NCBI GenBank assembly: GCA_018139225.1
Contig: JAGSNX010000003.1
Coordinates: forward strand, 496,001-560,000
Reading direction: 5' to 3'
Length of the DNA stretch: 64,000 nt
DNA from: Microvirga sp. SRT01
GTDB lineage: Bacteria; Pseudomonadota; Alphaproteobacteria; Sphingomonadales; Sphingomonadaceae
Part shown: positions 1-64,000 of the stretch, piece after piece
Numbering within the stretch: position 1 is the stretch's first letter
How the letters are laid out: each line of letters opens with the position of its first letter
Notes under the pieces: generated by a model
Seen by the model: the letters and a program-made list of their open reading frames with translations, nothing else
What the model was told of the DNA's origin: nothing
The model's database searches: none
Program-made: the position numbers and the translations under genes

Positions 1-48
1 CTGCGCGTGCATCACGAGCGCCAGAACTGGTCGCAGCCTTCTCGATGA
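1..48 (+). CDS. C-terminal end of an upstream gene (partial)
   Basis: An open frame enters from the left edge in frame 1 and ends at the TGA at 46-48. It overlaps the nadD start as ATGA. Only 15 residues are visible (ending NWSQPSR), too few to assign a family. The 4-nt overlap suggests the unseen gene is co-transcribed with nadD. Confidence 0.4.
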   Translation: MRVHHERQNWSQPSR

Positions 49-632
49 TCCCCACCGGCCTGCTCGGCGGATCGTTCAATCCGGCGCACCGGGGGCATCG
101 CGGCATCACGCTGGCGGCGATGCGCGCGCTGGCGCTGGAGGAGGCGTGGTGGCTGGTGTCGCCCGGCAATCCGCTCAAGCCCGCGAAGGGCATGGCACCG
201 CTGGCCGCGCGACTGGCGTCGGCGCGGACCGTGGCGCGGCGGGCGCCGATCCGCGCCACCGCGATCGAGGCGCGGCTCGACACGCGGTATACCGTCGACA
301 CGATCCGCAAGCTGCAACGTCGTTATCCGAAACGACAATTCGTGTGGATCATGGGCGCGGACAATCTGGCGCAGTTCCACCGCTGGCGCGACTGGCGCGG
401 GATCGCGCGCGCGATCCCGATTGCGGTCGTGGCGCGGCCGGGATATGATGGCCGTGCCCTCGCGGGTCCCGCGATGGCCTGGCTGCGGCGATATCGGCGA
501 CCGCGGTCGGCCGCGAACCGATGGACGACGTGGAGTTTGCCGGCCCTCGTGCTGTTGCGCTTCCGCCCCGATCCGACGTCCGCCACCGGCATCCGCGCCG
601 GCGACCCCGACTGGCACCGGCGCTTCTCCTAA
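45..632 (+). CDS. nadD: nicotinate-nucleotide adenylyltransferase NadD
   Basis: Transfers AMP from ATP to nicotinate mononucleotide, giving deamido-NAD in cytoplasmic NAD synthesis. The 195-residue protein has the nucleotidyltransferase signature GSFNPAHRGH at residues 9-18, a central GADNLAQFHRW segment near 103, and a C-terminal SATGIR motif that matches the family's second ATP-binding motif (usually SSTxIR). Length is normal for the family. The ATG overlaps the stop of the preceding gene. Downstream come rsfS and rlmH, the usual order in alphaproteobacteria, so this is a housekeeping operon. Confidence 0.95.
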   Translation: MIPTGLLGGSFNPAHRGHRGITLAAMRALALEEAWWLVSPGNPLKPAKGMAPLAARLASARTVARRAPIRATAIEARLDTRYTVDTIRKLQRRYPKRQFVWIMGADNLAQFHRWRDWRGIARAIPIAVVARPGYDGRALAGPAMAWLRRYRRPRSAANRWTTWSLPALVLLRFRPDPTSATGIRAGDPDWHRRFS

Positions 633-660
633 GCGCCGCCCGGTCCTCACAGGAGCTCCC

Positions 661-1074
661 TTGGCCACTTCTTCTCCCGTTCCCCGTTCCGCTGATCCCG
701 AAGAGATCGAGGCGCTGCACAAGCTGGTGCTGGCCTCGCTCGACGACGATCAGGCCGTCGAGACGGTGTCGATCCCGCTCGCGGGGAAATCGAGCATCGC
801 CGATTACATGGTCATCGCCAGCGGGCGATCGACCCGGCAGGTGGCGTCGATGGCCGCCAAGCTGTCCGAGCGGATCAAGGCCGAGACGGGCCGGCTCACC
901 CGGACCGAGGGGCTGCCGACCGCAGACTGGGTGCTGATCGATGCGGGTGACATCATCATCCACCTGTTCCGGCCCGAAGTCCGCTCCTTCTACAATCTGG
1001 AGCGGATGTGGTCGTTCGGCGATGCGCCGGACCCGAGCGGCGCGACCCCGAAGACCGATCCCGCCGCGCACTGA
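661..1074 (+). CDS. rsfS: ribosome silencing factor RsfS
   Basis: RsfS (Iojap/DUF143 family) binds ribosomal protein L14 and blocks 30S-50S joining when nutrients are scarce. I chose the TTG at 661 because AGGAG at 651-655 sits five bases ahead of it and the product (137 aa) then has the usual length; the frame stays open upstream without a better start. Family features are the acidic N-terminal helix (EEIEALHKLVLASLDDDQA), the SSIADYMVIASG strand-loop, and the IIIHLFRPEVRSFYNLERMW segment near the C-terminus. It lies 28 nt after nadD and 12 nt before rlmH. Confidence 0.95.
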   Translation: MATSSPVPRSADPEEIEALHKLVLASLDDDQAVETVSIPLAGKSSIADYMVIASGRSTRQVASMAAKLSERIKAETGRLTRTEGLPTADWVLIDAGDIIIHLFRPEVRSFYNLERMWSFGDAPDPSGATPKTDPAAH

Positions 1075-1086
1075 CGGCACCCTCGC

Positions 1087-1509
1087 GTGCTGCTCCACGT
1101 GGTCGCGCGCGGCCGGATCGGCCGGTCGCCCGAGGCGGAACTGGTCGATCGCTATCTGAAGCGGATCGCGTGGCCGACCAAGGTCACGGAGCTGCCCGAT
1201 ACGGGTGGCAAGGAACCGCCGATGCCGCCGCATGCGCGGCGCGTGCTGCTGGACGAGAAGGGCGAGGTGCTGGGTTCGCTTGCTTTCGCCGAGCGTCTGG
1301 GCCGCTGGCGGGACGAGGGGGTGCGGGAGACGCGTTTCCTGCTCGGTGCGGCGGACGGGTTCGGTGACGCCGAGCGGGCGGAGGCGGACATGCTGTTCTC
1401 GTTCGGGCGCGCGACGTGGCCGCATATGCTGGCGCGCGCAATGCTGGCCGAGCAATTGTTTCGCGCGACCAGCATCCTCGCCAATCATCCGTACCATCGC
1501 GAGGGTTGA
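1087..1509 (+). CDS. rlmH: 23S rRNA pseudouridine-1915 N3-methyltransferase RlmH
   Basis: A SPOUT-fold methyltransferase that uses S-adenosylmethionine to methylate pseudouridine 1915 in helix 69 of 23S rRNA. At 140 aa it is slightly shorter than the usual ~155. Visible features are the LLGAADGFG loop near residue 80 (the knotted SAM-binding site) and the conserved C-terminal stretch WPHMLARAMLAEQLFRA followed by NHPYHR. The start is GTG at 1087; no strong Shine-Dalgarno is obvious, so it may be coupled to rsfS. Its stop overlaps the next start as TGATG. Confidence 0.95.
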   Translation: MLLHVVARGRIGRSPEAELVDRYLKRIAWPTKVTELPDTGGKEPPMPPHARRVLLDEKGEVLGSLAFAERLGRWRDEGVRETRFLLGAADGFGDAERAEADMLFSFGRATWPHMLARAMLAEQLFRATSILANHPYHREG

Positions 1510-2666
1510 TGCGCGCGGCGGCGATCCTGCTGGCGCTGCTGGCGACGGGCGGGGTCGCGACGGCGGGCCCTAAACTCGTCGATCGCCAGCGCAGCCTGAC
1601 GGAGGCGAAGCGCGCGGGCGCGGCGGCGCAGGCGCGCGCCGACCGGCTCGCCGCCGCGGCCGGGCGGGAGCGTGATGCCGCGGCGAAGGCGGCGGCGGAG
1701 GAGCGGGCGCTCGCGGCGCGGGTGAGCGCGGCGGAGGCCGATCTGGCGACGGCGGGGGCGCGCGCGGCTGTGGTCGACCGGTTGCTGGCGGATCAACGCG
1801 CGCGACTGGCGGCGGCGCAGGCACCCGTCGCGCGATTGTTGGCGGCGTTGCAGTCGCTGGCGGCGCGGCCGGCGATCGTGGCGGTGGCCCAGCCGGGGTC
1901 GGTCGACGATCTGGTGCATCTGCGCGCCGTGCTCGGCGGCACGCTGCCGGTGATCCGGACGCGAACGGCCGGCGTGCGGGCGGAGCTGGAGCGGACGCGG
2001 GGGCTGCGCGCGGATGCGGCGCTGGCGGCGCGGGCGATCGGCGACAGTCGCGCGACGCTGGAGCGCGAGCGCCGCGACCTTGCCGCGCTGGAAGCGTCGC
2101 ATCGCGGCAAGGCGGTGGCGCTGGGGCGTGGCGCGATCATCGAGTCCGATCGTGCGCTGTCCCTGGGCGAGGAGGCACGCGACCTGATCGACCGGATGAC
2201 GGAAGACGGCGAAGGGCAGGCGACGGTCGCCGGCCTGTCGCGGCTGCCCGGCCCGGTCGCGCGGCCGATGGCGGTGGGGGTGCTCGGCCCGGTTCCGCCG
2301 CGCGGCGTGTTGCGGATGCCGGTTGCGGGGCGGCTGGTGACCGGGTTCGGCGAGATTTCGGAAGCGGGGGTGCGGTCGCGGGGACTGTCCTTTGTGACCG
2401 CGCCGGGAGCGACGGTGGTCGCGCCGGCCGGGGGGCGGGTGCGCTATGCGCGGCGGTTCGGCGAATACGGTGCGATCGTCGTGGTCGACCACGGCGATGG
2501 CTGGACCAGCCTGCTAACCGGATTGGCGCAGGTCGGCGTGCGGGCCGGCGCGACGGTGGCGCAGGGGCGGGCCATCGGTCTGGCGGTCGGAGGTGAGCGA
2601 CTGCCGGTGACGATCGAGGTGCGGCGGCGTGGGCGGCCGATCGATGCGGCAGCGTTGGCGGGGTAG
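1509..2666 (+). CDS. EnvC-like murein hydrolase activator (degenerate M23/LytM)
   Basis: A 385-aa exported protein: signal peptide at about 1-20, a long Ala/Arg-rich coiled coil at 21-220, and a C-terminal LytM/M23 fold at about 270-385. Active M23 peptidases bind zinc through HxxxD, HxH-type residues. Here these positions read RGLSF, LLTGL and LPVTIEV, so no zinc-binding histidines remain although the fold motifs (VAPAGGRV, YGAIVVVDHGDGW) are kept. That pattern matches EnvC, which activates division amidases (AmiA/AmiB type) without cutting peptidoglycan. The position between rlmH and ctpA is the usual one. The start is the ATG overlapping the rlmH stop. Confidence 0.88.
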   Translation: MRAAAILLALLATGGVATAGPKLVDRQRSLTEAKRAGAAAQARADRLAAAAGRERDAAAKAAAEERALAARVSAAEADLATAGARAAVVDRLLADQRARLAAAQAPVARLLAALQSLAARPAIVAVAQPGSVDDLVHLRAVLGGTLPVIRTRTAGVRAELERTRGLRADAALAARAIGDSRATLERERRDLAALEASHRGKAVALGRGAIIESDRALSLGEEARDLIDRMTEDGEGQATVAGLSRLPGPVARPMAVGVLGPVPPRGVLRMPVAGRLVTGFGEISEAGVRSRGLSFVTAPGATVVAPAGGRVRYARRFGEYGAIVVVDHGDGWTSLLTGLAQVGVRAGATVAQGRAIGLAVGGERLPVTIEVRRRGRPIDAAALAG

Positions 2667-2901
2667 GAACCACCTACGGGTGCTCCTGCGTAGGCCGGAG
2701 CCCGGTGTTCTTGAAGCAGGGCGAATGCTGCCGGGCTACTGGTTCCCGCCTCCACGGGACACGCGGGGCGCCTTCGCCGGGGAGGTCGGTATCGTCCGCG
2801 GCTCGCCCGATCCGGTCAGCCCCCGTTCACCGCAACCCCGCTTTGATCGGCCGTCCGTAATCCGCTACATGGGCGGTTCGTCCTGCCGCCAGAGGAACTT
2901 C
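2667..2901. repeat. intergenic region with decayed inverted repeat
   Basis: This 235-nt gap holds an interrupted inverted repeat: GGAACC (2666-2671) with GGTTCC (2741-2746), and AGCCCGG (2699-2705) with CCGGGCT (2731-2737). The sequence resembles the GC-rich palindromic intergenic repeats seen at 19.2, 42.6 and 63.8 kb. The ctpA promoter presumably lies in the second half; the ribosome site AGAGGA is at 2891-2896. Confidence 0.5.
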
Positions 2902-4248
2902 ATGCGTCGTCCGCTCCTGACTGCCACCGCGATCGTCGCTGCAATGTCGGCGATCCCGCTCGCCACCGCGGCGATGGCGGCGGTCGACAGCGACACCTAT
3001 CGCGAATTCGACCAGTTCATGGACGTGTTCAACCGCATCAAGTCGGATTACGTCGACAAGGTCGACGACAAGACCCTGATCAAGGGCGCGATCCAGGGCA
3101 TGCTGACCAGCCTGGACCCGCATTCAAGCTATGTCGACGCGCTCGATTTCCAGAATCTGCGGATCATGACCGAGGGCAATTACGGCGGTCTCGGCCTGAC
3201 CGTGTCGATGGAAGACGGCGCGGTGAAGGTCGTGGCGCCGCAGGAGGATACGCCGGCGGCACGTGCGGGCGTGAAGGCGGGCGATTACATCACCCACATC
3301 GACGGCAAGCTGATCTATGGCGATACGCTGGACGAGGCGATCGGCCTCATGCGGGGGAAGCCGGGTACGAAGATCGCGCTGACGCTGGTGCGGCCGGGTA
3401 CGACCAAGCCGATCGACGTGGCGATGATGCGCGAGGTCATCACGCAGAAGCCGGTGAAGTGGGAAGTCCGCGGGCAGGTCGGCTATATCAACATCAACAC
3501 CTTCTCCGAGGCGACCGGGGCGGACACGCGCGCGGCGATCATGGCGATCGACAAGGCACTGGGGCACCGGCCGCTGGGTTATGTCGTCGACCTGCGCGAC
3601 AATGGCGGCGGGTTGCTGACGCAGGCGATCGCCGTCAGCGACGCGTTCCTCGACCACGGCGAGATCGTGTCGCAGCGCGGACGCGAGAAGTCGGATATCG
3701 AACGGTACTTCGCGAAGCCGGGCGACGACGCGCACGGCCTGCCGGTCGTCGTCCTGACCAATCCGGGTACCGCGTCGGCGTCGGAGATCGTCGCGGGCGC
3801 GTTGCAGGATCACCACCGCGGGCTGGTGATGGGCGAGCGCAGCTTCGGCAAGGGATCGGTGCAGACGTTGCTGCCGCTGGGGCCGGAGACGGCGCTGCGG
3901 CTGACGACGGCGCGCTACTACACGCCCTCGGGTCGGTCGGTGCAGGAGGGCGGGATCGAGCCCGATATCGCCGTGCCGCAGATCAGCGACGCCGATTACA
4001 AGTCGCGGCCGGTGTTCCGCGAGGCGGACCTGCGCCGTCACCTGATCAACGAGGTCAAGGCCGACAACAAGGTGCTGGAGGAGGATGCGAAGACCGACCC
4101 GCGCTTCGCCGCCACGCCCGAGCAGCTCAAGAAGCAGGGAATCGAGGATTTCCAGCTCTATTATGCGCTGAAGACCGTCGCACGGCTGGGCGGGCCGGCG
4201 CAGGTGGCGGCGGCGACCAGGGTCACGGTGAAGACGCCAGCCAAATGA
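2902..4248 (+). CDS. ctpA: S41 carboxy-terminal processing protease (CtpA)
   Basis: A periplasmic serine protease of the CtpA/Prc family that trims C-termini and often controls peptidoglycan enzymes. The ATG at 2902 has AGAGGA five bases upstream; the frame extends further but without coding character. The 448-aa protein has a signal peptide (about 1-27, ending AAMAA), an N-terminal helical part, a PDZ domain at about 85-165 (GGLGLTVSMEDG, GVKAGDYITHIDGK), and the S41 catalytic core with the nucleophile Ser in GTASASEIVAGAL and the general-base Lys in SFGKGSVQ. It follows the EnvC-like gene, consistent with a joint role in cell-wall remodelling. The stop overlaps dsbB. Confidence 0.95.
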   Translation: MRRPLLTATAIVAAMSAIPLATAAMAAVDSDTYREFDQFMDVFNRIKSDYVDKVDDKTLIKGAIQGMLTSLDPHSSYVDALDFQNLRIMTEGNYGGLGLTVSMEDGAVKVVAPQEDTPAARAGVKAGDYITHIDGKLIYGDTLDEAIGLMRGKPGTKIALTLVRPGTTKPIDVAMMREVITQKPVKWEVRGQVGYININTFSEATGADTRAAIMAIDKALGHRPLGYVVDLRDNGGGLLTQAIAVSDAFLDHGEIVSQRGREKSDIERYFAKPGDDAHGLPVVVLTNPGTASASEIVAGALQDHHRGLVMGERSFGKGSVQTLLPLGPETALRLTTARYYTPSGRSVQEGGIEPDIAVPQISDADYKSRPVFREADLRRHLINEVKADNKVLEEDAKTDPRFAATPEQLKKQGIEDFQLYYALKTVARLGGPAQVAAATRVTVKTPAK

Positions 4249-4727
4249 TGAGCCGCTTGCGTACCGCCAACCTGATCGCGCTGCTGCTGCCGCTGGCGCT
4301 GCTGGCGGGCGCATGGGGGTCGCAGCTCATCGGCGGGCTGATCCCGTGCGAGATGTGCCACTGGCAGCGACTGCCGCATTATGCCGCCGTCGTGATCGCG
4401 GTACTGGCGCTGATGGTCCGGCGCGGTGGCGGCCGCGCGGCGCTGGTTGCGGTGGCGGCGGTGTGCATCGGCGTGTCGGGCGTGATCGGCGTGATGCATG
4501 CCGGCGTCGAATATCATTGGTGGCAGGGCTTTACCGCCTGCACCGCCAATGCTCCACTCGGCGGGATTTCGGCCGCGGATCGGCTCGACGCGCTGCTGAA
4601 GGCGCCGGTGGTGCGGTGCGACCGGGCCCAATGGTCGCTGTTCGGCGTTTCGATGGCAGGCTACAACGCGATCCTGTCACTCGGTGGCGCGGCGCTGATC
4701 CTGTGGCTGTTGCGGAGGGTGCGATGA
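4245..4727 (+). CDS. dsbB: disulfide bond formation protein DsbB
   Basis: An inner-membrane quinone reductase that reoxidises the periplasmic thiol oxidase DsbA. The 160-aa protein has four predicted hydrophobic helices (about 10-28, 46-62, 68-88, 134-154). The first periplasmic loop has the redox pair CEMC (residues 34-37), followed by HWQRLPHY as in family members; the second loop has the other cysteines (FTACTANAP and VVRCDRA). Two ATGs in a row (4245, 4248) are possible starts; both overlap the ctpA stop, so translation is probably coupled. Confidence 0.93.
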   Translation: MMSRLRTANLIALLLPLALLAGAWGSQLIGGLIPCEMCHWQRLPHYAAVVIAVLALMVRRGGGRAALVAVAAVCIGVSGVIGVMHAGVEYHWWQGFTACTANAPLGGISAADRLDALLKAPVVRCDRAQWSLFGVSMAGYNAILSLGGAALILWLLRRVR

Positions 4728-5257
4728 GCTGGAAACCCGGTGACCGGCGCGAGCGGAGCGATGCGATGATCCGCGTCGATCAGGCCGGCGAATATGGCGC
4801 GACGCGTATCTATGCCGGGCAGCTGGCGGTGTTGGGCGACCGGCATCCGGCGGCACGCGCGATCCACCACATGGCGGCGCAGGAAGAGCGTCACCGGGCG
4901 TTCTTCGATCGCATGATCGTGGAGCGCGGCGTGCGACCGACGCTGCTTCAGCCGTTCTGGACGGTCGCCGGCTTCGCGCTGGGCGCGGCGACGGCGGCGA
5001 TGGGGCCGGACGCGGCGATGGCGTGCACCGCCGCGGTCGAGACCGAGATCGACAAACATTATGCCGAGCAGCTCGAGGAGCTGGGCGACAGCGACCCCGA
5101 ACTGTCGGCGGCGATCGTCGATTTCCAGGCCGAAGAGGTCGAGCACCGCGAGCATGCCCTGGCGGCGGGCGCGGAGAATACGTTCGGCTATCCGGTCCTG
5201 AGCGGCGCGATCCGGCTCGGGTGCCGGCTGGCGATCGCGGCGGCGAAGCGGATTTGA
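4724..5257 (+). CDS. coq7: COQ7-type demethoxyubiquinone hydroxylase
   Basis: A di-iron hydroxylase that adds the last hydroxyl group in ubiquinone synthesis (2-polyprenyl-3-methyl-6-methoxy-benzoquinol hydroxylase). The 177-aa protein carries the paired ferritin-like metal motifs: Glu in QAGEYGA, EERH in the first half, then TEIDKHYAEQL and EEVEHREHA in the second half, giving the duplicated E-(x)n-ExxH arrangement. ATG 4724 overlaps the dsbB stop as ATGA, tying quinone synthesis to a quinone-reducing enzyme in one transcript. Confidence 0.95.
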   Translation: MSWKPGDRRERSDAMIRVDQAGEYGATRIYAGQLAVLGDRHPAARAIHHMAAQEERHRAFFDRMIVERGVRPTLLQPFWTVAGFALGAATAAMGPDAAMACTAAVETEIDKHYAEQLEELGDSDPELSAAIVDFQAEEVEHREHALAAGAENTFGYPVLSGAIRLGCRLAIAAAKRI

Positions 5258-5309
5258 TTACGATGTCTCGGGGATGTCTCGGGAATGTCTCGGGCGGGGA
5301 GAGTGGCGC
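5258..5309 (+). repeat. tandem ATGTCTCGGG micro-repeat
   Basis: Between coq7 and the next gene the decamer ATGTCTCGGG occurs three times within 5264-5293 with one-base spacers. Each copy includes an ATG. The ribosome site GGGGAGAG for the downstream GTG follows directly. Confidence 0.7.
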
Positions 5310-5858
5310 GTGAAACGATCGATGCTGGTGCTGGCGTTGCTGGCCGCGCCCCTAACCGCTCCGGCAATGGCGCAGCAGGTGACGACGCCCGCCCCCGCGA
5401 CGGCACCCGTCACCAGCGCCGCTCCCCCGGCGGCGTCGCGACCGGTCGCGGCGCAGGTGAGTGCGCGGCCGGCGCTGCCCGGCATTGCGCGCCCGCGTCA
5501 GGGCACCGTCGCTCAGGAGGGCGTCGGCAAGGGCGCGCCGGTCAACGGCGTGCTGGTGATCTATGGCAACGAACGCTGCCCGACCAACAGTGACGGCGAC
5601 GAGATCGTGGTGTGCGAACGCCGCTCCGCCGAGGAGCAGTATCGCCTGCCCAAGGAACTCCGCAGTCTGGAGGTGACGCCCCAGAACCAGAGCTGGGCGG
5701 CGAACGCCGGCGGCGTGATGGCGACGGGTGCGAGCGGGATCGGGTCGTGCTCCGCCGCGGGTGGCGCGGGGGGTGCGGTCGGCTGCATGGGCCAGCGCGA
5801 CCAGGCCTACCGCGCCGACAAGCGCGCGCGCCAGCGCGACGCGCGGCAGGTCCCCTGA
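5310..5858 (+). CDS. exported hypothetical protein, Ala/Pro-rich
   Basis: A 182-aa protein starting with GTG at 5310 (GGGGAGAG just upstream). A Sec signal peptide spans about 1-21 (LLAAPLTAPAMA|QQ), followed by an Ala/Pro/Thr-rich linker (22-70) and a conserved-looking core with YGNERCPTNSDGDEIVVCERR, PKELR and a Gly/Ala/Cys-rich tail ending in a basic segment. Four cysteines in the mature part could form disulfides; dsbB lies upstream. This architecture is common in sphingomonad hypothetical proteins. No enzymatic motif is visible and I do not assign a function. Confidence 0.75.
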   Translation: MKRSMLVLALLAAPLTAPAMAQQVTTPAPATAPVTSAAPPAASRPVAAQVSARPALPGIARPRQGTVAQEGVGKGAPVNGVLVIYGNERCPTNSDGDEIVVCERRSAEEQYRLPKELRSLEVTPQNQSWAANAGGVMATGASGIGSCSAAGGAGGAVGCMGQRDQAYRADKRARQRDARQVP

Positions 5859-6010
5859 TCGACGGGACCGCGCGATACAGGTGTAGTCGTGCGACATTCC
5901 TGTGATCGGCCGTGCGAAACCTGATCGCGGCGATTGTCACGAATCCGTAATGCGGCCACACGGGTGTCGCCCCATCGGATCGGACCTTCGCCATTCGCCA
6001 GATCGCCGCA

Positions 6011-7120
6011 TTGCCGTACCGGATCGAAGGCAGCGGCGATGCGGTCGCCGTCCGGATCATGCTGGTCACGTCCCGCGGGACCGGCCGCTGGGTGATCCCA
6101 AAGGGAAATGTCGGCCCGACCGCCTCGCTCCACGCCGCCGCAGCGGCGGAAGCGGAAGAGGAGGCGGGGGTGTGTGGCGCGCTGTGTCCCGTGCCGATCG
6201 GTGCCTATCGCTACCGCAAGCGACGTGGCAGCGGTGCGTCGCTGATGGTCGATGTGGACGTGTTTCCGCTGGCGGTGACGCAGGAGCTGGACGACTGGAA
6301 GGAGCGGGCGGAACGGGAACGGCGCTGGTTCTCGCTTGCAGATGCTGCCAAGGCGGTGGACGAAGCTGATCTGCGGGAGTTGATTCAGTCCTTTGCCCCG
6401 GCGCAGTTCCAGCTTGCGGTGCGGCAAGGCGGCCGTCATCGACGCCCTCCCGGTCATCCAGCAAAGGGCAATTCGATGTTCGCGTGGTTCCAGCGTCTCC
6501 TTCCGAAGACGGGCAACTTTTTCGAACTGTTCGAGGCGCATGCGGCGACGGTGCTGGCGGGCGCGGAAGCCACCGCGCGGCTGCTCGACGGCGGGCCGGC
6601 CGGCAAGGAACACATTCGCGAGATCATCGAGCGCGAGCATGATGCCGACGAGATCACGCGCGAGGTTTTGAAAAGCGTTCGCGCCACGTTCCTGACGCCG
6701 TTCGATCGCGCTTCGATCACCGCTTTGATCGGCAGTCTCGACGACACGATCGACGAGATGCAGGCGGCGGCGGCGGCGATCGACCTGTACGACGTCAGCA
6801 GCTTCGCGCCCGAGATGCGCGATATGGCGGCGATCGTCGTCGATGCGGCCCGGCTGGCGGCGGAGGCGATGCCGCTGTTGCGCGACGTGACCCGCAATGG
6901 CGAACGGCTGCACGAGTTGACCGAGCGGCTGATCCGGATCGAGGGGCACGCCGACGAGATCCATGCCGCCGGGCTGAAGCGATCGCTCCAGGAACATGGT
7001 GCGACCGACACGCTGCGGTTCGTGATCGAGCGCGAACTCTACAAGCATCTGGAGCGCATCGTCGACGCGTTCGAGGATGTCGCGGACGAGATCGACGGCA
7101 TCGTCATCGATCACGCCTGA
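6011..7120 (+). CDS. Nudix hydrolase frame running into DUF47 domain
   Basis: Residues 1-140 form a Nudix domain of the diphosphoinositol-polyphosphate/diadenosine-polyphosphate hydrolase type (RGTGRWVIPKGNVG, then AEAEEEAGV). In the 23-residue Nudix box the first Glu and the Arg are replaced by Ala, while the E-x2-EE-x-G core is kept. There is no stop after the Nudix domain: the frame continues through a low-quality linker (about 137-155, rich in Gly/Arg/Pro) into a complete DUF47 domain, giving 369 aa. It could be a true fusion, or the Nudix stop may have been lost while DUF47 is translated from its own ATG at 6476. The start is uncertain: TTG 6011 is the only standard start after the in-frame TAA at 5948, but homology-like residues (RQIAAL) extend upstream to an ATT at 5993. 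Confidence 0.7.
   Translation: MPYRIEGSGDAVAVRIMLVTSRGTGRWVIPKGNVGPTASLHAAAAAEAEEEAGVCGALCPVPIGAYRYRKRRGSGASLMVDVDVFPLAVTQELDDWKERAERERRWFSLADAAKAVDEADLRELIQSFAPAQFQLAVRQGGRHRRPPGHPAKGNSMFAWFQRLLPKTGNFFELFEAHAATVLAGAEATARLLDGGPAGKEHIREIIEREHDADEITREVLKSVRATFLTPFDRASITALIGSLDDTIDEMQAAAAAIDLYDVSSFAPEMRDMAAIVVDAARLAAEAMPLLRDVTRNGERLHELTERLIRIEGHADEIHAAGLKRSLQEHGATDTLRFVIERELYKHLERIVDAFEDVADEIDGIVIDHA
6476..7120 (+). CDS. DUF47 (PhoU-like) phosphate transport regulator
   Basis: This helical 214-aa protein belongs to the DUF47/PhoU-like family, usually paired with PiT permeases and thought to modulate phosphate uptake. It starts FAWFQRLLPKTGNFF, typical of the family, and contains repeated helical segments such as EHDADEITREVL and GHADEIH. 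The internal ATG at 6476 is preceded by AAAGGG (6463-6468) at proper spacing, so independent translation is likely even though the frame is open to the Nudix domain. The PiT gene starts 7 nt after the stop. Confidence 0.88.
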   Translation: MFAWFQRLLPKTGNFFELFEAHAATVLAGAEATARLLDGGPAGKEHIREIIEREHDADEITREVLKSVRATFLTPFDRASITALIGSLDDTIDEMQAAAAAIDLYDVSSFAPEMRDMAAIVVDAARLAAEAMPLLRDVTRNGERLHELTERLIRIEGHADEIHAAGLKRSLQEHGATDTLRFVIERELYKHLERIVDAFEDVADEIDGIVIDHA

Positions 7121-7127
7121 CGCTCCG

Positions 7128-8141
7128 ATGCACGAACTCGCCTTTCCGCTGCTGGTCGGCCTGATCCTGGTCGCGCTGGCCTTCGATTACCTGAACGGGC
7201 TGCACGACGCCGCGAACTCCATCGCCACCGTCGTCGCGACCCGGCTGCTGTCGCCGGTGCGCGCGGTGATCTTCGCCGCCTTCTTCAACTTCGCCGCCTA
7301 TTTCCTGACGATCGCCTTTCCGAGCCTGCACGCGGTGGCGGAAACGATCGGCAAGGGGCTGATCGACCAGCGGGTGGTGACGCCGGCGGTGATCTTCGGT
7401 GCGCTGGGCGGGGCGATGTTCTGGAACATCGTCACCTGGCTGCGTGGTATCCCGTCGTCATCGAGCCATGCGCTGGTCGGCGGGATGATCGGCGCGGGCG
7501 TGGCGCATGCAGGCATCACCGGCGTGCAGTGGACCGGGTTGAACAAGACGCTGCTCGCGATCGTGCTGTCGCCGACGATCGGCATGATGCTGGCGATGAC
7601 GGTGATGCTGGCGTCGAGCTGGATCTTCCGGCGCTCGTCGTCGGCCCAGGCGGAGCGGAGCTTTCGCGTGCTGCATCTGTGCTCGTCCGCGGCCTATTCG
7701 CTCAGCCACGGCCTGAACGATGCGCAGAAGACGATGGGGATCATCACCGTCCTGCTCTATTCCACGGGCAACCTGACCGGGCCGTTCGAGGTGCCGCACT
7801 GGGTCGCGATCAGTTGCTACGTCGCGATCGCGCTCGGCACGATGACGGGCGGGTGGAAGATCATCGAGACGATGGGATCGCGGATCACCAAGTTGTCGCA
7901 GCATCAGGGATTCAGCGCCTCGATGGCCGGATCGATCGTGCTGTTCGGCGCCTCGGCGATGGGCATTCCGGTATCCACGACCCACACGATCACCGGCGCG
8001 ATCATCGGTGCCGGAACCGCGCGCCGCGCCTCCGCCGTGCGCTGGGGCGTGGCGAAGAGCGTCGTCGCGGCGTGGATCATCACGATCCCGGCGTCCGCAC
8101 TGGTCGGTGCGGGTTTCTACGCGCTGACGCTCTTGTTCTAG
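7128..8141 (+). CDS. PiT-family inorganic phosphate permease
   Basis: A low-affinity phosphate:cation symporter of the inner membrane. The 337-aa protein has about ten hydrophobic helices and both PiT signature repeats: GLHDAANSIATVVATR near residue 25 and SHGLNDAQKTMGI near residue 197. STTHTITGAIIGAG near 282 is also typical. ATG 7128 was chosen because the protein then begins with a membrane helix; the upstream extension overlaps the DUF47 coding sequence. The DUF47-PiT pair forms an operon. Confidence 0.93.
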   Translation: MHELAFPLLVGLILVALAFDYLNGLHDAANSIATVVATRLLSPVRAVIFAAFFNFAAYFLTIAFPSLHAVAETIGKGLIDQRVVTPAVIFGALGGAMFWNIVTWLRGIPSSSSHALVGGMIGAGVAHAGITGVQWTGLNKTLLAIVLSPTIGMMLAMTVMLASSWIFRRSSSAQAERSFRVLHLCSSAAYSLSHGLNDAQKTMGIITVLLYSTGNLTGPFEVPHWVAISCYVAIALGTMTGGWKIIETMGSRITKLSQHQGFSASMAGSIVLFGASAMGIPVSTTHTITGAIIGAGTARRASAVRWGVAKSVVAAWIITIPASALVGAGFYALTLLF

Positions 8142-8262
8142 GCGCCTTCCGCGAGGATCGGCCTATCATCTGCGTGTCTTGGCCGGTCCTCGACAAAGCC
8201 GGTCGCGGTCTTCAACATCACCGGGCACCTTGCGGTGCGACCATCCATCGTCGGGAGCGTCC

Positions 8263-10074
8263 ATGCATCGCCGCCACTTCCTCGCATCGGCCAGCCTCAC
8301 CTCCGCCCTGATGGTCCTTCCCCAACAGGTACGTGCCGCCGTGGGGACGCGGGATGCGGAGTTCCGGGCCATGCTCGATCGCTTCTTCTACGCACGGCTG
8401 GACGACAGTCCCGAGCAGGCGACATCGCTGGGGCTGGATACGGGTGCGCGCAGCGGCCTGAAGGCGAGGCTCGACGACACGTCGCGCGCGGGCCAGACGC
8501 GGCAGTTCGCGCGGGCGAAGCAGGAACTGGCCGCGCTGAAGGCGGTGCCGCGCGACACGCTGGGCGACGCGGCCAGGCTCGATTACGACGTCGTCGAATA
8601 TGGCCTTCAGCGCGTCGTCGCCGGCCAGCGCTACGGATTCGGGGCCAGTGCCGGGCGGTTCGCCCCCTATGTGCTGACGCAGTTGACCGGCGCATATCGC
8701 GACGTACCCGATTTCCTCGGCAACCAGCACCGCGTCCACGACGCGGGCGATGCCGACGCCTATGTGGCGCGGGTGCAGGCATTCGCGGGCGCGATCGACG
8801 CGGAAACCGAACGCCAGCGCGAGGATGCCGCCAGGGGCGTGTTCGCGCCGGATTTCATCCTCGATACGACGCTGAAGCAGCTGGCGGCGGTGCGCGACAG
8901 GGCACCCGACGCGACCGGGCCGGTCACCGATCTGGCCGCCAAGCTGAAGGCGGCGAACCTGCCGCCGGAGCGGGCGCGGGCCGTCGCTGCGCTGATGCGC
9001 GATCGAGTGTTCCCGGCGCTGGACCGGCAGCGGGCGCTGGTGACCGACCTGCGCGCACGGGCGGTGCACGATGCGGGCGTCTGGCGCCTGCCGGACGGCG
9101 ACGCCTACTATGCGGCCGCGGCAAGTGCGGCGACCACGGTCGACATGACGGGCGACGAGATCCACCGGCTGGGTCTGGCGCAGGTGGCGGAGATCGGCGC
9201 GCGGCTGGATGGCCTGTTGACGGCGCAGGGACTGACCCAGGGCAGCGTCGGCGAGCGGCTGGTGGCGATGAACCAGCGACCCGACCAGCTCTATCCTAAC
9301 ACCGATGCGGGTCGCGACGCGCTGCTGGAGCAACTGCGCGCGCAGATCGCGGCGATGACGCGGCGCCTGCCCGAACAATTCGCCGTCCTGCCCAAGGCTC
9401 CGGTCGAGGTGCGTCGGGTGCCCGAGGCGATCCAGGCCGGTGCGCCCGGCGGCTATTACCAGTCCGCGTCGCTCGACGGGTCGCGTCCGGCGATCTACTT
9501 CATCAACCTGCGCGACACGTTCGATCGTCCGAAATTCGGGCTCGCCACGCTCAGCTATCATGAGGCGGTGCCGGGGCATCACCTCCAGGTCATGTCGGCG
9601 CTGGAGAGCGAGGACATTCCGCTGATCCGTCGCCGCGGTTTCTATTCCGGCTATTCGGAAGGGTGGGCGCTCTATTCCGAACAGCTCGCCGACGAGATGG
9701 GGCTGTATGACGGCGATCCGTTGGGGCAGATCGGCTACCTCCAGTCGCTGCTGTTCCGCGCGACACGGCTGGTGGTGGATTCCGGCATGCACGCCAAGCG
9801 CTGGAGCCGGGAGAAGGCGACCGATTACCTGATCGCAACGACCGGCATTGCCCGCGGGCGCAGCCAGGGCGAGATCGACCGCTATACCGTCTGGCCGGGA
9901 CAGGCGTGCAGCTACAAGATCGGCCATACCGTCTGGGTCCGTATGCGCGACGAGGCGAGGCGCCGGGCGGGAGCGAACTGGGATCCGAAAGCCTTTCACC
10001 GCGTGCTGACGATGGGCGCGATGCCGCTGACGGTGCTGGAACGGGTCGCGCGCGAGCGGATCGGCAAGAACTAG
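8263..10074 (+). CDS. exported DUF885 family peptidase-like protein
   Basis: A 603-aa protein with a probable Tat signal (HRRHFLASAS, cleavage near residue 27 after VRA). The rest is a DUF885 domain, related to M3/M32-like zinc peptidases. The zinc motif HEAVPGHHLQ (HExxxHH type, residues near 430) and the distal GYSEGWALYSEQLADEMG helix with its Glu are both intact, so the protein is probably catalytically competent. Family members are annotated as secreted peptidases; the substrate is unknown. ATG 8263 was chosen for the signal peptide. A small hairpin, GCACC-TTGC-GGTGC, lies at 8225-8238. Confidence 0.85.
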   Translation: MHRRHFLASASLTSALMVLPQQVRAAVGTRDAEFRAMLDRFFYARLDDSPEQATSLGLDTGARSGLKARLDDTSRAGQTRQFARAKQELAALKAVPRDTLGDAARLDYDVVEYGLQRVVAGQRYGFGASAGRFAPYVLTQLTGAYRDVPDFLGNQHRVHDAGDADAYVARVQAFAGAIDAETERQREDAARGVFAPDFILDTTLKQLAAVRDRAPDATGPVTDLAAKLKAANLPPERARAVAALMRDRVFPALDRQRALVTDLRARAVHDAGVWRLPDGDAYYAAAASAATTVDMTGDEIHRLGLAQVAEIGARLDGLLTAQGLTQGSVGERLVAMNQRPDQLYPNTDAGRDALLEQLRAQIAAMTRRLPEQFAVLPKAPVEVRRVPEAIQAGAPGGYYQSASLDGSRPAIYFINLRDTFDRPKFGLATLSYHEAVPGHHLQVMSALESEDIPLIRRRGFYSGYSEGWALYSEQLADEMGLYDGDPLGQIGYLQSLLFRATRLVVDSGMHAKRWSREKATDYLIATTGIARGRSQGEIDRYTVWPGQACSYKIGHTVWVRMRDEARRRAGANWDPKAFHRVLTMGAMPLTVLERVARERIGKN

Positions 10075-10114
10075 GCGCAACCTGTCTTCGCGAACGCCTG
10101 CCGGATCGTCCCCC

Positions 10115-11698
10115 CTACCGGATGGTCACCAGCGTGACCGAGCGTGCGGGCAGCGTCATCGTCAGGGTGTCGCTGGCGAGGCGCACGTCCTGCAAGCGTC
10201 GCGGGACGAACGGATCGGGCTTGCCGAATTCGACGCGCGTATCGATGCGGGCGGCGGTCAGCGTCTCGGCCGTGGCGGTGCGGCCCGCGACCCCTGCCAG
10301 TAGTGCGCGGACCGGGGCCGGGCGGTCGGGGTCGAGATTGACGATCGACAGGTGCAGCACGCCCTGCGGATCGCGGCTGCCGGAGACGTTGACCTGCGGC
10401 ATGCGCTCCTTACCCTCGACATAGTCCGGAGCCGCGACGTCGACGGGGATCATCGTCGCGCCCTGATGCACTTTGTAAAGGTCGAAGACGTGCCATGTCG
10501 GCGTGACGACCATGTCGGCCCCGCGCGTCAGCACCAGCGACTGGATGACGTTCACCATCTGCGCGACGTTCGCCATCTTCACCCGGTCGGCATGTCGGTT
10601 GAAGATGTTGAGGCTGACACCCGCGATCACCGCATCGCGCAGGGTGCTGTCCAGATACAGCGCCGACGTGCCCGGCTCGCTGGCGAACCACGCACCCCAT
10701 TCGTCCACCGCCAGCGCCACGGTCTTGCCGGGATCGTACCGGTCCATGATCGCCGAATGCTTCGCGATGAGCGCATCGGTCAGCGACGCGCGTCCCAGCG
10801 CCTTCGCCCAGCCGGTGCGATCGAAACCGACGTTGCGGCCCTTGTCCTGCCAGTCGTTGCCCGCAAAGGTGTAGAAGTGGAGCGACAGGCCCCACATCAA
10901 CGGCCGACGATCGATATAGGCGAGCGGCGTGGGATCGGGCCGCCACGTCATCGCGCGCGCCATCATCGTCTCGGTCCACGCATAATCGTCGGTGTCCGCG
11001 CCGACCGCGATCAAGCGGGCGGCCGGTCCCGAATAGCTGCGCAGGAATGCGGCGTAATGGCGAAACGTCGCGGCATAGGTCTCGGCGGTCATGTTGCCGC
11101 CACAGCCCCAACTCTCGTTACCGACACCGATATAGGGCACCGCCCACGGCGATGCGCGACCATTGGCGGCGCGGGCACGACCGGGGTCGCTGTCCGCGGG
11201 GGCGGTCATGTACCGCATCCAGTCGTCCGCCTCCTGCACGCTGCCGGAGCCGACGTTCACCGACACGAACGGTTGCGCGCCGATCTGGCCCAGGAAATCC
11301 ATGAACTCGTGCGTGCCGAACGCATTCGTATCCGGCTTGCCGCCCCAGGACGCGTTGATCTCCTGCGCGCGCCGGTCGCGTGGGCCGACGCCGTTGCGCC
11401 AGTGATAGGAATCCGCGAAGCAGCCGCCGGGCCAGCGGATGACGGGCACCTTCACCTGCTTCAGCGCGGCGACCACGTCGTTGCGGATACCGCGCGTGTT
11501 CGGGATCGGCGAATCCTCGCCCACCCAGATGCCCTCATAGACGCCGCGACCCAGATGCTCGACGAACTGGCCGTAGATCTCGGGCGCGATCTGCGGGCCG
11601 GGACGATCGGCGTGAACGAGCAGGGTCGTCTGCTGCGCCAATGCCGGCATGGCGATCAGACCCAGCATGAGCGCCAGCCGACGCAGCGCGCCGGTCAT
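10115..11698 (-). CDS. GH51 alpha-L-arabinofuranosidase, exported
   Basis: Removes terminal alpha-L-arabinofuranosyl residues from arabinan, arabinoxylan or arabinogalactan. The 527-aa protein has a Sec signal (about 1-21, PALAQQ). The catalytic TIM barrel carries the acid/base Glu195 in GVGNESWGCG and the nucleophile Glu333 in VDEWGAW; a C-terminal beta domain follows from about 400 (DTLTMTLPARSVTLV at the end). The ATG overlaps the stop of the upstream GH43 gene (ATGA), so the two are co-translated. Signal-bearing GH51 enzymes are typical of Sphingomonas and Bacteroidetes loci; many other GH51 enzymes are cytoplasmic. Confidence 0.92.
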   Translation of the reverse strand: MTGALRRLALMLGLIAMPALAQQTTLLVHADRPGPQIAPEIYGQFVEHLGRGVYEGIWVGEDSPIPNTRGIRNDVVAALKQVKVPVIRWPGGCFADSYHWRNGVGPRDRRAQEINASWGGKPDTNAFGTHEFMDFLGQIGAQPFVSVNVGSGSVQEADDWMRYMTAPADSDPGRARAANGRASPWAVPYIGVGNESWGCGGNMTAETYAATFRHYAAFLRSYSGPAARLIAVGADTDDYAWTETMMARAMTWRPDPTPLAYIDRRPLMWGLSLHFYTFAGNDWQDKGRNVGFDRTGWAKALGRASLTDALIAKHSAIMDRYDPGKTVALAVDEWGAWFASEPGTSALYLDSTLRDAVIAGVSLNIFNRHADRVKMANVAQMVNVIQSLVLTRGADMVVTPTWHVFDLYKVHQGATMIPVDVAAPDYVEGKERMPQVNVSGSRDPQGVLHLSIVNLDPDRPAPVRALLAGVAGRTATAETLTAARIDTRVEFGKPDPFVPRRLQDVRLASDTLTMTLPARSVTLVTIR

Positions 11699-12873
11699 CG
11701 CGCCGGGCCCCTGCCGCTGAAATAGGTTTCGAGGCGTGCCGCCTCCGCATCGGTGATCGGCATCACCGCGCCGTGCTTGGGCGATGCGAAGTTGGTCGCC
11801 TTCATGCGCGACCCGGGATCGTTGAAGCGACCGATATCGGTGAAGGTCCGGAAATCCTTCGTCTCCGCAAATCCCATGTTGTTCGGCTTGGCCCCGAACA
11901 CGTCGTACATCAGCACATAGGTGTCGGTGTCGTACCGTTTCCACAGCGTCGGTGCCTCCGCGGCGACCTTCTCCGGATCGACCTTTTGCGGATCGTACGC
12001 ATAGGGTCCGGTCAGCCGGTCCGACACCGCCTGGCGGATGTTGCCCGGCTTTTCATGCGCGACGTAGAACATGCGATATTTGCCACCGACCTTCGTGATG
12101 TCGGCGTCGATCACGTTCACGTCCGGGCGCGGATAATCGAGGATCTTCTTCGGCACCGTCGTCAGCGTCGTGAACGCCGGATCGGCATAGGAATAGACCA
12201 TGAAGTTCGGGCCGTTGCCGTAACGCGTGGTGAAATACACCATCATCCGCTGCTTCGCCGGGTCCCAGATCGTCTCGGGAGCCCAGGCATTGCCGGCCTT
12301 GGCGAAGGCGGGGAACAGGCGTGACACGTCGACCTTCGCCAGCGTCCAGTGGATCAGGTCGCGGCTTTTCATGAACAGCAGGTTGCGGTTGTTGCCCCAG
12401 CCGAAATCCTTGTCGGGCCGCTCCCACTCCGTCGTCCGCAACCCCTCGCGCTGGGCGAAGATGTGAAGATCGGTCATGGACATGTAGAAGGCCTCGTCGC
12501 GACCGCGCACGATGTGGGGATCACGCACGCCCTTCTGGTCGGCGATAGCGCGGCCCGACAGAACCGGGCGGCCGTCGTTCACGTCGGTGAAGCTGTATCC
12601 GTCCCGCGAGATCGCGAAGTACAGCGAGTGCGTCTCGTCCTTGAAATAGGTCATCAGATAGGCGGAGCGCGGGAGCTTGGCGACCGGAGGTGCTGGATGG
12701 CGGGCGAGATCGCGAACCACCTCGAGCTGGCGGTCGCCCGCTGCCGGCGGCGTCGCCGAGGTGTCGCCCGCTGACGGCGTCTTCGCCGGGGTTTCGCCGG
12801 CGCGCGATCCGGTGGGAATCGTCAGGGCGCCGAGGCACAGGAATGCCATGCCGTATCCGAATGCAGCCTTCAT
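11695..12873 (-). CDS. GH43-like glycoside hydrolase, exported
   Basis: A 392-aa protein with a Sec signal (about 1-25), a Thr/Pro/Ala-rich linker, and a five-bladed beta-propeller resembling GH43 (arabinofuranosidase/xylosidase clan). Propeller-like segments include SLYFAISRDGYSFTDV, GVRDPHIVRGRDEAFYMS, WAPETIWDPAKQRMMVYF and DADITKVGGKYRMFYV. The Asp in RDPHIV, the Asp in the DADITK loop and the Glu in APETIWD/AEAPTLW are candidate catalytic acids; I cannot decide between them. RBS AGGAGAG precedes the ATG. First gene of the minus-strand pair with GH51. Confidence 0.85.
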   Translation of the reverse strand: MKAAFGYGMAFLCLGALTIPTGSRAGETPAKTPSAGDTSATPPAAGDRQLEVVRDLARHPAPPVAKLPRSAYLMTYFKDETHSLYFAISRDGYSFTDVNDGRPVLSGRAIADQKGVRDPHIVRGRDEAFYMSMTDLHIFAQREGLRTTEWERPDKDFGWGNNRNLLFMKSRDLIHWTLAKVDVSRLFPAFAKAGNAWAPETIWDPAKQRMMVYFTTRYGNGPNFMVYSYADPAFTTLTTVPKKILDYPRPDVNVIDADITKVGGKYRMFYVAHEKPGNIRQAVSDRLTGPYAYDPQKVDPEKVAAEAPTLWKRYDTDTYVLMYDVFGAKPNNMGFAETKDFRTFTDIGRFNDPGSRMKATNFASPKHGAVMPITDAEAARLETYFSGRGPAR

Positions 12874-13008
12874 TCCGGTTCTCTCCTATTTTGGAGTGCC
12901 TTAGATCATGACGCCTCCGCAGCGTCAATTAGTCTGACAATATCATCGTATGGCCGGCTTGGACGCGACGCGCCTTGCACTCGCCGCACGCTCCGGTACC
13001 GTGCGACG
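12874..13008. promoter_or_regulatory. divergent promoter region with operator-like site
   Basis: This region separates the GH43-GH51 pair (minus) from the isomerase gene (plus). An AT-rich stretch at 12927-12954 includes CAATATCATCGTATGG; read on the minus strand this gives ATACGATGATAT, related to the GTATACG palindromes upstream of GH127, GH27 and the TBDR. Confidence 0.45.
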
Positions 13009-13863
13009 ATGATCACACGGCGACAGGCCATCGGCTCCACCCTCTCCCTTGCAGCGACGACGAGCCTCGGCCCGATCGCGGCCTGCGCTGCCGCACCCTC
13101 CGCCGGGCGGTTGAAGCAGTCGGTCAGCCGCTGGTGCTACGAGAAGATTCCGCTCGACGACCTGTGCGCGTTCGCTGCGAAGATCGGGATGCAGGGGATC
13201 GATCTGCTGCAACCGGCCGATTACGAGGTGCCGCGCAAGCATGGGCTGCGCTGCACGATGGGCTATGCGGCGGACGGCATGACGATCGCGAACGGGCTGA
13301 ACCGGCGCGAGAACCATGCGGCGATCGAGGCGGCGTTCCGGGTCGGCATCCCCCAGGCGAAGAAGTCCGACGTGCCCAACGTCATCGCCTTTCCCGGCAA
13401 TCGTCGCGGCATGTCCGATGAGGAGGGAGCGGCGAACACCGTCGCCGGCCTGAACCGCGTCAAGCGCATCGCCGAGGATAATGGCGTCACGATCTGCCTC
13501 GAACTGCTCAACAGCAAGGTCGATCATGCCGACTATATGGCCGATCACACCGCGTGGGGAGCGCGCGTGATGGAGCAGGTGAACTCACCGAACGTGAAGC
13601 TGCTGTACGACATTTATCATATGCAGATCATGGAAGGCGATCTGATCGATACGATCCGCAAGAACATCAAGTGGATCGGACATTTCCACACCGGCGGCGT
13701 GCCGGGTCGCCACGAATTGAACGACACGCAGGAAGTGAACTGGCACGGCGTCGCGCGGGCGGTCGCCGACCTGAACTTCCAGGGGTATTTCGCGCATGAG
13801 TTCGTGCCCGCCGGCGATCCGCTGCCGGCCCTTCGAGAGGCGGTGCGCATCTGCACGGTGTAG
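13009..13863 (+). CDS. exported hydroxypyruvate-isomerase-like TIM barrel protein
   Basis: A 284-aa protein with a twin-arginine leader (ITRRQAIGSTLSLAATT, cleaved near residue 30) and a xylose-isomerase-like/AP-endonuclease-2 TIM barrel, closest in appearance to hydroxypyruvate isomerase (Hyi). Metal-site residues are in place: Glu in CLELLNSK, Asp in LLYDIYHMQ, His in GHFHTGG, and Glu in FAHEFVPAG. Cytoplasmic Hyi lacks a leader, so this exported form more likely isomerises or epimerises a sugar or keto-sugar in the periplasm. It sits in the arabinan locus, divergent from GH43-GH51. Confidence 0.8.
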   Translation: MITRRQAIGSTLSLAATTSLGPIAACAAAPSAGRLKQSVSRWCYEKIPLDDLCAFAAKIGMQGIDLLQPADYEVPRKHGLRCTMGYAADGMTIANGLNRRENHAAIEAAFRVGIPQAKKSDVPNVIAFPGNRRGMSDEEGAANTVAGLNRVKRIAEDNGVTICLELLNSKVDHADYMADHTAWGARVMEQVNSPNVKLLYDIYHMQIMEGDLIDTIRKNIKWIGHFHTGGVPGRHELNDTQEVNWHGVARAVADLNFQGYFAHEFVPAGDPLPALREAVRICTV

Positions 13864-13910
13864 TGCGCCGCGCGGTGCGGCGATCGATCGAACACGAATA
13901 ATCAACGGAC

Positions 13911-13923
13911 GTTAGCGATAACA
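13911..13923 (+). promoter_or_regulatory. LacI-type operator-like palindrome before the kinase gene
   Basis: GTTAGCGATAACA lies 38 nt ahead of the kinase-like start; its arms GTTA and TAAC are inverted around GCGA. It resembles the TGTTAGCGCTAACA-type operators of LacI regulators that control sugar genes in Caulobacter and Xanthomonas. The central half is imperfect. Confidence 0.4.
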
Positions 13924-13960
13924 CCTGCACGTCACGACAGTGGGCGCAGGAGAGAGATTC

Positions 13961-15001
13961 GTGCTCGACACCAGAGCGGCCGGACTGCCGCACCCGCTAT
14001 CGCCATGTCCGCCACCGCCGCGCACGGTCGTGGAGACCGGACTGGAACCCGCCCTCGTCGCGCATCTCGGGCGCAAGGGGTTGCGGATCGCGTTGACCGA
14101 CGCTTGCGGGCTTCCCCAACTCACCGGCATCCGCACCTATGGCGCGGATGCCAGTTCGAGCGTGGCCGGCGCGCTGACCGCGTTCCAGCGTGAGCTCGGC
14201 CTCGACCGCTTGCCGGAACGGATCGCGATCGCGGTCGCGGGGTTGCCCCGCGGCGATACGATATCGGTCACGCAGACGCGCTGGTTCGTGTCGCGCTCCG
14301 GCCTCCGCGCCATGCTCGGCCGGCCGCCGCTGATCCTCAACGACTTCGAGGCGGAAGCGTGGGCACTCGCCGAGCATCAGGATCGGCGGTTCGAGCCGAT
14401 CGGAGCGTCGCCGCCGATCGATCCGCAGCGCCCCGGCACCTATTGCATCGTCGGCATGACGTCCGGCCTGGGCGTGTCGCTGATGACGCGCCATGCCGAT
14501 GGCGGCATCGCCGTCGTGGCGACGGAGGCCGGGCATGCCGCTCTGGCTCCCGCATCACGGGCATTGGCGGATCTGACGGCGGCCCTGTTTCCCGACCGCT
14601 ATCCGGTTGTCGCGGAGCATCTGATCTCCGCGGTCGGACTCGGCACGATCTACGATCATCTTGCCACCGTGCAGAAATTGCCGCGACGATCGACGACGCC
14701 CGAAGCGATCACGCGTAACCGTGCCACGGACCCCGTCGCGCGTCAGGCCTGCGACCTGCTGGCGGAGGCCTTCTCGGCGCATCTCGGCAGTCTGGTCCTG
14801 ACCTTCGGCGCATGGGACGGCCTGATCGTGACGGGTGGTCTGGCGAGCGCGTTGCGTCCAATCCTGGCGTCGGATCGCATGCGGGCCGTGTTCGCCGGGA
14901 CGGGGAAATATGGCCGGCTGCTTCAGGCGATGCCGCGCGCCTTCTGCGATCTGGATCATGCCGAACTGATCGGAGCGGCACAGGCGCTTCGCAGCAGGTG
15001 A
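13961..15001 (+). CDS. glucokinase-like protein with degenerate phosphate motif
   Basis: A 346-aa member of the ASKHA glucokinase (Glk) family. GTG 13961 is chosen because AGGAGAGA (13948-13955) is ideally placed; an earlier GTG at 13940 is possible. The catalytic Asp in LILNDFEAEAWAL is kept, as are the E-x-GH element (TEAGHAALAP) and the adenosine loop (VTGGLAS). The first phosphate motif, normally DIGGTNxR, reads HLGRKGLR here, so the ATP-binding Asp and Gly-Thr are lost. It may be a weak kinase or a sugar-sensing relic. In the locus it sits between the isomerase and GH127. Confidence 0.8.
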   Translation: MLDTRAAGLPHPLSPCPPPPRTVVETGLEPALVAHLGRKGLRIALTDACGLPQLTGIRTYGADASSSVAGALTAFQRELGLDRLPERIAIAVAGLPRGDTISVTQTRWFVSRSGLRAMLGRPPLILNDFEAEAWALAEHQDRRFEPIGASPPIDPQRPGTYCIVGMTSGLGVSLMTRHADGGIAVVATEAGHAALAPASRALADLTAALFPDRYPVVAEHLISAVGLGTIYDHLATVQKLPRRSTTPEAITRNRATDPVARQACDLLAEAFSAHLGSLVLTFGAWDGLIVTGGLASALRPILASDRMRAVFAGTGKYGRLLQAMPRAFCDLDHAELIGAAQALRSR

Positions 15002-15060
15002 CGCTCGGCAGCGTTCCAGCCGCCATTCGGCATCATCCGTGCGGCCACGAGTAAAATAAG

Positions 15061-15073
15061 GTATACGAAATTT
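15061..15073 (+). promoter_or_regulatory. GTATACG operator-like site before GH127
   Basis: GTATACGAAATTT lies 42 nt ahead of the GH127 start in an AT-rich patch. Its left half equals the left half of the palindromes at 20560 and 22191; the right half is degenerate. Candidate operator shared by the arabinan locus. Confidence 0.45.
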
Positions 15074-15115
15074 TCTTGTCCGACTACACGGGGTCGAACG
15101 GACGAGGGAACGATC

Positions 15116-17485
15116 ATGACGCCGATTACGCGAAGGTCATTGCTGCATAGCGGCACGGCACTGGCGGCGGCGACGTTTGCGAGGCCCCTGCACGCCGCGG
15201 TCGATCGACCGGCGGTGTTGCCGGCTTTGAAGCCGTTGCCGCTGGCGGCGGTACGGCTGAAACCGTCCGACTTCGCGACGGCGGTGACGGTCAACCATCG
15301 GTATCTGCTGGGTCTCAGCGCCGACCGGCTGCTGCACAATTTCCGCAAATATGCCGGGCTGGCGCCGAAGGCGGAGATCTATGGCGGCTGGGAGAGCGAT
15401 TCGCTCGCCGGCCACACGCTTGGTCATTACCTGACCGCGCTGGTGCTGATGAACGCGCAGACCGGCGATGCCGAGTGTCGCCGCCGCGCCGACTACATCG
15501 TCACCGAACTGGCGGAGGCGCAGGCGAAGCGCGGCACTGGCTATGTCGGGGCATTGGGGCGGAAGCGAAAAGGCGAAAGCGCGATCGTCGACGGGGAGGA
15601 GATCTTCCCGGAGATCATGAAGGGGGAGATCAAGTCGGGCGGGTTCGATCTCAACGGTTCGTGGTCGCCGCTGTACACCGTGCACAAGCTGTTCGCCGGC
15701 TTGCTCGACGTGCACGAGGCATGGGGCAATGCGCAGGCGCTGACGGTGCTGATCGGCCTCGCCACCTATTTCGAGCGCGTGTTCGCGGCGCTGGACGACG
15801 CGCAGATGCAGGAGGTGCTGGGGTGCGAATATGGCGGCCTGAACGAGAGTTACGCCGAACTGTACGCGCGCACGAAGGATGCCCGCTGGCTGAAGGTGGC
15901 GCAGCGGATCTACGATCGCCGCGTCCTCGATCCGCTCGCCGCGCGGGAGGACAAGCTGGCCGGCTTCCACGCCAATACGCAGGTGCCCAAGCTGGTCGGC
16001 CTCGCACGCCTGTACGACCTGACCGGCGACGAACGATACCGCACCGCCGCGCGCTTCTTCTGGGAGACGGTGACGCAGCACCACAGCTACGCGATCGGCG
16101 GCAATGCCGATCGTGAATATTTCTTCGGGCCTGATCGCATCGCCGGCGCCTTGAGCGAGGCGACGTGCGAGCATTGCAACACGTACAACATGCTGAAGCT
16201 GACGCGGCAATTGTTCGCGTGGGAGCCGAACGGCGCGCTGTTCGACTATTACGAGCGCGCGCACGTGAACCACACATTGTCGCAGCTCAATCCGCGCAAC
16301 GCAGGCTTCTCCTACTTCACGCCGATGCTGTCGGGGGCGGCGCGCGAATATGCGCCGGCGGGGGAAGAAGGCTTCGTCTGTTGCGGCGGCAGCGGGATGG
16401 AAGCGCATGCCAAGCATGGCGATTCGATCTTCTGGGAGGGGGACCGGATGCTGATGGTCAACCTCTACATCCCGGCGGATGCGACCTGGGTGGCGCGCAG
16501 GGCGACAGTGGCGCTGGACACCGGCTATCCCCACGATCCGGAGGCGCGGCTGACCTTCGCGACCCTGGGCAAGGGCGGACGGTTCCGCGTCGCGCTGCGC
16601 GTACCCGGCTGGGCGGCGGGCAAGGAGGCGGTGACGGTCAACGGTCAGGCCGTGCCGGTGTCGCACACCGCGGGCTACGCGATCGTCGAACGCCGTTGGA
16701 AAGCGGGCGATACCGTCGCGATCACGCTGCCGCTGGAACTGCGCACCGAGGTTGCGGAGGGCGGCGGACCGGTCGCGATCCTGCGCGGGCCGCTGGTGAT
16801 GGCCGCCGACCTCGGCCCGGCGGAGGACAAATGGACGGGGATGGAGCCGGCCCTGGTCGGGGACGACGTGCTGGCCGCCTTCGCGCCGGTCGCCACCAAG
16901 GTGTCGACCTTCACCGCCCGTGGTGTCGGGCGGCCCGGCGACCTGACGTTCGTTCCCTTCTACCGCCAGTTCGACCGCCGCAGTGCGGTCTATTTCCGGC
17001 GGTTCACGCAAGATCAGTGGCAGCAGGAAGAAGTCGCGTTCAAGGCCGAACTCGCGCGGCAGCAGGACGTGGCGGCCCGCTCCATCGACATCCTGTATTT
17101 CGGCGAGATGCAGCCGGAGCGCGATCACAATCTGGAGAGTGAGCAGTCGTGGCCGGTCAGCTATCGCGGGCGTAACGGCCGCGATGTGCGGTCGGGCGGA
17201 TATATGGCTTTCACGCTGAAGACGCGGCCCGGCCCGCTGATCCTGCAAGCGACCTATTGGGGCGAGGACAAGAACCGTGATTTCGACATCTTGGTTGACG
17301 ACGTGAAGGTCGCGGGCGAGCAGCTGACGGGCAAGGCCCCCGGCAAGTTCATCGATGTCGATTATCCGCTGCCCCCGGCGCTGACCCGCGGCAAGGCGAG
17401 CGTGCGCGTGCGGTTCGTGCCGCACGAGGGGCGAACGGCGGGGCCGGTCTTCGGCGCGCGCCTGCTGGCGGGAGCGGGCAAGTGA
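15116..17485 (+). CDS. GH127 beta-L-arabinofuranosidase, exported
   Basis: GH127 (formerly DUF1680) enzymes release beta-L-arabinofuranose, for example from hydroxyproline-linked or pectic arabinans, using a zinc-bound cysteine as nucleophile. The 789-aa protein starts with a Tat-like leader (ITRRSLLHSGTALAAA), has an (alpha/alpha)6 barrel to about 470, and a C-terminal beta region. The zinc/cysteine site is intact: SEATCEHC at 347-354 and VCCGG at 421-425. It is longer than the ~650-aa HypBA1 type; the extra C-terminal part (about 640-789) has a beta-sandwich look. The stop overlaps the next GTG. Confidence 0.92.
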   Translation: MTPITRRSLLHSGTALAAATFARPLHAAVDRPAVLPALKPLPLAAVRLKPSDFATAVTVNHRYLLGLSADRLLHNFRKYAGLAPKAEIYGGWESDSLAGHTLGHYLTALVLMNAQTGDAECRRRADYIVTELAEAQAKRGTGYVGALGRKRKGESAIVDGEEIFPEIMKGEIKSGGFDLNGSWSPLYTVHKLFAGLLDVHEAWGNAQALTVLIGLATYFERVFAALDDAQMQEVLGCEYGGLNESYAELYARTKDARWLKVAQRIYDRRVLDPLAAREDKLAGFHANTQVPKLVGLARLYDLTGDERYRTAARFFWETVTQHHSYAIGGNADREYFFGPDRIAGALSEATCEHCNTYNMLKLTRQLFAWEPNGALFDYYERAHVNHTLSQLNPRNAGFSYFTPMLSGAAREYAPAGEEGFVCCGGSGMEAHAKHGDSIFWEGDRMLMVNLYIPADATWVARRATVALDTGYPHDPEARLTFATLGKGGRFRVALRVPGWAAGKEAVTVNGQAVPVSHTAGYAIVERRWKAGDTVAITLPLELRTEVAEGGGPVAILRGPLVMAADLGPAEDKWTGMEPALVGDDVLAAFAPVATKVSTFTARGVGRPGDLTFVPFYRQFDRRSAVYFRRFTQDQWQQEEVAFKAELARQQDVAARSIDILYFGEMQPERDHNLESEQSWPVSYRGRNGRDVRSGGYMAFTLKTRPGPLILQATYWGEDKNRDFDILVDDVKVAGEQLTGKAPGKFIDVDYPLPPALTRGKASVRVRFVPHEGRTAGPVFGARLLAGAGK

Positions 17486-19038
17486 GGCGCCCGGTCCTGG
17501 TCGCCGCCATTTCTGCGCTGTCGCTGGCCGGCGCGTCCACGGCGCAGACCGGCGTGCCCGTCACCGCGCCGGGCAACCCGATCCTCGCCGATGGTCGCTA
17601 TTACTCGACCGACCCCGCGCCGATCGTGGACGGCGACACGTTGTGGATACTGGCCGGCCGCGACGAGGCGGAGGCGGGCGTCAACGACTTCATCATGAAC
17701 GAGTGGCAGCTGCTGTCGACCAAGGACCCGGCTGCCGGTCGCTGGACGCATTATCCGGCGCTCGTCAAGCCGGAGGCGGTATTCGCGTGGGCAGAGCCGG
17801 GCAGGGCCTATGCCGGACAGATCGTGAAGGGGCCGGACGGGCGCTTCTATCTGTACGCGCCCGTGCTCCAGCGCGAGAGCAACGGGGCGGACAAGTTCGC
17901 GATCGGTGTGGCGGTCGCGGACCGGATCACCGGCCCGTGGCGGGATGCGCATCCCGCCGGACCGATCGTGTCGCAGACGACGCCCGTCGCGAACGACATC
18001 CAGAACATCGATCCGACCGTGCTGATCGACGACGACGGCCGCGTCTATCTGTACTGGGGCACGTTCGGGCAGCTGCGCGGGATCGAACTGGCCCGCGACA
18101 TGGTCACCACCAAGGGGGCGGAGGTTGCGGTTCAATCGCTGACCGGCTTCTTCGAGGCGCCGTGGCTGATGAAGCGCAACGGCACCTATTACATGCTGTA
18201 CGCCGGCAACAATGCCGGGCCGGACTCCGCCTGCACGCCGGCCGTCTACCATGCCTGCATCGCGTACGGCACCGCCGCATCGCCGCTGGGGCCGTGGACC
18301 TATCGCGGGACGGTGCTGAAGCCCGTGAGTTCGACCACCAGCCACCCCGGCGCGGTCGCGTTCAAGGGGCAGTGGTATTTGGCCTATCACACCGCCGATG
18401 CGGTCGGCGGCGGCCATTTCCGACGCAGCGTGGCGATCGACCGGCTGGAATGGGACGACAGCGTCTCGCCCGCGGCGATCCGGCCGGTGGTGACGACCCG
18501 CCGCCCGGTGCCGCCGCCCGTCCCGACCCGCAACGTCGCCGCCGCGGCGCAGGCGCACGCCTCGAACGAGCCGGTGCCGGTACAATATTGGATCAAGGCG
18601 CTGAACGACGGCATCGTCCGGGATGCGCCGCTGCCTCCGGACCTGTGGGGCAGCTGGTCCCCCGACAATCCGCCGCAGCAGTGGATCGAATATCGCTGGC
18701 CGCAGCCGGTGACGCTCGACGGCAGCCGCATCCGCTTCTGGGCGGATCATCCCGCCGGCGCGAACGAGGGCGTTGCGCCGCCGGCCGCTTGGCATCTGGA
18801 ATATTGGGACGGCGCGTGGAAGCGCGTACCGGGGGCGAGCGCCTACGCCACCGCACCCGATGTCTGGCAGGCGGTGCGCTTTCCGGCGATCACCACGCGG
18901 TGCCTGCGCGCCGTGTTCGATGCAGCGGGCAGCGGCACACGCCATGCCGCCGTCGCGGTGTCGGAGTGGGAAGCACTTGCCCCGCGCGCTGCGCCGCCGG
19001 TGACGGTGCCGGCGGGTCCGTTACCTACGTGCGGGTAG
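17482..19038 (+). CDS. GH43 hydrolase with C-terminal binding-like domain
   Basis: A 518-aa exported GH43 enzyme, starting with a GTG that overlaps the GH127 stop. Signal peptide about 1-22 (GASTAQ). The propeller shows the three expected acids: Asp in YSTDPAPIVDGD (base), Asp in NIDPTVLIDDDG (pKa modulator), Glu in FFEAPWLMKRNG (acid). HPGAVAFKGQWYLAYH is typical of GH43 arabinan/xylan enzymes. From about 360 onward a Trp-rich segment (WGSWSPDNPPQQWIEYRW, YWDGAWKRVP) looks like an F5/8-type carbohydrate-binding module. Likely acts on arabinose side chains together with GH127. Confidence 0.9.
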   Translation: MRRPVLVAAISALSLAGASTAQTGVPVTAPGNPILADGRYYSTDPAPIVDGDTLWILAGRDEAEAGVNDFIMNEWQLLSTKDPAAGRWTHYPALVKPEAVFAWAEPGRAYAGQIVKGPDGRFYLYAPVLQRESNGADKFAIGVAVADRITGPWRDAHPAGPIVSQTTPVANDIQNIDPTVLIDDDGRVYLYWGTFGQLRGIELARDMVTTKGAEVAVQSLTGFFEAPWLMKRNGTYYMLYAGNNAGPDSACTPAVYHACIAYGTAASPLGPWTYRGTVLKPVSSTTSHPGAVAFKGQWYLAYHTADAVGGGHFRRSVAIDRLEWDDSVSPAAIRPVVTTRRPVPPPVPTRNVAAAAQAHASNEPVPVQYWIKALNDGIVRDAPLPPDLWGSWSPDNPPQQWIEYRWPQPVTLDGSRIRFWADHPAGANEGVAPPAAWHLEYWDGAWKRVPGASAYATAPDVWQAVRFPAITTRCLRAVFDAAGSGTRHAAVAVSEWEALAPRAAPPVTVPAGPLPTCG

Positions 19039-19617
19039 AGCGGGAGCTGGTCGGATCGACGCTCGGGCTGGGAGCATGGAACCGGCGCGGGGCATTTCGG
19101 GACGCCGGGCGGGGTTGATACTCATTCCCCTTGAACGGCGGGCGACGGCTCCAGCACCTCCGTGCTCCCGCGGAGGGGGGAGCCCAGTACTGGGTCCTCG
19201 CTTTCGCGCGGACACAGGACCGGTACGTGCCCGAAGGGGCGAGAACCCGTCGGTCTCGTCTTGTGAGGTACTCCTTTCCCTTCGCGGGGGCGCTGGTGGA
19301 GAGGTCGCGACCCAGTCCTCCTCCAAAGTGAACCGTTGCAGAACCTTCTACCGCCTCGGCGACCACCGGCGCAGTGGCATATCAGCGGTAATCGACTGAG
19401 AACGTTGCCCAACTGGACCCCGGCCTTCGCCGGGGTGGTGGCTTGGTGACAGGAAGTGGAGCTATCTCGCAACGATCCCTCTACGGGGCGGGAGGGAGGT
19501 CGGTTCGACCTCGCGCAATCAGATCGCGAGTTGTTGCGGTCGTCCTCGATTGGTCGAAGCGGCCGTTCCCACGAGCCACGTCGTCCGGGATCGAGGGAGC
19601 GGCATGACACCCCGGCG
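19039..19617. repeat. 579-nt non-coding region with palindromic repeats
   Basis: No gene is supported here. It contains CCCAGTACTGGG (19183-19194) flanked by GC-rich arms, the same 12-bp palindrome found at 63793-63804, and a perfect hairpin ACCCCGGC-CTTC-GCCGGGGT (19417-19436). These look like copies of a sphingomonad intergenic REP-type repeat. Between a plus-strand and a minus-strand gene, the hairpins may also act as terminators, although no T-run follows. Confidence 0.6.
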
Positions 19618-20535
19618 TCAGCACACCTCCGCGGTCGAGGTCGGCGGCGGGCCCGGCGGCACGCGGGCGGGATGCATGTAATAGGCGTCGCCGGGGACGC
19701 GGTGGCGGGTGCCGTAGACTTCGCTCAATATGTTGAACAGGGCGACGTCATAGGCCGCGAGATCGGTGTCCGACAGGATGCGGCGACCATCGACCACCGC
19801 GAGCATGTTCGAATTGAACCAGGTCTGCGTTCCCTCCGCCCAATATTCGTCGACGGTGACGGCGGCATATTCACCCGTCCACATCTTGCGCGCCATCGCC
19901 GACGCATAGGCCCGCTCGACACGCGCGTAGAGGCCCGAATCGACCGTCCGTGCCGCCTCCAGGATCGCGTGGGAGAATTCGTGGACGAAGATGTTCTCCC
20001 CGTAATAGCGGGTGTCGGGCATCCCGAGCAGGTTCTCCGTCGCGGCACTGGTCAGCGATCCGCCCATGCCGCGCGCGCGCCGGTTCCAATATTCGGCGTC
20101 GGTGAGCTTGCCGATCCGCTCCGGGTAGAGTTTGCGCTCGCAGATCGTCAGCCGCGGATCGTCGATCGTCGGTTTCTTCCAGTCGCGCTGCTCGGGCAGG
20201 TCGACCGTGCCCTCCTTCTCACCCATGATCGCGACGCGAAAACCCGACGCGATCATCGCCCGGCGGAGGTCCGGCCGCTCCGCCAGCATCGCCACCGCGA
20301 TGTCGCGCGCCAGCAGCAGCGCGGTGTCCGGCACCGCGGCGGACGACGCGATCGGAATACCCTCCGCATCGATAAAGCGACGATAGAACGGATCGAGCTT
20401 CAATGTGGCGGGCGGCGGACCGATCATCGCTGCGGCATAGGCGGCCGGCGTCGCCGGTGCTGGCGCATCCTGAGCGCCCGCGGGGATGGCCGTGCAGCCA
20501 AGAGCCAGCAGGGCGAACGACCTGATCCGCATCAT
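19618..20535 (-). CDS. secreted HExxH metallopeptidase-like protein
   Basis: A 305-aa protein with a Sec signal (about 1-21, PAGAQD). A zinc-binding motif HEFSH at residues 185-189 lies in ENIFVHEFSHAILEA; Glu230 or Glu234 in VDEYWAEGTQTWF is a likely third ligand, giving a gluzincin-like HExxH plus EYWAEG arrangement. I recognise no named family with confidence; lethal-factor-like (M34-type) folds have a similar layout. It lies inside the arabinan locus, divergent from GH27, so it might process glycoproteins or hydroxyproline-rich proteins that carry arabinans. RBS AAGGGAG precedes the ATG. Confidence 0.75.
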   Translation of the reverse strand: MMRIRSFALLALGCTAIPAGAQDAPAPATPAAYAAAMIGPPPATLKLDPFYRRFIDAEGIPIASSAAVPDTALLLARDIAVAMLAERPDLRRAMIASGFRVAIMGEKEGTVDLPEQRDWKKPTIDDPRLTICERKLYPERIGKLTDAEYWNRRARGMGGSLTSAATENLLGMPDTRYYGENIFVHEFSHAILEAARTVDSGLYARVERAYASAMARKMWTGEYAAVTVDEYWAEGTQTWFNSNMLAVVDGRRILSDTDLAAYDVALFNILSEVYGTRHRVPGDAYYMHPARVPPGPPPTSTAEVC

Positions 20536-20559
20536 CGAACGACTTGCTCCCTTTTTATC

Positions 20560-20572
20560 GTATACGGTATAA
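20560..20572 (+). promoter_or_regulatory. GTATA-CGG-TATAA operator-like palindrome
   Basis: GTATACGGTATAA lies in the 76-nt divergent promoter between the metallopeptidase-like gene and GH27. Nine of ten arm bases are symmetric. It matches GTATACGATATAC at 22191 in 11 of 13 positions, so both are candidate sites for the same regulator. Confidence 0.55.
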
Positions 20573-20611
20573 ACGCGACATTATGTCTGCGTAAAGTGGG
20601 GGAGGACGAGA

Positions 20612-22123
20612 ATGCGACCGTTGACGATGTTGGTGCTGGCATGCCTGACGGGCGCGGGTCACGCGAGCCTTGCCGCCGCTGCGGAGCGGGCGTGGGTGTT
20701 CGACGATGCGCCCGCCTATCCCGGCGTGACGATGATGCAGGTATCGGACGAACAGGGATCGGTCAGCGGATCGGTCACGACCGGTTGGTACGGCACGATC
20801 CCGATGCAGAACGCCCGCTGGTCCGGCGGCACGCTGACGTTCGATACGCGCAACCTGAACGACCCCGATCGGCCGACGCGGCGCTGGACCGCGCGGGTCG
20901 ACGGCAAGCGTGTGATGCTGGAGGGCGGGTTGTGGCATTCCGACGTGCGCCAGGCGGGACGCCCCGCCGCCGTAGCGGACGTCGCGGCGCGCACGTTCCG
21001 GTCTGCGCCAGACCTGCCGCCGCTCGGTACGCTCGCACCCGATGGCCTCGCTGCGACGCCACCGATGGGCTGGTCGAGCTGGAACGCGTTCGCCGATCGC
21101 ATCGACGATGCGACGATCCGCGCGATGGCGGACGCGATGGTCGCGCGCGGGCTGCGCGATGTCGGATACACGCACATCAACATCGACGACGGCTGGCAGG
21201 GGAAGCGCGACGCCGCCGGCGTGCTGCAACCCAACGCCAAATTCCCCGACATGAAGGCGCTGTCGGACTATGTGCATGCCAGGGGGCTGAAGCTGGGCCT
21301 CTACACCTCCCCCGGCCCGAAGACCTGCGCAGGGTATGAAGGCAGTTACGGCCATGTCGAACAGGATGCGAAGACCTTCGCCGACTGGGGCGTCGACTAC
21401 GTCAAATACGATCTGTGCTCGGGCGAGTGGTTCTACGCCGATGCCGACAGCGTCCAGCGCACCTATTACCAGATGGGTGCGGCGCTGAGGGCGACGGGCC
21501 GGCCGATGATCTATTCCCTCTGCGAATACGGGCGCTTCGCCGTGTCGTCCTGGGGGCGGCAGGTCGGCGGGCACCTCTGGCGGACGACGGGCGACATCAC
21601 CGACGATTACAAGACGATGTCCGACATCGGCTTCGTCCGGAATCCGAAATTCGCGCCGGCGGGACCCGGCGGCTGGAACGACCCCGACATGCTGGAGGTC
21701 GGCAATGGCGGCATGACCGACGACGAATATCGCACGCACATGACACTGTGGGCGATGCAGGCCGCACCGCTGATCATGGGCCACGACCTGCGCAAGACGA
21801 CGGCATCGGCGATGCGGATCCTGACCAACCGGGCGGTGCTGGCGATCGACCAGGACGCGCTGGGCGTTCAGGGACGCCGCGTCCGCGCGGACGGTCAGGT
21901 GGAGATCTGGCGCAAGGAACTGGCGAATGGATCGGCGGCGGTGGCGGTGTTCAACCGCGGCACGGCCGCGGCGTCCGTCACGCTGACCGCCGCGGACTTC
22001 GGGACGCGGACTGTCGGACAATTGAATGAGCTTTGGTCGGGGCGGAAGGTTCAGCCGACGTCGGCGGTAACTATAGCGCCACATGGAAGTTCAGTTTTAC
22101 TAATGAAAGCTAAATTACAGTAA
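20612..22123 (+). CDS. GH27 alpha-galactosidase / beta-L-arabinopyranosidase
   Basis: A 503-aa exported GH27 enzyme. Signal peptide about 1-23; an N-terminal beta-sandwich-like domain (24-140) precedes the TIM barrel, which begins TPPMGWSSWNAF at 149. Nucleophile Asp267 is in YVKYDLCS and acid/base Asp328 in LWRTTGDITDDY; the C-terminal beta domain starts near 415. GH27 covers alpha-galactosidases and beta-L-arabinopyranosidases, which differ by small active-site changes. The arabinan context makes the second activity plausible, or galactose removal from arabinogalactan. The last ~100 nt are AT-rich compared with the rest. Confidence 0.9.
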   Translation: MRPLTMLVLACLTGAGHASLAAAAERAWVFDDAPAYPGVTMMQVSDEQGSVSGSVTTGWYGTIPMQNARWSGGTLTFDTRNLNDPDRPTRRWTARVDGKRVMLEGGLWHSDVRQAGRPAAVADVAARTFRSAPDLPPLGTLAPDGLAATPPMGWSSWNAFADRIDDATIRAMADAMVARGLRDVGYTHINIDDGWQGKRDAAGVLQPNAKFPDMKALSDYVHARGLKLGLYTSPGPKTCAGYEGSYGHVEQDAKTFADWGVDYVKYDLCSGEWFYADADSVQRTYYQMGAALRATGRPMIYSLCEYGRFAVSSWGRQVGGHLWRTTGDITDDYKTMSDIGFVRNPKFAPAGPGGWNDPDMLEVGNGGMTDDEYRTHMTLWAMQAAPLIMGHDLRKTTASAMRILTNRAVLAIDQDALGVQGRRVRADGQVEIWRKELANGSAAVAVFNRGTAAASVTLTAADFGTRTVGQLNELWSGRKVQPTSAVTIAPHGSSVLLMKAKLQ

Positions 22124-22190
22124 TATCGTCATGCGGTTGTTTAAGTACATAGCTTACAACAGAGTTGACAATCACTCCTACAAAAAGGAA

Positions 22191-22203
22191 GTATACGATA
22201 TAC
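22191..22203 (+). promoter_or_regulatory. GTATA-CGA-TATAC perfect palindrome before TBDR
   Basis: GTATACGATATAC is a perfect 5-bp inverted repeat with a 3-nt spacer, 24 nt ahead of the TBDR ATG. It sits in an AT-rich promoter with a TTGACA hexamer at 22165-22170. Best member of the operator family seen at 20560 and 15061. Confidence 0.6.
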
Positions 22204-22227
22204 ATAAGACAATAAGGGGTGGTTGGT

Positions 22228-25023
22228 ATGCTGAGGGGGTTCCGGTTCGGGCCATTGATTGCTGCGGCGGCGTTGGTACCGGCAACGGCGTGGGCGCAAA
22301 CGACGACCACAGCGACGGCGCAGGACGGCGATCCGCGACAGGATCGGACGGACATCGTCGATCCCACCGGCACCTCCGACACCCCGGAAAGGACCGACAT
22401 CATCGTGGTCGGTATCCGCGGATCGGTCGCATCGGCGGCCAACAAGAAGAAGAATGCCAAGCAGATCGTCGACTCGGTGGTGTCGGAGGATGCCGGCAAG
22501 CTTCCCGACAACAATGTCGTCGAAGCCTTGTCGCGCGTCACCGGCGTGCAGATCGAACGATCGCGCGGGCAGGGGCAGGGCATTGCCATTCGCGGGCTGT
22601 CCGGCGTGCAGACCACGGTGAACGGCAACGACACCAGTCTCGGCGACGGTCGCTCCCTCAATCTGGCCGACATCCCGGCCGAACTGTTGAAGTCGGTCGA
22701 TGTGTACAAGACCCGCACCGCCGATCAGGTCGAAGGCAGCATTGCCGGCACGGTCAATGTGGAACTGCGCCGCCCGCTGGACCTGCCGAAGGGCTGGACC
22801 GTCGCCGGGAGCGTCAAGGGCATCTACGACGACATTGCGAAGAACGTCAGTCCCTATGGCAGTCTGCTGGTGGCGAACCGCCGCGACACCGGCATCGGCG
22901 AGATCGGTTTGCTGGTCAACGCGTCGTGGACGCGAACCAACTACAAGGAAAATTTCATCGAGAGTGAGTCTCCTGATGTGCCGTTCGGCAGCAGTGCGGA
23001 GCCCAACTCGCCGCGCGCCGGCCTCCCGGCCGGTTTCGAAAACACGATCATCCCCTACCGCGCCTATTACGGGCTCGAAGAAGGTCGGGTGGATCGCCCC
23101 TCGATCAACGTATCCCTGCAATGGCGAGCGAACGACAATCTCGATTTCGTGGTCGAGGGCGGGTATCTTGGGTCGCGGGCGCAGAATACGTCGGATCGCC
23201 TGTACGTTCTGACCCGTGAAGGCGGATCGAAGTACACGAATCTCGTCTTGCAGCCGGACGGTCGCACCGCCAAGTCGCTGACCGTCACCGTTCCCCTCGC
23301 GTCCGACGGTTCGGGCGGACTGCCGGCGGGCATCGACTCGATCTACAATCGGGCCAAATCCGACCTCTACACCACGAATTTCGAGATGCATTGGCGAAGC
23401 GAGCGGGCGCTGCTCAACACGAGCGTCCAGTATAACTGGAGCAAGGACAGCAACGTTCAGGCTGAGCACCTGACACGACCATTCGGGTTGACGACCGCCA
23501 ACGTAGACTTCGCGTCGGATGCCTATTCGAAGCCGGTACCGTCAATCACGTTCCCCGGCGTCGATCTGGCCAACATCGCCAGCTACGGCGTGGATCGCTA
23601 CCAGGATCTGGCCGGCGGATCGAAGAATCGCGAGTTCGCAACGCAGAGCGATCTGACGATCATCGCGAGCGAAACGGGCCTGTTGCGGACGATCCAGGCT
23701 GGCGTGCGGTTCAACCGGCGCGATCCCAGCCGGTTCTACGGCTACCGGGACGGTTTGCCGCGGATCAATCGGCAACTCACACCGCTGTCGCAGTTCCCCG
23801 GCGGCGATCAGGCGGAACTGGTCGGGCCGGACCTTCCCGGCGCGCCGCGCTGGTATCGCATTCCCGGCAACGTCGTATTCGCCAATCGCCCGGACATTCG
23901 GGAGTACATCCAGGCCAACGATCCCGGCAACGCCACCCGCTTTGCGACGGAAGAGATTCCTTCGGACCGAGGCCAAACCTATGTCGGACGGGAAAATCGC
24001 CTCTCCTATTATGCCCAGATCGGCTACGCGTTCGACCTGCCGGTTCCCGTCGATGGGCTGATCGGCGTCCGGTACACTAATACCTGGGGAAGCTCGAGCA
24101 GCTATAACTTCCGCCCCGGTAACGCGTCCACCGGTGGCCAGGACATCGTCGAGTTTGCGCCGGCTCGCGGCAATTACGAGGACATTCTGCCGAACGCGAC
24201 GGCGACGATCCATTTCACGCCGAAGGCGCAGTTGCGCCTGTCCTACACCACGAACGTGCAACGGCCGAGCTTCTACGACCTTCGTCCGTTCTACTTCGCC
24301 AACACGCAGGCGGTGCCGCCGGTCATCGACGCGGGCAATCCCGATCTGAAGGCGCAGCGGGAGCATGCGTTCGACGTCAGTGCGGAATATTATTTCGGCC
24401 GCGGCGGTCAGTTGTCGCTGGCGGGTTATTACAAGAAGGCCACGGGGTTCCTGTTCTTCAGCCGGGAGGTCGTCGCCGACCTCGCGCAGTATGGCTTGCC
24501 CGGCCAGAGCGGCTTCGTGGCGCAACAGCGCAATGCCGGGGACGGTACGTTCGCCGGTCTGGAAGCGACCGCACAAACATTCTTCGATATCCTGCCCGGC
24601 TTCTGGAGCAATTTCGGTGTCAGCCTGAATGCGAGCTACATCCTGAAAGCACGTGTCGAATATCCGTTTCCCGAGAATTTTCCGGGTGCTTACGACTCGG
24701 TGAACACATCCAAGTGGACGGCCAACGCTGCGCTGTTCTACGACACGCCTAAATTCAGCACCCGCGTCGCGTTCAACTACCGATCGGCGTTCCGATTCTT
24801 CATCTGGGAGCCTAACCCGGCATACTCCTTCTACAATGACGATACCTACCGCCTGGATGCGGCGATCAACTATACGCCGGTCAAGTTCATGACCCTCTCG
24901 ATCGAGGGCACGAACCTGCTGGGGAATGACGTCTATCGCTACTTCGGTAAGGAGAACCTGCTGCCGCTCGGGGTCCGGACGCTCGCCCGTACGGTGCAGG
25001 CCAGCGCCCGCTTCCGCTTCTAG
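22228..25023 (+). CDS. TonB-dependent receptor of the arabinan locus
   Basis: A 931-aa outer-membrane receptor that probably imports arabino-oligosaccharides. The ATG at 22228 follows AAGGGG (22214-22219); an upstream GTG at 22219 is less likely. Signal peptide about 1-24 (TAWAQ). The plug domain starts with DIIVVGIRGSVASA and includes EALSRVTGVQIERS and IRGLSGVQTTVNG; the remaining ~750 residues form the 22-stranded barrel, ending in Phe (SARFRF). The plug and barrel resemble the Caudobacter/Xanthomonas-type sugar TBDRs rather than siderophore receptors. It lies between GH27 and the halogenase-like gene. Confidence 0.92.
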   Translation: MLRGFRFGPLIAAAALVPATAWAQTTTTATAQDGDPRQDRTDIVDPTGTSDTPERTDIIVVGIRGSVASAANKKKNAKQIVDSVVSEDAGKLPDNNVVEALSRVTGVQIERSRGQGQGIAIRGLSGVQTTVNGNDTSLGDGRSLNLADIPAELLKSVDVYKTRTADQVEGSIAGTVNVELRRPLDLPKGWTVAGSVKGIYDDIAKNVSPYGSLLVANRRDTGIGEIGLLVNASWTRTNYKENFIESESPDVPFGSSAEPNSPRAGLPAGFENTIIPYRAYYGLEEGRVDRPSINVSLQWRANDNLDFVVEGGYLGSRAQNTSDRLYVLTREGGSKYTNLVLQPDGRTAKSLTVTVPLASDGSGGLPAGIDSIYNRAKSDLYTTNFEMHWRSERALLNTSVQYNWSKDSNVQAEHLTRPFGLTTANVDFASDAYSKPVPSITFPGVDLANIASYGVDRYQDLAGGSKNREFATQSDLTIIASETGLLRTIQAGVRFNRRDPSRFYGYRDGLPRINRQLTPLSQFPGGDQAELVGPDLPGAPRWYRIPGNVVFANRPDIREYIQANDPGNATRFATEEIPSDRGQTYVGRENRLSYYAQIGYAFDLPVPVDGLIGVRYTNTWGSSSSYNFRPGNASTGGQDIVEFAPARGNYEDILPNATATIHFTPKAQLRLSYTTNVQRPSFYDLRPFYFANTQAVPPVIDAGNPDLKAQREHAFDVSAEYYFGRGGQLSLAGYYKKATGFLFFSREVVADLAQYGLPGQSGFVAQQRNAGDGTFAGLEATAQTFFDILPGFWSNFGVSLNASYILKARVEYPFPENFPGAYDSVNTSKWTANAALFYDTPKFSTRVAFNYRSAFRFFIWEPNPAYSFYNDDTYRLDAAINYTPVKFMTLSIEGTNLLGNDVYRYFGKENLLPLGVRTLARTVQASARFRF

Positions 25024-25116
25024 CGCGCAGCAATCGGCCGGGCGGCTGGCAGCCGCCCGACCGATCGCGGCCACACCGCCCTGTTCGCGCATCGCACCGC
25101 GCGCTATCGTCGTGCG

Positions 25117-26652
25117 ATGACCGGCAAGCGGCGCATCCTGATCGTGGGCGGAGGAACGGCGGGGTGGCTGACCGCGGCCTATCTCGCCCGAGCGCTGGGC
25201 TCCGCGGTTGACATCGTCCTGCTCGAATCGCCCGACATCGCCACGGTCGGGGTGGGCGAGGGCACGTTCCCGACGATCCGCGAGACGCTGCGCTTCCTCG
25301 GCATCGACGAAGCCGCCTTCGTGCGGGAGGCGGGGGCGACGTTCAAACAGGGCGTTCGTTTCCGCGACTGGCTGCAGGCTCCTGCGGACGATCACCGCCA
25401 CAGTTATTTCCACCCGTTCGAGCCGCCCTTTGCCGGCGACGGCGCGAACCTGATCCCGCACTGGCTGGCGCAGGATGCGGGCGCCCGTCCCTCCTTCGCG
25501 GAAGCCGTGACGATCCAGAACCGCGTCGCCGACGCCGGCCGCGCGCCGAAACAGGCGGGGGAGGGGGATTTCGAGGGGCCGCTCAACTACGCCTATCATT
25601 TCGATGCGGTGCGGATGGCCGCCGTGCTCGCCGACCGTGCCCGGGAACTCGGCGTCGTGCATGTTGCGGGGCGCGTGCTGGACGTGGTGCTCGACGGTGG
25701 CGGCTCGATCGCGCGGCTCGACACCGAAGCGGGCGCACTGACCGCCGACCTGTTCATCGACTGCACGGGCTTTCGCGCCGAACTGATCGGCCGGGCGCTG
25801 GGATCGCCTATCCATTCGGTCGCGGACCAGTTGTTCACCGACCGCGCCCTGACCTGCAAGCTCCCCTACGACCGGGCGGACGCGCCGATCGAGAGCGCGA
25901 CGATCGCGACCGCGCATGCCGCGGGCTGGATCTGGGACATCGGTCTGGCCGGCGCGCGCGGGATCGGCTGCGTCTATTCCAGCCGGCACATGGATGACGA
26001 CAACGCGGCCGCGGTGCTGGCGGATTATCTGGGCCCCCGCGCCGAGGACGTGTCGCCGCGCCTGCTGCGCTTCCAGGCAGGCTGGCGCGAGCGGCAGTGG
26101 ATCGGCAATTGCGTCGCGGTGGGATTGGCGGGCGGCTTCCTCGAGCCGCTGGAGTCGACCGGCGTCGTCCTGATCGAGGCGGCGGCGGGAATGATCGCGG
26201 AGCTGTTCCCGCATCACGGCCCCGTCGATCTGCCCGCGGGCCGATTCAACGACCTGATGACGGCGCGCTACGCCCGCATCGTCGATTTCCTGAAGCTGCA
26301 TTACTGCCTTAGCCGCCGGTCCGAGCCGTTCTGGCGCGACAATGCCGATCCGGCGAGCATCCCGGCGAGCCTGAAGGCGCTGCTCGACCAGTGGCGCTAT
26401 CGCCCGCCGAGCCGGTTCGACTTTGCGCGCGAGGTCGAGTCCTTCGCGTTCTTCAACTACCAGTACATATTGTACGGAATGGAATTCCGCACCGACCTGC
26501 CGGACGGGCGGGGCGATGCCGCGGAGGCGGAGCGCCAGTTCGCGCGGATCAGGAGTTTCGGCGATCGCGCCAGCCGCGACCTGCCGTCGCACCGCGCGCT
26601 CGTCGAACAGATGTCCCGCGCCGCGCCTAGCCGCGTGCGAAGAAGTTCTTGA
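25117..26652 (+). CDS. flavin-dependent tryptophan-halogenase-like protein
   Basis: A 511-aa member of the FADH2-dependent tryptophan halogenase family. FAD motif GGGTAGW at 11-17, catalytic-type Lys77 in FKQGVRF, and W-I-W-D-I at 271-275 aligned with the WxWxIP signature, here with Gly instead of Pro. GGFLEPLESTGVVLI is also conserved. Such genes commonly follow TBDR genes in carbohydrate loci of Caulobacter, Xanthomonas and Sphingomonas, where their substrate is unknown; true tryptophan halogenation should not be assumed. The final 26 nt overlap the vapC gene on the other strand. Confidence 0.88.
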   Translation: MTGKRRILIVGGGTAGWLTAAYLARALGSAVDIVLLESPDIATVGVGEGTFPTIRETLRFLGIDEAAFVREAGATFKQGVRFRDWLQAPADDHRHSYFHPFEPPFAGDGANLIPHWLAQDAGARPSFAEAVTIQNRVADAGRAPKQAGEGDFEGPLNYAYHFDAVRMAAVLADRARELGVVHVAGRVLDVVLDGGGSIARLDTEAGALTADLFIDCTGFRAELIGRALGSPIHSVADQLFTDRALTCKLPYDRADAPIESATIATAHAAGWIWDIGLAGARGIGCVYSSRHMDDDNAAAVLADYLGPRAEDVSPRLLRFQAGWRERQWIGNCVAVGLAGGFLEPLESTGVVLIEAAAGMIAELFPHHGPVDLPAGRFNDLMTARYARIVDFLKLHYCLSRRSEPFWRDNADPASIPASLKALLDQWRYRPPSRFDFAREVESFAFFNYQYILYGMEFRTDLPDGRGDAAEAERQFARIRSFGDRASRDLPSHRALVEQMSRAAPSRVRRSS

Positions 26653-27124
26653 GCCACACCGGGCCACTCCGCGACGCCTGACGCCAGTCGCCGTCGTCGC
26701 CCTCCGCGCGCGCCGAATAGCTCCACGGATCGACGGTGCGCACCTTGGCGAGGCGATACGCCGCCGGCGTGCGGGTCGCGATCGTCAGGCTATGCTCCAG
26801 CGCGGTCGCGGCGACCATGCCGTCGCGGAGATGCGCCAACCCCAGCGCCGCTGCCCGCCGCGCCGTGGTCGCGTCGAGCGACAGGATGCGCCCCTCGAAC
26901 GCGGACATCAGGGGGCCGTCGATCCACCGCCGGATCGTCGCCGCGCCGGCCTTGTCCGCTTTCTCCACCTGCGCCGCGCCCGCGCCCAGTTCTGCGAGGG
27001 TCAGGGCGGACACGAACAGCGTCGACAGCATCTGTGCCTCTGCCCAGCGGATCATTGCCGGGTCGGCGTCGCGCTGCCGGATCGCGCGCAGCGCCCACAC
27101 GACGGGCGTATCGAGCAGGTACAT
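26627..27124 (-). CDS. vapC: VapC/FitB-type PIN domain toxin
   Basis: A PIN-domain ribonuclease, probably the toxin of a type II toxin-antitoxin pair. The 165-aa protein starts YLLDTPVVWALR with acidic Asp5; Glu46 is in ALTLAELG and another Asp in LRDGMVAATALEH. The usual TRN motif reads TRT. After the normal end (RTVDPWS) there is a ~30-residue tail unlike family members, and the gene's end overlaps the halogenase stop. ATG 27124 overlaps the antitoxin stop (TGATG), supporting translational coupling. Confidence 0.88.
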   Translation of the reverse strand: MYLLDTPVVWALRAIRQRDADPAMIRWAEAQMLSTLFVSALTLAELGAGAAQVEKADKAGAATIRRWIDGPLMSAFEGRILSLDATTARRAAALGLAHLRDGMVAATALEHSLTIATRTPAAYRLAKVRTVDPWSYSARAEGDDGDWRQASRSGPVWLKNFFARG

Positions 27125-27357
27125 CAGGCGAGGCCGCCACGGATGCGCTGCCAATCCGGTTCGACGGCGACGGGCTCGTCCTCCGCGATCTGGTCGAGCC
27201 AGCCGTCGCGTGGCCCGGCAAGCTGCTGGAATGCATCGAAGCTCAGCAGCACATGAGTCGGCTTGCCGCGGTCGGTGACGAACACGGGCTCCTCGCGCGC
27301 GAGCCGCTTTGCCTGACTAACATCCTGGTTGAAGGCGCGGCTGGTGACCACTTTCAT
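27124..27357 (-). CDS. Phd/YefM-family antitoxin
   Basis: A 77-aa antitoxin that should neutralise the VapC toxin and repress the operon. The N-terminal Phd/YefM fold is visible as VVTSRAFNQDVSQAKRLA and PVFVTDRGKPTHVLLSFDAFQQL; the C-terminal acidic tail (IAEDEPVAVEPDW) would bind the toxin. The upstream DNA (27360-27405) contains repeated TAGGT elements, including the direct repeat CCTACCTGCCTACC at 27361-27374, as a possible operator. Confidence 0.9.
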   Translation of the reverse strand: MKVVTSRAFNQDVSQAKRLAREEPVFVTDRGKPTHVLLSFDAFQQLAGPRDGWLDQIAEDEPVAVEPDWQRIRGGLA

Positions 27358-27552
27358 GAACCTACCTGCCTACCTTTCCGTGATAATGATGTAGGTACGA
27401 TACTAGCTTGTTGCGGGGACGCAACGCTTTGTCGCAGCAGCAGCAAAATCGCGTGTCGACCATGCGAAGCCTGCTTGCGCGCAGCCCCGCGGCACGCTTC
27501 CTGCGGCTGATAGACGAGGCGCGGAAGCCTTGCCGCGGGAAGAGGAACGACG

Positions 27553-28911
27553 ATGAGCGGGTGGATGGACAGCCTGAACGGGACCGTGGCAGGCTTGCTG
27601 GGGCCGCATGGTCCGGCGGTGCAGGCGGCTGAGCAGAGCTATGCTCCCGGCGATTTCAGCATCCACTTCTTCCTGCAACTTGCCGTCATCCTCGTGACGT
27701 GCCGCGTCGTCGGTTGGCTGGGCCGGAAGTATCTCGGCCAGCCGCAGGTCGTCGGCGAGATGATCGCCGGCGTCGTGCTCGGGCCGTCGCTGCTCGGGCT
27801 CGTCCTTCCCGGACTACAGGGCGCGATCTTCCCGAAGGAGACGCGCAACGTGCTCTACGCCGGCGCGCAACTCGGTGTCGGACTGTACATGTTCCTCGTC
27901 GGCACCACGCTGCGCCTCGATCATTTCCGCAGCAAGGCGAAGGCCGCGTCAATGGTGTCGATGGCGGGGATCGCCGCACCGTTCGCGATCGCGGTGCTCA
28001 TCACGCCGCTGCTGCTGACCGTGCCGGGCCTGTTCGCGGCGGGCATCAGTCAGGTCAACGCGACGCTGTTTCTCGGCGCTTGCATCGCGCTGACGGCGTT
28101 TCCGATGCTGGCGCGGATCATCAACGAGCGCGGGCTGGCCGACTCGTCGCTCGGGACGCTGTCGCTGACCGCGGGGGCCTTCGACGACGCGTGTTCGTGG
28201 TGCGTGCTGGCGATCGTGCTGGCGACGTTCGGCGGTGGTGCTGGCGTCGCTATCCTGGCGATCGGCGGTGGATTGGCGTGGGCGGCGTTCGTCATCCTCG
28301 TCGGGCCGCGCCTGCTCGCGCCGCTCGCGCGGATGGTCGAGCGGGAAGGGCAGTTGAGCATGACCGCCTTCGCGTTCGTGATGATCGCGTTCTGCACGTC
28401 GGCGTTCCTGATGGACGTGGTCGGCATCCACGCGATCTTCGGTGGCTTCATCCTCGGCGCGGTGATGCCGCGCGGGCTGCTCGCGACCGAACTCAAGCGC
28501 AAGCTGGAGCCGCTGACGGTCGTTCTGCTGCTGCCGATGTTCTTCACCTATTCGGGGCTGAACACCCGCATGGACATGGTCAATTCCGGGTCGCTGCTGC
28601 TGATCGCGTTCGGCATCCTCATCGCCTCGGTGCTGGCGAAGGGCGGCGCCTGCTACCTCGCGGCGAGATTATCGGGGGAAGACAACCGCACCGCGCTGGG
28701 GATCGGCGCGCTGATGAACTCGCGCGGGTTGATGGAGCTGATCATCATCAACATCGGCCTTCAGAAGGGCATCATCGGCCCGACCCTGTTTGCGATGCTG
28801 GTGCTGATGGCGATCGCGACGACGATGATGGCCACCCCGCTGTTCGAGCTGTTCTATGGTCGTCGCGGTCGCGAGTCGGGCGAGCTGGCGGAGCTCGCCC
28901 GGTCGAACTGA
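27553..28911 (+). CDS. CPA2-family cation:proton antiporter
   Basis: A 452-aa inner-membrane Na+/H+ or K+/H+ exchanger of the CPA2 (KefB/Sodium_Hdrg) family. About 12 hydrophobic segments begin at residue 37; typical sequences are GQPQVVGEMIAGVVLGPSLL, GVGLYMFLVGTTL, and ALTAFPMLARIINERGL followed by GAFDDACSW with the Asp of the ion site. It lacks the C-terminal TrkA-N/RCK domains of KefB/KefC, ending shortly after the last helix. The ATG follows GAGGAACGACG. Confidence 0.88.
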   Translation: MSGWMDSLNGTVAGLLGPHGPAVQAAEQSYAPGDFSIHFFLQLAVILVTCRVVGWLGRKYLGQPQVVGEMIAGVVLGPSLLGLVLPGLQGAIFPKETRNVLYAGAQLGVGLYMFLVGTTLRLDHFRSKAKAASMVSMAGIAAPFAIAVLITPLLLTVPGLFAAGISQVNATLFLGACIALTAFPMLARIINERGLADSSLGTLSLTAGAFDDACSWCVLAIVLATFGGGAGVAILAIGGGLAWAAFVILVGPRLLAPLARMVEREGQLSMTAFAFVMIAFCTSAFLMDVVGIHAIFGGFILGAVMPRGLLATELKRKLEPLTVVLLLPMFFTYSGLNTRMDMVNSGSLLLIAFGILIASVLAKGGACYLAARLSGEDNRTALGIGALMNSRGLMELIIINIGLQKGIIGPTLFAMLVLMAIATTMMATPLFELFYGRRGRESGELAELARSN

Positions 28912-28921
28912 CCGCGCGACG

Positions 28922-29842
28922 TTACGGGTAACGGACGGGTGCGGGCTGCTCCGGCAGGGGAATGAACTCGTGCTCGTCCGGCACATGCGCGAAGCGATCC
29001 GCCTGCCAGTCCGCCTTCGCCTGTTCGATGCGATCCTCGCGCGAGGAGACGAAGTTCCAGAAGATGTGGCGGCGCTCCGGAAACGGCTCGCCACCGATCA
29101 GCATCAGCCGCGCGCCGTGTTCGGCGTGCACCACGATCTCCGCCCCCGGCTTGAACACGACGAGTTCGCCCGTCGCGAAGCCGCCCGTCTGGCCGATGAC
29201 GCCGATCGAGCCCGACACGACGTAGATCGCGCGTTCGACGTGCTCGGCGCGCAGTTGATAGCGCGCGCCCGGCCGAAGCTGGATGTCGGCATAGACGAGG
29301 TCGGAGAACGCCTTCACCGGCGACACCAAACCGTCCGACGTGCCCGCCACCAGCGTTAGGCGCGTGCCGTCCGCCTCCGCGACCGGGATCTCGTGCGATT
29401 TGTAGTGGGCGAAGTCGGGCGCGACCTCCTCCATCTGCGTCGGTAGCGCCAGCCACGTCTGCAGACCGAACAGCGACGCCTCCCGCTCCCGCCATTCGGG
29501 TGCGGTGCGCTCCGAATGGACGATGCCGGAACCCGCCGTCATCCAGTTGACCTCGCCCGGCCGGATCGCCTGCACCGAACCGACGCTGTCGCGGTGCAGG
29601 ATCTCGCCCTCCAGCAGATACGTGACCGTCGCCAGCCCGATATGCGGGTGCGGACGCACGTCCAGCCCCTCGCCGCCGCGGAACGCCGCCGGCCCCATCT
29701 GGTCGAAGAAGATGAAAGGGCCGACCATCCGCCGATGCGCGGACGGCAGCGCGCGGCGCACGGTGAACCCGTCGCCGAGATCGCGGACCGGGGGCAGGAT
29801 CACCTGCTCGACCCCCTCGATATCGCTGGAACGGATGGACAT
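28922..29842 (-). CDS. pirin family protein (306 aa)
   Basis: A bicupin of the pirin family. The N-terminal cupin holds the metal ligands in [18 protein letters not shown] and the Glu/His of HSERTAPEW; the second cupin lacks them, as usual. Some bacterial pirins are quercetin dioxygenases, others bind metabolic enzymes. The ATG at 29842 is preceded by CGGAGC. A second pirin gene follows upstream in the same direction at 29898-30596. Confidence 0.9.
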
Positions 29843-29897
29843 GGACTTGCTCCGAGAAGAAATGGCCGCCGGGTTTAACGCCCGGCGGCAGGTAAGG

Positions 29898-30596
29898 TCA
29901 GGCGGCGTCGACCAGAATGATTTCGCTGTCCTCGATCGCGGTGATCGTCAGCGTATCCGTATCGCTGATCGCGACGCCGTCACGCGCATTTGCTCGCTGG
30001 CCCTCGATCTCGACCGCACCGGTGGCAGGCACCAGATAAGCGCGGCGTTCCTTGCCGAGCGGATAGGCCGCGGTTTCGCCCGCCTTCAGCGTGGCACCGA
30101 CGACCCGCGCATTGGTGCGGATCGGCAGCGCGTCGTCGTCGTTGGCGAACCCCGACGCCAGCGTCACGAACCGGCCGGAGCGCTCGCCCTTCGGGAAGGG
30201 CCGCGCGCCCCAGCTGGGCTTCTCGCCGGTGCGGGTCGGCTGTATCCAGATCTGGAAGATCTTCGTCGTCACGTCCTCCTTGTTGTATTCGGCGTGTGCG
30301 ATCCCGGTACCGGCGGACATCACCTGCACGTCGCCGGCCTCGGTCCGACCGTGATTGCCCAGATTGTCCTGATGCGTGATCGCGCCTTCGCGGACATAGG
30401 TGATGATCTCCATGTCACGGTGCGGGTGTGGCGGAAATCCGGACTGGGGCGCGATCGTGTCGTCGTTCCAGACGCGCAGATTGCCCCAGCTCTCCCGCTT
30501 GGGATCGTAGTAATTTGCGAACGAGAAATGATGCTTCGCGTCGAGCCAGCCGTGATTGGCACCGCCGAGCGACGAGAAGGGGCGAAGTTCGATCAT
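29898..30596 (-). CDS. pirin family protein, YhaK type (232 aa)
   Basis: A shorter pirin, similar to YhaK: starts [31 protein letters not shown] and has the metal-binding cluster [15 protein letters not shown] with [11 protein letters not shown] 30596 is set by AAGGAGC upstream; the frame stays open further but that sequence is the promoter shared with the LysR gene. Divergent LysR regulators commonly control such genes, probably in response to reactive chlorine or oxidants (YhaK is a nitrosative-stress-responsive pirin in E. coli). Confidence 0.88.
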
Positions 30597-30729
30597 GTCC
30601 GTAGCTCCTTGCTGGAGGATGGCCGGACTGTCTCCGCTGCCGTCCCCCGTTCCGATGACGTGGAGATAGGCGCTCTCGACATGATCGATCAGTGGGATAA
30701 AGTGAAACCGAATGTTCGAGGAAGTTGTA

Positions 30730-31659
30730 ATGTCAGGTCCGGGCACGCCGACGCTCGATCAGTTGCGCGTATTTCTGGCGGTGGTGGAGGCGGGCAGCTT
30801 CGCCGCGGCGGGCCGACGGCTGAACCGGGCGGTCTCCGTCGTCAGCTACGGTATCGGCAATCTGGAGGATCAGCTTGGGCTGCGCCTGTTCGACCGGGAG
30901 GGAACCCGCAAGCCGCAGCTGACCGTGGCCGGCCGCGCCGTGCTATCGGAGGCGCGCGGGATCGCGCACGGGATCGACGAACTCCGCGCCAAGGTGAAGG
31001 GCCTGCTGGAAGGGCTGGAGGCGGAGGTCAATCTGGCCGTCGACGTGATGCTGCCGGCGGAGCGGCTGGGGCGCATCCTGCGTGAGTTCGCGGTCGCCTA
31101 TCCCACGGTTGCGCTGCGCCTGCATGTCGAGGCGCTGGGGGCGGTCACCGCGCTGGTGCTGGACGGCAAGGCGGTGGTCGGCATCTCCGGCCCGCTCGCG
31201 GCGGGGGTGGAGGGAGTCGACTGCAACTCCGCCGGATCGGTCGCGCTGGTGCCGGTCGCCGCGCCCGATCACGAGCTGGCGCGGATGGAGCGGATCCCGC
31301 CGGGTGCGGGCCGCAACTTCACGCAGCTCGTGCTGACCGATCGGTCGCCGCTGACCGAGGGGCAGGACTTTTCGGTGATGAGCACGCGGACGTGGCGGCT
31401 CGCCGATCTGGGGGCGAAGCATGCGTTGCTGCGGGAGGGAATCGGGTGGGGCAACATGCCGCTGCCGCTGATCCAGCCCGATCTGGTCGCGGGCACGCTC
31501 AAGCAATTGGCGATGCCCGATCATCCCGGCGGTATCTATCGCTTCGCCGGGGTCTGGCGACGCGACACGCCGCCCGGCCCGGCGGCGTCGTGGCTGCTCA
31601 ACCGCTTCGTCGAACTCGGCCGCGACGATCGCGAGGCGGCGGGGCTTGGCGATATCTAG
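30730..31659 (+). CDS. LysR-family transcriptional regulator
   Basis: A 309-aa LysR regulator with an N-terminal winged helix (LDQLRVFLAVVEAGSFAAAGRRL, then LEDQLGLRLFDR) and a C-terminal effector domain from about 90. ATG 30730 is chosen over 30712 because GAGGAAG (30718-30724) is well spaced. It is divergent from the shorter pirin gene with a 133-nt promoter region between, which suggests that it regulates that gene. Its TAG overlaps the stop of the convergent TBDR gene within CTAG. Confidence 0.88.
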   Translation: MSGPGTPTLDQLRVFLAVVEAGSFAAAGRRLNRAVSVVSYGIGNLEDQLGLRLFDREGTRKPQLTVAGRAVLSEARGIAHGIDELRAKVKGLLEGLEAEVNLAVDVMLPAERLGRILREFAVAYPTVALRLHVEALGAVTALVLDGKAVVGISGPLAAGVEGVDCNSAGSVALVPVAAPDHELARMERIPPGAGRNFTQLVLTDRSPLTEGQDFSVMSTRTWRLADLGAKHALLREGIGWGNMPLPLIQPDLVAGTLKQLAMPDHPGGIYRFAGVWRRDTPPGPAASWLLNRFVELGRDDREAAGLGDI

Positions 31660-34055
31660 AATGCCGCGTCGAGCCCTAGCCGGACCGTCCGGGGCCGCAG
31701 CGGCGTGGCCTGATCGCGGCCGGTGGTGAACGGCGTGCCGAGCGCGAAGCGGTTGCCGCGCTCGTTCGTCAGGTTCGTCACGCCCGCGCTGATCCCGATC
31801 GCACCCAGCCCGATGCGCGCGGTGATGCCGCTGTCGAGATAGCTGCCCTGGAGCTGGCCGAGCACCGGCCCGACGCCGAGCCGCGACGATCCGACATAGC
31901 GCAGCCACCCGTCCACCTTCAGGTCGGCCGACGACCCCAGGTCCCGCGTGTAGACCGCGCCGGTGCGAGCGGTGACGCGCGCGGTGTTCGGGATCTGGCT
32001 CAGCCGCGCGGCGACCTGTGCGCGGGCGGCGGCGGGATCGATCGTGAAGCTGCCGACCAGATCGAACAGCCGCACCGCGGACGGTTCATCGATCCGGCCG
32101 TTGTTATAGGACAGCGCCGCCTCCACCCGCAGGCCGTCGCTGACGCGTGCGCCGAGCGTGCCCTCGATCGTCCACAACCGGCCGTTGCCGATATTCGCGG
32201 TGCTGGGCAGGCCCGATCCGTCGATGAAGTCCGCCTGGATGTCTCGCCATGCGGTGTGCGCGAGCGTCAGCGATCCGTCGAACCGGTCCGATCCGGCGCG
32301 CCCGGTGCGCAGCCCCGCCTCGATCGTCGCGACGCGGTCGTTCTGGAACCGGCGCACGAAGTCGCTCTCGATCGCCAGTCCGCCGGGCCGGAATCCCTGT
32401 TGATAGCGCGCGAACATCTGCAGGCGCGGGGTCAGGTCGACCAAGGCCGCGGCGGACGGCAGGACGATCGTCTGCTTGCGGCGTGCGCTCATCGCCAACA
32501 GCGCGACCGGCACTCGTGCGGCGATGTCCTCGCCTGCGCCGTCCAGCACCGAACGCGTGACGCGCAGCCCGGCGGTGGTCAGCAGGCCGGGGAGCAGCCG
32601 CACGCTGGTCTCGCCGTACAGCGTCGCCTCCCGGATCGAATTCACGACGCCGGTCGTCGGCTCCAGTGCGCCGGGTGCGCCGAACAGGCGGGTCAGGCGG
32701 GTGCGGTTGTGGATGTAGCTGAACCCCGCCAGCCAGCCCGATCCGTCGGGGGCGGACGACCACAGCCGCGTCTCGTTCGCCTGCATGCGCGTGCGGTTCG
32801 CCTGCGCGAACAGCCGCACCGGCGAGTCCGGCGCTGTCGCGTCGTAGCGTTCCATCAGGTCGTGCGCGGTGACGCCGCTGGTCGAGCGGACATGCACCGT
32901 GCCGAGCCGCCCCGACACGACGAGCTGCGCCTGCCCAAAATCGGCGCTGAACCCCTCCGTCACCGGTGCCGCACGGGTCAGTGGCGGGTCGCCGCGATCG
33001 GCATATTGGCTGTCGGCGCCGCGGATGCGCTGACCGATGCCGATCAGCTCCACGCTCCAGTCGCTGGACAGGTCGATACGAGCGGCGGCGCGACCGCCCT
33101 CGATGCGGGTGCGGTTGACGTCGGTGCGGTCGAGCAGCGGCTTGTCGATATACCCGCCTTCGGTTGAGGCGTTGGCGACGAGGCGGATGGCGAGCCGGTC
33201 CGCGACCAGCGGCACGTTCGCGACCAGTTGCGTGTCCGCGCCGGGCGCCCCGTGCTGCGTCACCGATCCGCCCACCGTCGCGGAGCCGCCGAAGCGCGTC
33301 GGGTCGGGCGCGTTCGGCACCAGCCGGATCAGACCGCCGAGCGATCCCGCACCGTACAGCGTCCCCTGCGGCCCCTCCAGCACCTCCACCGCCGCCAGGT
33401 CGGACAGGCGCAGATCGGGATCGGGCGCGTTGTAGCTCAGGCGCAGGTCGCCGAAATACTGGCCCACCGTCGCCTGGGTCGGGCCGGTGAAGCTGGAATC
33501 GGCGATGCCGCGGATGAACAGCTTGTTGCGGCCCGCGCCCAGATAGGTGGAGGCGACGCTGGTCAGCCGGTTCGCCAGCCGGTCGGTGCCGCCCGCGCCG
33601 CCGAACTCCAGCTCGCTGCCGGTGACGCGCGCGAACTGCCCCGCGAAATTGTCGCGCGTGGTACCACGCTTGCTGGCGGTGACGACGATATCGCCGCCTT
33701 GATCGGAGGCTATGTCCGGCCGGGGAGCCGCCCGGCGCACGGCCACGCGAGCGGGTCGCATGGCGGGGCGGCGGGGCACCAGCCGCCAGCTTCCCGGGCC
33801 GATCGCCACCAGTTCGGCATCGGCACGCCGGGCGATCAGCGCCAGTGCGGCAGCCGGCGTCCACCGCCCGCGCAAGGCCGGCACCCGCTGCGCCCACAAC
33901 CGCGGCTCCGGCACGACGACGCTGACCCGCGCAATCCGGCCGAGCGCCACGACCTGCTGCCCGACGCTGCCGCCCGGCAGGTCGAGCGACATGCTCTCGG
34001 CCGCAGCCGGAGCCGCAACGAGCGTGACGGCGGCCGCGACCGCGGTGCGGATCAC
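31656..34055 (-). CDS. TonB-dependent transducer with STN domain (FecA-type)
   Basis: A 799-aa outer-membrane receptor starting with GTG 34055, which overlaps the fecR stop as GTGA. After the signal peptide (about 1-20, APAAAES) lies a secretin/TonB N-terminal (STN) signalling domain at about 21-95 (MSLDLPGGSVGQQVVALGR, then LIARRADAELVAIG). The plug begins at DIVVTASKRGTTRDN near 130; the barrel ends in Phe. STN-bearing receptors signal through FecR to an ECF sigma factor, and both partners are directly upstream. The substrate is unknown. Confidence 0.9.
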   Translation of the reverse strand: MIRTAVAAAVTLVAAPAAAESMSLDLPGGSVGQQVVALGRIARVSVVVPEPRLWAQRVPALRGRWTPAAALALIARRADAELVAIGPGSWRLVPRRPAMRPARVAVRRAAPRPDIASDQGGDIVVTASKRGTTRDNFAGQFARVTGSELEFGGAGGTDRLANRLTSVASTYLGAGRNKLFIRGIADSSFTGPTQATVGQYFGDLRLSYNAPDPDLRLSDLAAVEVLEGPQGTLYGAGSLGGLIRLVPNAPDPTRFGGSATVGGSVTQHGAPGADTQLVANVPLVADRLAIRLVANASTEGGYIDKPLLDRTDVNRTRIEGGRAAARIDLSSDWSVELIGIGQRIRGADSQYADRGDPPLTRAAPVTEGFSADFGQAQLVVSGRLGTVHVRSTSGVTAHDLMERYDATAPDSPVRLFAQANRTRMQANETRLWSSAPDGSGWLAGFSYIHNRTRLTRLFGAPGALEPTTGVVNSIREATLYGETSVRLLPGLLTTAGLRVTRSVLDGAGEDIAARVPVALLAMSARRKQTIVLPSAAALVDLTPRLQMFARYQQGFRPGGLAIESDFVRRFQNDRVATIEAGLRTGRAGSDRFDGSLTLAHTAWRDIQADFIDGSGLPSTANIGNGRLWTIEGTLGARVSDGLRVEAALSYNNGRIDEPSAVRLFDLVGSFTIDPAAARAQVAARLSQIPNTARVTARTGAVYTRDLGSSADLKVDGWLRYVGSSRLGVGPVLGQLQGSYLDSGITARIGLGAIGISAGVTNLTNERGNRFALGTPFTTGRDQATPLRPRTVRLGLDAAF

Positions 34056-34996
34056 GGATGCGGTTCCAGCGTCCACCCGTCCGCGTCCTGCCGCACCGTC
34101 ACGTCGAGCAACTGGCCGAGCAGCGCCGGCCGCCGTTTCAGCGCCTGCACGTCGAGCGTCCCGCGGAACGTGCGCCGCGCGACGGCGGGCGCGGCGCGGA
34201 CCGGCTGACCGAGCTGGCGCGACAGGTCGGCCGCGACCTCGTCCAGCGGCACGCCGTCGAACGCCAGTCGCCCCTCTTGCCACGCCCCGACATCGCCCGG
34301 TTCCACCGCCAGCCGCCGCAGCGAGTCGCCCTCGGCGACCACCGCCTGACCGGGATCGAGGGGTAGCGCCGCGCCGTCCGGATCGATCATCACCGCGCCC
34401 TCCGCCACCGAGACGCGGGTGCGCTGCGCGTCCGTCTTCACGTCGAATACGGTGCCGAGATCGACCAGCGTCAGGTCGCCGACGCCGACCGCGAACGGAT
34501 GCGCGGCGTCGTGGCGAATGCGGAACAGCATCTCGCCACGCTCGACCATCGCCACGCGCGGCGCATTGTGGTCGAGCCGCACCTTCGATCCGCCGGCCAG
34601 CACGATGCTGCTGCCGTCCGCCAGCGCGACGATGCGCTGCTCGCCCGGTGCGGTTTCGACCGCATAAGGGCGTGGTGTCTCGGTCCACACGCCCAGTCCG
34701 ATCGCGCCGGCGAGCACCGCTGCGAGGGCGCCACCGATCCAGCGTCGGGTGTACCGGCGCGCGGGCATGTCGTCGTTCGCCGCAATCAGATCGCTTGCCG
34801 GAACCGTCACCGGCGACAGCGCCGCGACATCCGCCGTGAAATCGTGCAGCGCGGCGACCGCCCGGTCGTACCGCTCGGACCGCGAGGCATCATGCTCCAG
34901 CCACAGCGTGAACGCGTCCCAGTCGGCGTCCGGCCCCTCCATCCGCAACGCCCAGCCGAAGGCTTCGTCATCGAGCGGGGTAGAGTCGTCGTTCAT
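34052..34996 (-). CDS. FecR-family anti-sigma factor
   Basis: A 314-aa inner-membrane sigma regulator. Residues 1-60 match the cytosolic DUF4880 segment (DEAFGWALRMEGPDADW, then LEHDASRSERYDRA); one membrane helix at about 84-104 (IGGALAAVLAGAIGLGVW); the periplasmic FecR domain (about 115-205) has PGEQRIVALADGSSIVLAGG and LVDLGTVFDV. The C-terminal STN-like part (LDEVAADLSRQLGQPVRA) should contact the TBDR. The start overlaps the sigma stop, and the stop overlaps the TBDR start, giving tight coupling. Confidence 0.92.
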   Translation of the reverse strand: MNDDSTPLDDEAFGWALRMEGPDADWDAFTLWLEHDASRSERYDRAVAALHDFTADVAALSPVTVPASDLIAANDDMPARRYTRRWIGGALAAVLAGAIGLGVWTETPRPYAVETAPGEQRIVALADGSSIVLAGGSKVRLDHNAPRVAMVERGEMLFRIRHDAAHPFAVGVGDLTLVDLGTVFDVKTDAQRTRVSVAEGAVMIDPDGAALPLDPGQAVVAEGDSLRRLAVEPGDVGAWQEGRLAFDGVPLDEVAADLSRQLGQPVRAAPAVARRTFRGTLDVQALKRRPALLGQLLDVTVRQDADGWTLEPHP

Positions 34997-35508
34997 CGTA
35001 ACCGCTCCTTCAGGTCGGCCAGAGCGCGGCTGGCGATCCGCAGGTCGCTCTCGACGGTGCTCAGGCTGACGCCCAGTTCCGCCGCCACCTCTCGCTGCGC
35101 CGCGCCGTCGATCCGCACGCGCCGGAACACCGCCTCCCGGCGCGAGCCCAGCGTCGTCAGCAGCGCCGCGACTTCGCCCGCTTCCTGACGCGCCGCGACG
35201 CTGCGGTCGGCGGCCGGCTGTTCCTGCGCGTGACGGTCGCTCCACGCCTGATCGCGCGCCTCCGCCTGTCGGCGCGCGCGGTAGCGATCGATCATCAGCG
35301 TGTCCGCCGCACGGTACAGATACGCCAGCGGATTGCCGATCGGCCCGTCCGCCCGCCCCGCCACCTTCAGCCATACGTCGTGCGCGAGATCCTCCGCCGC
35401 ATCGCCCGCCCCGCGCGCCAGCAGGAATCGCACCAGCTTGTCGCGATTGGCCAAGAATACGGCCTCTAATCCCGCGTGGGGCGCGGGGGCAGGTCCGGGG
35501 GGCGGCAT
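34993..35508 (-). CDS. ECF sigma-70 factor (FecI type)
   Basis: A 171-aa extracytoplasmic-function sigma factor that would direct RNA polymerase to the operon's targets when released by FecR. Region 2 lies at about 13-80 (AEDLAHDVWLKVAG, LYRAADTLMIDRYR) and region 4 at about 110-165 (LGSRREAVFRRVRIDG, EVAAELGVSLSTVESDL). ATG 35508 gives the usual length; the open frame further upstream runs through the terminator hairpin and is not coding. First gene of the sigma-fecR-TBDR operon. Confidence 0.9.
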   Translation of the reverse strand: MPPPGPAPAPHAGLEAVFLANRDKLVRFLLARGAGDAAEDLAHDVWLKVAGRADGPIGNPLAYLYRAADTLMIDRYRARRQAEARDQAWSDRHAQEQPAADRSVAARQEAGEVAALLTTLGSRREAVFRRVRIDGAAQREVAAELGVSLSTVESDLRIASRALADLKERLR

Positions 35509-35565
35509 GATGATGACCGGTCGAATGGGACGGAAGACGGCTCGTCTAGCCGATGCGCGGGCATG

Positions 35566-35602
35566 CGGAAAGGCGCTCCACCCGTGGGGCGGGTGGAGCG
35601 CC
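35566..35602 (-). terminator. strong hairpin terminator after the autotransporter
   Basis: GGCGCTCCACCC (35572-35583) pairs perfectly with GGGTGGAGCGCC (35591-35602) over a 7-nt loop. Read on the minus strand the stem is followed by TTTCC. It lies 42 nt past the autotransporter stop and separates that gene from the sigma operon. Confidence 0.75.
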
Positions 35603-35636
35603 GGTTCGCCACGCGTGCGGGGGCTGGGCACGCGGG

Positions 35637-35657
35637 AATTCGCCTAGAAGGCGAATT
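35637..35657. repeat. perfect 8-bp palindrome at autotransporter stop codon
   Basis: AATTCGCC-TAGAA-GGCGAATT spans the last codons and the TAG of the autotransporter gene. No T-run follows; it might protect the mRNA 3' end or be part of the double-hairpin termination region. Confidence 0.6.
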
Positions 35658-38600
35658 GCAGGGCGGCGCGCGCGGTCAGCGCCACGTCGCCGAAGCGCTG
35701 TTCGGCACCGACTTCGCCGCTCAGGCGGACTTCGGTGGTGCCGGTGATCGCGCGGACCCGCCCGGTCCAGCCGCCGCCGCGCTCTTCCGGATCGAGCGTA
35801 AAGGCCGTGCCGCTGCCGAAGCTGGCGGTGGTGCGACCGATCGCGCCCGAGATGCGTTCGCGCCGGCCGCCTTCGACCTCGATCCGGCTCCACTGCGAAT
35901 AGCGATCGTCGCCACCGAAGTTGATGCCCGCCGCCAAGGTCGCCGTGACCGCCAGTTCGTCGCTGCTGCGCTTGCGCACGGTCAGGTCGTACGCGGTGCC
36001 GCCGCCGGTTTCCCGGTACGCGTCCTCGTTCAGCTTGTAATATTCCAGGGCGACGATCGGCCGCAGGCTGAACTGGCCGACGACATGCTCGTACGACACG
36101 GAGCCGGAGCCGGAATAGAGCATGCCGTTCCAGTCGGAATCCGCCCGGCGCTGCACCGCTTCCGATCCGATCGCGTCGTCGAATTGGCGCACCGCGTCGA
36201 ACGACAGGAAGGCGGCGGAGCCGCGGACCTGCGCGGCAAACCCGCCCCAATGGCCGCGCCAGTGTCCTGCCAGTTCGTACTGGCTGTGGTTGACGCGGTT
36301 GACCGCCACGCCCTCGTTGTCGCGACCGCGCAGATAGGCGAACGAGACGCCGATGTTGCCCATCTGCGATTTGCGCTCCAGCCCCCCGCTCATGCCCCAG
36401 CCGCGTACGTCGTAGCTGGTGGTGCTGCGCGCCCCCTTCGACGAGTCCCAGCCGACGGGGGCGAGCCACATGCCCCAGCGGCCTTCCTCCGCGAACGACC
36501 CCGCGGGATCGCGCAACTGCCCGGCGGCGGCGCGCGACGCCAGCGTCACGCTTTCGAACACGCCCCCGGCATAATTGGGCAGCATCTGGTCGATCGCGGC
36601 CCGGAACGCCGCGCCGTCATAGAGGCCGCGGATCGCCGCGCCGACCTTCGCGTCGCTGCCGATCGCGGTGTCGATCGCGTCGAACGCGCTGGTGCCGGCG
36701 GCGTTCAGGCCAAGCTCGGTCCGGGCCTTGCGCGCGACCTCCACCGCAATCTCGTTCGGGGCGCTGGCGACGATCGCGCCCTTGTACAGGAACGGCACCG
36801 CCGTGCTCGCCAGCGTCAGGTTGGTCGCGCCGGTCAGGGTGCCGGACCGCAGCACGACGTAGCGGCCGGTGATGTCGGTGCCGCCCGTCACGCGCAGCGC
36901 CAGCTGGCTGTTCGCGCCGATCGTCGTCGCGCCGTTCACGACGATCAGGTTGCCCGTGGGGTTCGCCTTGTCGAGCGCGACGCTCAGCACTGACTGGTCG
37001 CCCAGCGTCAGCGACCCGATCGTCGCCCCGCCCGTCGCCCCGAACGTGCCGCCGCCGGATGCGACGGTGACCGCCAGGTTCGCGGCGTTCGTCAGTCGGC
37101 CGGCAAAGACGCCCTTGCCGGTGATTGCGAGCACGTCCGCGCCGCCGCCCGCGAAATCGGCGATGCCGTCGAACCGGCCGGTGCCGCCGATCGCCAGCGT
37201 GTCCGCACCGCTGCCGAAGGTCGCGGTGCCCGCGAAGATGCTGGCGTTCGTCATTTCCAGTCGGTTGCTGCCGCCGCCGAACGATACGTCGCCCGACACC
37301 GATCCGGCCTGAAGGTCGAGACGGTCGTTGCCCGATCCGAACCGGACCGCGCCGGAGATGGCCGGGGCGGCGGTCTGGCCGGTGACGGCGATCTGGCGAA
37401 CGGTCGCGCCCGCGGTGTTCGCGGAAAGGTCGATCGCGACGGAACGGGTGGCGTCCGCCCCCGCCGCACCGATCGTGCCGCTATTCTCCACCAGGGTCAC
37501 GCCACCGGTGCGATCGAGGATCGCGACCGCGGTCGCCCCCGTCGCGGACGCGCGGATCGAGCCGGTGTTGCGGATCGTCGGCACCGTTGCGCCGCTGTCG
37601 ATCAGGATCGCCGCCGAGCGCGTATCGGCAACCCCGCCGCCCGTCGCCGTGACGGTGCCGCCGACGCGCAGTTCCGGCGTGGACGCGCCCGCGCCGAAGC
37701 GGATCGCGGTGGCGGACGCGCCGACCGCGGTCGCCTGCACCGTGCCGCCGACCGCGAGACCCTGCGCGATCGTGACATTGCCGCCGAGCCCGCCGATCGC
37801 CAGCGCCGTGGCGGTCACGCCACTATAGATGCCGTTGCCGGTCACGCGCCCGTTGACGATCAGGCCGGCGTTGGGCGCGGGCGTGCCGGCGACCGCGCCG
37901 ATCGTCACCGCCCGCGTGGCGGAGCCGATCTGGAACGCCGGTGCCGCGCCGTAGGTGACGATGTCGCCGACCTTGCCGGTGGCGTTCGACAGCGTGATGC
38001 CGCCCGCCACGTCGCCCGCGACGATCAGCGCCGATCCGCCCTGCAACAGGTCGTCCGCATCCAGCTTCGACACGTCGGCGGGCGCGGTGGTCGACCGGTA
38101 GCCGGTGCTGCCGATCAGCCCCTCGACGACCAGCGCGCCGCCGATGTTGCCGTCCAGCCGTGCGCCCACCGCATCGCGGCCGGTCGCGGTGATCGTGCCC
38201 CCCAGCGTGACGGCGCCGGACACGTTTTCGGTACGGACGCCGACGCTGCGGTCGCCCAGCACGTTGGTCTTGCCGCTGTGCGTCACCGCGCCGGTCAGCG
38301 GTCCGCCAAGATAGATCCCGGCGGAATCATTGCCCTCGACGGTGATCTCGCCGGTGTTGGAGATGGCGCCGGTGAACGCGCCCGCGGTGCGGATGCCGGT
38401 GCGCACGGAGCCCTGAGCGAACGGGCCGTCGAGGTCGCCGTCCTTGTCCGCGTCGGTGGCGGTATAGGTCTCGTCGACGATGATCTTGCCGCTGTTCGAG
38501 ATGTCGCCGCGCACGCCGGCCTGCGCCAGGATGCCGGTCGCACCGTTCGCGTCGGTGATCTGGATCGTGCCGGCATTGGCGACATTGTTGTTGCTGTCGA

Positions 38601-38793
38601 TCGTCACCGCGACGCCGCCGGTGGGCACGATGCTGCCGGCCGAGGTGATGCTGATAGTGTCCGCGGCGCCCGCCTTGACGGTGGAGGTGCGGACCGGCGT
38701 CGTCTGCTTGGTGGCGATGCTGGTCTGGGCGGTAACGGAGGTCGCGGCGATCAGGGCGAGCGGCGCGGCGGAGGCGAGGAGCAGGCGGTACAC
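35644..38793 (-). CDS. autotransporter with beta-helical passenger
   Basis: A 1,049-aa type Va autotransporter. GTG 38793 is chosen because AAGGGG sits seven bases ahead of it and a signal peptide follows (VYRLLLASAAPLALIAATSVTAQ-like, about 1-23); an ATG ten codons upstream lacks a ribosome site. Residues about 30-740 form a passenger of short Gly/Ala/Thr-rich repeats (ISNTGEITVEGNDSAGIY, FGSGNDRLDL types) suggesting a right-handed beta-helix; the C-terminal ~290 residues are the 12-stranded beta barrel (EEGRWGMWLAPVGW to the final Phe). A calcium-binding-like DADKDGDLDG sits near 115. No protease triad is evident, so an adhesin or surface-display role is likely. Confidence 0.88.
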   Translation of the reverse strand: MYRLLLASAAPLALIAATSVTAQTSIATKQTTPVRTSTVKAGAADTISITSAGSIVPTGGVAVTIDSNNNVANAGTIQITDANGATGILAQAGVRGDISNSGKIIVDETYTATDADKDGDLDGPFAQGSVRTGIRTAGAFTGAISNTGEITVEGNDSAGIYLGGPLTGAVTHSGKTNVLGDRSVGVRTENVSGAVTLGGTITATGRDAVGARLDGNIGGALVVEGLIGSTGYRSTTAPADVSKLDADDLLQGGSALIVAGDVAGGITLSNATGKVGDIVTYGAAPAFQIGSATRAVTIGAVAGTPAPNAGLIVNGRVTGNGIYSGVTATALAIGGLGGNVTIAQGLAVGGTVQATAVGASATAIRFGAGASTPELRVGGTVTATGGGVADTRSAAILIDSGATVPTIRNTGSIRASATGATAVAILDRTGGVTLVENSGTIGAAGADATRSVAIDLSANTAGATVRQIAVTGQTAAPAISGAVRFGSGNDRLDLQAGSVSGDVSFGGGSNRLEMTNASIFAGTATFGSGADTLAIGGTGRFDGIADFAGGGADVLAITGKGVFAGRLTNAANLAVTVASGGGTFGATGGATIGSLTLGDQSVLSVALDKANPTGNLIVVNGATTIGANSQLALRVTGGTDITGRYVVLRSGTLTGATNLTLASTAVPFLYKGAIVASAPNEIAVEVARKARTELGLNAAGTSAFDAIDTAIGSDAKVGAAIRGLYDGAAFRAAIDQMLPNYAGGVFESVTLASRAAAGQLRDPAGSFAEEGRWGMWLAPVGWDSSKGARSTTSYDVRGWGMSGGLERKSQMGNIGVSFAYLRGRDNEGVAVNRVNHSQYELAGHWRGHWGGFAAQVRGSAAFLSFDAVRQFDDAIGSEAVQRRADSDWNGMLYSGSGSVSYEHVVGQFSLRPIVALEYYKLNEDAYRETGGGTAYDLTVRKRSSDELAVTATLAAGINFGGDDRYSQWSRIEVEGGRRERISGAIGRTTASFGSGTAFTLDPEERGGGWTGRVRAITGTTEVRLSGEVGAEQRFGDVALTARAALQFAF

Positions 38794-38906
38794 GGAAATT
38801 CCCCTTCGGATATCTTCTGACATCCAGACGGAGGCGATGCGCCGGAACCTTGAACGGTGTGTCCGATGTTTAGAAACCTCAGCAAAATCAAATCGTTGGT
38901 CCGTGC

Positions 38907-40427
38907 ATGCTGTCGCTGGCCCCGCAAGCGCTCGTCACGCCCGAAGACCGGGAGCGCGGTTTGACCCTGCTCGTTCGGGAGGCCGCCTTTTCCGGCGGTA
39001 CGGCGGCGTTGACCACCGGCGTGATCCTGACCGCGTTCGCCCTGCACCTCGGCGCGTCGAACGTGATGATCGGCGTGCTGGCGAGTGCCCCGTTCCTCGC
39101 GCAGTTATTGCAGCTTCCCGCGATCGGGCTGGTGGAGCGGTGGCGCAATCGCAAGGCGATCTCGGTCGGCACCAGCCTGATCGGACGGGCGATGCTGGCG
39201 GTGATGGCGGTGCTGGCGTTCTTCGTGGGCACCGGCCCGCTGCTGATCTTCCTCGCGGCGCAGGTCGTGCTGTGCGGGCTCGGCGCGATCGGCGCGTGTG
39301 CGTGGAACGCGTGGATGCGCGACCTCGCGCCCGAGGACCGGCTGGGACAGGTGTTCGCCCGGCGCACCGCGTGGCTGACCGCGATCAGCGTCGTGCTGGG
39401 GCTGGTCGCGGCACTGGCGCTGGACCGTACCGCGCCGGGCTCGTCCGCACGCGACTGGGTGTTCGCGGCGATGTTCGGTGCGGGTTGCGTCACCGGCCTC
39501 ATCAGCGCGCGGCTGGTGGCTTGCATGCCGGAACCGCTGATGCCGCCCGCGCCCGGCCCGGTTAATGTCGGCGAGCTGGTCCGCCAGCCGCTGCGCGACG
39601 GCAATTTCCGGCGGCTGCTGGTGTTCGTCGCCAGCTGGCAGTTCGCGATCAACTTCGCGACGCCGTTCTTTACGATCTTCATCGTCCGGCAACTGCGCTT
39701 CGATCTCAGCTTCGTGGTGCTGCTCAGCGTGCTGAGCCAGATCGCCAACATCCTCGCGCTGCGGACCTGGGGAACGCTGAGCGACCGCTATGCGAACAAG
39801 TCGGTGCTGGCGGTGTGCGCCCCGACCTACATCGTCGCGATCGTCGCGATGATCGGCGCATCGCAATTCGGCTCGCGCGAGATCGTGAAGCTGTGGCTGG
39901 TGCTGCTCCACGTCGTCATGGGCGCATCGATCGCGGGGGTGACGCTGACCAGCACCAACATCGCGCTGAAACTGTCGCCCAAGGGGTCTGCGACCGCCTA
40001 TGTCGCCGCCAACGCGATGGTCACCGCCGTCGCGGCGGGGGCGGCACCGATCGTCGGCGGCCTGCTCGCCGACGTATTCGCGGCGCGGAAGATCGAACTG
40101 ATCGCGCGCTGGACCGGGCCGGGCGGCGTGTTCGCCCTGCCGATCACGCTGACGCATTGGGATTTCTACTTCCTGATCGCCGGGATGATCGGCCTGTATG
40201 CGATCCACCGCCTGTCGCTGGTCGAGGAGCGCGGCGAGATCGAGCGGCGGGCGATGGTCGGCCAGTTGCTGGTCGAGACGCGGCGCACGATCCGTAACAT
40301 CTCCACCGTCGCCGGCCTGCGCGCCGCCACCGACTTGCCGGGAACGCTGCTGCGCGACGCCCGCCTGCGCACGCGCCTCCGCCGGGCGCAACAGGCGAAG
40401 GCGACGCGGGAGTCGGAGGTAACCTGA
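38907..40427 (+). CDS. MFS transporter
   Basis: A 506-aa major facilitator protein with about 12 hydrophobic helices and an unusually long N-terminal arm and basic C-terminal tail (RLRTRLRRAQQAKATRE). Recognisable features are LVERWRNRKAISVGTSLIGRA (motif A-like loop after helix 2) and the central loop with WGTLSDRYANKSV. The transported substrate cannot be told. The gene precedes a lactonase and an alcohol dehydrogenase, so a sugar or sugar acid is possible. Confidence 0.85.
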   Translation: MLSLAPQALVTPEDRERGLTLLVREAAFSGGTAALTTGVILTAFALHLGASNVMIGVLASAPFLAQLLQLPAIGLVERWRNRKAISVGTSLIGRAMLAVMAVLAFFVGTGPLLIFLAAQVVLCGLGAIGACAWNAWMRDLAPEDRLGQVFARRTAWLTAISVVLGLVAALALDRTAPGSSARDWVFAAMFGAGCVTGLISARLVACMPEPLMPPAPGPVNVGELVRQPLRDGNFRRLLVFVASWQFAINFATPFFTIFIVRQLRFDLSFVVLLSVLSQIANILALRTWGTLSDRYANKSVLAVCAPTYIVAIVAMIGASQFGSREIVKLWLVLLHVVMGASIAGVTLTSTNIALKLSPKGSATAYVAANAMVTAVAAGAAPIVGGLLADVFAARKIELIARWTGPGGVFALPITLTHWDFYFLIAGMIGLYAIHRLSLVEERGEIERRAMVGQLLVETRRTIRNISTVAGLRAATDLPGTLLRDARLRTRLRRAQQAKATRESEVT

Positions 40428-40502
40428 TTTATTTCGCGGCGCGTTCGGTGGGGTAGGGGTGGCGTCGACAGCGCCGGCAGCGTGAACGGATATAGCGGAA
40501 CG

Positions 40503-41516
40503 ATGATGACGAGACTGATCGCAGGCGGCTATGCAGGACCGGGCGCACGCGGGCTCTATCCGCTGGAACCGACGGCGGACGGCGTGCTCCGGGTCGGCGA
40601 TCCGGTCGCGCCGGTCGTCAACGTGTCCGCGGGCGTGGCGCTGCCCGGCAGCGGCCGCTGGTTCGTGGTCGACGAGGCGGCGGCGCACATCCATCTGCTC
40701 GACGCGACATCCGGGTGGCTGTCGCTGGCATCGTTCGCATCGGGGGGCGTCGACCCCTGCCACCTCGCGCTGTCGGGGGCGGGGGATCTGCTCGCGGTGG
40801 CCAATTACGGCGACGGCGTGGTCGCGCTGTTCCGGCTGGATCCGGAGACGAACCGACCGCTCGGCGCGCCGTCGATCCACCGCAACGCAGGGAGCGGACC
40901 GAACCCGGAGCGTCAGGCCGGTCCGCACGCGCACTGGGTCGGGTTCGGGCCGAACGATGTGCTGTACGTCGTCGACCTGGGCATCGACCGCATCCTGAAA
41001 TTTCATCCGCAGGGCGGCGTGCTGGGGGAGGCGACGCTCGCCCATGTCGCCCCTTCTGGATCGGGACCGCGGCAATTGGTGTTTCACCCGACGCGACCGA
41101 TGGCGTATCTTTTGAGCGAACTCGCGTCGACGCTGACGGTGCTGCGGGTCAGCGGCGGCGGGCTGACCGCCGAACGCAGCTTTTCGATGCTACCGGCGGG
41201 AACGCAGACGGAGAGCCTGGGCGGCGCGATCGCGCTCAACGCGGAGGGCACGCGCCTCTACGCCAGCAACCGCGGCCACGACAGCGTCGCGACCTTCGCC
41301 CTCGACGCGGTCGGCAACGTCACGCCGCTGGGGCACACCCCGACCGGTGGCCAGTCGCCGCGATTCCTGCTGCTGTCCGACGATCATCTGCTCGTCGCTC
41401 ACGAACAGGCAGGCGGCGTCACCCTCCTGCCGCTGGATGCCGATGGACTGCCGCAGTCGTCCACTGCCCGCGCCGACGTGCCGGCTGCCTGTTTTCTGGG
41501 AGTTTTGTCCGCATGA
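40503..41516 (+). CDS. lactonase, YbhE/6-phosphogluconolactonase type
   Basis: A 337-aa seven-bladed beta-propeller of the Lactonase_7 family (YbhE/Pgl type), which hydrolyses 6-phosphogluconolactone or other sugar lactones. Family sequences: PCHLALSGAGDLLAVANYGDGVVALF, HAHWVGFGPND, DLGIDRILKFH, GPRQLVFHPTRPMAYLLSEL and SPRFLLLSDDHLLVAHE. ATG 40503 is chosen; GTG 40482 upstream would add seven residues. The stop overlaps the dehydrogenase start (ATGA), so oxidation to a lactone and its hydrolysis are probably coupled. Confidence 0.88.
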   Translation: MMTRLIAGGYAGPGARGLYPLEPTADGVLRVGDPVAPVVNVSAGVALPGSGRWFVVDEAAAHIHLLDATSGWLSLASFASGGVDPCHLALSGAGDLLAVANYGDGVVALFRLDPETNRPLGAPSIHRNAGSGPNPERQAGPHAHWVGFGPNDVLYVVDLGIDRILKFHPQGGVLGEATLAHVAPSGSGPRQLVFHPTRPMAYLLSELASTLTVLRVSGGGLTAERSFSMLPAGTQTESLGGAIALNAEGTRLYASNRGHDSVATFALDAVGNVTPLGHTPTGGQSPRFLLLSDDHLLVAHEQAGGVTLLPLDADGLPQSSTARADVPAACFLGVLSA

Positions 41517-42565
41517 AAGCCGCGCTGAAGACCGATGACGGTCGCTTCACGATCGAGGATGTCGAGGAGCCGGTGCTGCCCGCGGCCGATTGGGTCAAGG
41601 CGCGCGTCCGCATGGCCGGCATCTGCGGCACCGACCTGCGCCACTGGAAGAAGCCGGACGAGCATCTCGCCTGCTGCATCATGGGCCACGAACTCGCGGG
41701 CGAGGTGGTCGAGGTCGGGGCCGACGTGACGAACGTCGCGGTCGGCGACCGGGTGCTGATCGAATCGGTACTCGGCTGCGGCCATTGCGAATGGTGCCGC
41801 GTGCGCCAGTATAACCGCTGTCCGGGCCTGTACGCCACGCGCCGCGCCAGCGTGTCGCGCGCCTATGCCGAATATGTCGTCGGGCCGGCGCACAAATTCT
41901 ATCGCCTGCCCGACGCGATCGGGTTCGACGATGCGTCGCTGCTCGACACTTATGCGGTGTGCCTGCACGCGCATCACCTGTCGGGACTGACGGTCAACGC
42001 CAAGGTCGCGATCGTCGGCGCGGGTCCGATCGGGCTGGGGCAGGCGATGCTCGCCAAGGCGGGCGGTGCGGACGTGCTGATCGTCGACACGGTCGATCAC
42101 TCGCTGGCCGTCGCGCGCGAGTTGGGTGCCGATCATGCGGTCGACTCGTCGAGCGCGGACCCGGTCGCGGCGGTGATTGCGATGACGGGAGGGCGCGGCG
42201 CCGACATCGTCTTCGAATGCGTCGGCGGCGAGGAAATGCCGACGACGCTGCCGCTCGCGACGAAGCTGGTGCGGCGCGGCGGCAAGGTCGTGATCGTCGG
42301 CGGGTTCGAGGATGGCGAGACGAGGATCCCGCTGGAGTGGCAGCGTATCCAGATGTCGGAGATCACGCTGATCCCCAGTGCCAGCTTCGCGTTCCACGAC
42401 ATCTATCCCGAGCAGGCGGAGGTGCTTGAACTGGTCGCGCGCGGCAAACTCCAGACGCAAAAGCTGATCACCCACCGCTTCCCGCTCGACCGCATCAACG
42501 AAGCATTCGACATCGCGCAGGACAAGGCGCGGACGGGAGCGATCTTCGTGGGGCTGACGATTTAG
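41513..42565 (+). CDS. zinc-dependent sugar-alcohol/sugar dehydrogenase (MDR)
   Basis: A 350-aa medium-chain dehydrogenase. The catalytic zinc site is present (Cys in GICGTDLRH, GHE in IMGHELAGEV); the structural zinc cysteines are in LGCGHCEWCRVRQYNRC. NAD(P) fold: VAIVGAGPIGLG near residue 165. C-terminal signature GKLQTQKLITHRFPLDRINEAFD is like L-threonine/sorbitol/galactitol dehydrogenases. Together with the upstream lactonase it could oxidise an aldose or polyol. The substrate is not determinable. Confidence 0.88.
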   Translation: MKAALKTDDGRFTIEDVEEPVLPAADWVKARVRMAGICGTDLRHWKKPDEHLACCIMGHELAGEVVEVGADVTNVAVGDRVLIESVLGCGHCEWCRVRQYNRCPGLYATRRASVSRAYAEYVVGPAHKFYRLPDAIGFDDASLLDTYAVCLHAHHLSGLTVNAKVAIVGAGPIGLGQAMLAKAGGADVLIVDTVDHSLAVARELGADHAVDSSSADPVAAVIAMTGGRGADIVFECVGGEEMPTTLPLATKLVRRGGKVVIVGGFEDGETRIPLEWQRIQMSEITLIPSASFAFHDIYPEQAEVLELVARGKLQTQKLITHRFPLDRINEAFDIAQDKARTGAIFVGLTI

Positions 42566-42586
42566 AGGGTGAGGACAGTCAGTCCA

Positions 42587-42598
42587 CCCCCCCCCCCC
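42587..42598 (+). repeat. run of 12 cytosines
   Basis: A homopolymeric C12 tract lies 21 nt after the dehydrogenase stop and just ahead of the 21-bp inverted repeat. It is the longest homopolymer noticed and may be length-variable. Confidence 0.9.
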
Positions 42599-42603
42599 TC
42601 ACC

Positions 42604-42671
42604 CCAGCGGAAGCTGGGGTCTCCTGAGGCGGCGCTGTCCGCTACCACAGGGAGACCCCAGCTTCCGCTGG
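42604..42671. repeat. 21-bp perfect inverted repeat (REP-like element)
   Basis: The arms at 42604-42624 and 42651-42671 are perfect reverse complements around a 26-nt loop, and each arm contains a smaller palindrome, CCAGC-GGAA-GCTGG. It sits between the convergent dehydrogenase and receiver-like genes, so it may act as a bidirectional transcription stop. It resembles intergenic repeat families of sphingomonads. Confidence 0.8.
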
Positions 42672-42733
42672 AGTGACGGCAAAAGTTGGGATGGCGGGGG
42701 CGGAGGCTGAAATAGAGGCCGTGGCGGCGGTGC

Positions 42734-43285
42734 TTATAAAGTAACCCGGCGACCGTTCCCTACCGGCCAGAATGCCCGTGCGGAACTCGCCGCCTCGTCC
42801 GCGCCAACATCCAGCGCCTCGACGACCGCCTCCACGACCTGAAACCCGGCGCAGGGGTCCAGCATGCACGCGTGCCGGTGCAGCGGGCTGCCACTGTCGA
42901 GCCGGGCGGGGCCGACGACCACCACGCGCACGCCGCGGTCGATCGCGGCATCGAGCGCAGTGGACAGACCGCGACCGGGCAGTTCGTGGTTGACGATCAA
43001 CGCCGCCGGAGCGTGCCGGTCGAGCAGCGTTTCCAGTTCCGCGACATCGGCGGCAACGCCGGCGACACGTCCGCCAGACGCAACGATGGCGTTGCCGAGA
43101 TAGGCGGCGCGGTAGTCATTGGCGACGGCGATCGCCACGCGCGTGCCGTCCAACCGGTCGCGCCGCAACGCGCGGTCGGGCGCGTGCGTCGGCATGGGAG
43201 CGTAGGTCTGTTTCACGTCGGACACTTTCGATCGTTCTGATGCGGGAGTGTCCTCCCTTCGCTGGCACAACGCATTGATCGCCAT
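42734..43285 (-). CDS. receiver-like protein lacking the phosphoacceptor
   Basis: A protein of up to 183 aa that looks like a response-regulator receiver domain (about 48-150: RVAIAVANDYRAAYLGNA, then LIVNHELPG, then VRVVVVGPARL). The usual phosphorylatable Asp at the end of beta-3 is Asn (LIVNHELPG) and the beta-5 Lys appears to be missing, so signalling by phosphorylation is unlikely. The start is uncertain: ATG 43285, GTG 43225 or ATG 43195 are possible and none has a strong ribosome site. It is divergent from the methyltransferase gene. Confidence 0.6.
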   Translation of the reverse strand: MAINALCQRREDTPASERSKVSDVKQTYAPMPTHAPDRALRRDRLDGTRVAIAVANDYRAAYLGNAIVASGGRVAGVAADVAELETLLDRHAPAALIVNHELPGRGLSTALDAAIDRGVRVVVVGPARLDSGSPLHRHACMLDPCAGFQVVEAVVEALDVGADEAASSARAFWPVGNGRRVTL

Positions 43286-43421
43286 CAGCCGACGGCGGAT
43301 TTCGTCGCATCCGGCGGGCGGCGTGTCGAGCCTTGCCGCGAAGTGCGTAACCCAGGTCAGAGGGGGGAACCGGCTGCCGTCGCCCTCATTATTTCCGCGA
43401 GATAAATCGCAGGATTACAGT

Positions 43422-44420
43422 ATGTTGACGTTAGTTAAGCCGACCGACGAACTGGTGGAAGCCGCTGATCGCGACGGCTGGTTCTCCCCGGAGAGGAGGG
43501 CCGCGCTGCTGGCCGTGCTGCGGTTGCTCGCGGCGCGCGGGTACACCTTCGTCACCGCGACTCCGGCGACGCATGCGCGCGTCGTCAAGCGGCCGACACG
43601 GCGAGTCGCGAGCAATCTGCGCGACGTGCTCGGTTGGAGCCTGCCGTTCGAGCGCGACCTGCTCGACACGGAGATGTTCGACGCGCTCGACGCCGCCGGG
43701 ATGCTGGCGGAGGTGGAGAACGGGCGCTTGGCCGCGCTGCTGCGCGTGTCGGCGGTGGAGGGGACGCTGTTCCTGCATTCCGCGTATCCGACGACCGATC
43801 ACGACTCGGTGTTTCTCGGTCCCGACAGTTACCGGTTCGCCCAGTGGATCGCGGCGCGGCTGCTGCCCTCGGCGCATCGCATCCTCGATTACGGCGCGGG
43901 GGCCGGGGTCGGCGGGATCGTCGCGGCGCGGGAAACGCGGGAGCCGCATCTGACGCTGGCCGACATCAACCCCAAGGCGCTGTTCCTCGCGAGCATCAAC
44001 GCCGAATTCGCCGGTATCGACCACGGTACCGTCCACGCGCAACAGCCACGGGACGTGCCCGGCCATTACGACCTGATCGTCACGCACCCGCCGTTCATGA
44101 TCGACGGGGGGCAGCGCGCGTATCGCGACGGTGGCGACCTGTACGGCGCGCGGCTGTCGCTGGAATGGGTATTGCAGGCCATCGACCTGCTCGCGCCCGG
44201 CGGTCGCCTGATCCTGCACACCGGCGTGTCGATCGTCGGGGGACGCGACGTGCTGCTCGACGCACTGCGGGAACGGCTGCCGGCGACCGGGCTGGGCATG
44301 GAATATCGCGAACTCGATCCGGATATCTTCAGCGAGGACCTGGATCAGCTCGGCTATGTCGATGTCGAGCGCATCGCCGCCGTGGGGCTGGTGATCCGCC
44401 GGATGGACGAGCCGGAATAA
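43422..44420 (+). CDS. class I SAM-dependent methyltransferase
   Basis: A 332-aa protein with an N-terminal helical part (1-120) and a Rossmann methyltransferase domain: motif I ILDYGAGAGVGG near 150, LTLADINPKALFLASINAEF, then VTHPPFM near 225 in the place of the NPPY motif. This layout resembles the PrmC/HemK and RsmC group that methylates Gln or guanine N2, but with His in place of the usual Asn. AGGA at 43411-43414 precedes the ATG. The target is unknown. Confidence 0.78.
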   Translation: MLTLVKPTDELVEAADRDGWFSPERRAALLAVLRLLAARGYTFVTATPATHARVVKRPTRRVASNLRDVLGWSLPFERDLLDTEMFDALDAAGMLAEVENGRLAALLRVSAVEGTLFLHSAYPTTDHDSVFLGPDSYRFAQWIAARLLPSAHRILDYGAGAGVGGIVAARETREPHLTLADINPKALFLASINAEFAGIDHGTVHAQQPRDVPGHYDLIVTHPPFMIDGGQRAYRDGGDLYGARLSLEWVLQAIDLLAPGGRLILHTGVSIVGGRDVLLDALRERLPATGLGMEYRELDPDIFSEDLDQLGYVDVERIAAVGLVIRRMDEPE

Positions 44421-44456
44421 CGCCTGTCGTCGCAACAGGGTGAGGGCGGAGGGCGA

Positions 44457-44744
44457 TCACGCACTCCGCCCTTGTCGCGTCGGCGTCAGTGCGCCTTGGG
44501 GGAGCTGGTCGACGCCCGATCGCGTCTGGCCGGACGCCATGTCCGCGGTGTGGCGCACGAACATCAGCGCGCCGGCCCCGAACAGCGGCAGGATCGTGAG
44601 CACCGCCCACAGCATCGCCGCGCCGCGCGACGCGAGCCGGCCGCGCTTACGCAACGCGATGCCGATCACCAGCAGCACCAGACTGGCGGCGATGGCGATC
44701 AGGACGTTCATCAGGATCGTATCGCCGGGTGCATTCTCGCCCAT
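44457..44744 (-). CDS. small membrane protein, unknown
   Basis: A 95-aa protein with two predicted transmembrane helices (about 13-32 and 41-62), a basic loop between them (RKRGRLASRG) and a polar C-terminal tail. GGGAGG lies five bases ahead of the ATG. It begins 15 nt after the hemerythrin gene on the same strand, so it is probably co-transcribed. No family recognised. Confidence 0.65.
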   Translation of the reverse strand: MGENAPGDTILMNVLIAIAASLVLLVIGIALRKRGRLASRGAAMLWAVLTILPLFGAGALMFVRHTADMASGQTRSGVDQLPQGALTPTRQGRSA

Positions 44745-44759
44745 CTTCGCCTCCCTCGA

Positions 44760-45572
44760 TCAGGCCAGCTTCAGCCCCTCGCGGTGCATCAGCTTCGTCA
44801 GGTGGCGGTTCTGCGCCTCGTCCAGCGTGCGGCGCATGCGCGGAAACAGTTCGTCCTCCTCTTCGCGCATGTGCGACTCGATCATCGCGCGAAACTCCTT
44901 CACCTTCGATAGCCACGCGGGGTCATCGCGCGGCATCTCGCCGAGATCGAAGAAATACTGTTTCACATAGCCGTGTTCGTGATTCAGGTGATCGGCCGCC
45001 TCCGCCATCTCCAGGTCGCGCATCATCGCGTAAATGCTGTTCTCCTCCTGGAACGCGTGCTTGCCGATCGCGTGCTTCAGCGTCGTCAGCAGGGTGGTGC
45101 GCTTCGCCACCTCGTCTTCGCCGGTCGCCTCGATCTGGTCGAAGATCGCCAGGGCCGCGCGGTGTTCCGCCGCCAGTGCCTTATCCCAGCTGCCCGCCAG
45201 CACGGACGGGGCCTGCACCACCGCCTTGCGCAACAGATTGGCGAGCAGGCCCGCACCGACCCCGACCGCGGCACCGATTGCCACCGTGCGGCTCAGACCC
45301 TCGGAGCGCGTCGTTTGGTCGGCTTGATCGCGGAGGGCGTCCGCCTCGACCTCGGTAGCCGCGCCGCCACCGCCGCCGATGTCGCGTGTGGCCTCCGCAT
45401 AGGCGACGCCCGACGTTTCCTCCACGACGACGAAGGTGCCGCCATCGAGGTTCAGCGCGTGGTCGTATCCCGGCTCCTCCGCGCGCTGGTCGCCGGTGGC
45501 GACATCGCGGGTGGCGTTGCCCTGCTTGTCGTCTGGTTCGGGGGTGCCGTAGATATGGGGTGCGTCGCTCAT
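44760..45572 (-). CDS. hemerythrin HHE-domain protein
   Basis: A 270-aa protein. Residues 1-95 are acidic and disordered-looking, a small hydrophobic stretch follows (AIGAAVGVGAGLLANLL, about 98-114), and a hemerythrin-like helical bundle occupies about 125-265. Candidate iron ligands are His in AAEHRAAL, HAIGKHAFQEE, LNHEHGY and SHMREEEDELFP. Such proteins bind oxygen, NO or iron and are often part of stress responses. ATG 45572 is preceded by AGGAT; an upstream ATG (45620) is in a non-coding-like stretch. Confidence 0.85.
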   Translation of the reverse strand: MSDAPHIYGTPEPDDKQGNATRDVATGDQRAEEPGYDHALNLDGGTFVVVEETSGVAYAEATRDIGGGGGAATEVEADALRDQADQTTRSEGLSRTVAIGAAVGVGAGLLANLLRKAVVQAPSVLAGSWDKALAAEHRAALAIFDQIEATGEDEVAKRTTLLTTLKHAIGKHAFQEENSIYAMMRDLEMAEAADHLNHEHGYVKQYFFDLGEMPRDDPAWLSKVKEFRAMIESHMREEEDELFPRMRRTLDEAQNRHLTKLMHREGLKLA

Positions 45573-45918
45573 CGGGCTATCCTGCGCTCGGGGATCGAAA
45601 CCGGAGCAACCCTCCGCCATGCTGAGGGTTCCGTTATATAACTTGCATTATCAATGTGTTGGATGTCGTCAGCGATGTTCAAGCGACGTGCGATCTTGAT
45701 TATTCCGCCGCCTCCGTGCTGTCTGCGGTCACCGCCGCGGCGTCATGCGGTACGGTCACGCGACGTCCGACAGCGTTGGCTCCGGTGGGATGATCGTGAA
45801 CCAACGTGAGTGGAAAATCGGCTGCTATTGGACGGCCGATCTTCGTCAACCGACAGTATTGTACGGTGATAGCGCTACCGCTAAGCTGAATGGATAATAT
45901 CATATAGGGAGAGCGGAG
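45573..45918. promoter_or_regulatory. 346-nt divergent promoter region with xyl-box-like site
   Basis: This region lies between the hemerythrin gene (minus) and an esterase (plus). Near the hemerythrin gene it is AT-rich (45633-45660). At 45868-45881 it holds TGATAGCGCTACCG, whose TAGCGCTA core (45870-45877) is a perfect palindrome and resembles the TGGTAGCGCTAACA xyl-box of LacI-type XylR regulators. GGGAGAGCGG (45907-45916) is the ribosome site of the esterase. Confidence 0.55.
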
Positions 45919-46872
45919 ATGATGCGGCGACTCGTGGCACGAGCCATGTTCCATAGTCTGCGACCCGTGCAAGTTGGCCTGATAGCGGCGGCCTGCGCCG
46001 CAGCCCCGGCCCTGGCGCAGGACGACAAGATGGTCGTGATCCCGGTCCCGGCGCAGCCGACCGCGATACCCCTCGACACCGGCAAGCTGCCGGGCGCGAC
46101 TGCGCCCGAAGCGTGGCACCGCCAATATGGCAGCGTCTTCGCGCGCAACGTTACCGTCGCGACACTGACACCGTTCCTTCCGGATCCTGCCAAGGCTACC
46201 GGCACTGCCGTGGTCGTCGCGCCCGGTGGTGGTTTCCGGACGTTGTCGATGGAGAACGAGGGGTGGGACGTGGCGCGGGCGCTGGCGGCGAAGGGCGTCG
46301 CGGCGTTCGTGCTGAAGTACCGGCTGAACCCGACGCCGGAAGACATGAAGGGGTTCGAGGCGTCGATGACGGCGATGTTCTCGGCCACCGCACGCCCGCC
46401 GCGGCCGAACCCGCGCGACGCGATGGCCGGCATCGCGCCGCAGATCGCCGATGCGCGCGCCGCCTTCGTGCTGATCCGTCGTCGCGCCGGGGAGTGGCAC
46501 GTCGATCCGGCCCGCGTGGGTATGGTCGGCTTCTCCGCCGGCGCGATGCTGACGATGGCGACGGCGCTGTCCGGCAACGATGCCAAGCCGGCCTTCATCG
46601 GCAACATCTACGGGCCACTGGCGGCGGTAACGGTACCAGCCGGTGCGCCGCCGCTGTTCGTGGCACTGGCGTCGGATGACCCGTTCTTCGGCAATGGCGG
46701 CTTCGGCTTGGTCGATAGCTGGCGGACTGCGAAGGCTCCGGTGGAGTTTCACCTGTTCGAGCAGGGCGGCCATGGGTTCGGCATGTACCCGAAGACGACG
46801 ACCAGCACCGGCTGGTTCGAGGAGTTCGCCCGCTGGATGGACATGCACGGCTGGCTGAAGCCGCGGTCATAA
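45919..46872 (+). CDS. secreted alpha/beta hydrolase, acetylxylan-esterase-like
   Basis: A 317-aa exported esterase of the BD-FAE/dienelactone-hydrolase type. Signal peptide about 1-33 (APALAQD). Oxyanion motif APGGGF, nucleophile Ser in GMVGFSAGAM, acid Asp in ALASDDPFF and His in EQGGHGFG are all present. Such enzymes remove acetyl or feruloyl groups from xylan and pectin. The upstream xyl-box-like operator supports a xylan role. Another member of the same family is cut by the right edge of the window (63894). Confidence 0.85.
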   Translation: MMRRLVARAMFHSLRPVQVGLIAAACAAAPALAQDDKMVVIPVPAQPTAIPLDTGKLPGATAPEAWHRQYGSVFARNVTVATLTPFLPDPAKATGTAVVVAPGGGFRTLSMENEGWDVARALAAKGVAAFVLKYRLNPTPEDMKGFEASMTAMFSATARPPRPNPRDAMAGIAPQIADARAAFVLIRRRAGEWHVDPARVGMVGFSAGAMLTMATALSGNDAKPAFIGNIYGPLAAVTVPAGAPPLFVALASDDPFFGNGGFGLVDSWRTAKAPVEFHLFEQGGHGFGMYPKTTTSTGWFEEFARWMDMHGWLKPRS

Positions 46873-46896
46873 GCCGCGTTGCTAGGTCACTGGTCG

Positions 46897-47118
46897 TCAG
46901 TCCGGCACGCGCCAACTCTCCTCGTCTACCGCCGCCTCTGCCGTTCGACCGAGATGGCGGTAGAAATTTTCGAAGATCGGAACGGTGAAGGTGACCAGAA
47001 CCGGGTCGGCACCCGGTTCCTTGAAGGTCAGCACGACGAAGCGCGTGCCCGTCTCGTCGATCATCAGGCCGGTTTCGATCGCGCCAGGGCCGCTGGGGCT
47101 GATAACGGTTTCCGTCAT
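46897..47118 (-). CDS. small conserved-looking protein, unknown
   Basis: A 73-aa soluble protein (TETVISPSGPGAIETGLM at the N-terminus, then VVLTFKEPGADPVLVTF). Its beta-rich composition and absence of charge bias suggest a small folded domain. It begins 5 nt after the next upstream small gene, forming a two-gene unit. No family recognised. Confidence 0.6.
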   Translation of the reverse strand: MTETVISPSGPGAIETGLMIDETGTRFVVLTFKEPGADPVLVTFTVPIFENFYRHLGRTAEAAVDEESWRVPD

Positions 47119-47123
47119 GTCGA

Positions 47124-47369
47124 TCAGCTCGGGTGGGCTGCGCTTTCGGTGGCGGCGTCGCCACTTTCGGTCGGCACGGTAGCGGGGCCCAAGTCTTCGT
47201 TTAGGGCGGCAACATCCGCGTCGGCATCTTCGGACAGGCGCATCTGCTCGTACGCGATCTCCAGATCTGCGACGCCCGAACCGGTGGGCTGGATCGGCAG
47301 GTCGCCGAAGCCTTCCGGGGCGGCTTCGTTCGTGGTGTCGGTATCCGTGGCTCTGGGATCGATCATCAT
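47124..47369 (-). CDS. small acidic protein, unknown
   Basis: An 81-aa, strongly acidic protein (IDPRATDTDTTNEAAPEGF, EDADADVAALNEDLGP), probably disordered except for a helix at about 37-50 (GVADLEIAYEQMRL). AGGAGAG precedes the ATG at 47369 (a second ATG follows directly). It lies head-to-head with the SleB-type gene and shares a transcript with the 73-aa protein. No family recognised. Confidence 0.6.
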   Translation of the reverse strand: MMIDPRATDTDTTNEAAPEGFGDLPIQPTGSGVADLEIAYEQMRLSEDADADVAALNEDLGPATVPTESGDAATESAAHPS

Positions 47370-47469
47370 GCTCTCCTGTACGCTGTCGTCGAGGCAGCAA
47401 CGCACCGCACGCCGGCTGGTCGCATGATCGGGTGCTGATCCCATCGCGCGGCTCCGCTAAAGGCCCGAC

Positions 47470-48162
47470 ATGGCGCAACGGCGAGGACCCAGCACACGGC
47501 GTAAATCGGCCACGCGCAGAACCGGCGCCAGCAGGCGAACGGCGCGGCGGCGGACTGCGTCGCAACGCCGCTGGTTCCTGCTGCTGGGTGTCGTCGCGGC
47601 TGTCATCGTCGCGGCGACCTGGATCGGGTCGTTACCTCTGACGGTCGCGCCGCCGAACGTGGCGAAGCCGATGTCGATGGCGGCGGCGCGGGCGTCGAAC
47701 GCGAAGGTGCCGACCGTCTATAGCCGTTTGCGGCGCGCGGCACGCTTTCGGTTCCGTGGTGGCCCGGCAGCGCGCGAGCAGGCGGCCGAATGTCTCGCCA
47801 CCGCCGCGCTTTACGAAGCAGGCGACGACCGGCGAGGGCAGCGGGCGGTGATGCAGGTCGTGCTGAACCGCGTCGGTGCGCGGGGCTTTCCGAAGACGGT
47901 GTGCGGCGTCGTGTATCAGGGGTCGTCGCGGATCACCGGCTGCCAGTTCTCCTTCACCTGCGACGGATCGATCCGGCGGCGGACGATCCATGCTGGCTGG
48001 GCCAATGCACGGCGGGAGGCGCGGCGGGCGCTGTCGGGGCGCGTCTACCCGGAGGTCGGGCGGGCGACGCATTACCACACAGACTGGATGGTACCCTATT
48101 GGCGCGACTCCCTCGTCAAGGTTGCGCGGATCGGCACGCATCTGTTCTACGTCCGGTCATGA
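47470..48162 (+). CDS. SleB-type cell wall hydrolase
   Basis: A 230-aa protein with a very basic N-terminus (about 1-34), one membrane anchor (about 35-52) and a Hydrolase_2/SleB domain at about 100-230. Domain motifs: catalytic Glu in ALYEAGDDRRGQRAVMQVVLNR, FPKTVCGVVYQGS, CQFSFTCDG, and ATHYHTDWMVPYW followed by RIGTHLFY. SleB-type enzymes are lytic transglycosylases or amidases acting on peptidoglycan. The anchor suggests it works at the periplasmic face of the inner membrane. Confidence 0.88.
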   Translation: MAQRRGPSTRRKSATRRTGASRRTARRRTASQRRWFLLLGVVAAVIVAATWIGSLPLTVAPPNVAKPMSMAAARASNAKVPTVYSRLRRAARFRFRGGPAAREQAAECLATAALYEAGDDRRGQRAVMQVVLNRVGARGFPKTVCGVVYQGSSRITGCQFSFTCDGSIRRRTIHAGWANARREARRALSGRVYPEVGRATHYHTDWMVPYWRDSLVKVARIGTHLFYVRS

Positions 48163-48208
48163 GGCGTCGCGATTGACGATCGGGCGTGGTCGCCAGCATC
48201 ATGCTTTC

Positions 48209-49120
48209 ATGACAAAAGTATCGCTGCGCCGCCTCGCAATCTGGATGTTCGCCGCGCTTCTGGGATCCATCGCGACCGGAGCCGCGGCGTGCCCGCTGGG
48301 ACCGGGGGGCGCGGGTCGCTTCTCGCCGAGGCCGGATGTCGCGCCGGTGGACGTGCATGTCCCCGCCGGCTGGACGGGAGCAAGGCCGGCGCCGCTCGTC
48401 ATCCTGCTGCACGGCAGCACCGGGACCGGTGCGCAGATGCTGCAAAGCTCCGGTCTGGCAGAGACGGCGGATCGGCACGGTTTTCTGCTCGCCTACCCGG
48501 ACGGCGGCATCGCCGCGAAGAGCGGCTTCGTGTGGAACATCCCCGGCGTGCCGACGGTGGAGGGGACGGTCCCCGGTCCGGGCGACCGCGACGATGTCGC
48601 CTATCTCACCGGCCTGATCGATGCCCTGGCGGCCGCGGGCTGCGTCGATCCGCGGCGCGTCTATGTCACCGGACTGTCGGGTGGCGGGCGAATGGTGTCC
48701 TGGCTGGGCTGCGTCGTGCCGGAGCGGTTCGCGGCGATCGCTCCGGTCGTGGGGCTGCGGGCCGGCAATCCGCTGGCATCCGATCCGACGCGGCCCGATC
48801 CGGCCACCTGCCAGCCGCGCACGCCGGTCGCGGTGATGGCATTCGCGGGCGACAAGGACACGACCAATCCCATCGAGGGCGGGGGCGCAGGATACTGGCA
48901 GTACACGATGCACGCGGCGGAGCAGCGCTGGGCACAGCTCGACGGCTGTACCGTGGTGCCGACGACGCGCTGGGTGTCGCCGGGGATCTATGAGGAGCGC
49001 TACGCCGACTGTCGCGGCGACAGCGAAGTGGTCGCGCGCGTGTCCGTGGGGCGGGGGCATGAGTGGGTGGTCGACAACGAGGCGCTGTGGGCGTTCCTGT
49101 CTCGTCACCGGCGGCCGTAG
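48209..49120 (+). CDS. PHB-depolymerase/feruloyl-esterase-like secreted hydrolase
   Basis: A 303-aa exported alpha/beta hydrolase of the LpqC/esterase-PHB family. Signal peptide about 1-26 (TGAAAC). Motifs: oxyanion LLHGSTGTG, nucleophile Ser in VTGLSGGGRM, Asp in FAGDKDTTN, His in GRGHEW. The family includes extracellular polyhydroxybutyrate depolymerases, acetylxylan esterases and feruloyl esterases; given the neighbourhood a plant polymer ester is more likely. Six cysteines could form disulfides. ATG 48209 has no strong ribosome site. Confidence 0.85.
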   Translation: MTKVSLRRLAIWMFAALLGSIATGAAACPLGPGGAGRFSPRPDVAPVDVHVPAGWTGARPAPLVILLHGSTGTGAQMLQSSGLAETADRHGFLLAYPDGGIAAKSGFVWNIPGVPTVEGTVPGPGDRDDVAYLTGLIDALAAAGCVDPRRVYVTGLSGGGRMVSWLGCVVPERFAAIAPVVGLRAGNPLASDPTRPDPATCQPRTPVAVMAFAGDKDTTNPIEGGGAGYWQYTMHAAEQRWAQLDGCTVVPTTRWVSPGIYEERYADCRGDSEVVARVSVGRGHEWVVDNEALWAFLSRHRRP

Positions 49121-49126
49121 GGGGGC

Positions 49127-50407
49127 TCAGCCGCGTTGGGAGCGGGGCAGGCGGCGTTCGACCAGCAGCACGGCGGCACCGGCCAGGAGCAGGCACAGCG
49201 CCAGGAACAGCATCGGTGCCAGATCGCTGCCGGTATCGTCACGGATGCGGGGCACCACCGTCTGCGCGATGAAACCGCCGAGGTTGCCGACCGAGTTGAT
49301 CGCCGCGAACCCGGCGGCGGCGCCCGCCCCGGACAGGAAGCGCGGCGGAAGGGTCCAGAACACCGGCTGGCCGGAGAAGATCGCCGGTGCGGCGATGCAC
49401 AGCAGCGCGAACTTCAGCACCGCGCCGGGGACGATCACGCTCGCGACGAGGCAGACCGCCCCGATCAGTGCCGGACCGACGATGTGCCAGCGCGGGTCGG
49501 CGAAGCGCGCGGCGTGGCGCGGCACCCACCACAGCGCGAGCGCGACGAGCAGCCACGGGATGACGTTGAGGAAGCCGTTGACGGTATTCGACACGCCGAA
49601 GCCCTTCACGATCGTCGGGAGCCAGTAGCTGAGGCCGTAGGCGGCCAGCGGGAAGCCGAGATATGCACCGCACAGCATCAGCACGCGCAGATCTGCGAGG
49701 GCGCGTAACGGGTTGCCGTGCGCGACGATCCCCGCCGCGGCGCGTTCCGCCGCCAGCGTCTCCGCCAGCCAAGCCTTCTCCGCCGCCGGCATCCACGGCG
49801 CGTCCTCCGGCCCGCGCGGCAGCCAGCGCAGGACCGCGGGCACCAGCAGCAGAGCCGGAACCCCGGTGGCGAGGAACACCCACTGCCACCCGCGCAGACC
49901 CAGCGAGCCGTCGAGGTCGAGCAGCATGCCGCCGATCGCGGCGCCGACTGCGTTGGCGAAGGCGCTGGCGACCATGAACAGGCCGATCGCGCGCGCGCGG
50001 TGCGCCTGCGGGAACCAAAGGGTCAGGGCATACAGCACGCCGGGGAAGAACCCCGCCTCCGCCACGCCGAGCAGGAAGCGCAGCACGTAGAACATGGTCT
50101 TGTTCGGCGTAAAGGCGAGCAGCAGCGTGACGACGCCCCAGCTCGCCATGATTCGCGCGAACCACAGCCGCGCGCCGACGCGTTCGAGGACGAGGTTGCT
50201 CGGGATCTCGAACAGGCAATAGCCGATGAAGAACAGCGCTGCACCGAGCCCATAGGCGGCCTCGCTCAGCCCCAGGTCGCCGACCATCTGCAACTTGGCG
50301 TAGGACACGTTCTGGCGGTCGATATAGGCGACCATGTAGATCAGGCCGAGCAGCGGGATCAGCCGCGTCATCACGCGCCGGACGGTGCGGTCGCCCAGTT
50401 CGTCCAT
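49127..50407 (-). CDS. MFS transporter, anion:cation symporter family
   Basis: A 426-aa permease of the ACS branch of MFS (tartrate/galactonate/phthalate transporters). Twelve helices; hallmarks are YIDRQNVSYAKLQMVGDLGLSE, LFEIPSNLVLERVGARLWFAR and GVAEAGFFPGVLYALTLWFP. ATG 50407 follows AGAGGA. It lies downstream of the ExuT-like permease and uxuA on the same strand. Substrate probably a sugar acid. Confidence 0.88.
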   Translation of the reverse strand: MDELGDRTVRRVMTRLIPLLGLIYMVAYIDRQNVSYAKLQMVGDLGLSEAAYGLGAALFFIGYCLFEIPSNLVLERVGARLWFARIMASWGVVTLLLAFTPNKTMFYVLRFLLGVAEAGFFPGVLYALTLWFPQAHRARAIGLFMVASAFANAVGAAIGGMLLDLDGSLGLRGWQWVFLATGVPALLLVPAVLRWLPRGPEDAPWMPAAEKAWLAETLAAERAAAGIVAHGNPLRALADLRVLMLCGAYLGFPLAAYGLSYWLPTIVKGFGVSNTVNGFLNVIPWLLVALALWWVPRHAARFADPRWHIVGPALIGAVCLVASVIVPGAVLKFALLCIAAPAIFSGQPVFWTLPPRFLSGAGAAAGFAAINSVGNLGGFIAQTVVPRIRDDTGSDLAPMLFLALCLLLAGAAVLLVERRLPRSQRG

Positions 50408-50502
50408 CGTCCATCCTCTCGCCGTCTCTGGGGTCTCGCCGTCTTCGGCCCCTCGCCGTCTTGCCCCTTGTTCGGGTAATCGTCGGCGCGCGCAAGCCTT
50501 TG

Positions 50503-51813
50503 CTAGTCGTCGGAGGCCGGGACCTGCACCGCGGTCTCCAGGTTGGGGACGAGCAGGTGGACGAGCAGGAGGGCGACGAGGTAGGCGCTGCCGGCCCACA
50601 GGAAGACGGGGACGTAAGTGCCGACGGTTTCCAGCACCCGTCCCACATAGTTCGACATGATCATGCCACCGACTGCGCCCGCCGCGCCGCCGATGCCCAT
50701 CACGGAGGCGACGGAGGTGCGCGGGAAGGTGTCGGACACCATCGTGTAGAGGTTGGACGACCAGCCCTGATGCGCGGCGGCGGCGAGGCCGATGATCGCG
50801 ACGGCGGCGATCAGGCTCGACACGCTGCTGGCGAACACGATCGGCGTGACGAGGATGGCGGAGACGAGCAGTGCCAGCTTGCGGCCGGCATTGACGCTGT
50901 ACCCGCGCTTGATCAGCGCCGACGACAGCCAGCCGCCCCCGATGCTGCCGACATCCGCCAGCAGATACACCGCGATCAGCGGCGGGCCGAACGTCTTGAG
51001 GTCGAGGCCGTGCCGCTTGGCGAAAAAATCGGGCAGCCAGAACAGGAACAGGTACCAGACGGGGTCGGTCAGGAACTTGGCGACGACGAACGCCCAGGTC
51101 GCGCGGCGGCGGAAGAGCTGGCGCCATGGGATCGGCGCGGTGCCCGCGTCGTTATCCTGATCCGAGGTGATGTAGGCGAGTTCCTGCGCAGTGATATGCG
51201 GATGCTTTTCCGGCGCGCGGTAGAAAGCGAGCCATGCGACGAGCCATACGAAACCAAGCAGGCCGGTGATGAAGAACGCCGCCTGCCATCCGTAATTCAG
51301 CGCGATCAGCGGCACGACGATCGGCGTGGCGATCGCGCCGACATTGGCGCCGGCGTTGAGGATGCCGGCGGCCAGCGCGCGTTCTTTCTTCGGGAACCAC
51401 TCGGCGACCGACTTGATCGCGGCGGGGAAGTTTGCGGATTCGCCCAGCCCCAGCGCGAAGCGCGCCGCGGCGAACCCGCCGGGGCTGCGGACGAAGGCGT
51501 GGACCAGCGCGGCGAGGCTCCACACCGTGATCGCGGCGGCGTAACCGAGCTTCGAGCCGATCTTGTCGATGATCGGTCCGCAGGCGAGCAGGCCGATCGC
51601 GTAGGCGGCCTGGAACCAGAAGACGATCGTGCCGTAATCGATCTCCGACCAGCCGAGCTCGTTCTGCAACGTCGGCTTCAGGATGCCGATGACCTGCCGG
51701 TCGATATAGTTGATCGTCGTCGCGAAGAAGAGCAGCGCGCAGATCACCCAGCGGACGTTGCCGCCGGCCCGGGTCGGGGAGGGAGCGGCGACTGCCACGG
51801 TGGATCCGTTCAC
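50503..51813 (-). CDS. ExuT-like hexuronate MFS transporter
   Basis: A 436-aa MFS permease resembling ExuT (glucuronate/galacturonate:H+ symport): NYIDRQVIGILKPTLQNELGWSEIDYG, FAAARFALGLGESANFPAAIKSVAEWFP, and VWYLFLFWLPDFFAKRHG are near-canonical. GTG 51813 is chosen because GGGAGAG sits just upstream; a nearby ATG at 51817 is in another frame. It follows uxuA by 71 nt, so uronate import and mannonate dehydration are in one operon. Confidence 0.92.
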   Translation of the reverse strand: MNGSTVAVAAPSPTRAGGNVRWVICALLFFATTINYIDRQVIGILKPTLQNELGWSEIDYGTIVFWFQAAYAIGLLACGPIIDKIGSKLGYAAAITVWSLAALVHAFVRSPGGFAAARFALGLGESANFPAAIKSVAEWFPKKERALAAGILNAGANVGAIATPIVVPLIALNYGWQAAFFITGLLGFVWLVAWLAFYRAPEKHPHITAQELAYITSDQDNDAGTAPIPWRQLFRRRATWAFVVAKFLTDPVWYLFLFWLPDFFAKRHGLDLKTFGPPLIAVYLLADVGSIGGGWLSSALIKRGYSVNAGRKLALLVSAILVTPIVFASSVSSLIAAVAIIGLAAAAHQGWSSNLYTMVSDTFPRTSVASVMGIGGAAGAVGGMIMSNYVGRVLETVGTYVPVFLWAGSAYLVALLLVHLLVPNLETAVQVPASDD

Positions 51814-51884
51814 GCATACTCTCCCGGGCTGGTACCGCACGGTCCGCAATCGGCCGGTGCTTGTCGAAGCGTGTGGGCCACCGA

Positions 51885-53093
51885 TCAGGCTTCGACCGGA
51901 GAAGGGGCGGCAGACGCGCGCGCAGCGGTCGCATGGGCGATGCCGCGTTCCAGCCCGCGCAACTCCGCAAGACCGCGCATCCGGCCGATCAACGAGTATC
52001 CGGGCAGCGGCGTCTTCGACAGATCGTCGAGCATCTGGTGCCCGTGATCGGGCCGCATCGGGATCGACCGTCCCTCTCTGGTCTGCAAATCATGGATCGC
52101 GGCGACAAGCCCCACCATGTCGGCATTGCCCTCCAGATGCGGCGCTTCGTGGAAGGCGCCGCCCGGTTCGCGCTGAACGGAGCGTAGATGCAAAAAGCCG
52201 ATCCGGTCACCCAGGCGATCGATCATCCCGGCGAGATCGTTGTCGCCGCGCGCACCGAACGATCCCGCGCAGAAGCACAGCCCGTTGGACCGGTTGGGGA
52301 CCCGCCGGAACAGGGATGCGACGTCCGCCTCGGTGCTGACCACGCGGGGCAGACCGAACAGGGCGAATGGTGGGTCGTCGGGGTGAACGACGAGCTGAAT
52401 GCCGAGTTCGTCGGCGAGCGGGCACACCGCCTCCAGAAACGCGACATGGTTGGCGCGCAGGGTTTCCGGATCGATGCCGTCATATTCGGCCAGCGCCTGG
52501 CGGAATTGTTCGCTGGTGAACGCCTCCTCGCTGCCCGGAAGACCCGCGATGATCGTGCGTTCCAGCCGATGCCGCTCGTGCTCGCCCATCGCATGAAAGC
52601 GGCGAGCGGCACGGTCGATCAGGTCCGGGTCGTAGGATGCTTCGGCACCGGCCCGGCGGAGAATGTGGAGGTCGTAGACGGCTGCCGCCTCCAGCTCGAA
52701 CCGCAGGGCGAGCGCGCCGTCCGGCATCGTCCAGGCCAGGTCCGTGCGCGTCCAGTCGAGCACGGGCATGAAGTTATAGGTGACCGTGCGAATGCCGCAC
52801 GCGGCCAGATTGCGCAGGCTTTGTCGGTAGTGATCGATCAGCGCATCCCAACCGGGATTGCCGGTGGCACTGCGGGTCTTGATGCCCTCATGCACGGGCA
52901 AGCTCTCGACCACGGTCCAGTCGAGACCGGCCGCCTCGATCTCGGTCTTGCGGGCGACGATCGCGTCGGTGGACCAGATGTCGCCATTGGGAATCTCGTG
53001 CAAAGCCGTCACGATGCCGGTGGCGCCGGCCTGTCTGATGTCGCGCAACCTGACCGGATCAGACGGGCCGAACCAGCGCATCGTTTCGGTCAT
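51885..53093 (-). CDS. uxuA: mannonate dehydratase UxuA
   Basis: Converts D-mannonate to 2-keto-3-deoxygluconate in glucuronate catabolism. The 402-aa protein starts [20 protein letters not shown] and continues [16 protein letters not shown], as in UxuA. Metal and catalytic residues are in [26 protein letters not shown] and [10 protein letters not shown]. Two ATGs in a row (53093/53096) precede it. The oxidoreductase uxuB is not in the window; the genes that make mannonate or use KDG must be elsewhere. Promoter-region elements are at 53160-53210. Confidence 0.95.
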
Positions 53094-53159
53094 CATCACC
53101 GTCTGGGCGTCCTCTCTGCCGTGGCGGCCGTTCCGCCGCTCACCTCCGCACAAGTCTAG

Positions 53160-53212
53160 CATCCATGAATCTGATAGGCCAGAAGCAAAGATGCTGTCAG
53201 GCCAAAATGCGG
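53160..53212 (-). promoter_or_regulatory. uxuA promoter with direct repeats
   Basis: Two imperfect direct repeats, CTGATAGGCCAGAA (53171-53184) and CTGTCAGGCCAAAA (53194-53207), lie upstream of uxuA. The TGTCAGGC core is also found ahead of the TBDR (56472-56479), and a related TGTCTGACA lies ahead of the gntR gene. Candidate operators of the local GntR regulator. Confidence 0.5.
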
Positions 53213-53238
53213 ACGAATGTTGGCTTGGGAACGGCGTG

Positions 53239-53274
53239 AAAAAAAGGGTGCACCGCGCGGTCGCGCGATGCACC
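53239..53274 (-). terminator. rho-independent terminator after the TBDR
   Basis: On the minus strand a 13-bp stem (arms 53247-53259 and 53262-53274, one mismatch) is followed by seven Ts (the A-run at 53239-53245). It lies 67 nt past the TBDR stop and separates the receptor from uxuA. The clearest intrinsic terminator in the window. Confidence 0.88.
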
Positions 53275-53340
53275 TATCGTGTGATCGGCATCGGTAGGAA
53301 AGGCGATACCGACCTGGGGACGATCCTGGTGTGTGTCGCG

Positions 53341-56300
53341 TCAGAACTGAAAATTGGCGGCCAGCGCGTAGGTCCGGCCAAAGTAGGCGGTGTACAAAGG
53401 GTCCTTGCGATTGGTGTCGACGGTCAGGCGGTTGGTCTCGTTCGTGATGTTCGACACCTCGGCGATCAGCTTGATATTGTCGCTGATATTGTAGGATGCG
53501 GAGGCGTCGACGAAGATCGAACTGGCGTTGGACGTCGAGTCCGCATCGACCGATCCGCTGGGCACCGCGGTCAGGAATGCGGCGCGGTAGTTGACGGTGG
53601 AGCGGATGCTGAACCGGTTATCCTCGTAATAGAGCGTGCCGCTGGCGGTTTCCGGGGACAGGCCGACGAGCGGCGCGGTGCGGGTCAGCGTCGACGAAAT
53701 GACATAGTCGATGTTCGACCGCACGCGCGTGAAGTTGGCGAGCGCGCCGAAGTTGCGCAGCACGCCGGGCAGGAAGGTGAACGGCAATTGCACGTTGACC
53801 TCGAACCCGCGCAGCGGCCCGCCCGGCGTGTTGTTGCTGCGCTGGACGGTGAACTGGTCGGTCGGCCGCAACTGCGTGCCGTTCAGCAAGGTCAGCGGCA
53901 GGCCGATATCCTGGAACGCCACCGACTGGCTGGTCGTCTGGATGTAGGTTTCGATGTTCTTGTAGAAATAGGCGACCGAGATCAGCGAGCCGGGCGCGAA
54001 ATACCATTCGAGCGAGGCGTCGAAGGTGTTGGCGCGGATTGGGTCGAGGAACGGGTTGCTGAACGAGGCCGTCTGGATCACCAGATTGGCGGAGCCAGCA
54101 GGGATCAACTGACCGTAGGAGGGTCGCGACATGACGCGCGCGGCGGAGGCGCGGGCGATGAGTTCGGGCGTGATGTCCAGCGCCAGATTCATCGACGGCA
54201 GCCAGTCGTCATATTTGCGGCCGACGTTGGAGATCACGAAGCGCGACGGATACAGCGATCCCGCCGGAGCCGCCGTGGTGATCGGGCCATAGGTGTCGAG
54301 ATTGGTGTGGACGTAGCGCACGCCGGCATCGCCGCGCAGCTTGAACGGGAGGATGTCCTCGGTGTTGAACTTGGCCATCAGATAGCCGGAACTGTATTTC
54401 TCCTCGACGCCGCCGAACGTGCCCTTGGCGCATTCGACGTTGCAATAGACATAGCTGTCGAGGCCGACCGCCGAGCGGAACTTGTCCGGATCGATCGAGA
54501 CGAAATCCTGTAGCTGGCCGTCGAGGTTCTTGCCGACGCCGCTGGTGACGAACGAGAAGTCGGCGATCGAGACGCCGGCGGGCAGCGCCAGCGGCGTGTT
54601 GGTCGCCAGTTGCCGTTCGCGCGCGGTGTATTTGTTGGTCCGGTACTGGCCGCCGAACTGCATCGTGAAGTTGCGCGCCGCCTCCCACTCGCCGTTCAGT
54701 TCGAACGTCTTGCTGGTGATCGTGTTGCGGCGAATGAAGTTCGACAGCTGACCCCGCTGATCGCCGTTCGACAGCGGCGCACCGTAGCCGAACAGCGCCG
54801 GGTTGGTCGTGTCGATGCCGTAGTCGATCTTCGGAATGTCGGCATTGTCGCGGAAGTCGATGCCCCAGTTGCGCGTGTCGTTCGAGTCGATCGCGACCTG
54901 AAGGCGGTTAACGTCGAGGCGCGACTGGTTGATGCCGGCCAGACCGAACACGCGGAACGTGTCGGAAAAGCGGTGATCGACGTTGAGATTGGCCTGCTTG
55001 TATTTGGACTTGAACTTCTCGTCCTGCATTTCGGAACGCAGGTCGACACCGTCGAACAGGCCGTGGATCAGCGAGCCGTTCTCATCGACCTCGATATCGC
55101 GCACCGACGTCAGCGGCTGGCCGTTGTTCGAGATGGCGCGGCCGAACGAGCGGGCATCAAACATCGTGTCGAGCCGCGCGACCTTGAAGCGCGAATACAG
55201 GCCGTCGACCGAGATGTCGGTGTTGTCGCTCGGCTTCCATTGCAGCGTTAGCGATCCGGCGAGGCGTTCCTGGTTCTGGCTGCTCTTCACCGGGCGCGGC
55301 AGGCGAGGCAGGTAGACGCCGCCGCCGGGACGCCCGTTCACGCCGGTCCGGGCCATGATGTAATCATAGGCCGCGGCGGTGCCGGTCCGCGGGTTGCCGG
55401 TGCTGCAATTGTTCGCGTCCGCGCCGATCGCGACGCCGTTCGGCTGGGTGTAGCCGGGGACGGGGCTGGTCGCGGGCGCGCCGCGGAAGGTGTAGCCGAC
55501 CGGCGTACAGAAGGGGAAGATCACGCCGGCGTTGGCGGTTCCGGCCGGCTGCGCCAGACCGTAGACCGTAGTGGGCACGACATCGACCGCCGAATACGCG
55601 TATTCGTCGATATGCCGCTTCGAATAGGCGACGGTGCCGAGGATACCGAACGTGTCGCCCAGCTTCTTCGACACAAGGGCGGAAAGGCGAGGGTCCACGT
55701 CCTTGCGGATGTCGTTGTAGATCCCACGCGCGGTGCCGGAGAAGATGAAGTCCTTCTTCTGGTCGAACGGCTTGGGCGCGCGCAGGTCGACGGTCGCGCC
55801 AAGCGAGCCTTCCTCCACATCCGCCGACAGTGTCTTGCGCACGGACAGCGACGAGAAGATCTCGGTGGGGAAGGTGACGAAGTCGAACGAACGGCCGGTG
55901 GCGACGCCGCCGCGGATGTCGCTGCCGCTGACCTGCGACACGCCTTCCATGCCGTTGATGCGGACGCGGGTAAACTGTGCGCCGAGACCACGGACGGAGA
56001 TGTTGCGACCCTCGCCGCCGTCGCCGCGGGACAGGGCGACGCCGGGAATGCGCTGCATCGATTCGGCGAGATTGGAGTCCGGGAACTTGCCGATATCCTC
56101 CGCAACGATGCTGTCGATCGCGGCGGTTTCGTTGCGCTTTTGATTGAGCGCGTTGTTCAGCGCGGCGCGGAAGCCGGTGACGACGATATCGCTGTTCTCG
56201 CCGGTGTCGGTCACTTGCGGCGGCGCGTCCTGATCGTTGGTCGCAGCGGCGGGAGACGGGGTCTGCGGCGTCAGGGCCGCGCCGGCATCCTGCGCGAACG

Positions 56301-56376
56301 CCGGCGTGGCCGCGATCAGGCTCAACAGGCTGATCGAGACGTGAAGGTGGCGCTTATAGCCGTGCTGACAGGTCAA
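53341..56376 (-). CDS. TonB-dependent receptor of the uronate locus
   Basis: A 1,011-aa outer-membrane receptor. The TTG at 56376 is preferred: AAAGGGAGAGGG lies directly upstream and the leader TCQHGYKRHLHVSISLLSLI-ATPAFAQ follows; an ATG ten codons earlier lacks a ribosome site. The plug starts with DIVVTGFRAALNNALNQKRN and has MQRIPGVALSRGDGGEGRNI; the barrel ends ALAANFQF. The plug type (QKRN, EDIGKFPDSNLAE) is that of oligosaccharide receptors in sphingomonads and Caulobacter. A terminator follows. Upstream operators link it to the GntR regulator. Confidence 0.92.
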   Translation of the reverse strand: MTCQHGYKRHLHVSISLLSLIAATPAFAQDAGAALTPQTPSPAAATNDQDAPPQVTDTGENSDIVVTGFRAALNNALNQKRNETAAIDSIVAEDIGKFPDSNLAESMQRIPGVALSRGDGGEGRNISVRGLGAQFTRVRINGMEGVSQVSGSDIRGGVATGRSFDFVTFPTEIFSSLSVRKTLSADVEEGSLGATVDLRAPKPFDQKKDFIFSGTARGIYNDIRKDVDPRLSALVSKKLGDTFGILGTVAYSKRHIDEYAYSAVDVVPTTVYGLAQPAGTANAGVIFPFCTPVGYTFRGAPATSPVPGYTQPNGVAIGADANNCSTGNPRTGTAAAYDYIMARTGVNGRPGGGVYLPRLPRPVKSSQNQERLAGSLTLQWKPSDNTDISVDGLYSRFKVARLDTMFDARSFGRAISNNGQPLTSVRDIEVDENGSLIHGLFDGVDLRSEMQDEKFKSKYKQANLNVDHRFSDTFRVFGLAGINQSRLDVNRLQVAIDSNDTRNWGIDFRDNADIPKIDYGIDTTNPALFGYGAPLSNGDQRGQLSNFIRRNTITSKTFELNGEWEAARNFTMQFGGQYRTNKYTARERQLATNTPLALPAGVSIADFSFVTSGVGKNLDGQLQDFVSIDPDKFRSAVGLDSYVYCNVECAKGTFGGVEEKYSSGYLMAKFNTEDILPFKLRGDAGVRYVHTNLDTYGPITTAAPAGSLYPSRFVISNVGRKYDDWLPSMNLALDITPELIARASAARVMSRPSYGQLIPAGSANLVIQTASFSNPFLDPIRANTFDASLEWYFAPGSLISVAYFYKNIETYIQTTSQSVAFQDIGLPLTLLNGTQLRPTDQFTVQRSNNTPGGPLRGFEVNVQLPFTFLPGVLRNFGALANFTRVRSNIDYVISSTLTRTAPLVGLSPETASGTLYYEDNRFSIRSTVNYRAAFLTAVPSGSVDADSTSNASSIFVDASASYNISDNIKLIAEVSNITNETNRLTVDTNRKDPLYTAYFGRTYALAANFQF

Positions 56377-56457
56377 AACCCTCTCCCTTTCGCTGGCTGG
56401 CCGCATTTGCTGCGGTCCGGACCGTGCTCCCGGCAGTAGCTTTTTGCGCTGCCTTAT

Positions 56458-56489
56458 TGGTCAGATACCAGTGTCAGGCAGGTATGACA
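56458..56489 (-). promoter_or_regulatory. GntR-type operator candidates ahead of the TBDR
   Basis: TGGT-CAGAT-ACCA (56458-56470) is a perfect inverted repeat similar to UxuR/ExuR and FadR sites; TGTCA-(8)-TGACA (56472-56489) is a second inverted repeat directly beside it. Both lie 80-115 nt upstream of the TBDR start, between it and the regulator gene. Confidence 0.55.
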
Positions 56490-56634
56490 ACACCGTCTTA
56501 CATCAGGGCGCGATCGTCCAAGCGTGTCGAAGCTTGTTTCGAGCGATGCCAAAGGTTGAGGGGCATGAGCCCCAATGGTGCTTCGATACGCTGAGCACGA
56601 ACGGTTCTCGGACGTGCCGTCAGATTCCACAAGG

Positions 56635-57381
56635 CTAGACGGAGCGCCTGGCAAGCGCGTGCCGGCGCTGTGTGGCTTCTGCCCGTGCGCGCTCCACAGC
56701 TTCCGTTTCGGTTACGTCGAGCAAATGGTCGATGACGCGGGCGAGATGGTCGCGCATGGCGTTGCGGGCGTCGACGGGTGAGCGCGCTTCGAGTGCGCTG
56801 AGGATGCGGCCGTGTTCGGCCATGCGGCTTTCGGTGCCGAGGCTGCCGGCCTTGAGCAGCACTTCGCGCGCCAGCGGGGAGCGGAAACGCATGTCCCAGA
56901 AATCGGTGACAGCGGCGATGATGACGGCGTTGCCCGTCGCCTCCGCGATGGCGATGTGGAAGCGGCGGTCGGCGTCCTCCGCGGCGCTGTTGTCCGGCTG
57001 CTGCATCTGCGCGAGCAATGTCCGCAATTCAGCGAGTTGCGCGGCATCGATCTCCGTCGCGGCGACCGCGGCGACCTCGCCCTCCAGCAGGCGGCGGGCC
57101 TCCGTGATCTCGAACGCGCCGATATCGAGTTCGCGGTCCGCGTCGGCGGTGCCGGTGGCGAGCACGAACACGCCGGAACCTTTGCGCGCCTCGACCATGC
57201 CCTGCATTTCGAGGGCGATCATCGCCTCGCGCACGGTTGGGCGGCTGACCTTGAAGCGTTCGGTCAGGTCACGCTCGGCGGGCAGGCGCGATCCGACCGG
57301 AAACAAGCCTGCGGCGATGTCGGCCATGATCGCGTCGACGATCTTGCGATACAGCTTGCCGCCACTCTCTGTCCTGCGCAT
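56635..57381 (-). CDS. FadR/UxuR-type GntR regulator
   Basis: A 248-aa repressor-like protein: GntR winged helix at about 8-75 (KLYRKIVDAIMADIAAGLFP, GSRLPAERDLTERFKVSRPTVREAMIAL) and an all-helical FCD effector domain (about 90-225), as in UxuR/ExuR/FadR, with likely metal/effector His in RRFHIAIAEATGN and EHGRILSALEARS. ATG 57381 is favoured because AAGGAC precedes it. It lies between the TBDR and the divergent DUF1080/oxidoreductase operon. Likely effector: a uronate or keto-sugar acid. Confidence 0.9.
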   Translation of the reverse strand: MRRTESGGKLYRKIVDAIMADIAAGLFPVGSRLPAERDLTERFKVSRPTVREAMIALEMQGMVEARKGSGVFVLATGTADADRELDIGAFEITEARRLLEGEVAAVAATEIDAAQLAELRTLLAQMQQPDNSAAEDADRRFHIAIAEATGNAVIIAAVTDFWDMRFRSPLAREVLLKAGSLGTESRMAEHGRILSALEARSPVDARNAMRDHLARVIDHLLDVTETEAVERARAEATQRRHALARRSV

Positions 57382-57430
57382 TCTGGGTCCTTGCATTCGC
57401 TCGCGAACGTGTAGCTGAAAGCTGCTTTGC

Positions 57431-57447
57431 AGACAAATGTCTGACAT
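57431..57447. promoter_or_regulatory. overlapping palindromes before the gntR gene
   Basis: AGACA-AA-TGTCT (57431-57442) and ATGTC-T-GACAT (57437-57447) overlap 50-65 nt ahead of the gntR start and in the divergent promoter of the DUF1080 operon. Candidate autoregulatory site controlling both directions. Confidence 0.55.
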
Positions 57448-57583
57448 CTCTATTGCATGTGGTCCGACCAGCACTTAGGGTCCGGGACAGGAGAGGTGCG
57501 ATAGCACCCATGCATCAACGATAACAGGCGAAGGCCGACTCCGCGGGCAGCGGCGGGCCGATCGCCCAGCAGGGACCGGGCGC

Positions 57584-59041
57584 ATGAGGATGATCCGTGG
57601 AATTGCGGTGCTGGCGGTGGCGGCCACGCCCTTGGTCGCGATGACGGCCCTCGTTGCGATGATGGCGGTGCCCGCGGCGGCTCCCGTTCAGGCTGCCGGC
57701 GTTTCCGAGAAGACTGCCCCGTGGCGCGACGTGACGCCGCGTTCGGGCCTCGCCGGATGGCACGCGGTCGGCGGCAAGGCGACCTACACGGTGGCGGACG
57801 GCGAGCTCGTCGGGCGCGCGGAGATCAGCAAGACCAACAGCTGGCTGGTGTCGGACGCGCAGTATGGCGACTTCATCATCGAATTCGACGCGAAGACCGA
57901 TCCGATGCTCAATTCCGGGGTGATGATCCGCGGCCAGAGCCGGCCCGATTATCGCAACGGCGTCGTGTTCGGCTATCAGGCGGAGATCGACCCGTCCAAG
58001 CGCGCCTGGAGCGGCGGACTGTACGACGAGCAGCGTCGCCAGTGGCTGTACACGCTGGGCCGTAACGAAGCGGCGCGACGGACCTTCCGCTCCGGCGACT
58101 GGAACCACTACCGCGTGGAGGCGATCGGCAACCGGCTAAGGACGTGGGTGAACGGCGTGCCCGCCGCCGATGTGGTCGACGATGTCGATGCGCGCGGCTT
58201 CATCGCGTTTCAGGTTCACGCCATTCCCGACGCGGACGCCGCGCGCCATCCGGAGGCGCGGTTCCGCAACGTCCGGATGATTACCGACCGGCCGGCACGC
58301 TTCGCGATGCCGGAGACGGGGCCCGCGACGGAAATCGAGCAGCAGGGCTGGCTGTCCAACCGCCTGTCGAGCGGCGAGCAGCGCGCCGGGTGGAAGTTGT
58401 TGTGGGACGGGAGGACCTCGGCCGGCTGGCGCAGCGCCAAGGCGGCGAGCTTTCCCAAAAAGGGCTGGTCGATGGCCGGTGGCACGCTGAGCGTCGAGGG
58501 CGCGAACGGGGCGGAGTCGACCAATGGCGGCGACATCGTCACGACGCGCGATTACCGGAATTTCGAGCTGTCGGTGGACTTCCGCCTGACCGAGGGCGCC
58601 AACAGCGGCATCAAGTACTTCGTCGATCCGAACCTGTTGAAGGGTGACGGATCGGCGATCGGGCTGGAATATCAGTTGCTCGACGATGCGCGACATCCCG
58701 ACGCGAAGATGGGCCGGGACGGTAACCGTACGCTTGGGTCGCTGTACGACCTGATTACCGCGCGCAACCTGTCCGACCCGGACAGTCCGGGCAAGCGCAT
58801 CAACCCGCCCGGCGAGTGGAACCGCGCCGTCATCGTCGTGCGCGGCCAGCATGTCGAGCATTGGCTGAACGGCTTCAAGGTCGTCGAGTACGAGCGCGGC
58901 TCGCCCGCATTCGGCGCGCTGGTGGCGCAGAGCAAGTACGCGAAATGGCCGAATTTCGGCGAGTGGGAGAAGGGGCCGATCCTGTTGCAGGATCACGGCA
59001 ACCACGTCGATTTCCGCTCGATCAAGATACGCGAACTCTAA
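57584..59041 (+). CDS. tandem DUF1080 protein (3-keto-glycoside hydrolase-like)
   Basis: A 485-aa exported protein with two concanavalin-like DUF1080 (PF06439) domains. Signal peptide about 1-38. Domain 1 at about 45-235 (SWLVSDAQYGDFIIEFDAKT, NSGVMIRGQS), domain 2 at about 262-485 (GWKLLWDGRTSAGW, NFELSVDFRLTEGANSGIKYF). DUF1080 proteins have recently been shown to cleave 3-keto-disaccharides or 3-keto-glycosides. Single-domain forms are usual; the duplication is less common. It heads the operon with three Gfo/Idh/MocA oxidoreductases. Confidence 0.88.
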   Translation: MRMIRGIAVLAVAATPLVAMTALVAMMAVPAAAPVQAAGVSEKTAPWRDVTPRSGLAGWHAVGGKATYTVADGELVGRAEISKTNSWLVSDAQYGDFIIEFDAKTDPMLNSGVMIRGQSRPDYRNGVVFGYQAEIDPSKRAWSGGLYDEQRRQWLYTLGRNEAARRTFRSGDWNHYRVEAIGNRLRTWVNGVPAADVVDDVDARGFIAFQVHAIPDADAARHPEARFRNVRMITDRPARFAMPETGPATEIEQQGWLSNRLSSGEQRAGWKLLWDGRTSAGWRSAKAASFPKKGWSMAGGTLSVEGANGAESTNGGDIVTTRDYRNFELSVDFRLTEGANSGIKYFVDPNLLKGDGSAIGLEYQLLDDARHPDAKMGRDGNRTLGSLYDLITARNLSDPDSPGKRINPPGEWNRAVIVVRGQHVEHWLNGFKVVEYERGSPAFGALVAQSKYAKWPNFGEWEKGPILLQDHGNHVDFRSIKIREL

Positions 59042-59054
59042 AAGGGGATGGGAC

Positions 59055-60368
59055 ATGCTTGACCGTCGCACGATGATGACGGGCGCCGGCGCGGCGCTGG
59101 GCATCGCGATCAGCGCGCGCAGCTATGCGCAGATCAAGGGCGCGAACGATCGGCTCCGCGTCGCGGTGGTCGGCGTCAACGGCCGCGGGCAGGCGCATAT
59201 GAGCGCCTTTACGAAGCAGCCGAACGTCGAGATCACGCATCTGGTCGATTGCGACTCCGACGTGCTCGCCAAGCGCGCGTCGACATTCGCGGCGAAGGGC
59301 AATCCGCGGATCAGGACGGAGGCCGATTATCGCCGGCTGCTCGACAGGAAGGCGGTCGACATCGTCACCGTCGCGACCCCCGATCACTGGCACGCGAAGG
59401 TCGCGATCGACGCGATGGATTCGGGGCGGCATTGCTACATCGAAAAGCCGATCGGCATCGCGCCGGCGGAGGGCGAGGCGCTGATCGCGGTGCAGAAGCG
59501 CACCGGCCGCATCTTGCAGGTCGGCAACCAGCAGCGCAGCAGCCGCGAGACGCAGCAGCTCCGCGCGCTGGTGCAGGCGGGCGAACTGGGCGACGTGTAC
59601 GAGGCGCAGACCTGGTATGCGAACAACCGCAAGTCGATCGGCACGGGCAAGGAGGTCGCGCCGCCCGCGAACCTGAACTGGGACATGTGGCAGGGGCCGC
59701 GCCCGCGCGGGCCGTACCGGTCGAACCTGGTCCATTACAATTGGCACTGGTTCTGGAAGTACGGTACCGGCGAGATCTGCAACAACGCGATGCATGAGCT
59801 GGACGTGGCGCGCTGGTTGATGGGCGTGACCTATCCGAACACCGTGTCGGCGCGCGGGGCGCGGCGCTTCTATCAGGACGACGATTGGGAGATGTACGAC
59901 TCGCTCGCGCTCGACCTGATCTACGACAATGATCGGGCGATCCGGTGGAACGGGCAAAGCTGCAACGGGCAGCTGACCTATGGCCGCGGGCGCGGCGTGC
60001 TGCTGCTTGGTACCAAGGGGTCGGCGGTGGTCGATCGCAACGGGTTCGAGCTGTACGATCTTGCCGGCAAGTCGATCCGGCAGGTGATGGCGCCCGCCAG
60101 TTCGGAGACGACGGGTACGGTCGGGGAGGGGGCGCTGGACGTGTACCACGCCGCCAATTTCCTCGACGTGATCCGTGGCCGGTCGAACGCGCTCGCCTCC
60201 CCGATCGCGGAGGGGCATATCAGCACGACGCTCTGTCACCTCGGCAACATGGCGTACCGCACGAAGAGCGTGCTGACCGTCGATCCCGCGACCGGCAAGC
60301 CGACCAGTGCGGAGGCGATGAAGCTGTGGTCCGTGGACTATCAGCCCGGCTGGGAGGTCAAGGCCTGA
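59055..60368 (+). CDS. exported Gfo/Idh/MocA oxidoreductase 1
   Basis: A 437-aa NAD(P)-dependent sugar oxidoreductase with a twin-arginine leader (DRRTMMTGAGAALG, cleaved after SYAQ). Rossmann motif VAVVGVNGRGQAH near 35-47, canonical EKP in CYIEKPIGI near 135, then the C-terminal alpha/beta sheet domain. Exported members of this family (for example Zymomonas glucose-fructose oxidoreductase) carry their cofactor through the Tat system. In 3-keto-glycoside loci such enzymes oxidise the sugar C3. It follows DUF1080 by 13 nt. Confidence 0.9.
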   Translation: MLDRRTMMTGAGAALGIAISARSYAQIKGANDRLRVAVVGVNGRGQAHMSAFTKQPNVEITHLVDCDSDVLAKRASTFAAKGNPRIRTEADYRRLLDRKAVDIVTVATPDHWHAKVAIDAMDSGRHCYIEKPIGIAPAEGEALIAVQKRTGRILQVGNQQRSSRETQQLRALVQAGELGDVYEAQTWYANNRKSIGTGKEVAPPANLNWDMWQGPRPRGPYRSNLVHYNWHWFWKYGTGEICNNAMHELDVARWLMGVTYPNTVSARGARRFYQDDDWEMYDSLALDLIYDNDRAIRWNGQSCNGQLTYGRGRGVLLLGTKGSAVVDRNGFELYDLAGKSIRQVMAPASSETTGTVGEGALDVYHAANFLDVIRGRSNALASPIAEGHISTTLCHLGNMAYRTKSVLTVDPATGKPTSAEAMKLWSVDYQPGWEVKA

Positions 60369-60382
60369 CGCCGGTTGCGATC

Positions 60383-61231
60383 ATGACGCCGACCGCGCCT
60401 CCCACGCTGACCAGCACCGGCATCGCGTGCTTCTTCGCGATGGGGACGCGCGTGGAGCTGCACCGCTTCGGTCCCGGCGACGAGGATGCGCTGATGCTGG
60501 CGCAGCGGGCGATCGAGGCGGTGGACGACGCGCTGACGATCCACCGGCCGTCAGCGGCGACGGCGCTGAACGAGGCGCTGCTGGCGGGGCGGGAGGTGGC
60601 GGTGGACGATCCGGTGCTGTTCGACGCGCTAATCGAGATCGATGCGGCGCAGGGACTGACGCTGGGGCTGTTCGACCCGACCGCCGATGCGCAGCGGGCG
60701 ACGGGATGGCGCGACGTTCGGATCGATGCGGTGGCGCGGCGGGTGGCGGTGACGCGACCGGTGGCGCTGGATTTCGGCGGGTTCGGCAAGGGCTTCGCGC
60801 TCGACCGGGCAGCGGCGGCGTTGCGGGCGGCGGGCGTGTCGTCGGCGCTGCTGTCGGCGGGCGAAAGTTCGATCGTGGTCGTGGGCGAGCATCCGCTGGG
60901 TGGCGGCTGGCCGTTCGCGATCCCCGATCCGCTGCGGCCGGAGCGCGAACTGGTCGAGGTGGAACTGAACGACGAGGCCATGTCGATCTCGTCCACCGTC
61001 GGGGCGGGGACGCTGGCGCCGGACCGGGCGGCGATGATCCGGCCGGGTGACGCGTCGGTCGTCAGTGCGGCGCGCTGTGCCGTCGTTATCGACCGCAGCG
61101 GATCGCACGCGGAGATGCTCAGCACCGCGCTGATCGTCGCCGCCGACGACGAGGTCGCGCGCCTGACGGGCGGCGCGCGGCGGTTCCTGTTCGACCTTGC
61201 CCCCGTAGAATCAGCCAGGATGTGTGTGTGA
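60383..61231 (+). CDS. apbE: ApbE-type FAD:protein FMN transferase
   Basis: A 282-aa flavin transferase. ApbE enzymes attach FMN covalently to Thr/Ser of target proteins (typically D-x-[ST]-G-A-[ST] sites). Family motifs: FFAMGTRVEL near 20, LDFGGFGKGFALDRAAA near 132, SAGESSIVV, SISSTVGAG, and EMLSTALIVA near the end. The usual signal/lipobox is not obvious, so location is uncertain. It is embedded between two oxidoreductases and overlaps the next start (TGATG). No obvious flavinylation target was seen in the operon. Function in this context is unknown. Confidence 0.85.
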   Translation: MTPTAPPTLTSTGIACFFAMGTRVELHRFGPGDEDALMLAQRAIEAVDDALTIHRPSAATALNEALLAGREVAVDDPVLFDALIEIDAAQGLTLGLFDPTADAQRATGWRDVRIDAVARRVAVTRPVALDFGGFGKGFALDRAAAALRAAGVSSALLSAGESSIVVVGEHPLGGGWPFAIPDPLRPERELVEVELNDEAMSISSTVGAGTLAPDRAAMIRPGDASVVSAARCAVVIDRSGSHAEMLSTALIVAADDEVARLTGGARRFLFDLAPVESARMCV

Positions 61232-62493
61232 TGACTGACAAGGATTTCGACCTGACGCGGCGGTCGTTCATCGACCGGGTGCTGATGGCCACGGCGGGCG
61301 CGGCGATGTCCGCGGCGACGCCGTGGGCCGCAATGGCGGCTGGGGCGCAGACGCCGGGCACCGGCAAGGTGCGGCTGGGCGTGATCGGCACGGGCGATCG
61401 CGGTCGTGCGCTGATCCAGAATATCGGCAAGACGCGCAACTGCATGGTCGCGGCAATCTGCGACACCTATGCGCCCAACATCGTCAAGGCGCAGCAATGG
61501 GTGCCGGCGGGCACCCCGACCTTCGCCGATCATCGCGCGATGCTGGACGCCAAAGGGCTGGACGCGGTCGTTATCGCGACGCCGCTGAACAGGCACGCGC
61601 AGCACAGCATGGATGCGTTCGACGCCGGCCTGCATGTCTGGTGCGAAAAGGCGATGGCGCGGACGATCGCCGATTGCGGCGCGATGGTCCGCAAGTCGCA
61701 GGACAGCCGCAAGGTGCTCCAGATCGGGCACCAGCGCATGTTCCACCCGACCTACCTCAACGCACTGCGCCGCGTGAAGGCGGGGGAGATCGGCACGATC
61801 ACGCAGATCCGCGCGAGCTGGCACCGCAACAACAGCTGGCGGCGACCGGTGCCGGCGGACAGCAACGACCGCCGCATCAACTGGCGGTTGTACCGCGAAA
61901 GCTCCGCCGGATTGATGACGGAGCTGGCGACTCACCAGCTTCAGGTCGGCAACTGGTTCCTTGATGCGGTCCCGACGCGCGTGCTTGGTTCCGGCAGCAT
62001 CTGTTATTGGAAGGACGGGCGCGAGGTGTACGACCATGTCGCGCTGATCTACGAATATGCGGGCGGGCGGAAGTTCATCTACACGTCGCTGCTCAACAAT
62101 GCGCGTTACGGCTGCGAGGAGCAGATCCAGGGCAGCAAGGGGTCGATCGAACCTGAACTCGGCCGCATCTATCAGGAAATTCCGCCCAAGACGCTGGCGC
62201 TGCAACGGATGCAGGCGGACGTGAAGCGCGGGCACAAGCGCACCGTGCCGATCGGCGGCGCGACGTGGTTCCCGGAACTGCCCGTCACCACCCCCGGCGA
62301 CTCGCTCGGCTGGGGCGAATATGACGAGACGATGCTCCAGTTCGAGGGGTTCGGAGAGGCGGTGCGATCGGGCAGGCCGCTGCCGGGGCTGTTGTATCAG
62401 GCGTATAATGCCAGCGTCGCGTCGCTGCTGGGCGAACAGGCGATGGACAAGGGCGAGGCGCTGACCTGGCCCACCGGCCTCGTGACCATTTGA
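61231..62493 (+). CDS. exported Gfo/Idh/MocA oxidoreductase 2
   Basis: A 420-aa oxidoreductase with a classic Tat motif (LTRRSFIDRVLMATAG, cleaved near 37). Rossmann motif LGVIGTGDRGRAL near 50; the EKP motif reads CEKAM, keeping the catalytic Lys. Domain 2 has ESSAGLMTELATHQLQVGNWF. Candidate starts are GTG 61222, GTG 61228 and ATG 61231; ATG 61231 is used. Probably acts on a related sugar or on the opposite direction of the same redox step. Confidence 0.88.
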   Translation: MTDKDFDLTRRSFIDRVLMATAGAAMSAATPWAAMAAGAQTPGTGKVRLGVIGTGDRGRALIQNIGKTRNCMVAAICDTYAPNIVKAQQWVPAGTPTFADHRAMLDAKGLDAVVIATPLNRHAQHSMDAFDAGLHVWCEKAMARTIADCGAMVRKSQDSRKVLQIGHQRMFHPTYLNALRRVKAGEIGTITQIRASWHRNNSWRRPVPADSNDRRINWRLYRESSAGLMTELATHQLQVGNWFLDAVPTRVLGSGSICYWKDGREVYDHVALIYEYAGGRKFIYTSLLNNARYGCEEQIQGSKGSIEPELGRIYQEIPPKTLALQRMQADVKRGHKRTVPIGGATWFPELPVTTPGDSLGWGEYDETMLQFEGFGEAVRSGRPLPGLLYQAYNASVASLLGEQAMDKGEALTWPTGLVTI

Positions 62494-62507
62494 GAGGATC
62501 TGCGATC

Positions 62508-63665
62508 GTGACCGATTCCAACCGCCGCGCGATACTGGGCATGGGGCTGACCGCCGGGCTCGTCGGGTTCGCCGCCGATGCGCTGGCGCAATCCACGACG
62601 CGGGGCGACGCGCCGACCGAAAGCGCGGCGGCGCGACCGGCACCGGAGGCGAAGTACCGCGTCCCGTTCGCGGTGATCGGGATGGATCACAACCACATCT
62701 ATGGCATCACCGATGCGATCATCCGCGGCGGCGGCGTGTTGACCAGTTTCTATGCAACCGATCCGAAGCAGATCGCGATGTTCCGGAAGCGGTATCCGGG
62801 CGCGACGCTGGCGCGCGGCGAGGACGAGATTCTGGCTGACAAGCGGATCAAGCTGGTGTGCAGCGCGGCCGTCCCCAGCCTGCGCGCACCGCTCGGCATC
62901 CGGGTGATGAAGGCGGGCAAGGACTATCTCAGCGACAAGGCGGCGGTGACGACGCTGGCGCAACTGGCGGAGGTGCGGCGCACGATCAAGCAGACCGGGC
63001 GCAAATACGGGATCATGTATTCGGAACGGCTGGAGGTGCCTGCCGCGGTCATGGCCGGGCAGATGGTGCATGACGGCGCGATCGGACGGGTGATCCAGAC
63101 GGTCAACCTCGCCCCGCATCGCCTGTCCGCGCCCACCCGGCCCGACTGGTTCTGGGACCCGGCACGCAATGGTGGCATCCTGACCGATGTCGGTAGCCAT
63201 CAGGCCGACCAGTTCGTCTATCTGACCGGCAGCAAGCGCGCGCATGTCGTCGCCTCCCAGACCGGCAACTTCGCGCATCCCGATCATCCGAAGTTCGAGG
63301 ATTTCGGCGACATGGTGCTGAACGGCGACGGCGGCACCGGCTATGTCCGCGTCGACTGGTTCACGCCCGACGGCCTGTCGACCTGGGGCGACGGACGGCT
63401 CTTCATCCTCGGCACCGAAGGGTACATCGAGCTGCGCAAATATGTCGATATCGCGGGCCGGCCGGGCGGCAACCACCTGTTCATCGCCGACCGCAAGGGC
63501 ATGCGCTACATCGACTGTTCGAAGGTGCCGCTGCCGTTCGGGCCGCAATTCGTGAACGACATCGTCGAGGGCACGTCGGTGGCGCAGGATCAGGACGGTG
63601 CGCTGCTGGCGGCCGAACTGGTGCTGACCGCCGAGGCGAAGGCGACGCGCGCCATCGCGGGGTGA
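62508..63665 (+). CDS. exported Gfo/Idh/MocA oxidoreductase 3 (atypical)
   Basis: A 385-aa member of the family with a twin-arginine leader (NRRAILGMGLTAG, ending ADALAQ). The dinucleotide loop is unusual: VIGMDHNHIYG instead of GxGxxG, and the EKP motif is replaced by SDKAAV, retaining Lys. The C-terminal sugar domain (GGILTDVGSHQADQF) is intact. GTG 62508 is preceded by AGAGGA. It may use the cofactor differently or serve a different reaction from its two neighbours. Confidence 0.85.
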   Translation: MTDSNRRAILGMGLTAGLVGFAADALAQSTTRGDAPTESAAARPAPEAKYRVPFAVIGMDHNHIYGITDAIIRGGGVLTSFYATDPKQIAMFRKRYPGATLARGEDEILADKRIKLVCSAAVPSLRAPLGIRVMKAGKDYLSDKAAVTTLAQLAEVRRTIKQTGRKYGIMYSERLEVPAAVMAGQMVHDGAIGRVIQTVNLAPHRLSAPTRPDWFWDPARNGGILTDVGSHQADQFVYLTGSKRAHVVASQTGNFAHPDHPKFEDFGDMVLNGDGGTGYVRVDWFTPDGLSTWGDGRLFILGTEGYIELRKYVDIAGRPGGNHLFIADRKGMRYIDCSKVPLPFGPQFVNDIVEGTSVAQDQDGALLAAELVLTAEAKATRAIAG

Positions 63666-63893
63666 CCGGCAGGCGAGAGCATGATGGCGTGACGTTGGTT
63701 CAACCCGTCGGTTCGCCCGGAGCGTGCGGGAGCAGGTCGGTACTTATCCCCTAGGACAGGAAGCGGGTCATGGGTCCCCGCGAAGGCGGGGACCCAGTAC
63801 TGGGCTCCCGCCTTTGCGGAAGCACATGCGATTGTCGGCGGCATTGCAGGAAATCCTTGACGAGCTCGAACGTCGATCGACTTGAGCCGCCGT
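63666..63893. repeat. intergenic REP-like palindrome (second copy)
   Basis: A GC-rich repeat with CCCAGTACTGGG at 63793-63804, flanked by CCCGCGAAGGCGGGG (63778-63792) and a related arm (TCCCGCC...GCGG). The 12-bp palindrome is identical to that at 19183-19194. It lies between convergent genes and may aid termination. No gene is seen in this stretch. Confidence 0.65.
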
Positions 63894-64000
63894 TCACGCC
63901 AGTTGTCGCGGGACCCAGCGGACGAACGCTTCCGGCCATAGCGAGCCCGGTTGCGTATCGGGGAGCTGCACGCCGAAACCGTGGCCGCCGCTTTGCAGGA
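63894..64000 (-). CDS. C-terminal end of an acetylxylan-esterase-like hydrolase (partial)
   Basis: A minus-strand frame enters from the right edge and stops with TGA at 63896-63894. The visible 34 residues contain LQSGGHGFGVQL, the catalytic-His motif of the same esterase family as the 45.9-kb gene (GGHGFGMYP), and end FVRWVPRQLA. Its bulk lies outside the window. It is probably part of the same carbohydrate locus. Confidence 0.7.
   Translation of the reverse strand, partial: LQSGGHGFGVQLPDTQPGSLWPEAFVRWVPRQLA

Follow-up and report, generated by a model that had tools for sequence, protein, structure and literature searches.

The window, a 64,000-nucleotide stretch of the genome of Microvirga sp. 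SRT01, carries five plus-strand genes arranged head to tail, encoding a tandem DUF1080 protein, an oxidoreductase of the Gfo/Idh/MocA type (MocA1), an ApbE-like protein, and two further proteins of the MocA type (MocA2 and MocA3), an order that a preliminary description had proposed and that the open reading frames and their exact translations confirm (Table 1). The ATG of MocA2 overlaps the stop codon of the ApbE-like gene, and MocA3 starts with GTG. Beside the operon lies a divergent minus-strand set comprising a GntR/FCD regulator, a TonB-dependent receptor, UxuA and an MFS transporter; the starts of the regulator and of UxuA were chosen inside longer reading frames. Gfo/Idh/MocA enzymes are found in many 3-keto-glycoside loci. 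A 3-keto pathway with a sugar isomerase or epimerase was considered and rejected, with no gene of that kind among the nine scanned and a TIM-barrel match for UxuA.

Table 1. Features of the operon (57584-63665) and of the adjoining divergent set, in window positions.
Feature	Position	Strand	Length, domains and scores
Tandem DUF1080 protein (3-keto-disaccharide hydrolase family), exported	57584..59041	+	485 aa; PF06439, two stretches
MocA1, Gfo/Idh/MocA oxidoreductase of Tat type, closest to glycoside 3-dehydrogenases of the BT2158/DgpA type	59055..60368	+	437 aa; PF01408
Protein of the ApbE fold, predicted to be cytosolic, with other residues in place of the catalytic His and Asp	60383..61231	+	282 aa; PF02424
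MocA2, Gfo/Idh/MocA oxidoreductase of Tat type, with GGAT345W as candidate modified site	61231..62493	+	420 aa; PF01408
MocA3, Tat-type, Gfo/Idh/MocA C-terminal domain, non-canonical Rossmann motif	62508..63665	+	385 aa; PF22725
GntR/FCD regulator, divergent to operon, nearest ExuR/UxuR models (below cut-off)	56635..57390	-	profile matches
TonB-dependent receptor, TonB-Xanth-Caul subfamily	53341..56406	-	TIGR01782, 632 bits (cut-off 310)
UxuA mannonate dehydratase, sole copy in genome	51885..53105	-	TIGR00695, 474.8 bits (cut-off 199.55)
MFS transporter, nearest galactonate-transporter model (below cut-off)	50503..51849	-	TIGR00893, 251.2 bits (cut-off 395)

The two PF06439 stretches of the DUF1080 protein (274.6 bits) and the alignment of its residues 47-485 with PDB 4jqt (E 3.1e-151) place it, at the level of family membership, with the DUF1080 hydrolases of the 3-ketoglycoside pathway, a family that includes a 3-ketotrehalose hydrolase (PMC9007349). 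The best NCBIfam model for MocA1, NF058561 (BT_2158_fam, E 7.7e-40), gives 136.9 bits against a cut-off of 750, so that the equivalog assignment as a C3 glycoside dehydrogenase does not extend to it; its PDB matches are 8tdf, 8tdh and 7xr9 (DgpA), and it combines a GVNGRG-type motif with EKP in 54/54 orthologues. The oxidation and cleavage of 3-keto-glycosides envisaged earlier thus fit the enzyme classes of these two proteins, by family membership. MocA2 has a GTGDRG-type motif and EKA. MocA3, with PDB matches to 3u3x and 2p2s, has DKA or DKP and a GxDHxH-type motif where the GxGxxG dinucleotide motif is expected, and its Rossmann domain scores 21.9 bits against a Pfam cut-off of 24; for these reasons, of the three Gfo/Idh/MocA oxidoreductases originally described, MocA3 is less certain as a third NAD oxidoreductase.

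All 156 MocA orthologues counted carry twin-arginine leaders, with RR among the first 25 residues (MocA1 54/54, MocA2 54/54, MocA3 48/48), in agreement with the initial reading, and the N-terminus of the DUF1080 protein is hydrophobic in 52/53 orthologues. An export or lipoprotein signal is typical of ApbE proteins, though not universal. By a simple hydrophobicity mark, KD(12) >= 1.6 within the first 40 residues, only 3 of 53 ApbE-like orthologues qualify (median 0.90), and the copy in the window is marginal (1.61 in the first 60 residues). Since the ApbE-like protein lacks a clear leader, the operon is not exported in its entirety, contrary to what had been suggested.

The order MocA1-ApbE-MocA2 is preserved in all 54 Sphingomonas loci inspected, and DUF1080-MocA1-ApbE-MocA2 in 53 of them; the grouping of MocA1, ApbE and MocA2 is not due to chance. 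Conserved synteny, the check set by the preliminary description itself, is strong and reaches into Bacteroidota: two Persicobacter plasmids have the four genes in identical order, and on a Bacteroides finegoldii plasmid the cassette is rearranged and adjoins GH115 and GH88 genes. The cassette is common to many Sphingomonas and a few Bacteroidota. Among 295 genomes searched, 62 of the 63 with MocA2 also have the ApbE-like gene, the lone exception ending at a contig edge, and there is one exception in each direction. In a plasmid collection, ApbE stands at 4/4 loci with a MocA2 homologue and at 0/9 loci with a MocA1 homologue but no MocA2 (Fisher p = 0.0014), a small comparison in which kindred records recur (two Persicobacter plasmids, two Runella, and a pair of plasmids from a single Parabacteroides strain) and Spirosoma oryzicola falls in both groups. 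In a phylum sample of 398 genomes, the MocA2 family was not found in any of the other 397, at least six of which are Sphingomonas; across 385 genomes of the class the tandem DUF1080 protein gave its own copy and one distant relative (45%) with neither MocA nor ApbE matches around it; the viral contigs scanned held no relatives, and a plasmid search with query P0003 returned 0 matches.

The surroundings of this core are less constant. The TonB-dependent receptor recurs in 51/54 loci, the regulator in 37/54 at >=60% identity, and the MFS transporter in 26/54. MocA3 is absent near the cassette in 6/54 loci, and of the MocA proteins from Bacteroidota that were compared with it none is a clear orthologue (27% over 104 residues at best). 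Seven further neighbour clusters, each in 6-8 loci, were judged by eye to be household-like genes or a spurious frame. The uronate-containing glycan put forward as substrate is only weakly indicated: UxuA, well above its mannonate dehydratase cut-off, is the genome's single match and lies here, but it accompanies 27/54 loci within the ~20 kb fetched per locus, and the regulator falls far below the models for ExuR (133.5 against 396) and the Uxu operon regulator (112.3 against 442). No GH115 was found in the genome.

The ApbE-like protein, despite a PF02424 score of 83 bits against a curated cut-off of 25.6, departs from its family at the catalytic center. The position of Vc His257 is occupied by Ala in 43, Pro in 9 and Val in 1 of the 53 Sphingomonas orthologues, the Val belonging to a frame-shifted copy (L089); the 54th copy (L090), kept outside this set owing to its 45% identity, also lacks the histidine. 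The position of Vc Asp285 is Glu in 52/52 aligned orthologues (one gap) and in three Bacteroidota cassette ApbEs. The working periplasmic flavin transferase of the preliminary description is not supported, with no clear leader, with both catalytic residues replaced, and with no FMN_bind domain (PF04205, 0 matches) in the genome. AlphaFold models built on four-row alignments were too low in confidence for use (pLDDT 41.3 for the ApbE-like protein and 34.3 for MocA2).

The explanation that we favor, with a probability of roughly 0.48, is that the cassette represents a horizontally shared system for C3-oxidative, extracytoplasmic sugar cleavage, in which the Tat-exported MocA2 has a cytosolic ApbE-fold protein as its dedicated partner. 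It builds on computed gene content, leaders, synteny, MocA2 co-occurrence and residue losses; every activity, the identity of the substrate, the role of ApbE and the direction in which the genes were transferred are inferred. A glycoside would enter the periplasm through the TonB-dependent receptor and be oxidized at C3 by MocA1 with tightly bound NAD(P); the tandem DUF1080 protein would cleave the 3-keto-glycoside via elimination and hydration; MocA2, MocA3 or both may then reduce or epimerize the keto-sugar, returning the hydride; and the monosaccharide would be taken up by the MFS transporter and, if a hexuronate, passed to UxuA. The ApbE-like protein would act in the cytosol on MocA2, during its folding and cofactor uptake and ahead of Tat export. 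The ancestral role of this ApbE was probably covalent FMN attachment, and the loss of the catalytic histidine would leave the Sphingomonas protein as either a transferase with altered chemistry or an assembly factor that binds flavin or dinucleotide.

An unlikely alternative holds that the ApbE-like protein has kept its activity as an FAD:protein FMN transferase, using Glu in place of Asp and a different residue as base, and that it flavinylates MocA2 at GGAT345 or another operon protein in the cytosol before Tat export. Besides the strong PF02424 assignment, the Ser241 position (Vc numbering) and the D-x-G-x-x-K-G positions are intact in 53/53 orthologues, the catalytic His is kept in two Bacteroidota cassette ApbEs and lies one column off in a third, and a cytosolic ApbE is needed for the flavinylation of a soluble fumarate reductase (PMC12052999). 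The candidate target loop is likewise conserved, as PIGGATWFP in 53/54 and PIGGRTWFP in 1/54 MocA2 sequences, with xGx[T/S]W shared by MocA2 of Sphingomonas and of three Bacteroidota cassettes, and a distantly related Spirosoma MocA, encoded next to a canonical ApbE, has a textbook DGVTGAT motif. Against this, His257 is described as absolutely conserved and H257G nearly abolishes transfer (PMC5655446), yet the segment offers no conserved substitute (12/53 orthologues have a His, at varying positions). Moreover, GGATW lacks the usual first residue, the strict flavinylation motif occurs in 0/829 ORF proteins of the loci, and DGVTGAT does not align onto GGAT. Under the loose motif [DNS][GA]x[ST][GAST], none of the commonest matches in the operon proteins has a GA[T/S] core (DGRTS in DUF1080, 49/53; DGGTG, 28/48, and DGLST, 11/48, in MocA3).

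The boldest reading, which we regard as rather improbable, is that enzymes of the MocA2 type belong to, or derive from, a class of Gfo/Idh/MocA sugar oxidoreductases with covalently bound flavin. While the enzyme is folded in the cytosol, a dedicated cytosolic ApbE would place FMN on a loop near its C-terminus (here GGAT345W; in the Bacteroidota cassettes xGx[T/S]W; in Spirosoma, where the ApbE is membrane-anchored, DGVTGAT), Tat would export the product, and the Sphingomonas transferase would have rebuilt its active site without the histidine. If true, the tethered FMN would pass electrons from tightly bound NADH to the respiratory chain outside the cytoplasm, explaining periplasmic NAD-dependent oxidation without free NAD. 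We found no description of such a class in our searches of the open-licence literature, which also yielded no relevant work joining ApbE with MocA or, by title, ApbE with 3-keto, and no work joining flavinylation with Gfo among the matches listed.

It is distinctly unlikely that the locus is an ordinary 3-keto-glycoside system whose ApbE-like gene is a degenerating passenger held by its operon position. Of the five genes, this one evolves fastest, with a dN/dS of 0.39 (0.19-0.23 for the others) and a median identity of 63% (76-84%). A repeat-like stretch lies inside its reading frame in four inspected relatives, and L089 has broken copies of this gene and of the DUF1080 gene, which may reflect an assembly error. 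Such interrupting repeats and the broken copy, like the lost histidine, would be equally in keeping with a passenger whose function is decaying. Judged from these sequences, however, the gene is constrained, though less than the other four: its dN/dS is well under 1, it is co-linear in 54/54 loci, its ESS and HPLGG stretches are near-invariant, and the cassette recurs in a second phylum. Equally doubtful is a closed hydride cycle, as in DgpA or GH109, acting on a glycoside without uronate, with flavin and uronate irrelevant and UxuA a mere neighbour, for while MocA1 matches DgpA, which oxidizes glycosides with 3-oxo-glucose as acceptor (PMC11239390), GH109 offers an elimination chemistry (PMC10628242), and UxaC, GH67 and a mannitol-dehydrogenase-family protein sit at a separate locus, this scheme leaves the ApbE association unexplained and must contend with the sole genomic UxuA here and with the GH115 and GH88 neighbours in Bacteroides.

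The favored reading, a C3-oxidative cassette with an ApbE-fold partner for MocA2, has several relatives among known systems. Bacteroides thetaiotaomicron BT2156-BT2160 likewise pairs a DUF1080 hydrolase with a periplasmic Gfo/Idh/MocA glycoside 3-dehydrogenase, BT2158 (PMC11300592), whose family model is the best one for MocA1. However, MocA1 scores far under that model's cut-off, the DUF1080 protein here is a tandem, MocA2 and MocA3 are of other types, and the portions of the published account covered here do not mention ApbE for that pathway. Caulobacter, an alphaproteobacterium, also performs periplasmic C3 oxidation, of lactose, and the hydrolase proposed there is a DUF1080 protein (PMC9007349), but it uses the membrane-bound LacABC in place of Tat-exported MocA and an ApbE-like partner. 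In flavinylation systems based on ApbE, among them orphan ApbE genes with DUF2271 (PMC8238504), an ApbE-family gene adjoins a redox protein as it does here, whereas the present protein is predicted to be cytosolic with replaced catalytic residues, in a genome without an FMN_bind domain. The genome's other ApbE, with DUF2271 (a substrate type) and PepSY neighbours, fits this kind of system. The glucose-fructose and aldose-aldose oxidoreductases of Zymomonas share the Gfo/Idh/MocA fold, MocA2 matching both and MocA3 the latter; we know of no DUF1080 or ApbE partner for them.

To our knowledge, how exported Gfo/Idh/MocA enzymes handle NAD(H) beyond the cytoplasm is poorly understood. An ApbE-fold partner co-inherited with one MocA across two phyla is a specific candidate for a factor that assembles the cofactor or lets electrons leave. 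A large orphan-ApbE survey (eLife 2021; PMC8238504), whose main text as covered here has no match to MocA, Gfo or DUF1080, retained a gene only if a signal or a lipidation site was predicted for it, and leaderless ApbE genes therefore fell outside it. The cassette also shows a branch of the ApbE family that is conserved despite the loss of its catalytic histidine.

Five consecutive genes (57584-63665) had been read in the preliminary description as DUF1080-MocA-ApbE-MocA-MocA, and this arrangement is confirmed: all lie on the plus strand with small gaps or overlap between them, the start of MocA2 overlapping the stop of the ApbE-like gene. Beside the operon, in a window that is part of a 4.03 Mb genome, stand divergent genes for a GntR/FCD regulator, a TonB-dependent receptor (TBDR), UxuA, and an MFS transporter, the last followed by what appears by eye to be a second MFS-like transporter. 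A REP-like imperfect palindrome lies just downstream of the operon, one arm recurring in inexact copies at 19191 and 47474 (4 window matches versus 0.27 expected), and the next minus-strand gene (L007:14895-15947 in its fetched locus) reads as an esterase-like alpha/beta-hydrolase with its own RR leader. In MocA3 orthologues a GxDHxH-type motif replaces the N-terminal GxGxxG; the Rossmann domain of MocA3 scores below the Pfam cut-off, and neither of its nearest structures, 3u3x and 2p2s, bears a specific name.

Features of the cassette and its surroundings, in window positions
Feature	Position	Strand
tandem DUF1080	57584-59041	+
MocA1	59055-60368	+
ApbE-like	60383-61231	+
MocA2	61231-62493	+
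MocA3	62508-63665	+
second MFS-like transporter	~49127-50485	-
REP-like palindrome	63769-63828	
esterase-like gene (part in window)	63894-64000	-

The gene grouping is more than chance. The genus is taken here to be Sphingomonas, that of the genome's named close relatives. Among 295 genomes of the genus, the ApbE-like protein (E <= 1e-10) and MocA2 (E <= 1e-100) each find matches in 63, with 62 genomes common to both lists; of the two unshared genomes, G109 is in the ApbE list only through a weak hit (2e-13) on a different ApbE, and in G272, found with MocA2 alone, MocA2 is truncated at a contig start. The conserved synteny that the preliminary description had proposed to look for was found in the ~20 kb inspected around 54 of the 62 (leaving out loci of G013, G042, G181, G228, G242, G264, and G266 and the cassette of G293): the order MocA1-ApbE-MocA2 is present in 54/54, preceded by a DUF1080 gene in 53. 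MocA3 is more variable, directly following MocA2 in a tight five-gene operon in 38 loci, lying 2.6-2.9 kb off in four, occurring with odd gaps or without the DUF1080 gene in six, and not found within the ~20 kb of the remaining six. At >= 60% identity, the TBDR accompanies 51 of the 54 loci, GntR 37, UxuA 27, and MFS 26. In the most divergent member, L090, the DUF1080 protein is the second domain alone (269 aa), and L089, whose source genome has a completeness rating of 88%, carries broken copies of both ApbE and the DUF1080 gene.

Beyond the genus, neither MocA2 (E <= 1e-60) nor its family profile (E <= 1e-40) matched other genomes of a 398-genome phylum sample, with the best few candidates per genome scored. 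The tandem DUF1080 found one other match among 385 class genomes, with no MocA or ApbE matches near it. In the plasmid collection, from which the Bacteroidota comparison is drawn, near-full-length tandem DUF1080 occurs in three records, all Bacteroidota. Persicobacter psychrovividus (DUF1080-MocA-ApbE-MocA; MocA1 42% and MocA2 44% identical to the window) and Persicobacter sp. JZB09 keep the window's order, and the Bacteroides finegoldii locus runs MocA2, a gene for a small protein, a further MocA (just 31% identical to MocA1), DUF1080x2, ApbE, GH115, a hypothetical gene, and GH88. This patchy distribution, in one genus and Bacteroidota, suggests that the cassette moved by horizontal transfer.

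Across the plasmid collection, ApbE is present at all four loci with a MocA2 homologue (E <= 1e-50). MocA1 homologues (E <= 1e-40) occur in 11 records, two of them the Persicobacter cassettes; around the other nine, no ApbE match turns up in the 4.5 kb covered, or in the shorter distance left where the record ends. The contrast (4/4 versus 0/9; Fisher p = 0.0014) comes from few, partly related records, and Spirosoma oryzicola is counted on both sides; there, ~12 kb separate ApbE from the MocA1 homologue. Single-domain DUF1080 loci (L102, L103, L118, L119) likewise show no ApbE match (0/4), nor does the locus of a more distant MocA2-like protein of Granulicella (27% identical to that of Spirosoma). 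Overall, ApbE thus goes with MocA2.

The flavin transferase assignment of the preliminary description is doubtful. Ser241, His257, and Asp285 are described as conserved catalytic-centre residues of ApbE (PMC12052999), and in Vc ApbE His257 is reported to be absolutely conserved, H257G nearly abolishing transfer (PMC5655446). In 53 Sphingomonas orthologues Ser is always kept, whereas the His257 position holds Ala (43), Pro (9), or Val (1, the broken L089) and the Asp285 position holds Glu in 52, with one gap; His occurs elsewhere in the segment in 12, at differing places. L090, outside this set by its 50% identity filter, also lacks His at that position and has Glu for Asp. The three Bacteroidota cassette ApbEs share the Glu, with His in column in two and one column off in the third. 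Cassette ApbEs, their starts picked by homology, show no clear export signal: 3/53 orthologues pass a simple hydrophobicity mark, the window protein marginally (1.61 versus 1.6). No FMN_bind domain was found in the genome. The ApbE-like gene is under constraint, with a median dN/dS (simple Nei-Gojobori count, 866 common pairs) of 0.39 versus 0.19-0.23 for the other cassette genes. In L091-L094, the open ApbE frame contains a repeat-like stretch, palindromic to the eye, with 254-314 bases between two matching halves, and split ApbE matches in G042, G181, and G293 suggest a like insertion. The genome's second ApbE (L108:9567-12536, contig C2) neighbors DUF4198, DUF2271, and PepSY_TM-like genes, with a receptor-like ORF nearby by eye; DUF2271 beside ApbE is a described setting (PMC8238504).

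The exported 3-keto-glycoside pathway of the preliminary description is, as a whole, partly supported. DUF1080 is reported to include a 3-ketotrehalose hydrolase, and a Caulobacter DUF1080 gene important for lactose use is proposed to act in cleaving 3'-ketolactose (PMC9007349); BT2158 is described as a periplasmic glycoside 3-dehydrogenase (PMC11300592). The need for a flavin is rivalled by chemistry like that of DgpA, for which glycoside oxidation with a 3-oxo-sugar as acceptor is reported (PMC11239390): by analogy, the MocA enzymes could turn over their bound NAD with no external acceptor. The genome has no UxuA other than the one in the window, and UxaC, a mannitol-dehydrogenase-family protein, and GH67 lie at a separate locus (L117:5423-16204, contig C5); this UxuA would therefore complete glucuronate use, which does not in itself show a uronide to be the cassette's substrate.

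The Spirosoma oryzicola plasmid NZ_CP089540.1 (L111:5884-8198), in a beta-N-acetylhexosaminidase locus, encodes a Tat-type Gfo/Idh/MocA relative of MocA2 (33% identical). Its C-terminal region, the one that holds the candidate loop in MocA2, carries VDGVTGATI, a textbook motif for flavinylation by ApbE, and the very next gene encodes a canonical ApbE whose N-terminus has a hydrophobic stretch. The MocA2 loop reads PIGGATWFP in 53/54 loci and PIGGRTWFP in one (AGTSW, GGSSW, and GGPSW in the three Bacteroidota cassettes), and alignment puts the Spirosoma motif several columns away from GGAT. The pattern [DS][GA]x[ST]GA[TS] is absent from all 829 proteins (345,450 residues) predicted from ORFs in the genus loci inspected. 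Taken together, this makes it likely that the Spirosoma MocA is flavinylated, and possible that MocA2 is too. What stands out is less the sugar pathway than the dedicated ApbE-fold protein that accompanies one exported Gfo/Idh/MocA enzyme; by its sequence it apparently has no leader in either phylum, and in Sphingomonas it lacks the His.
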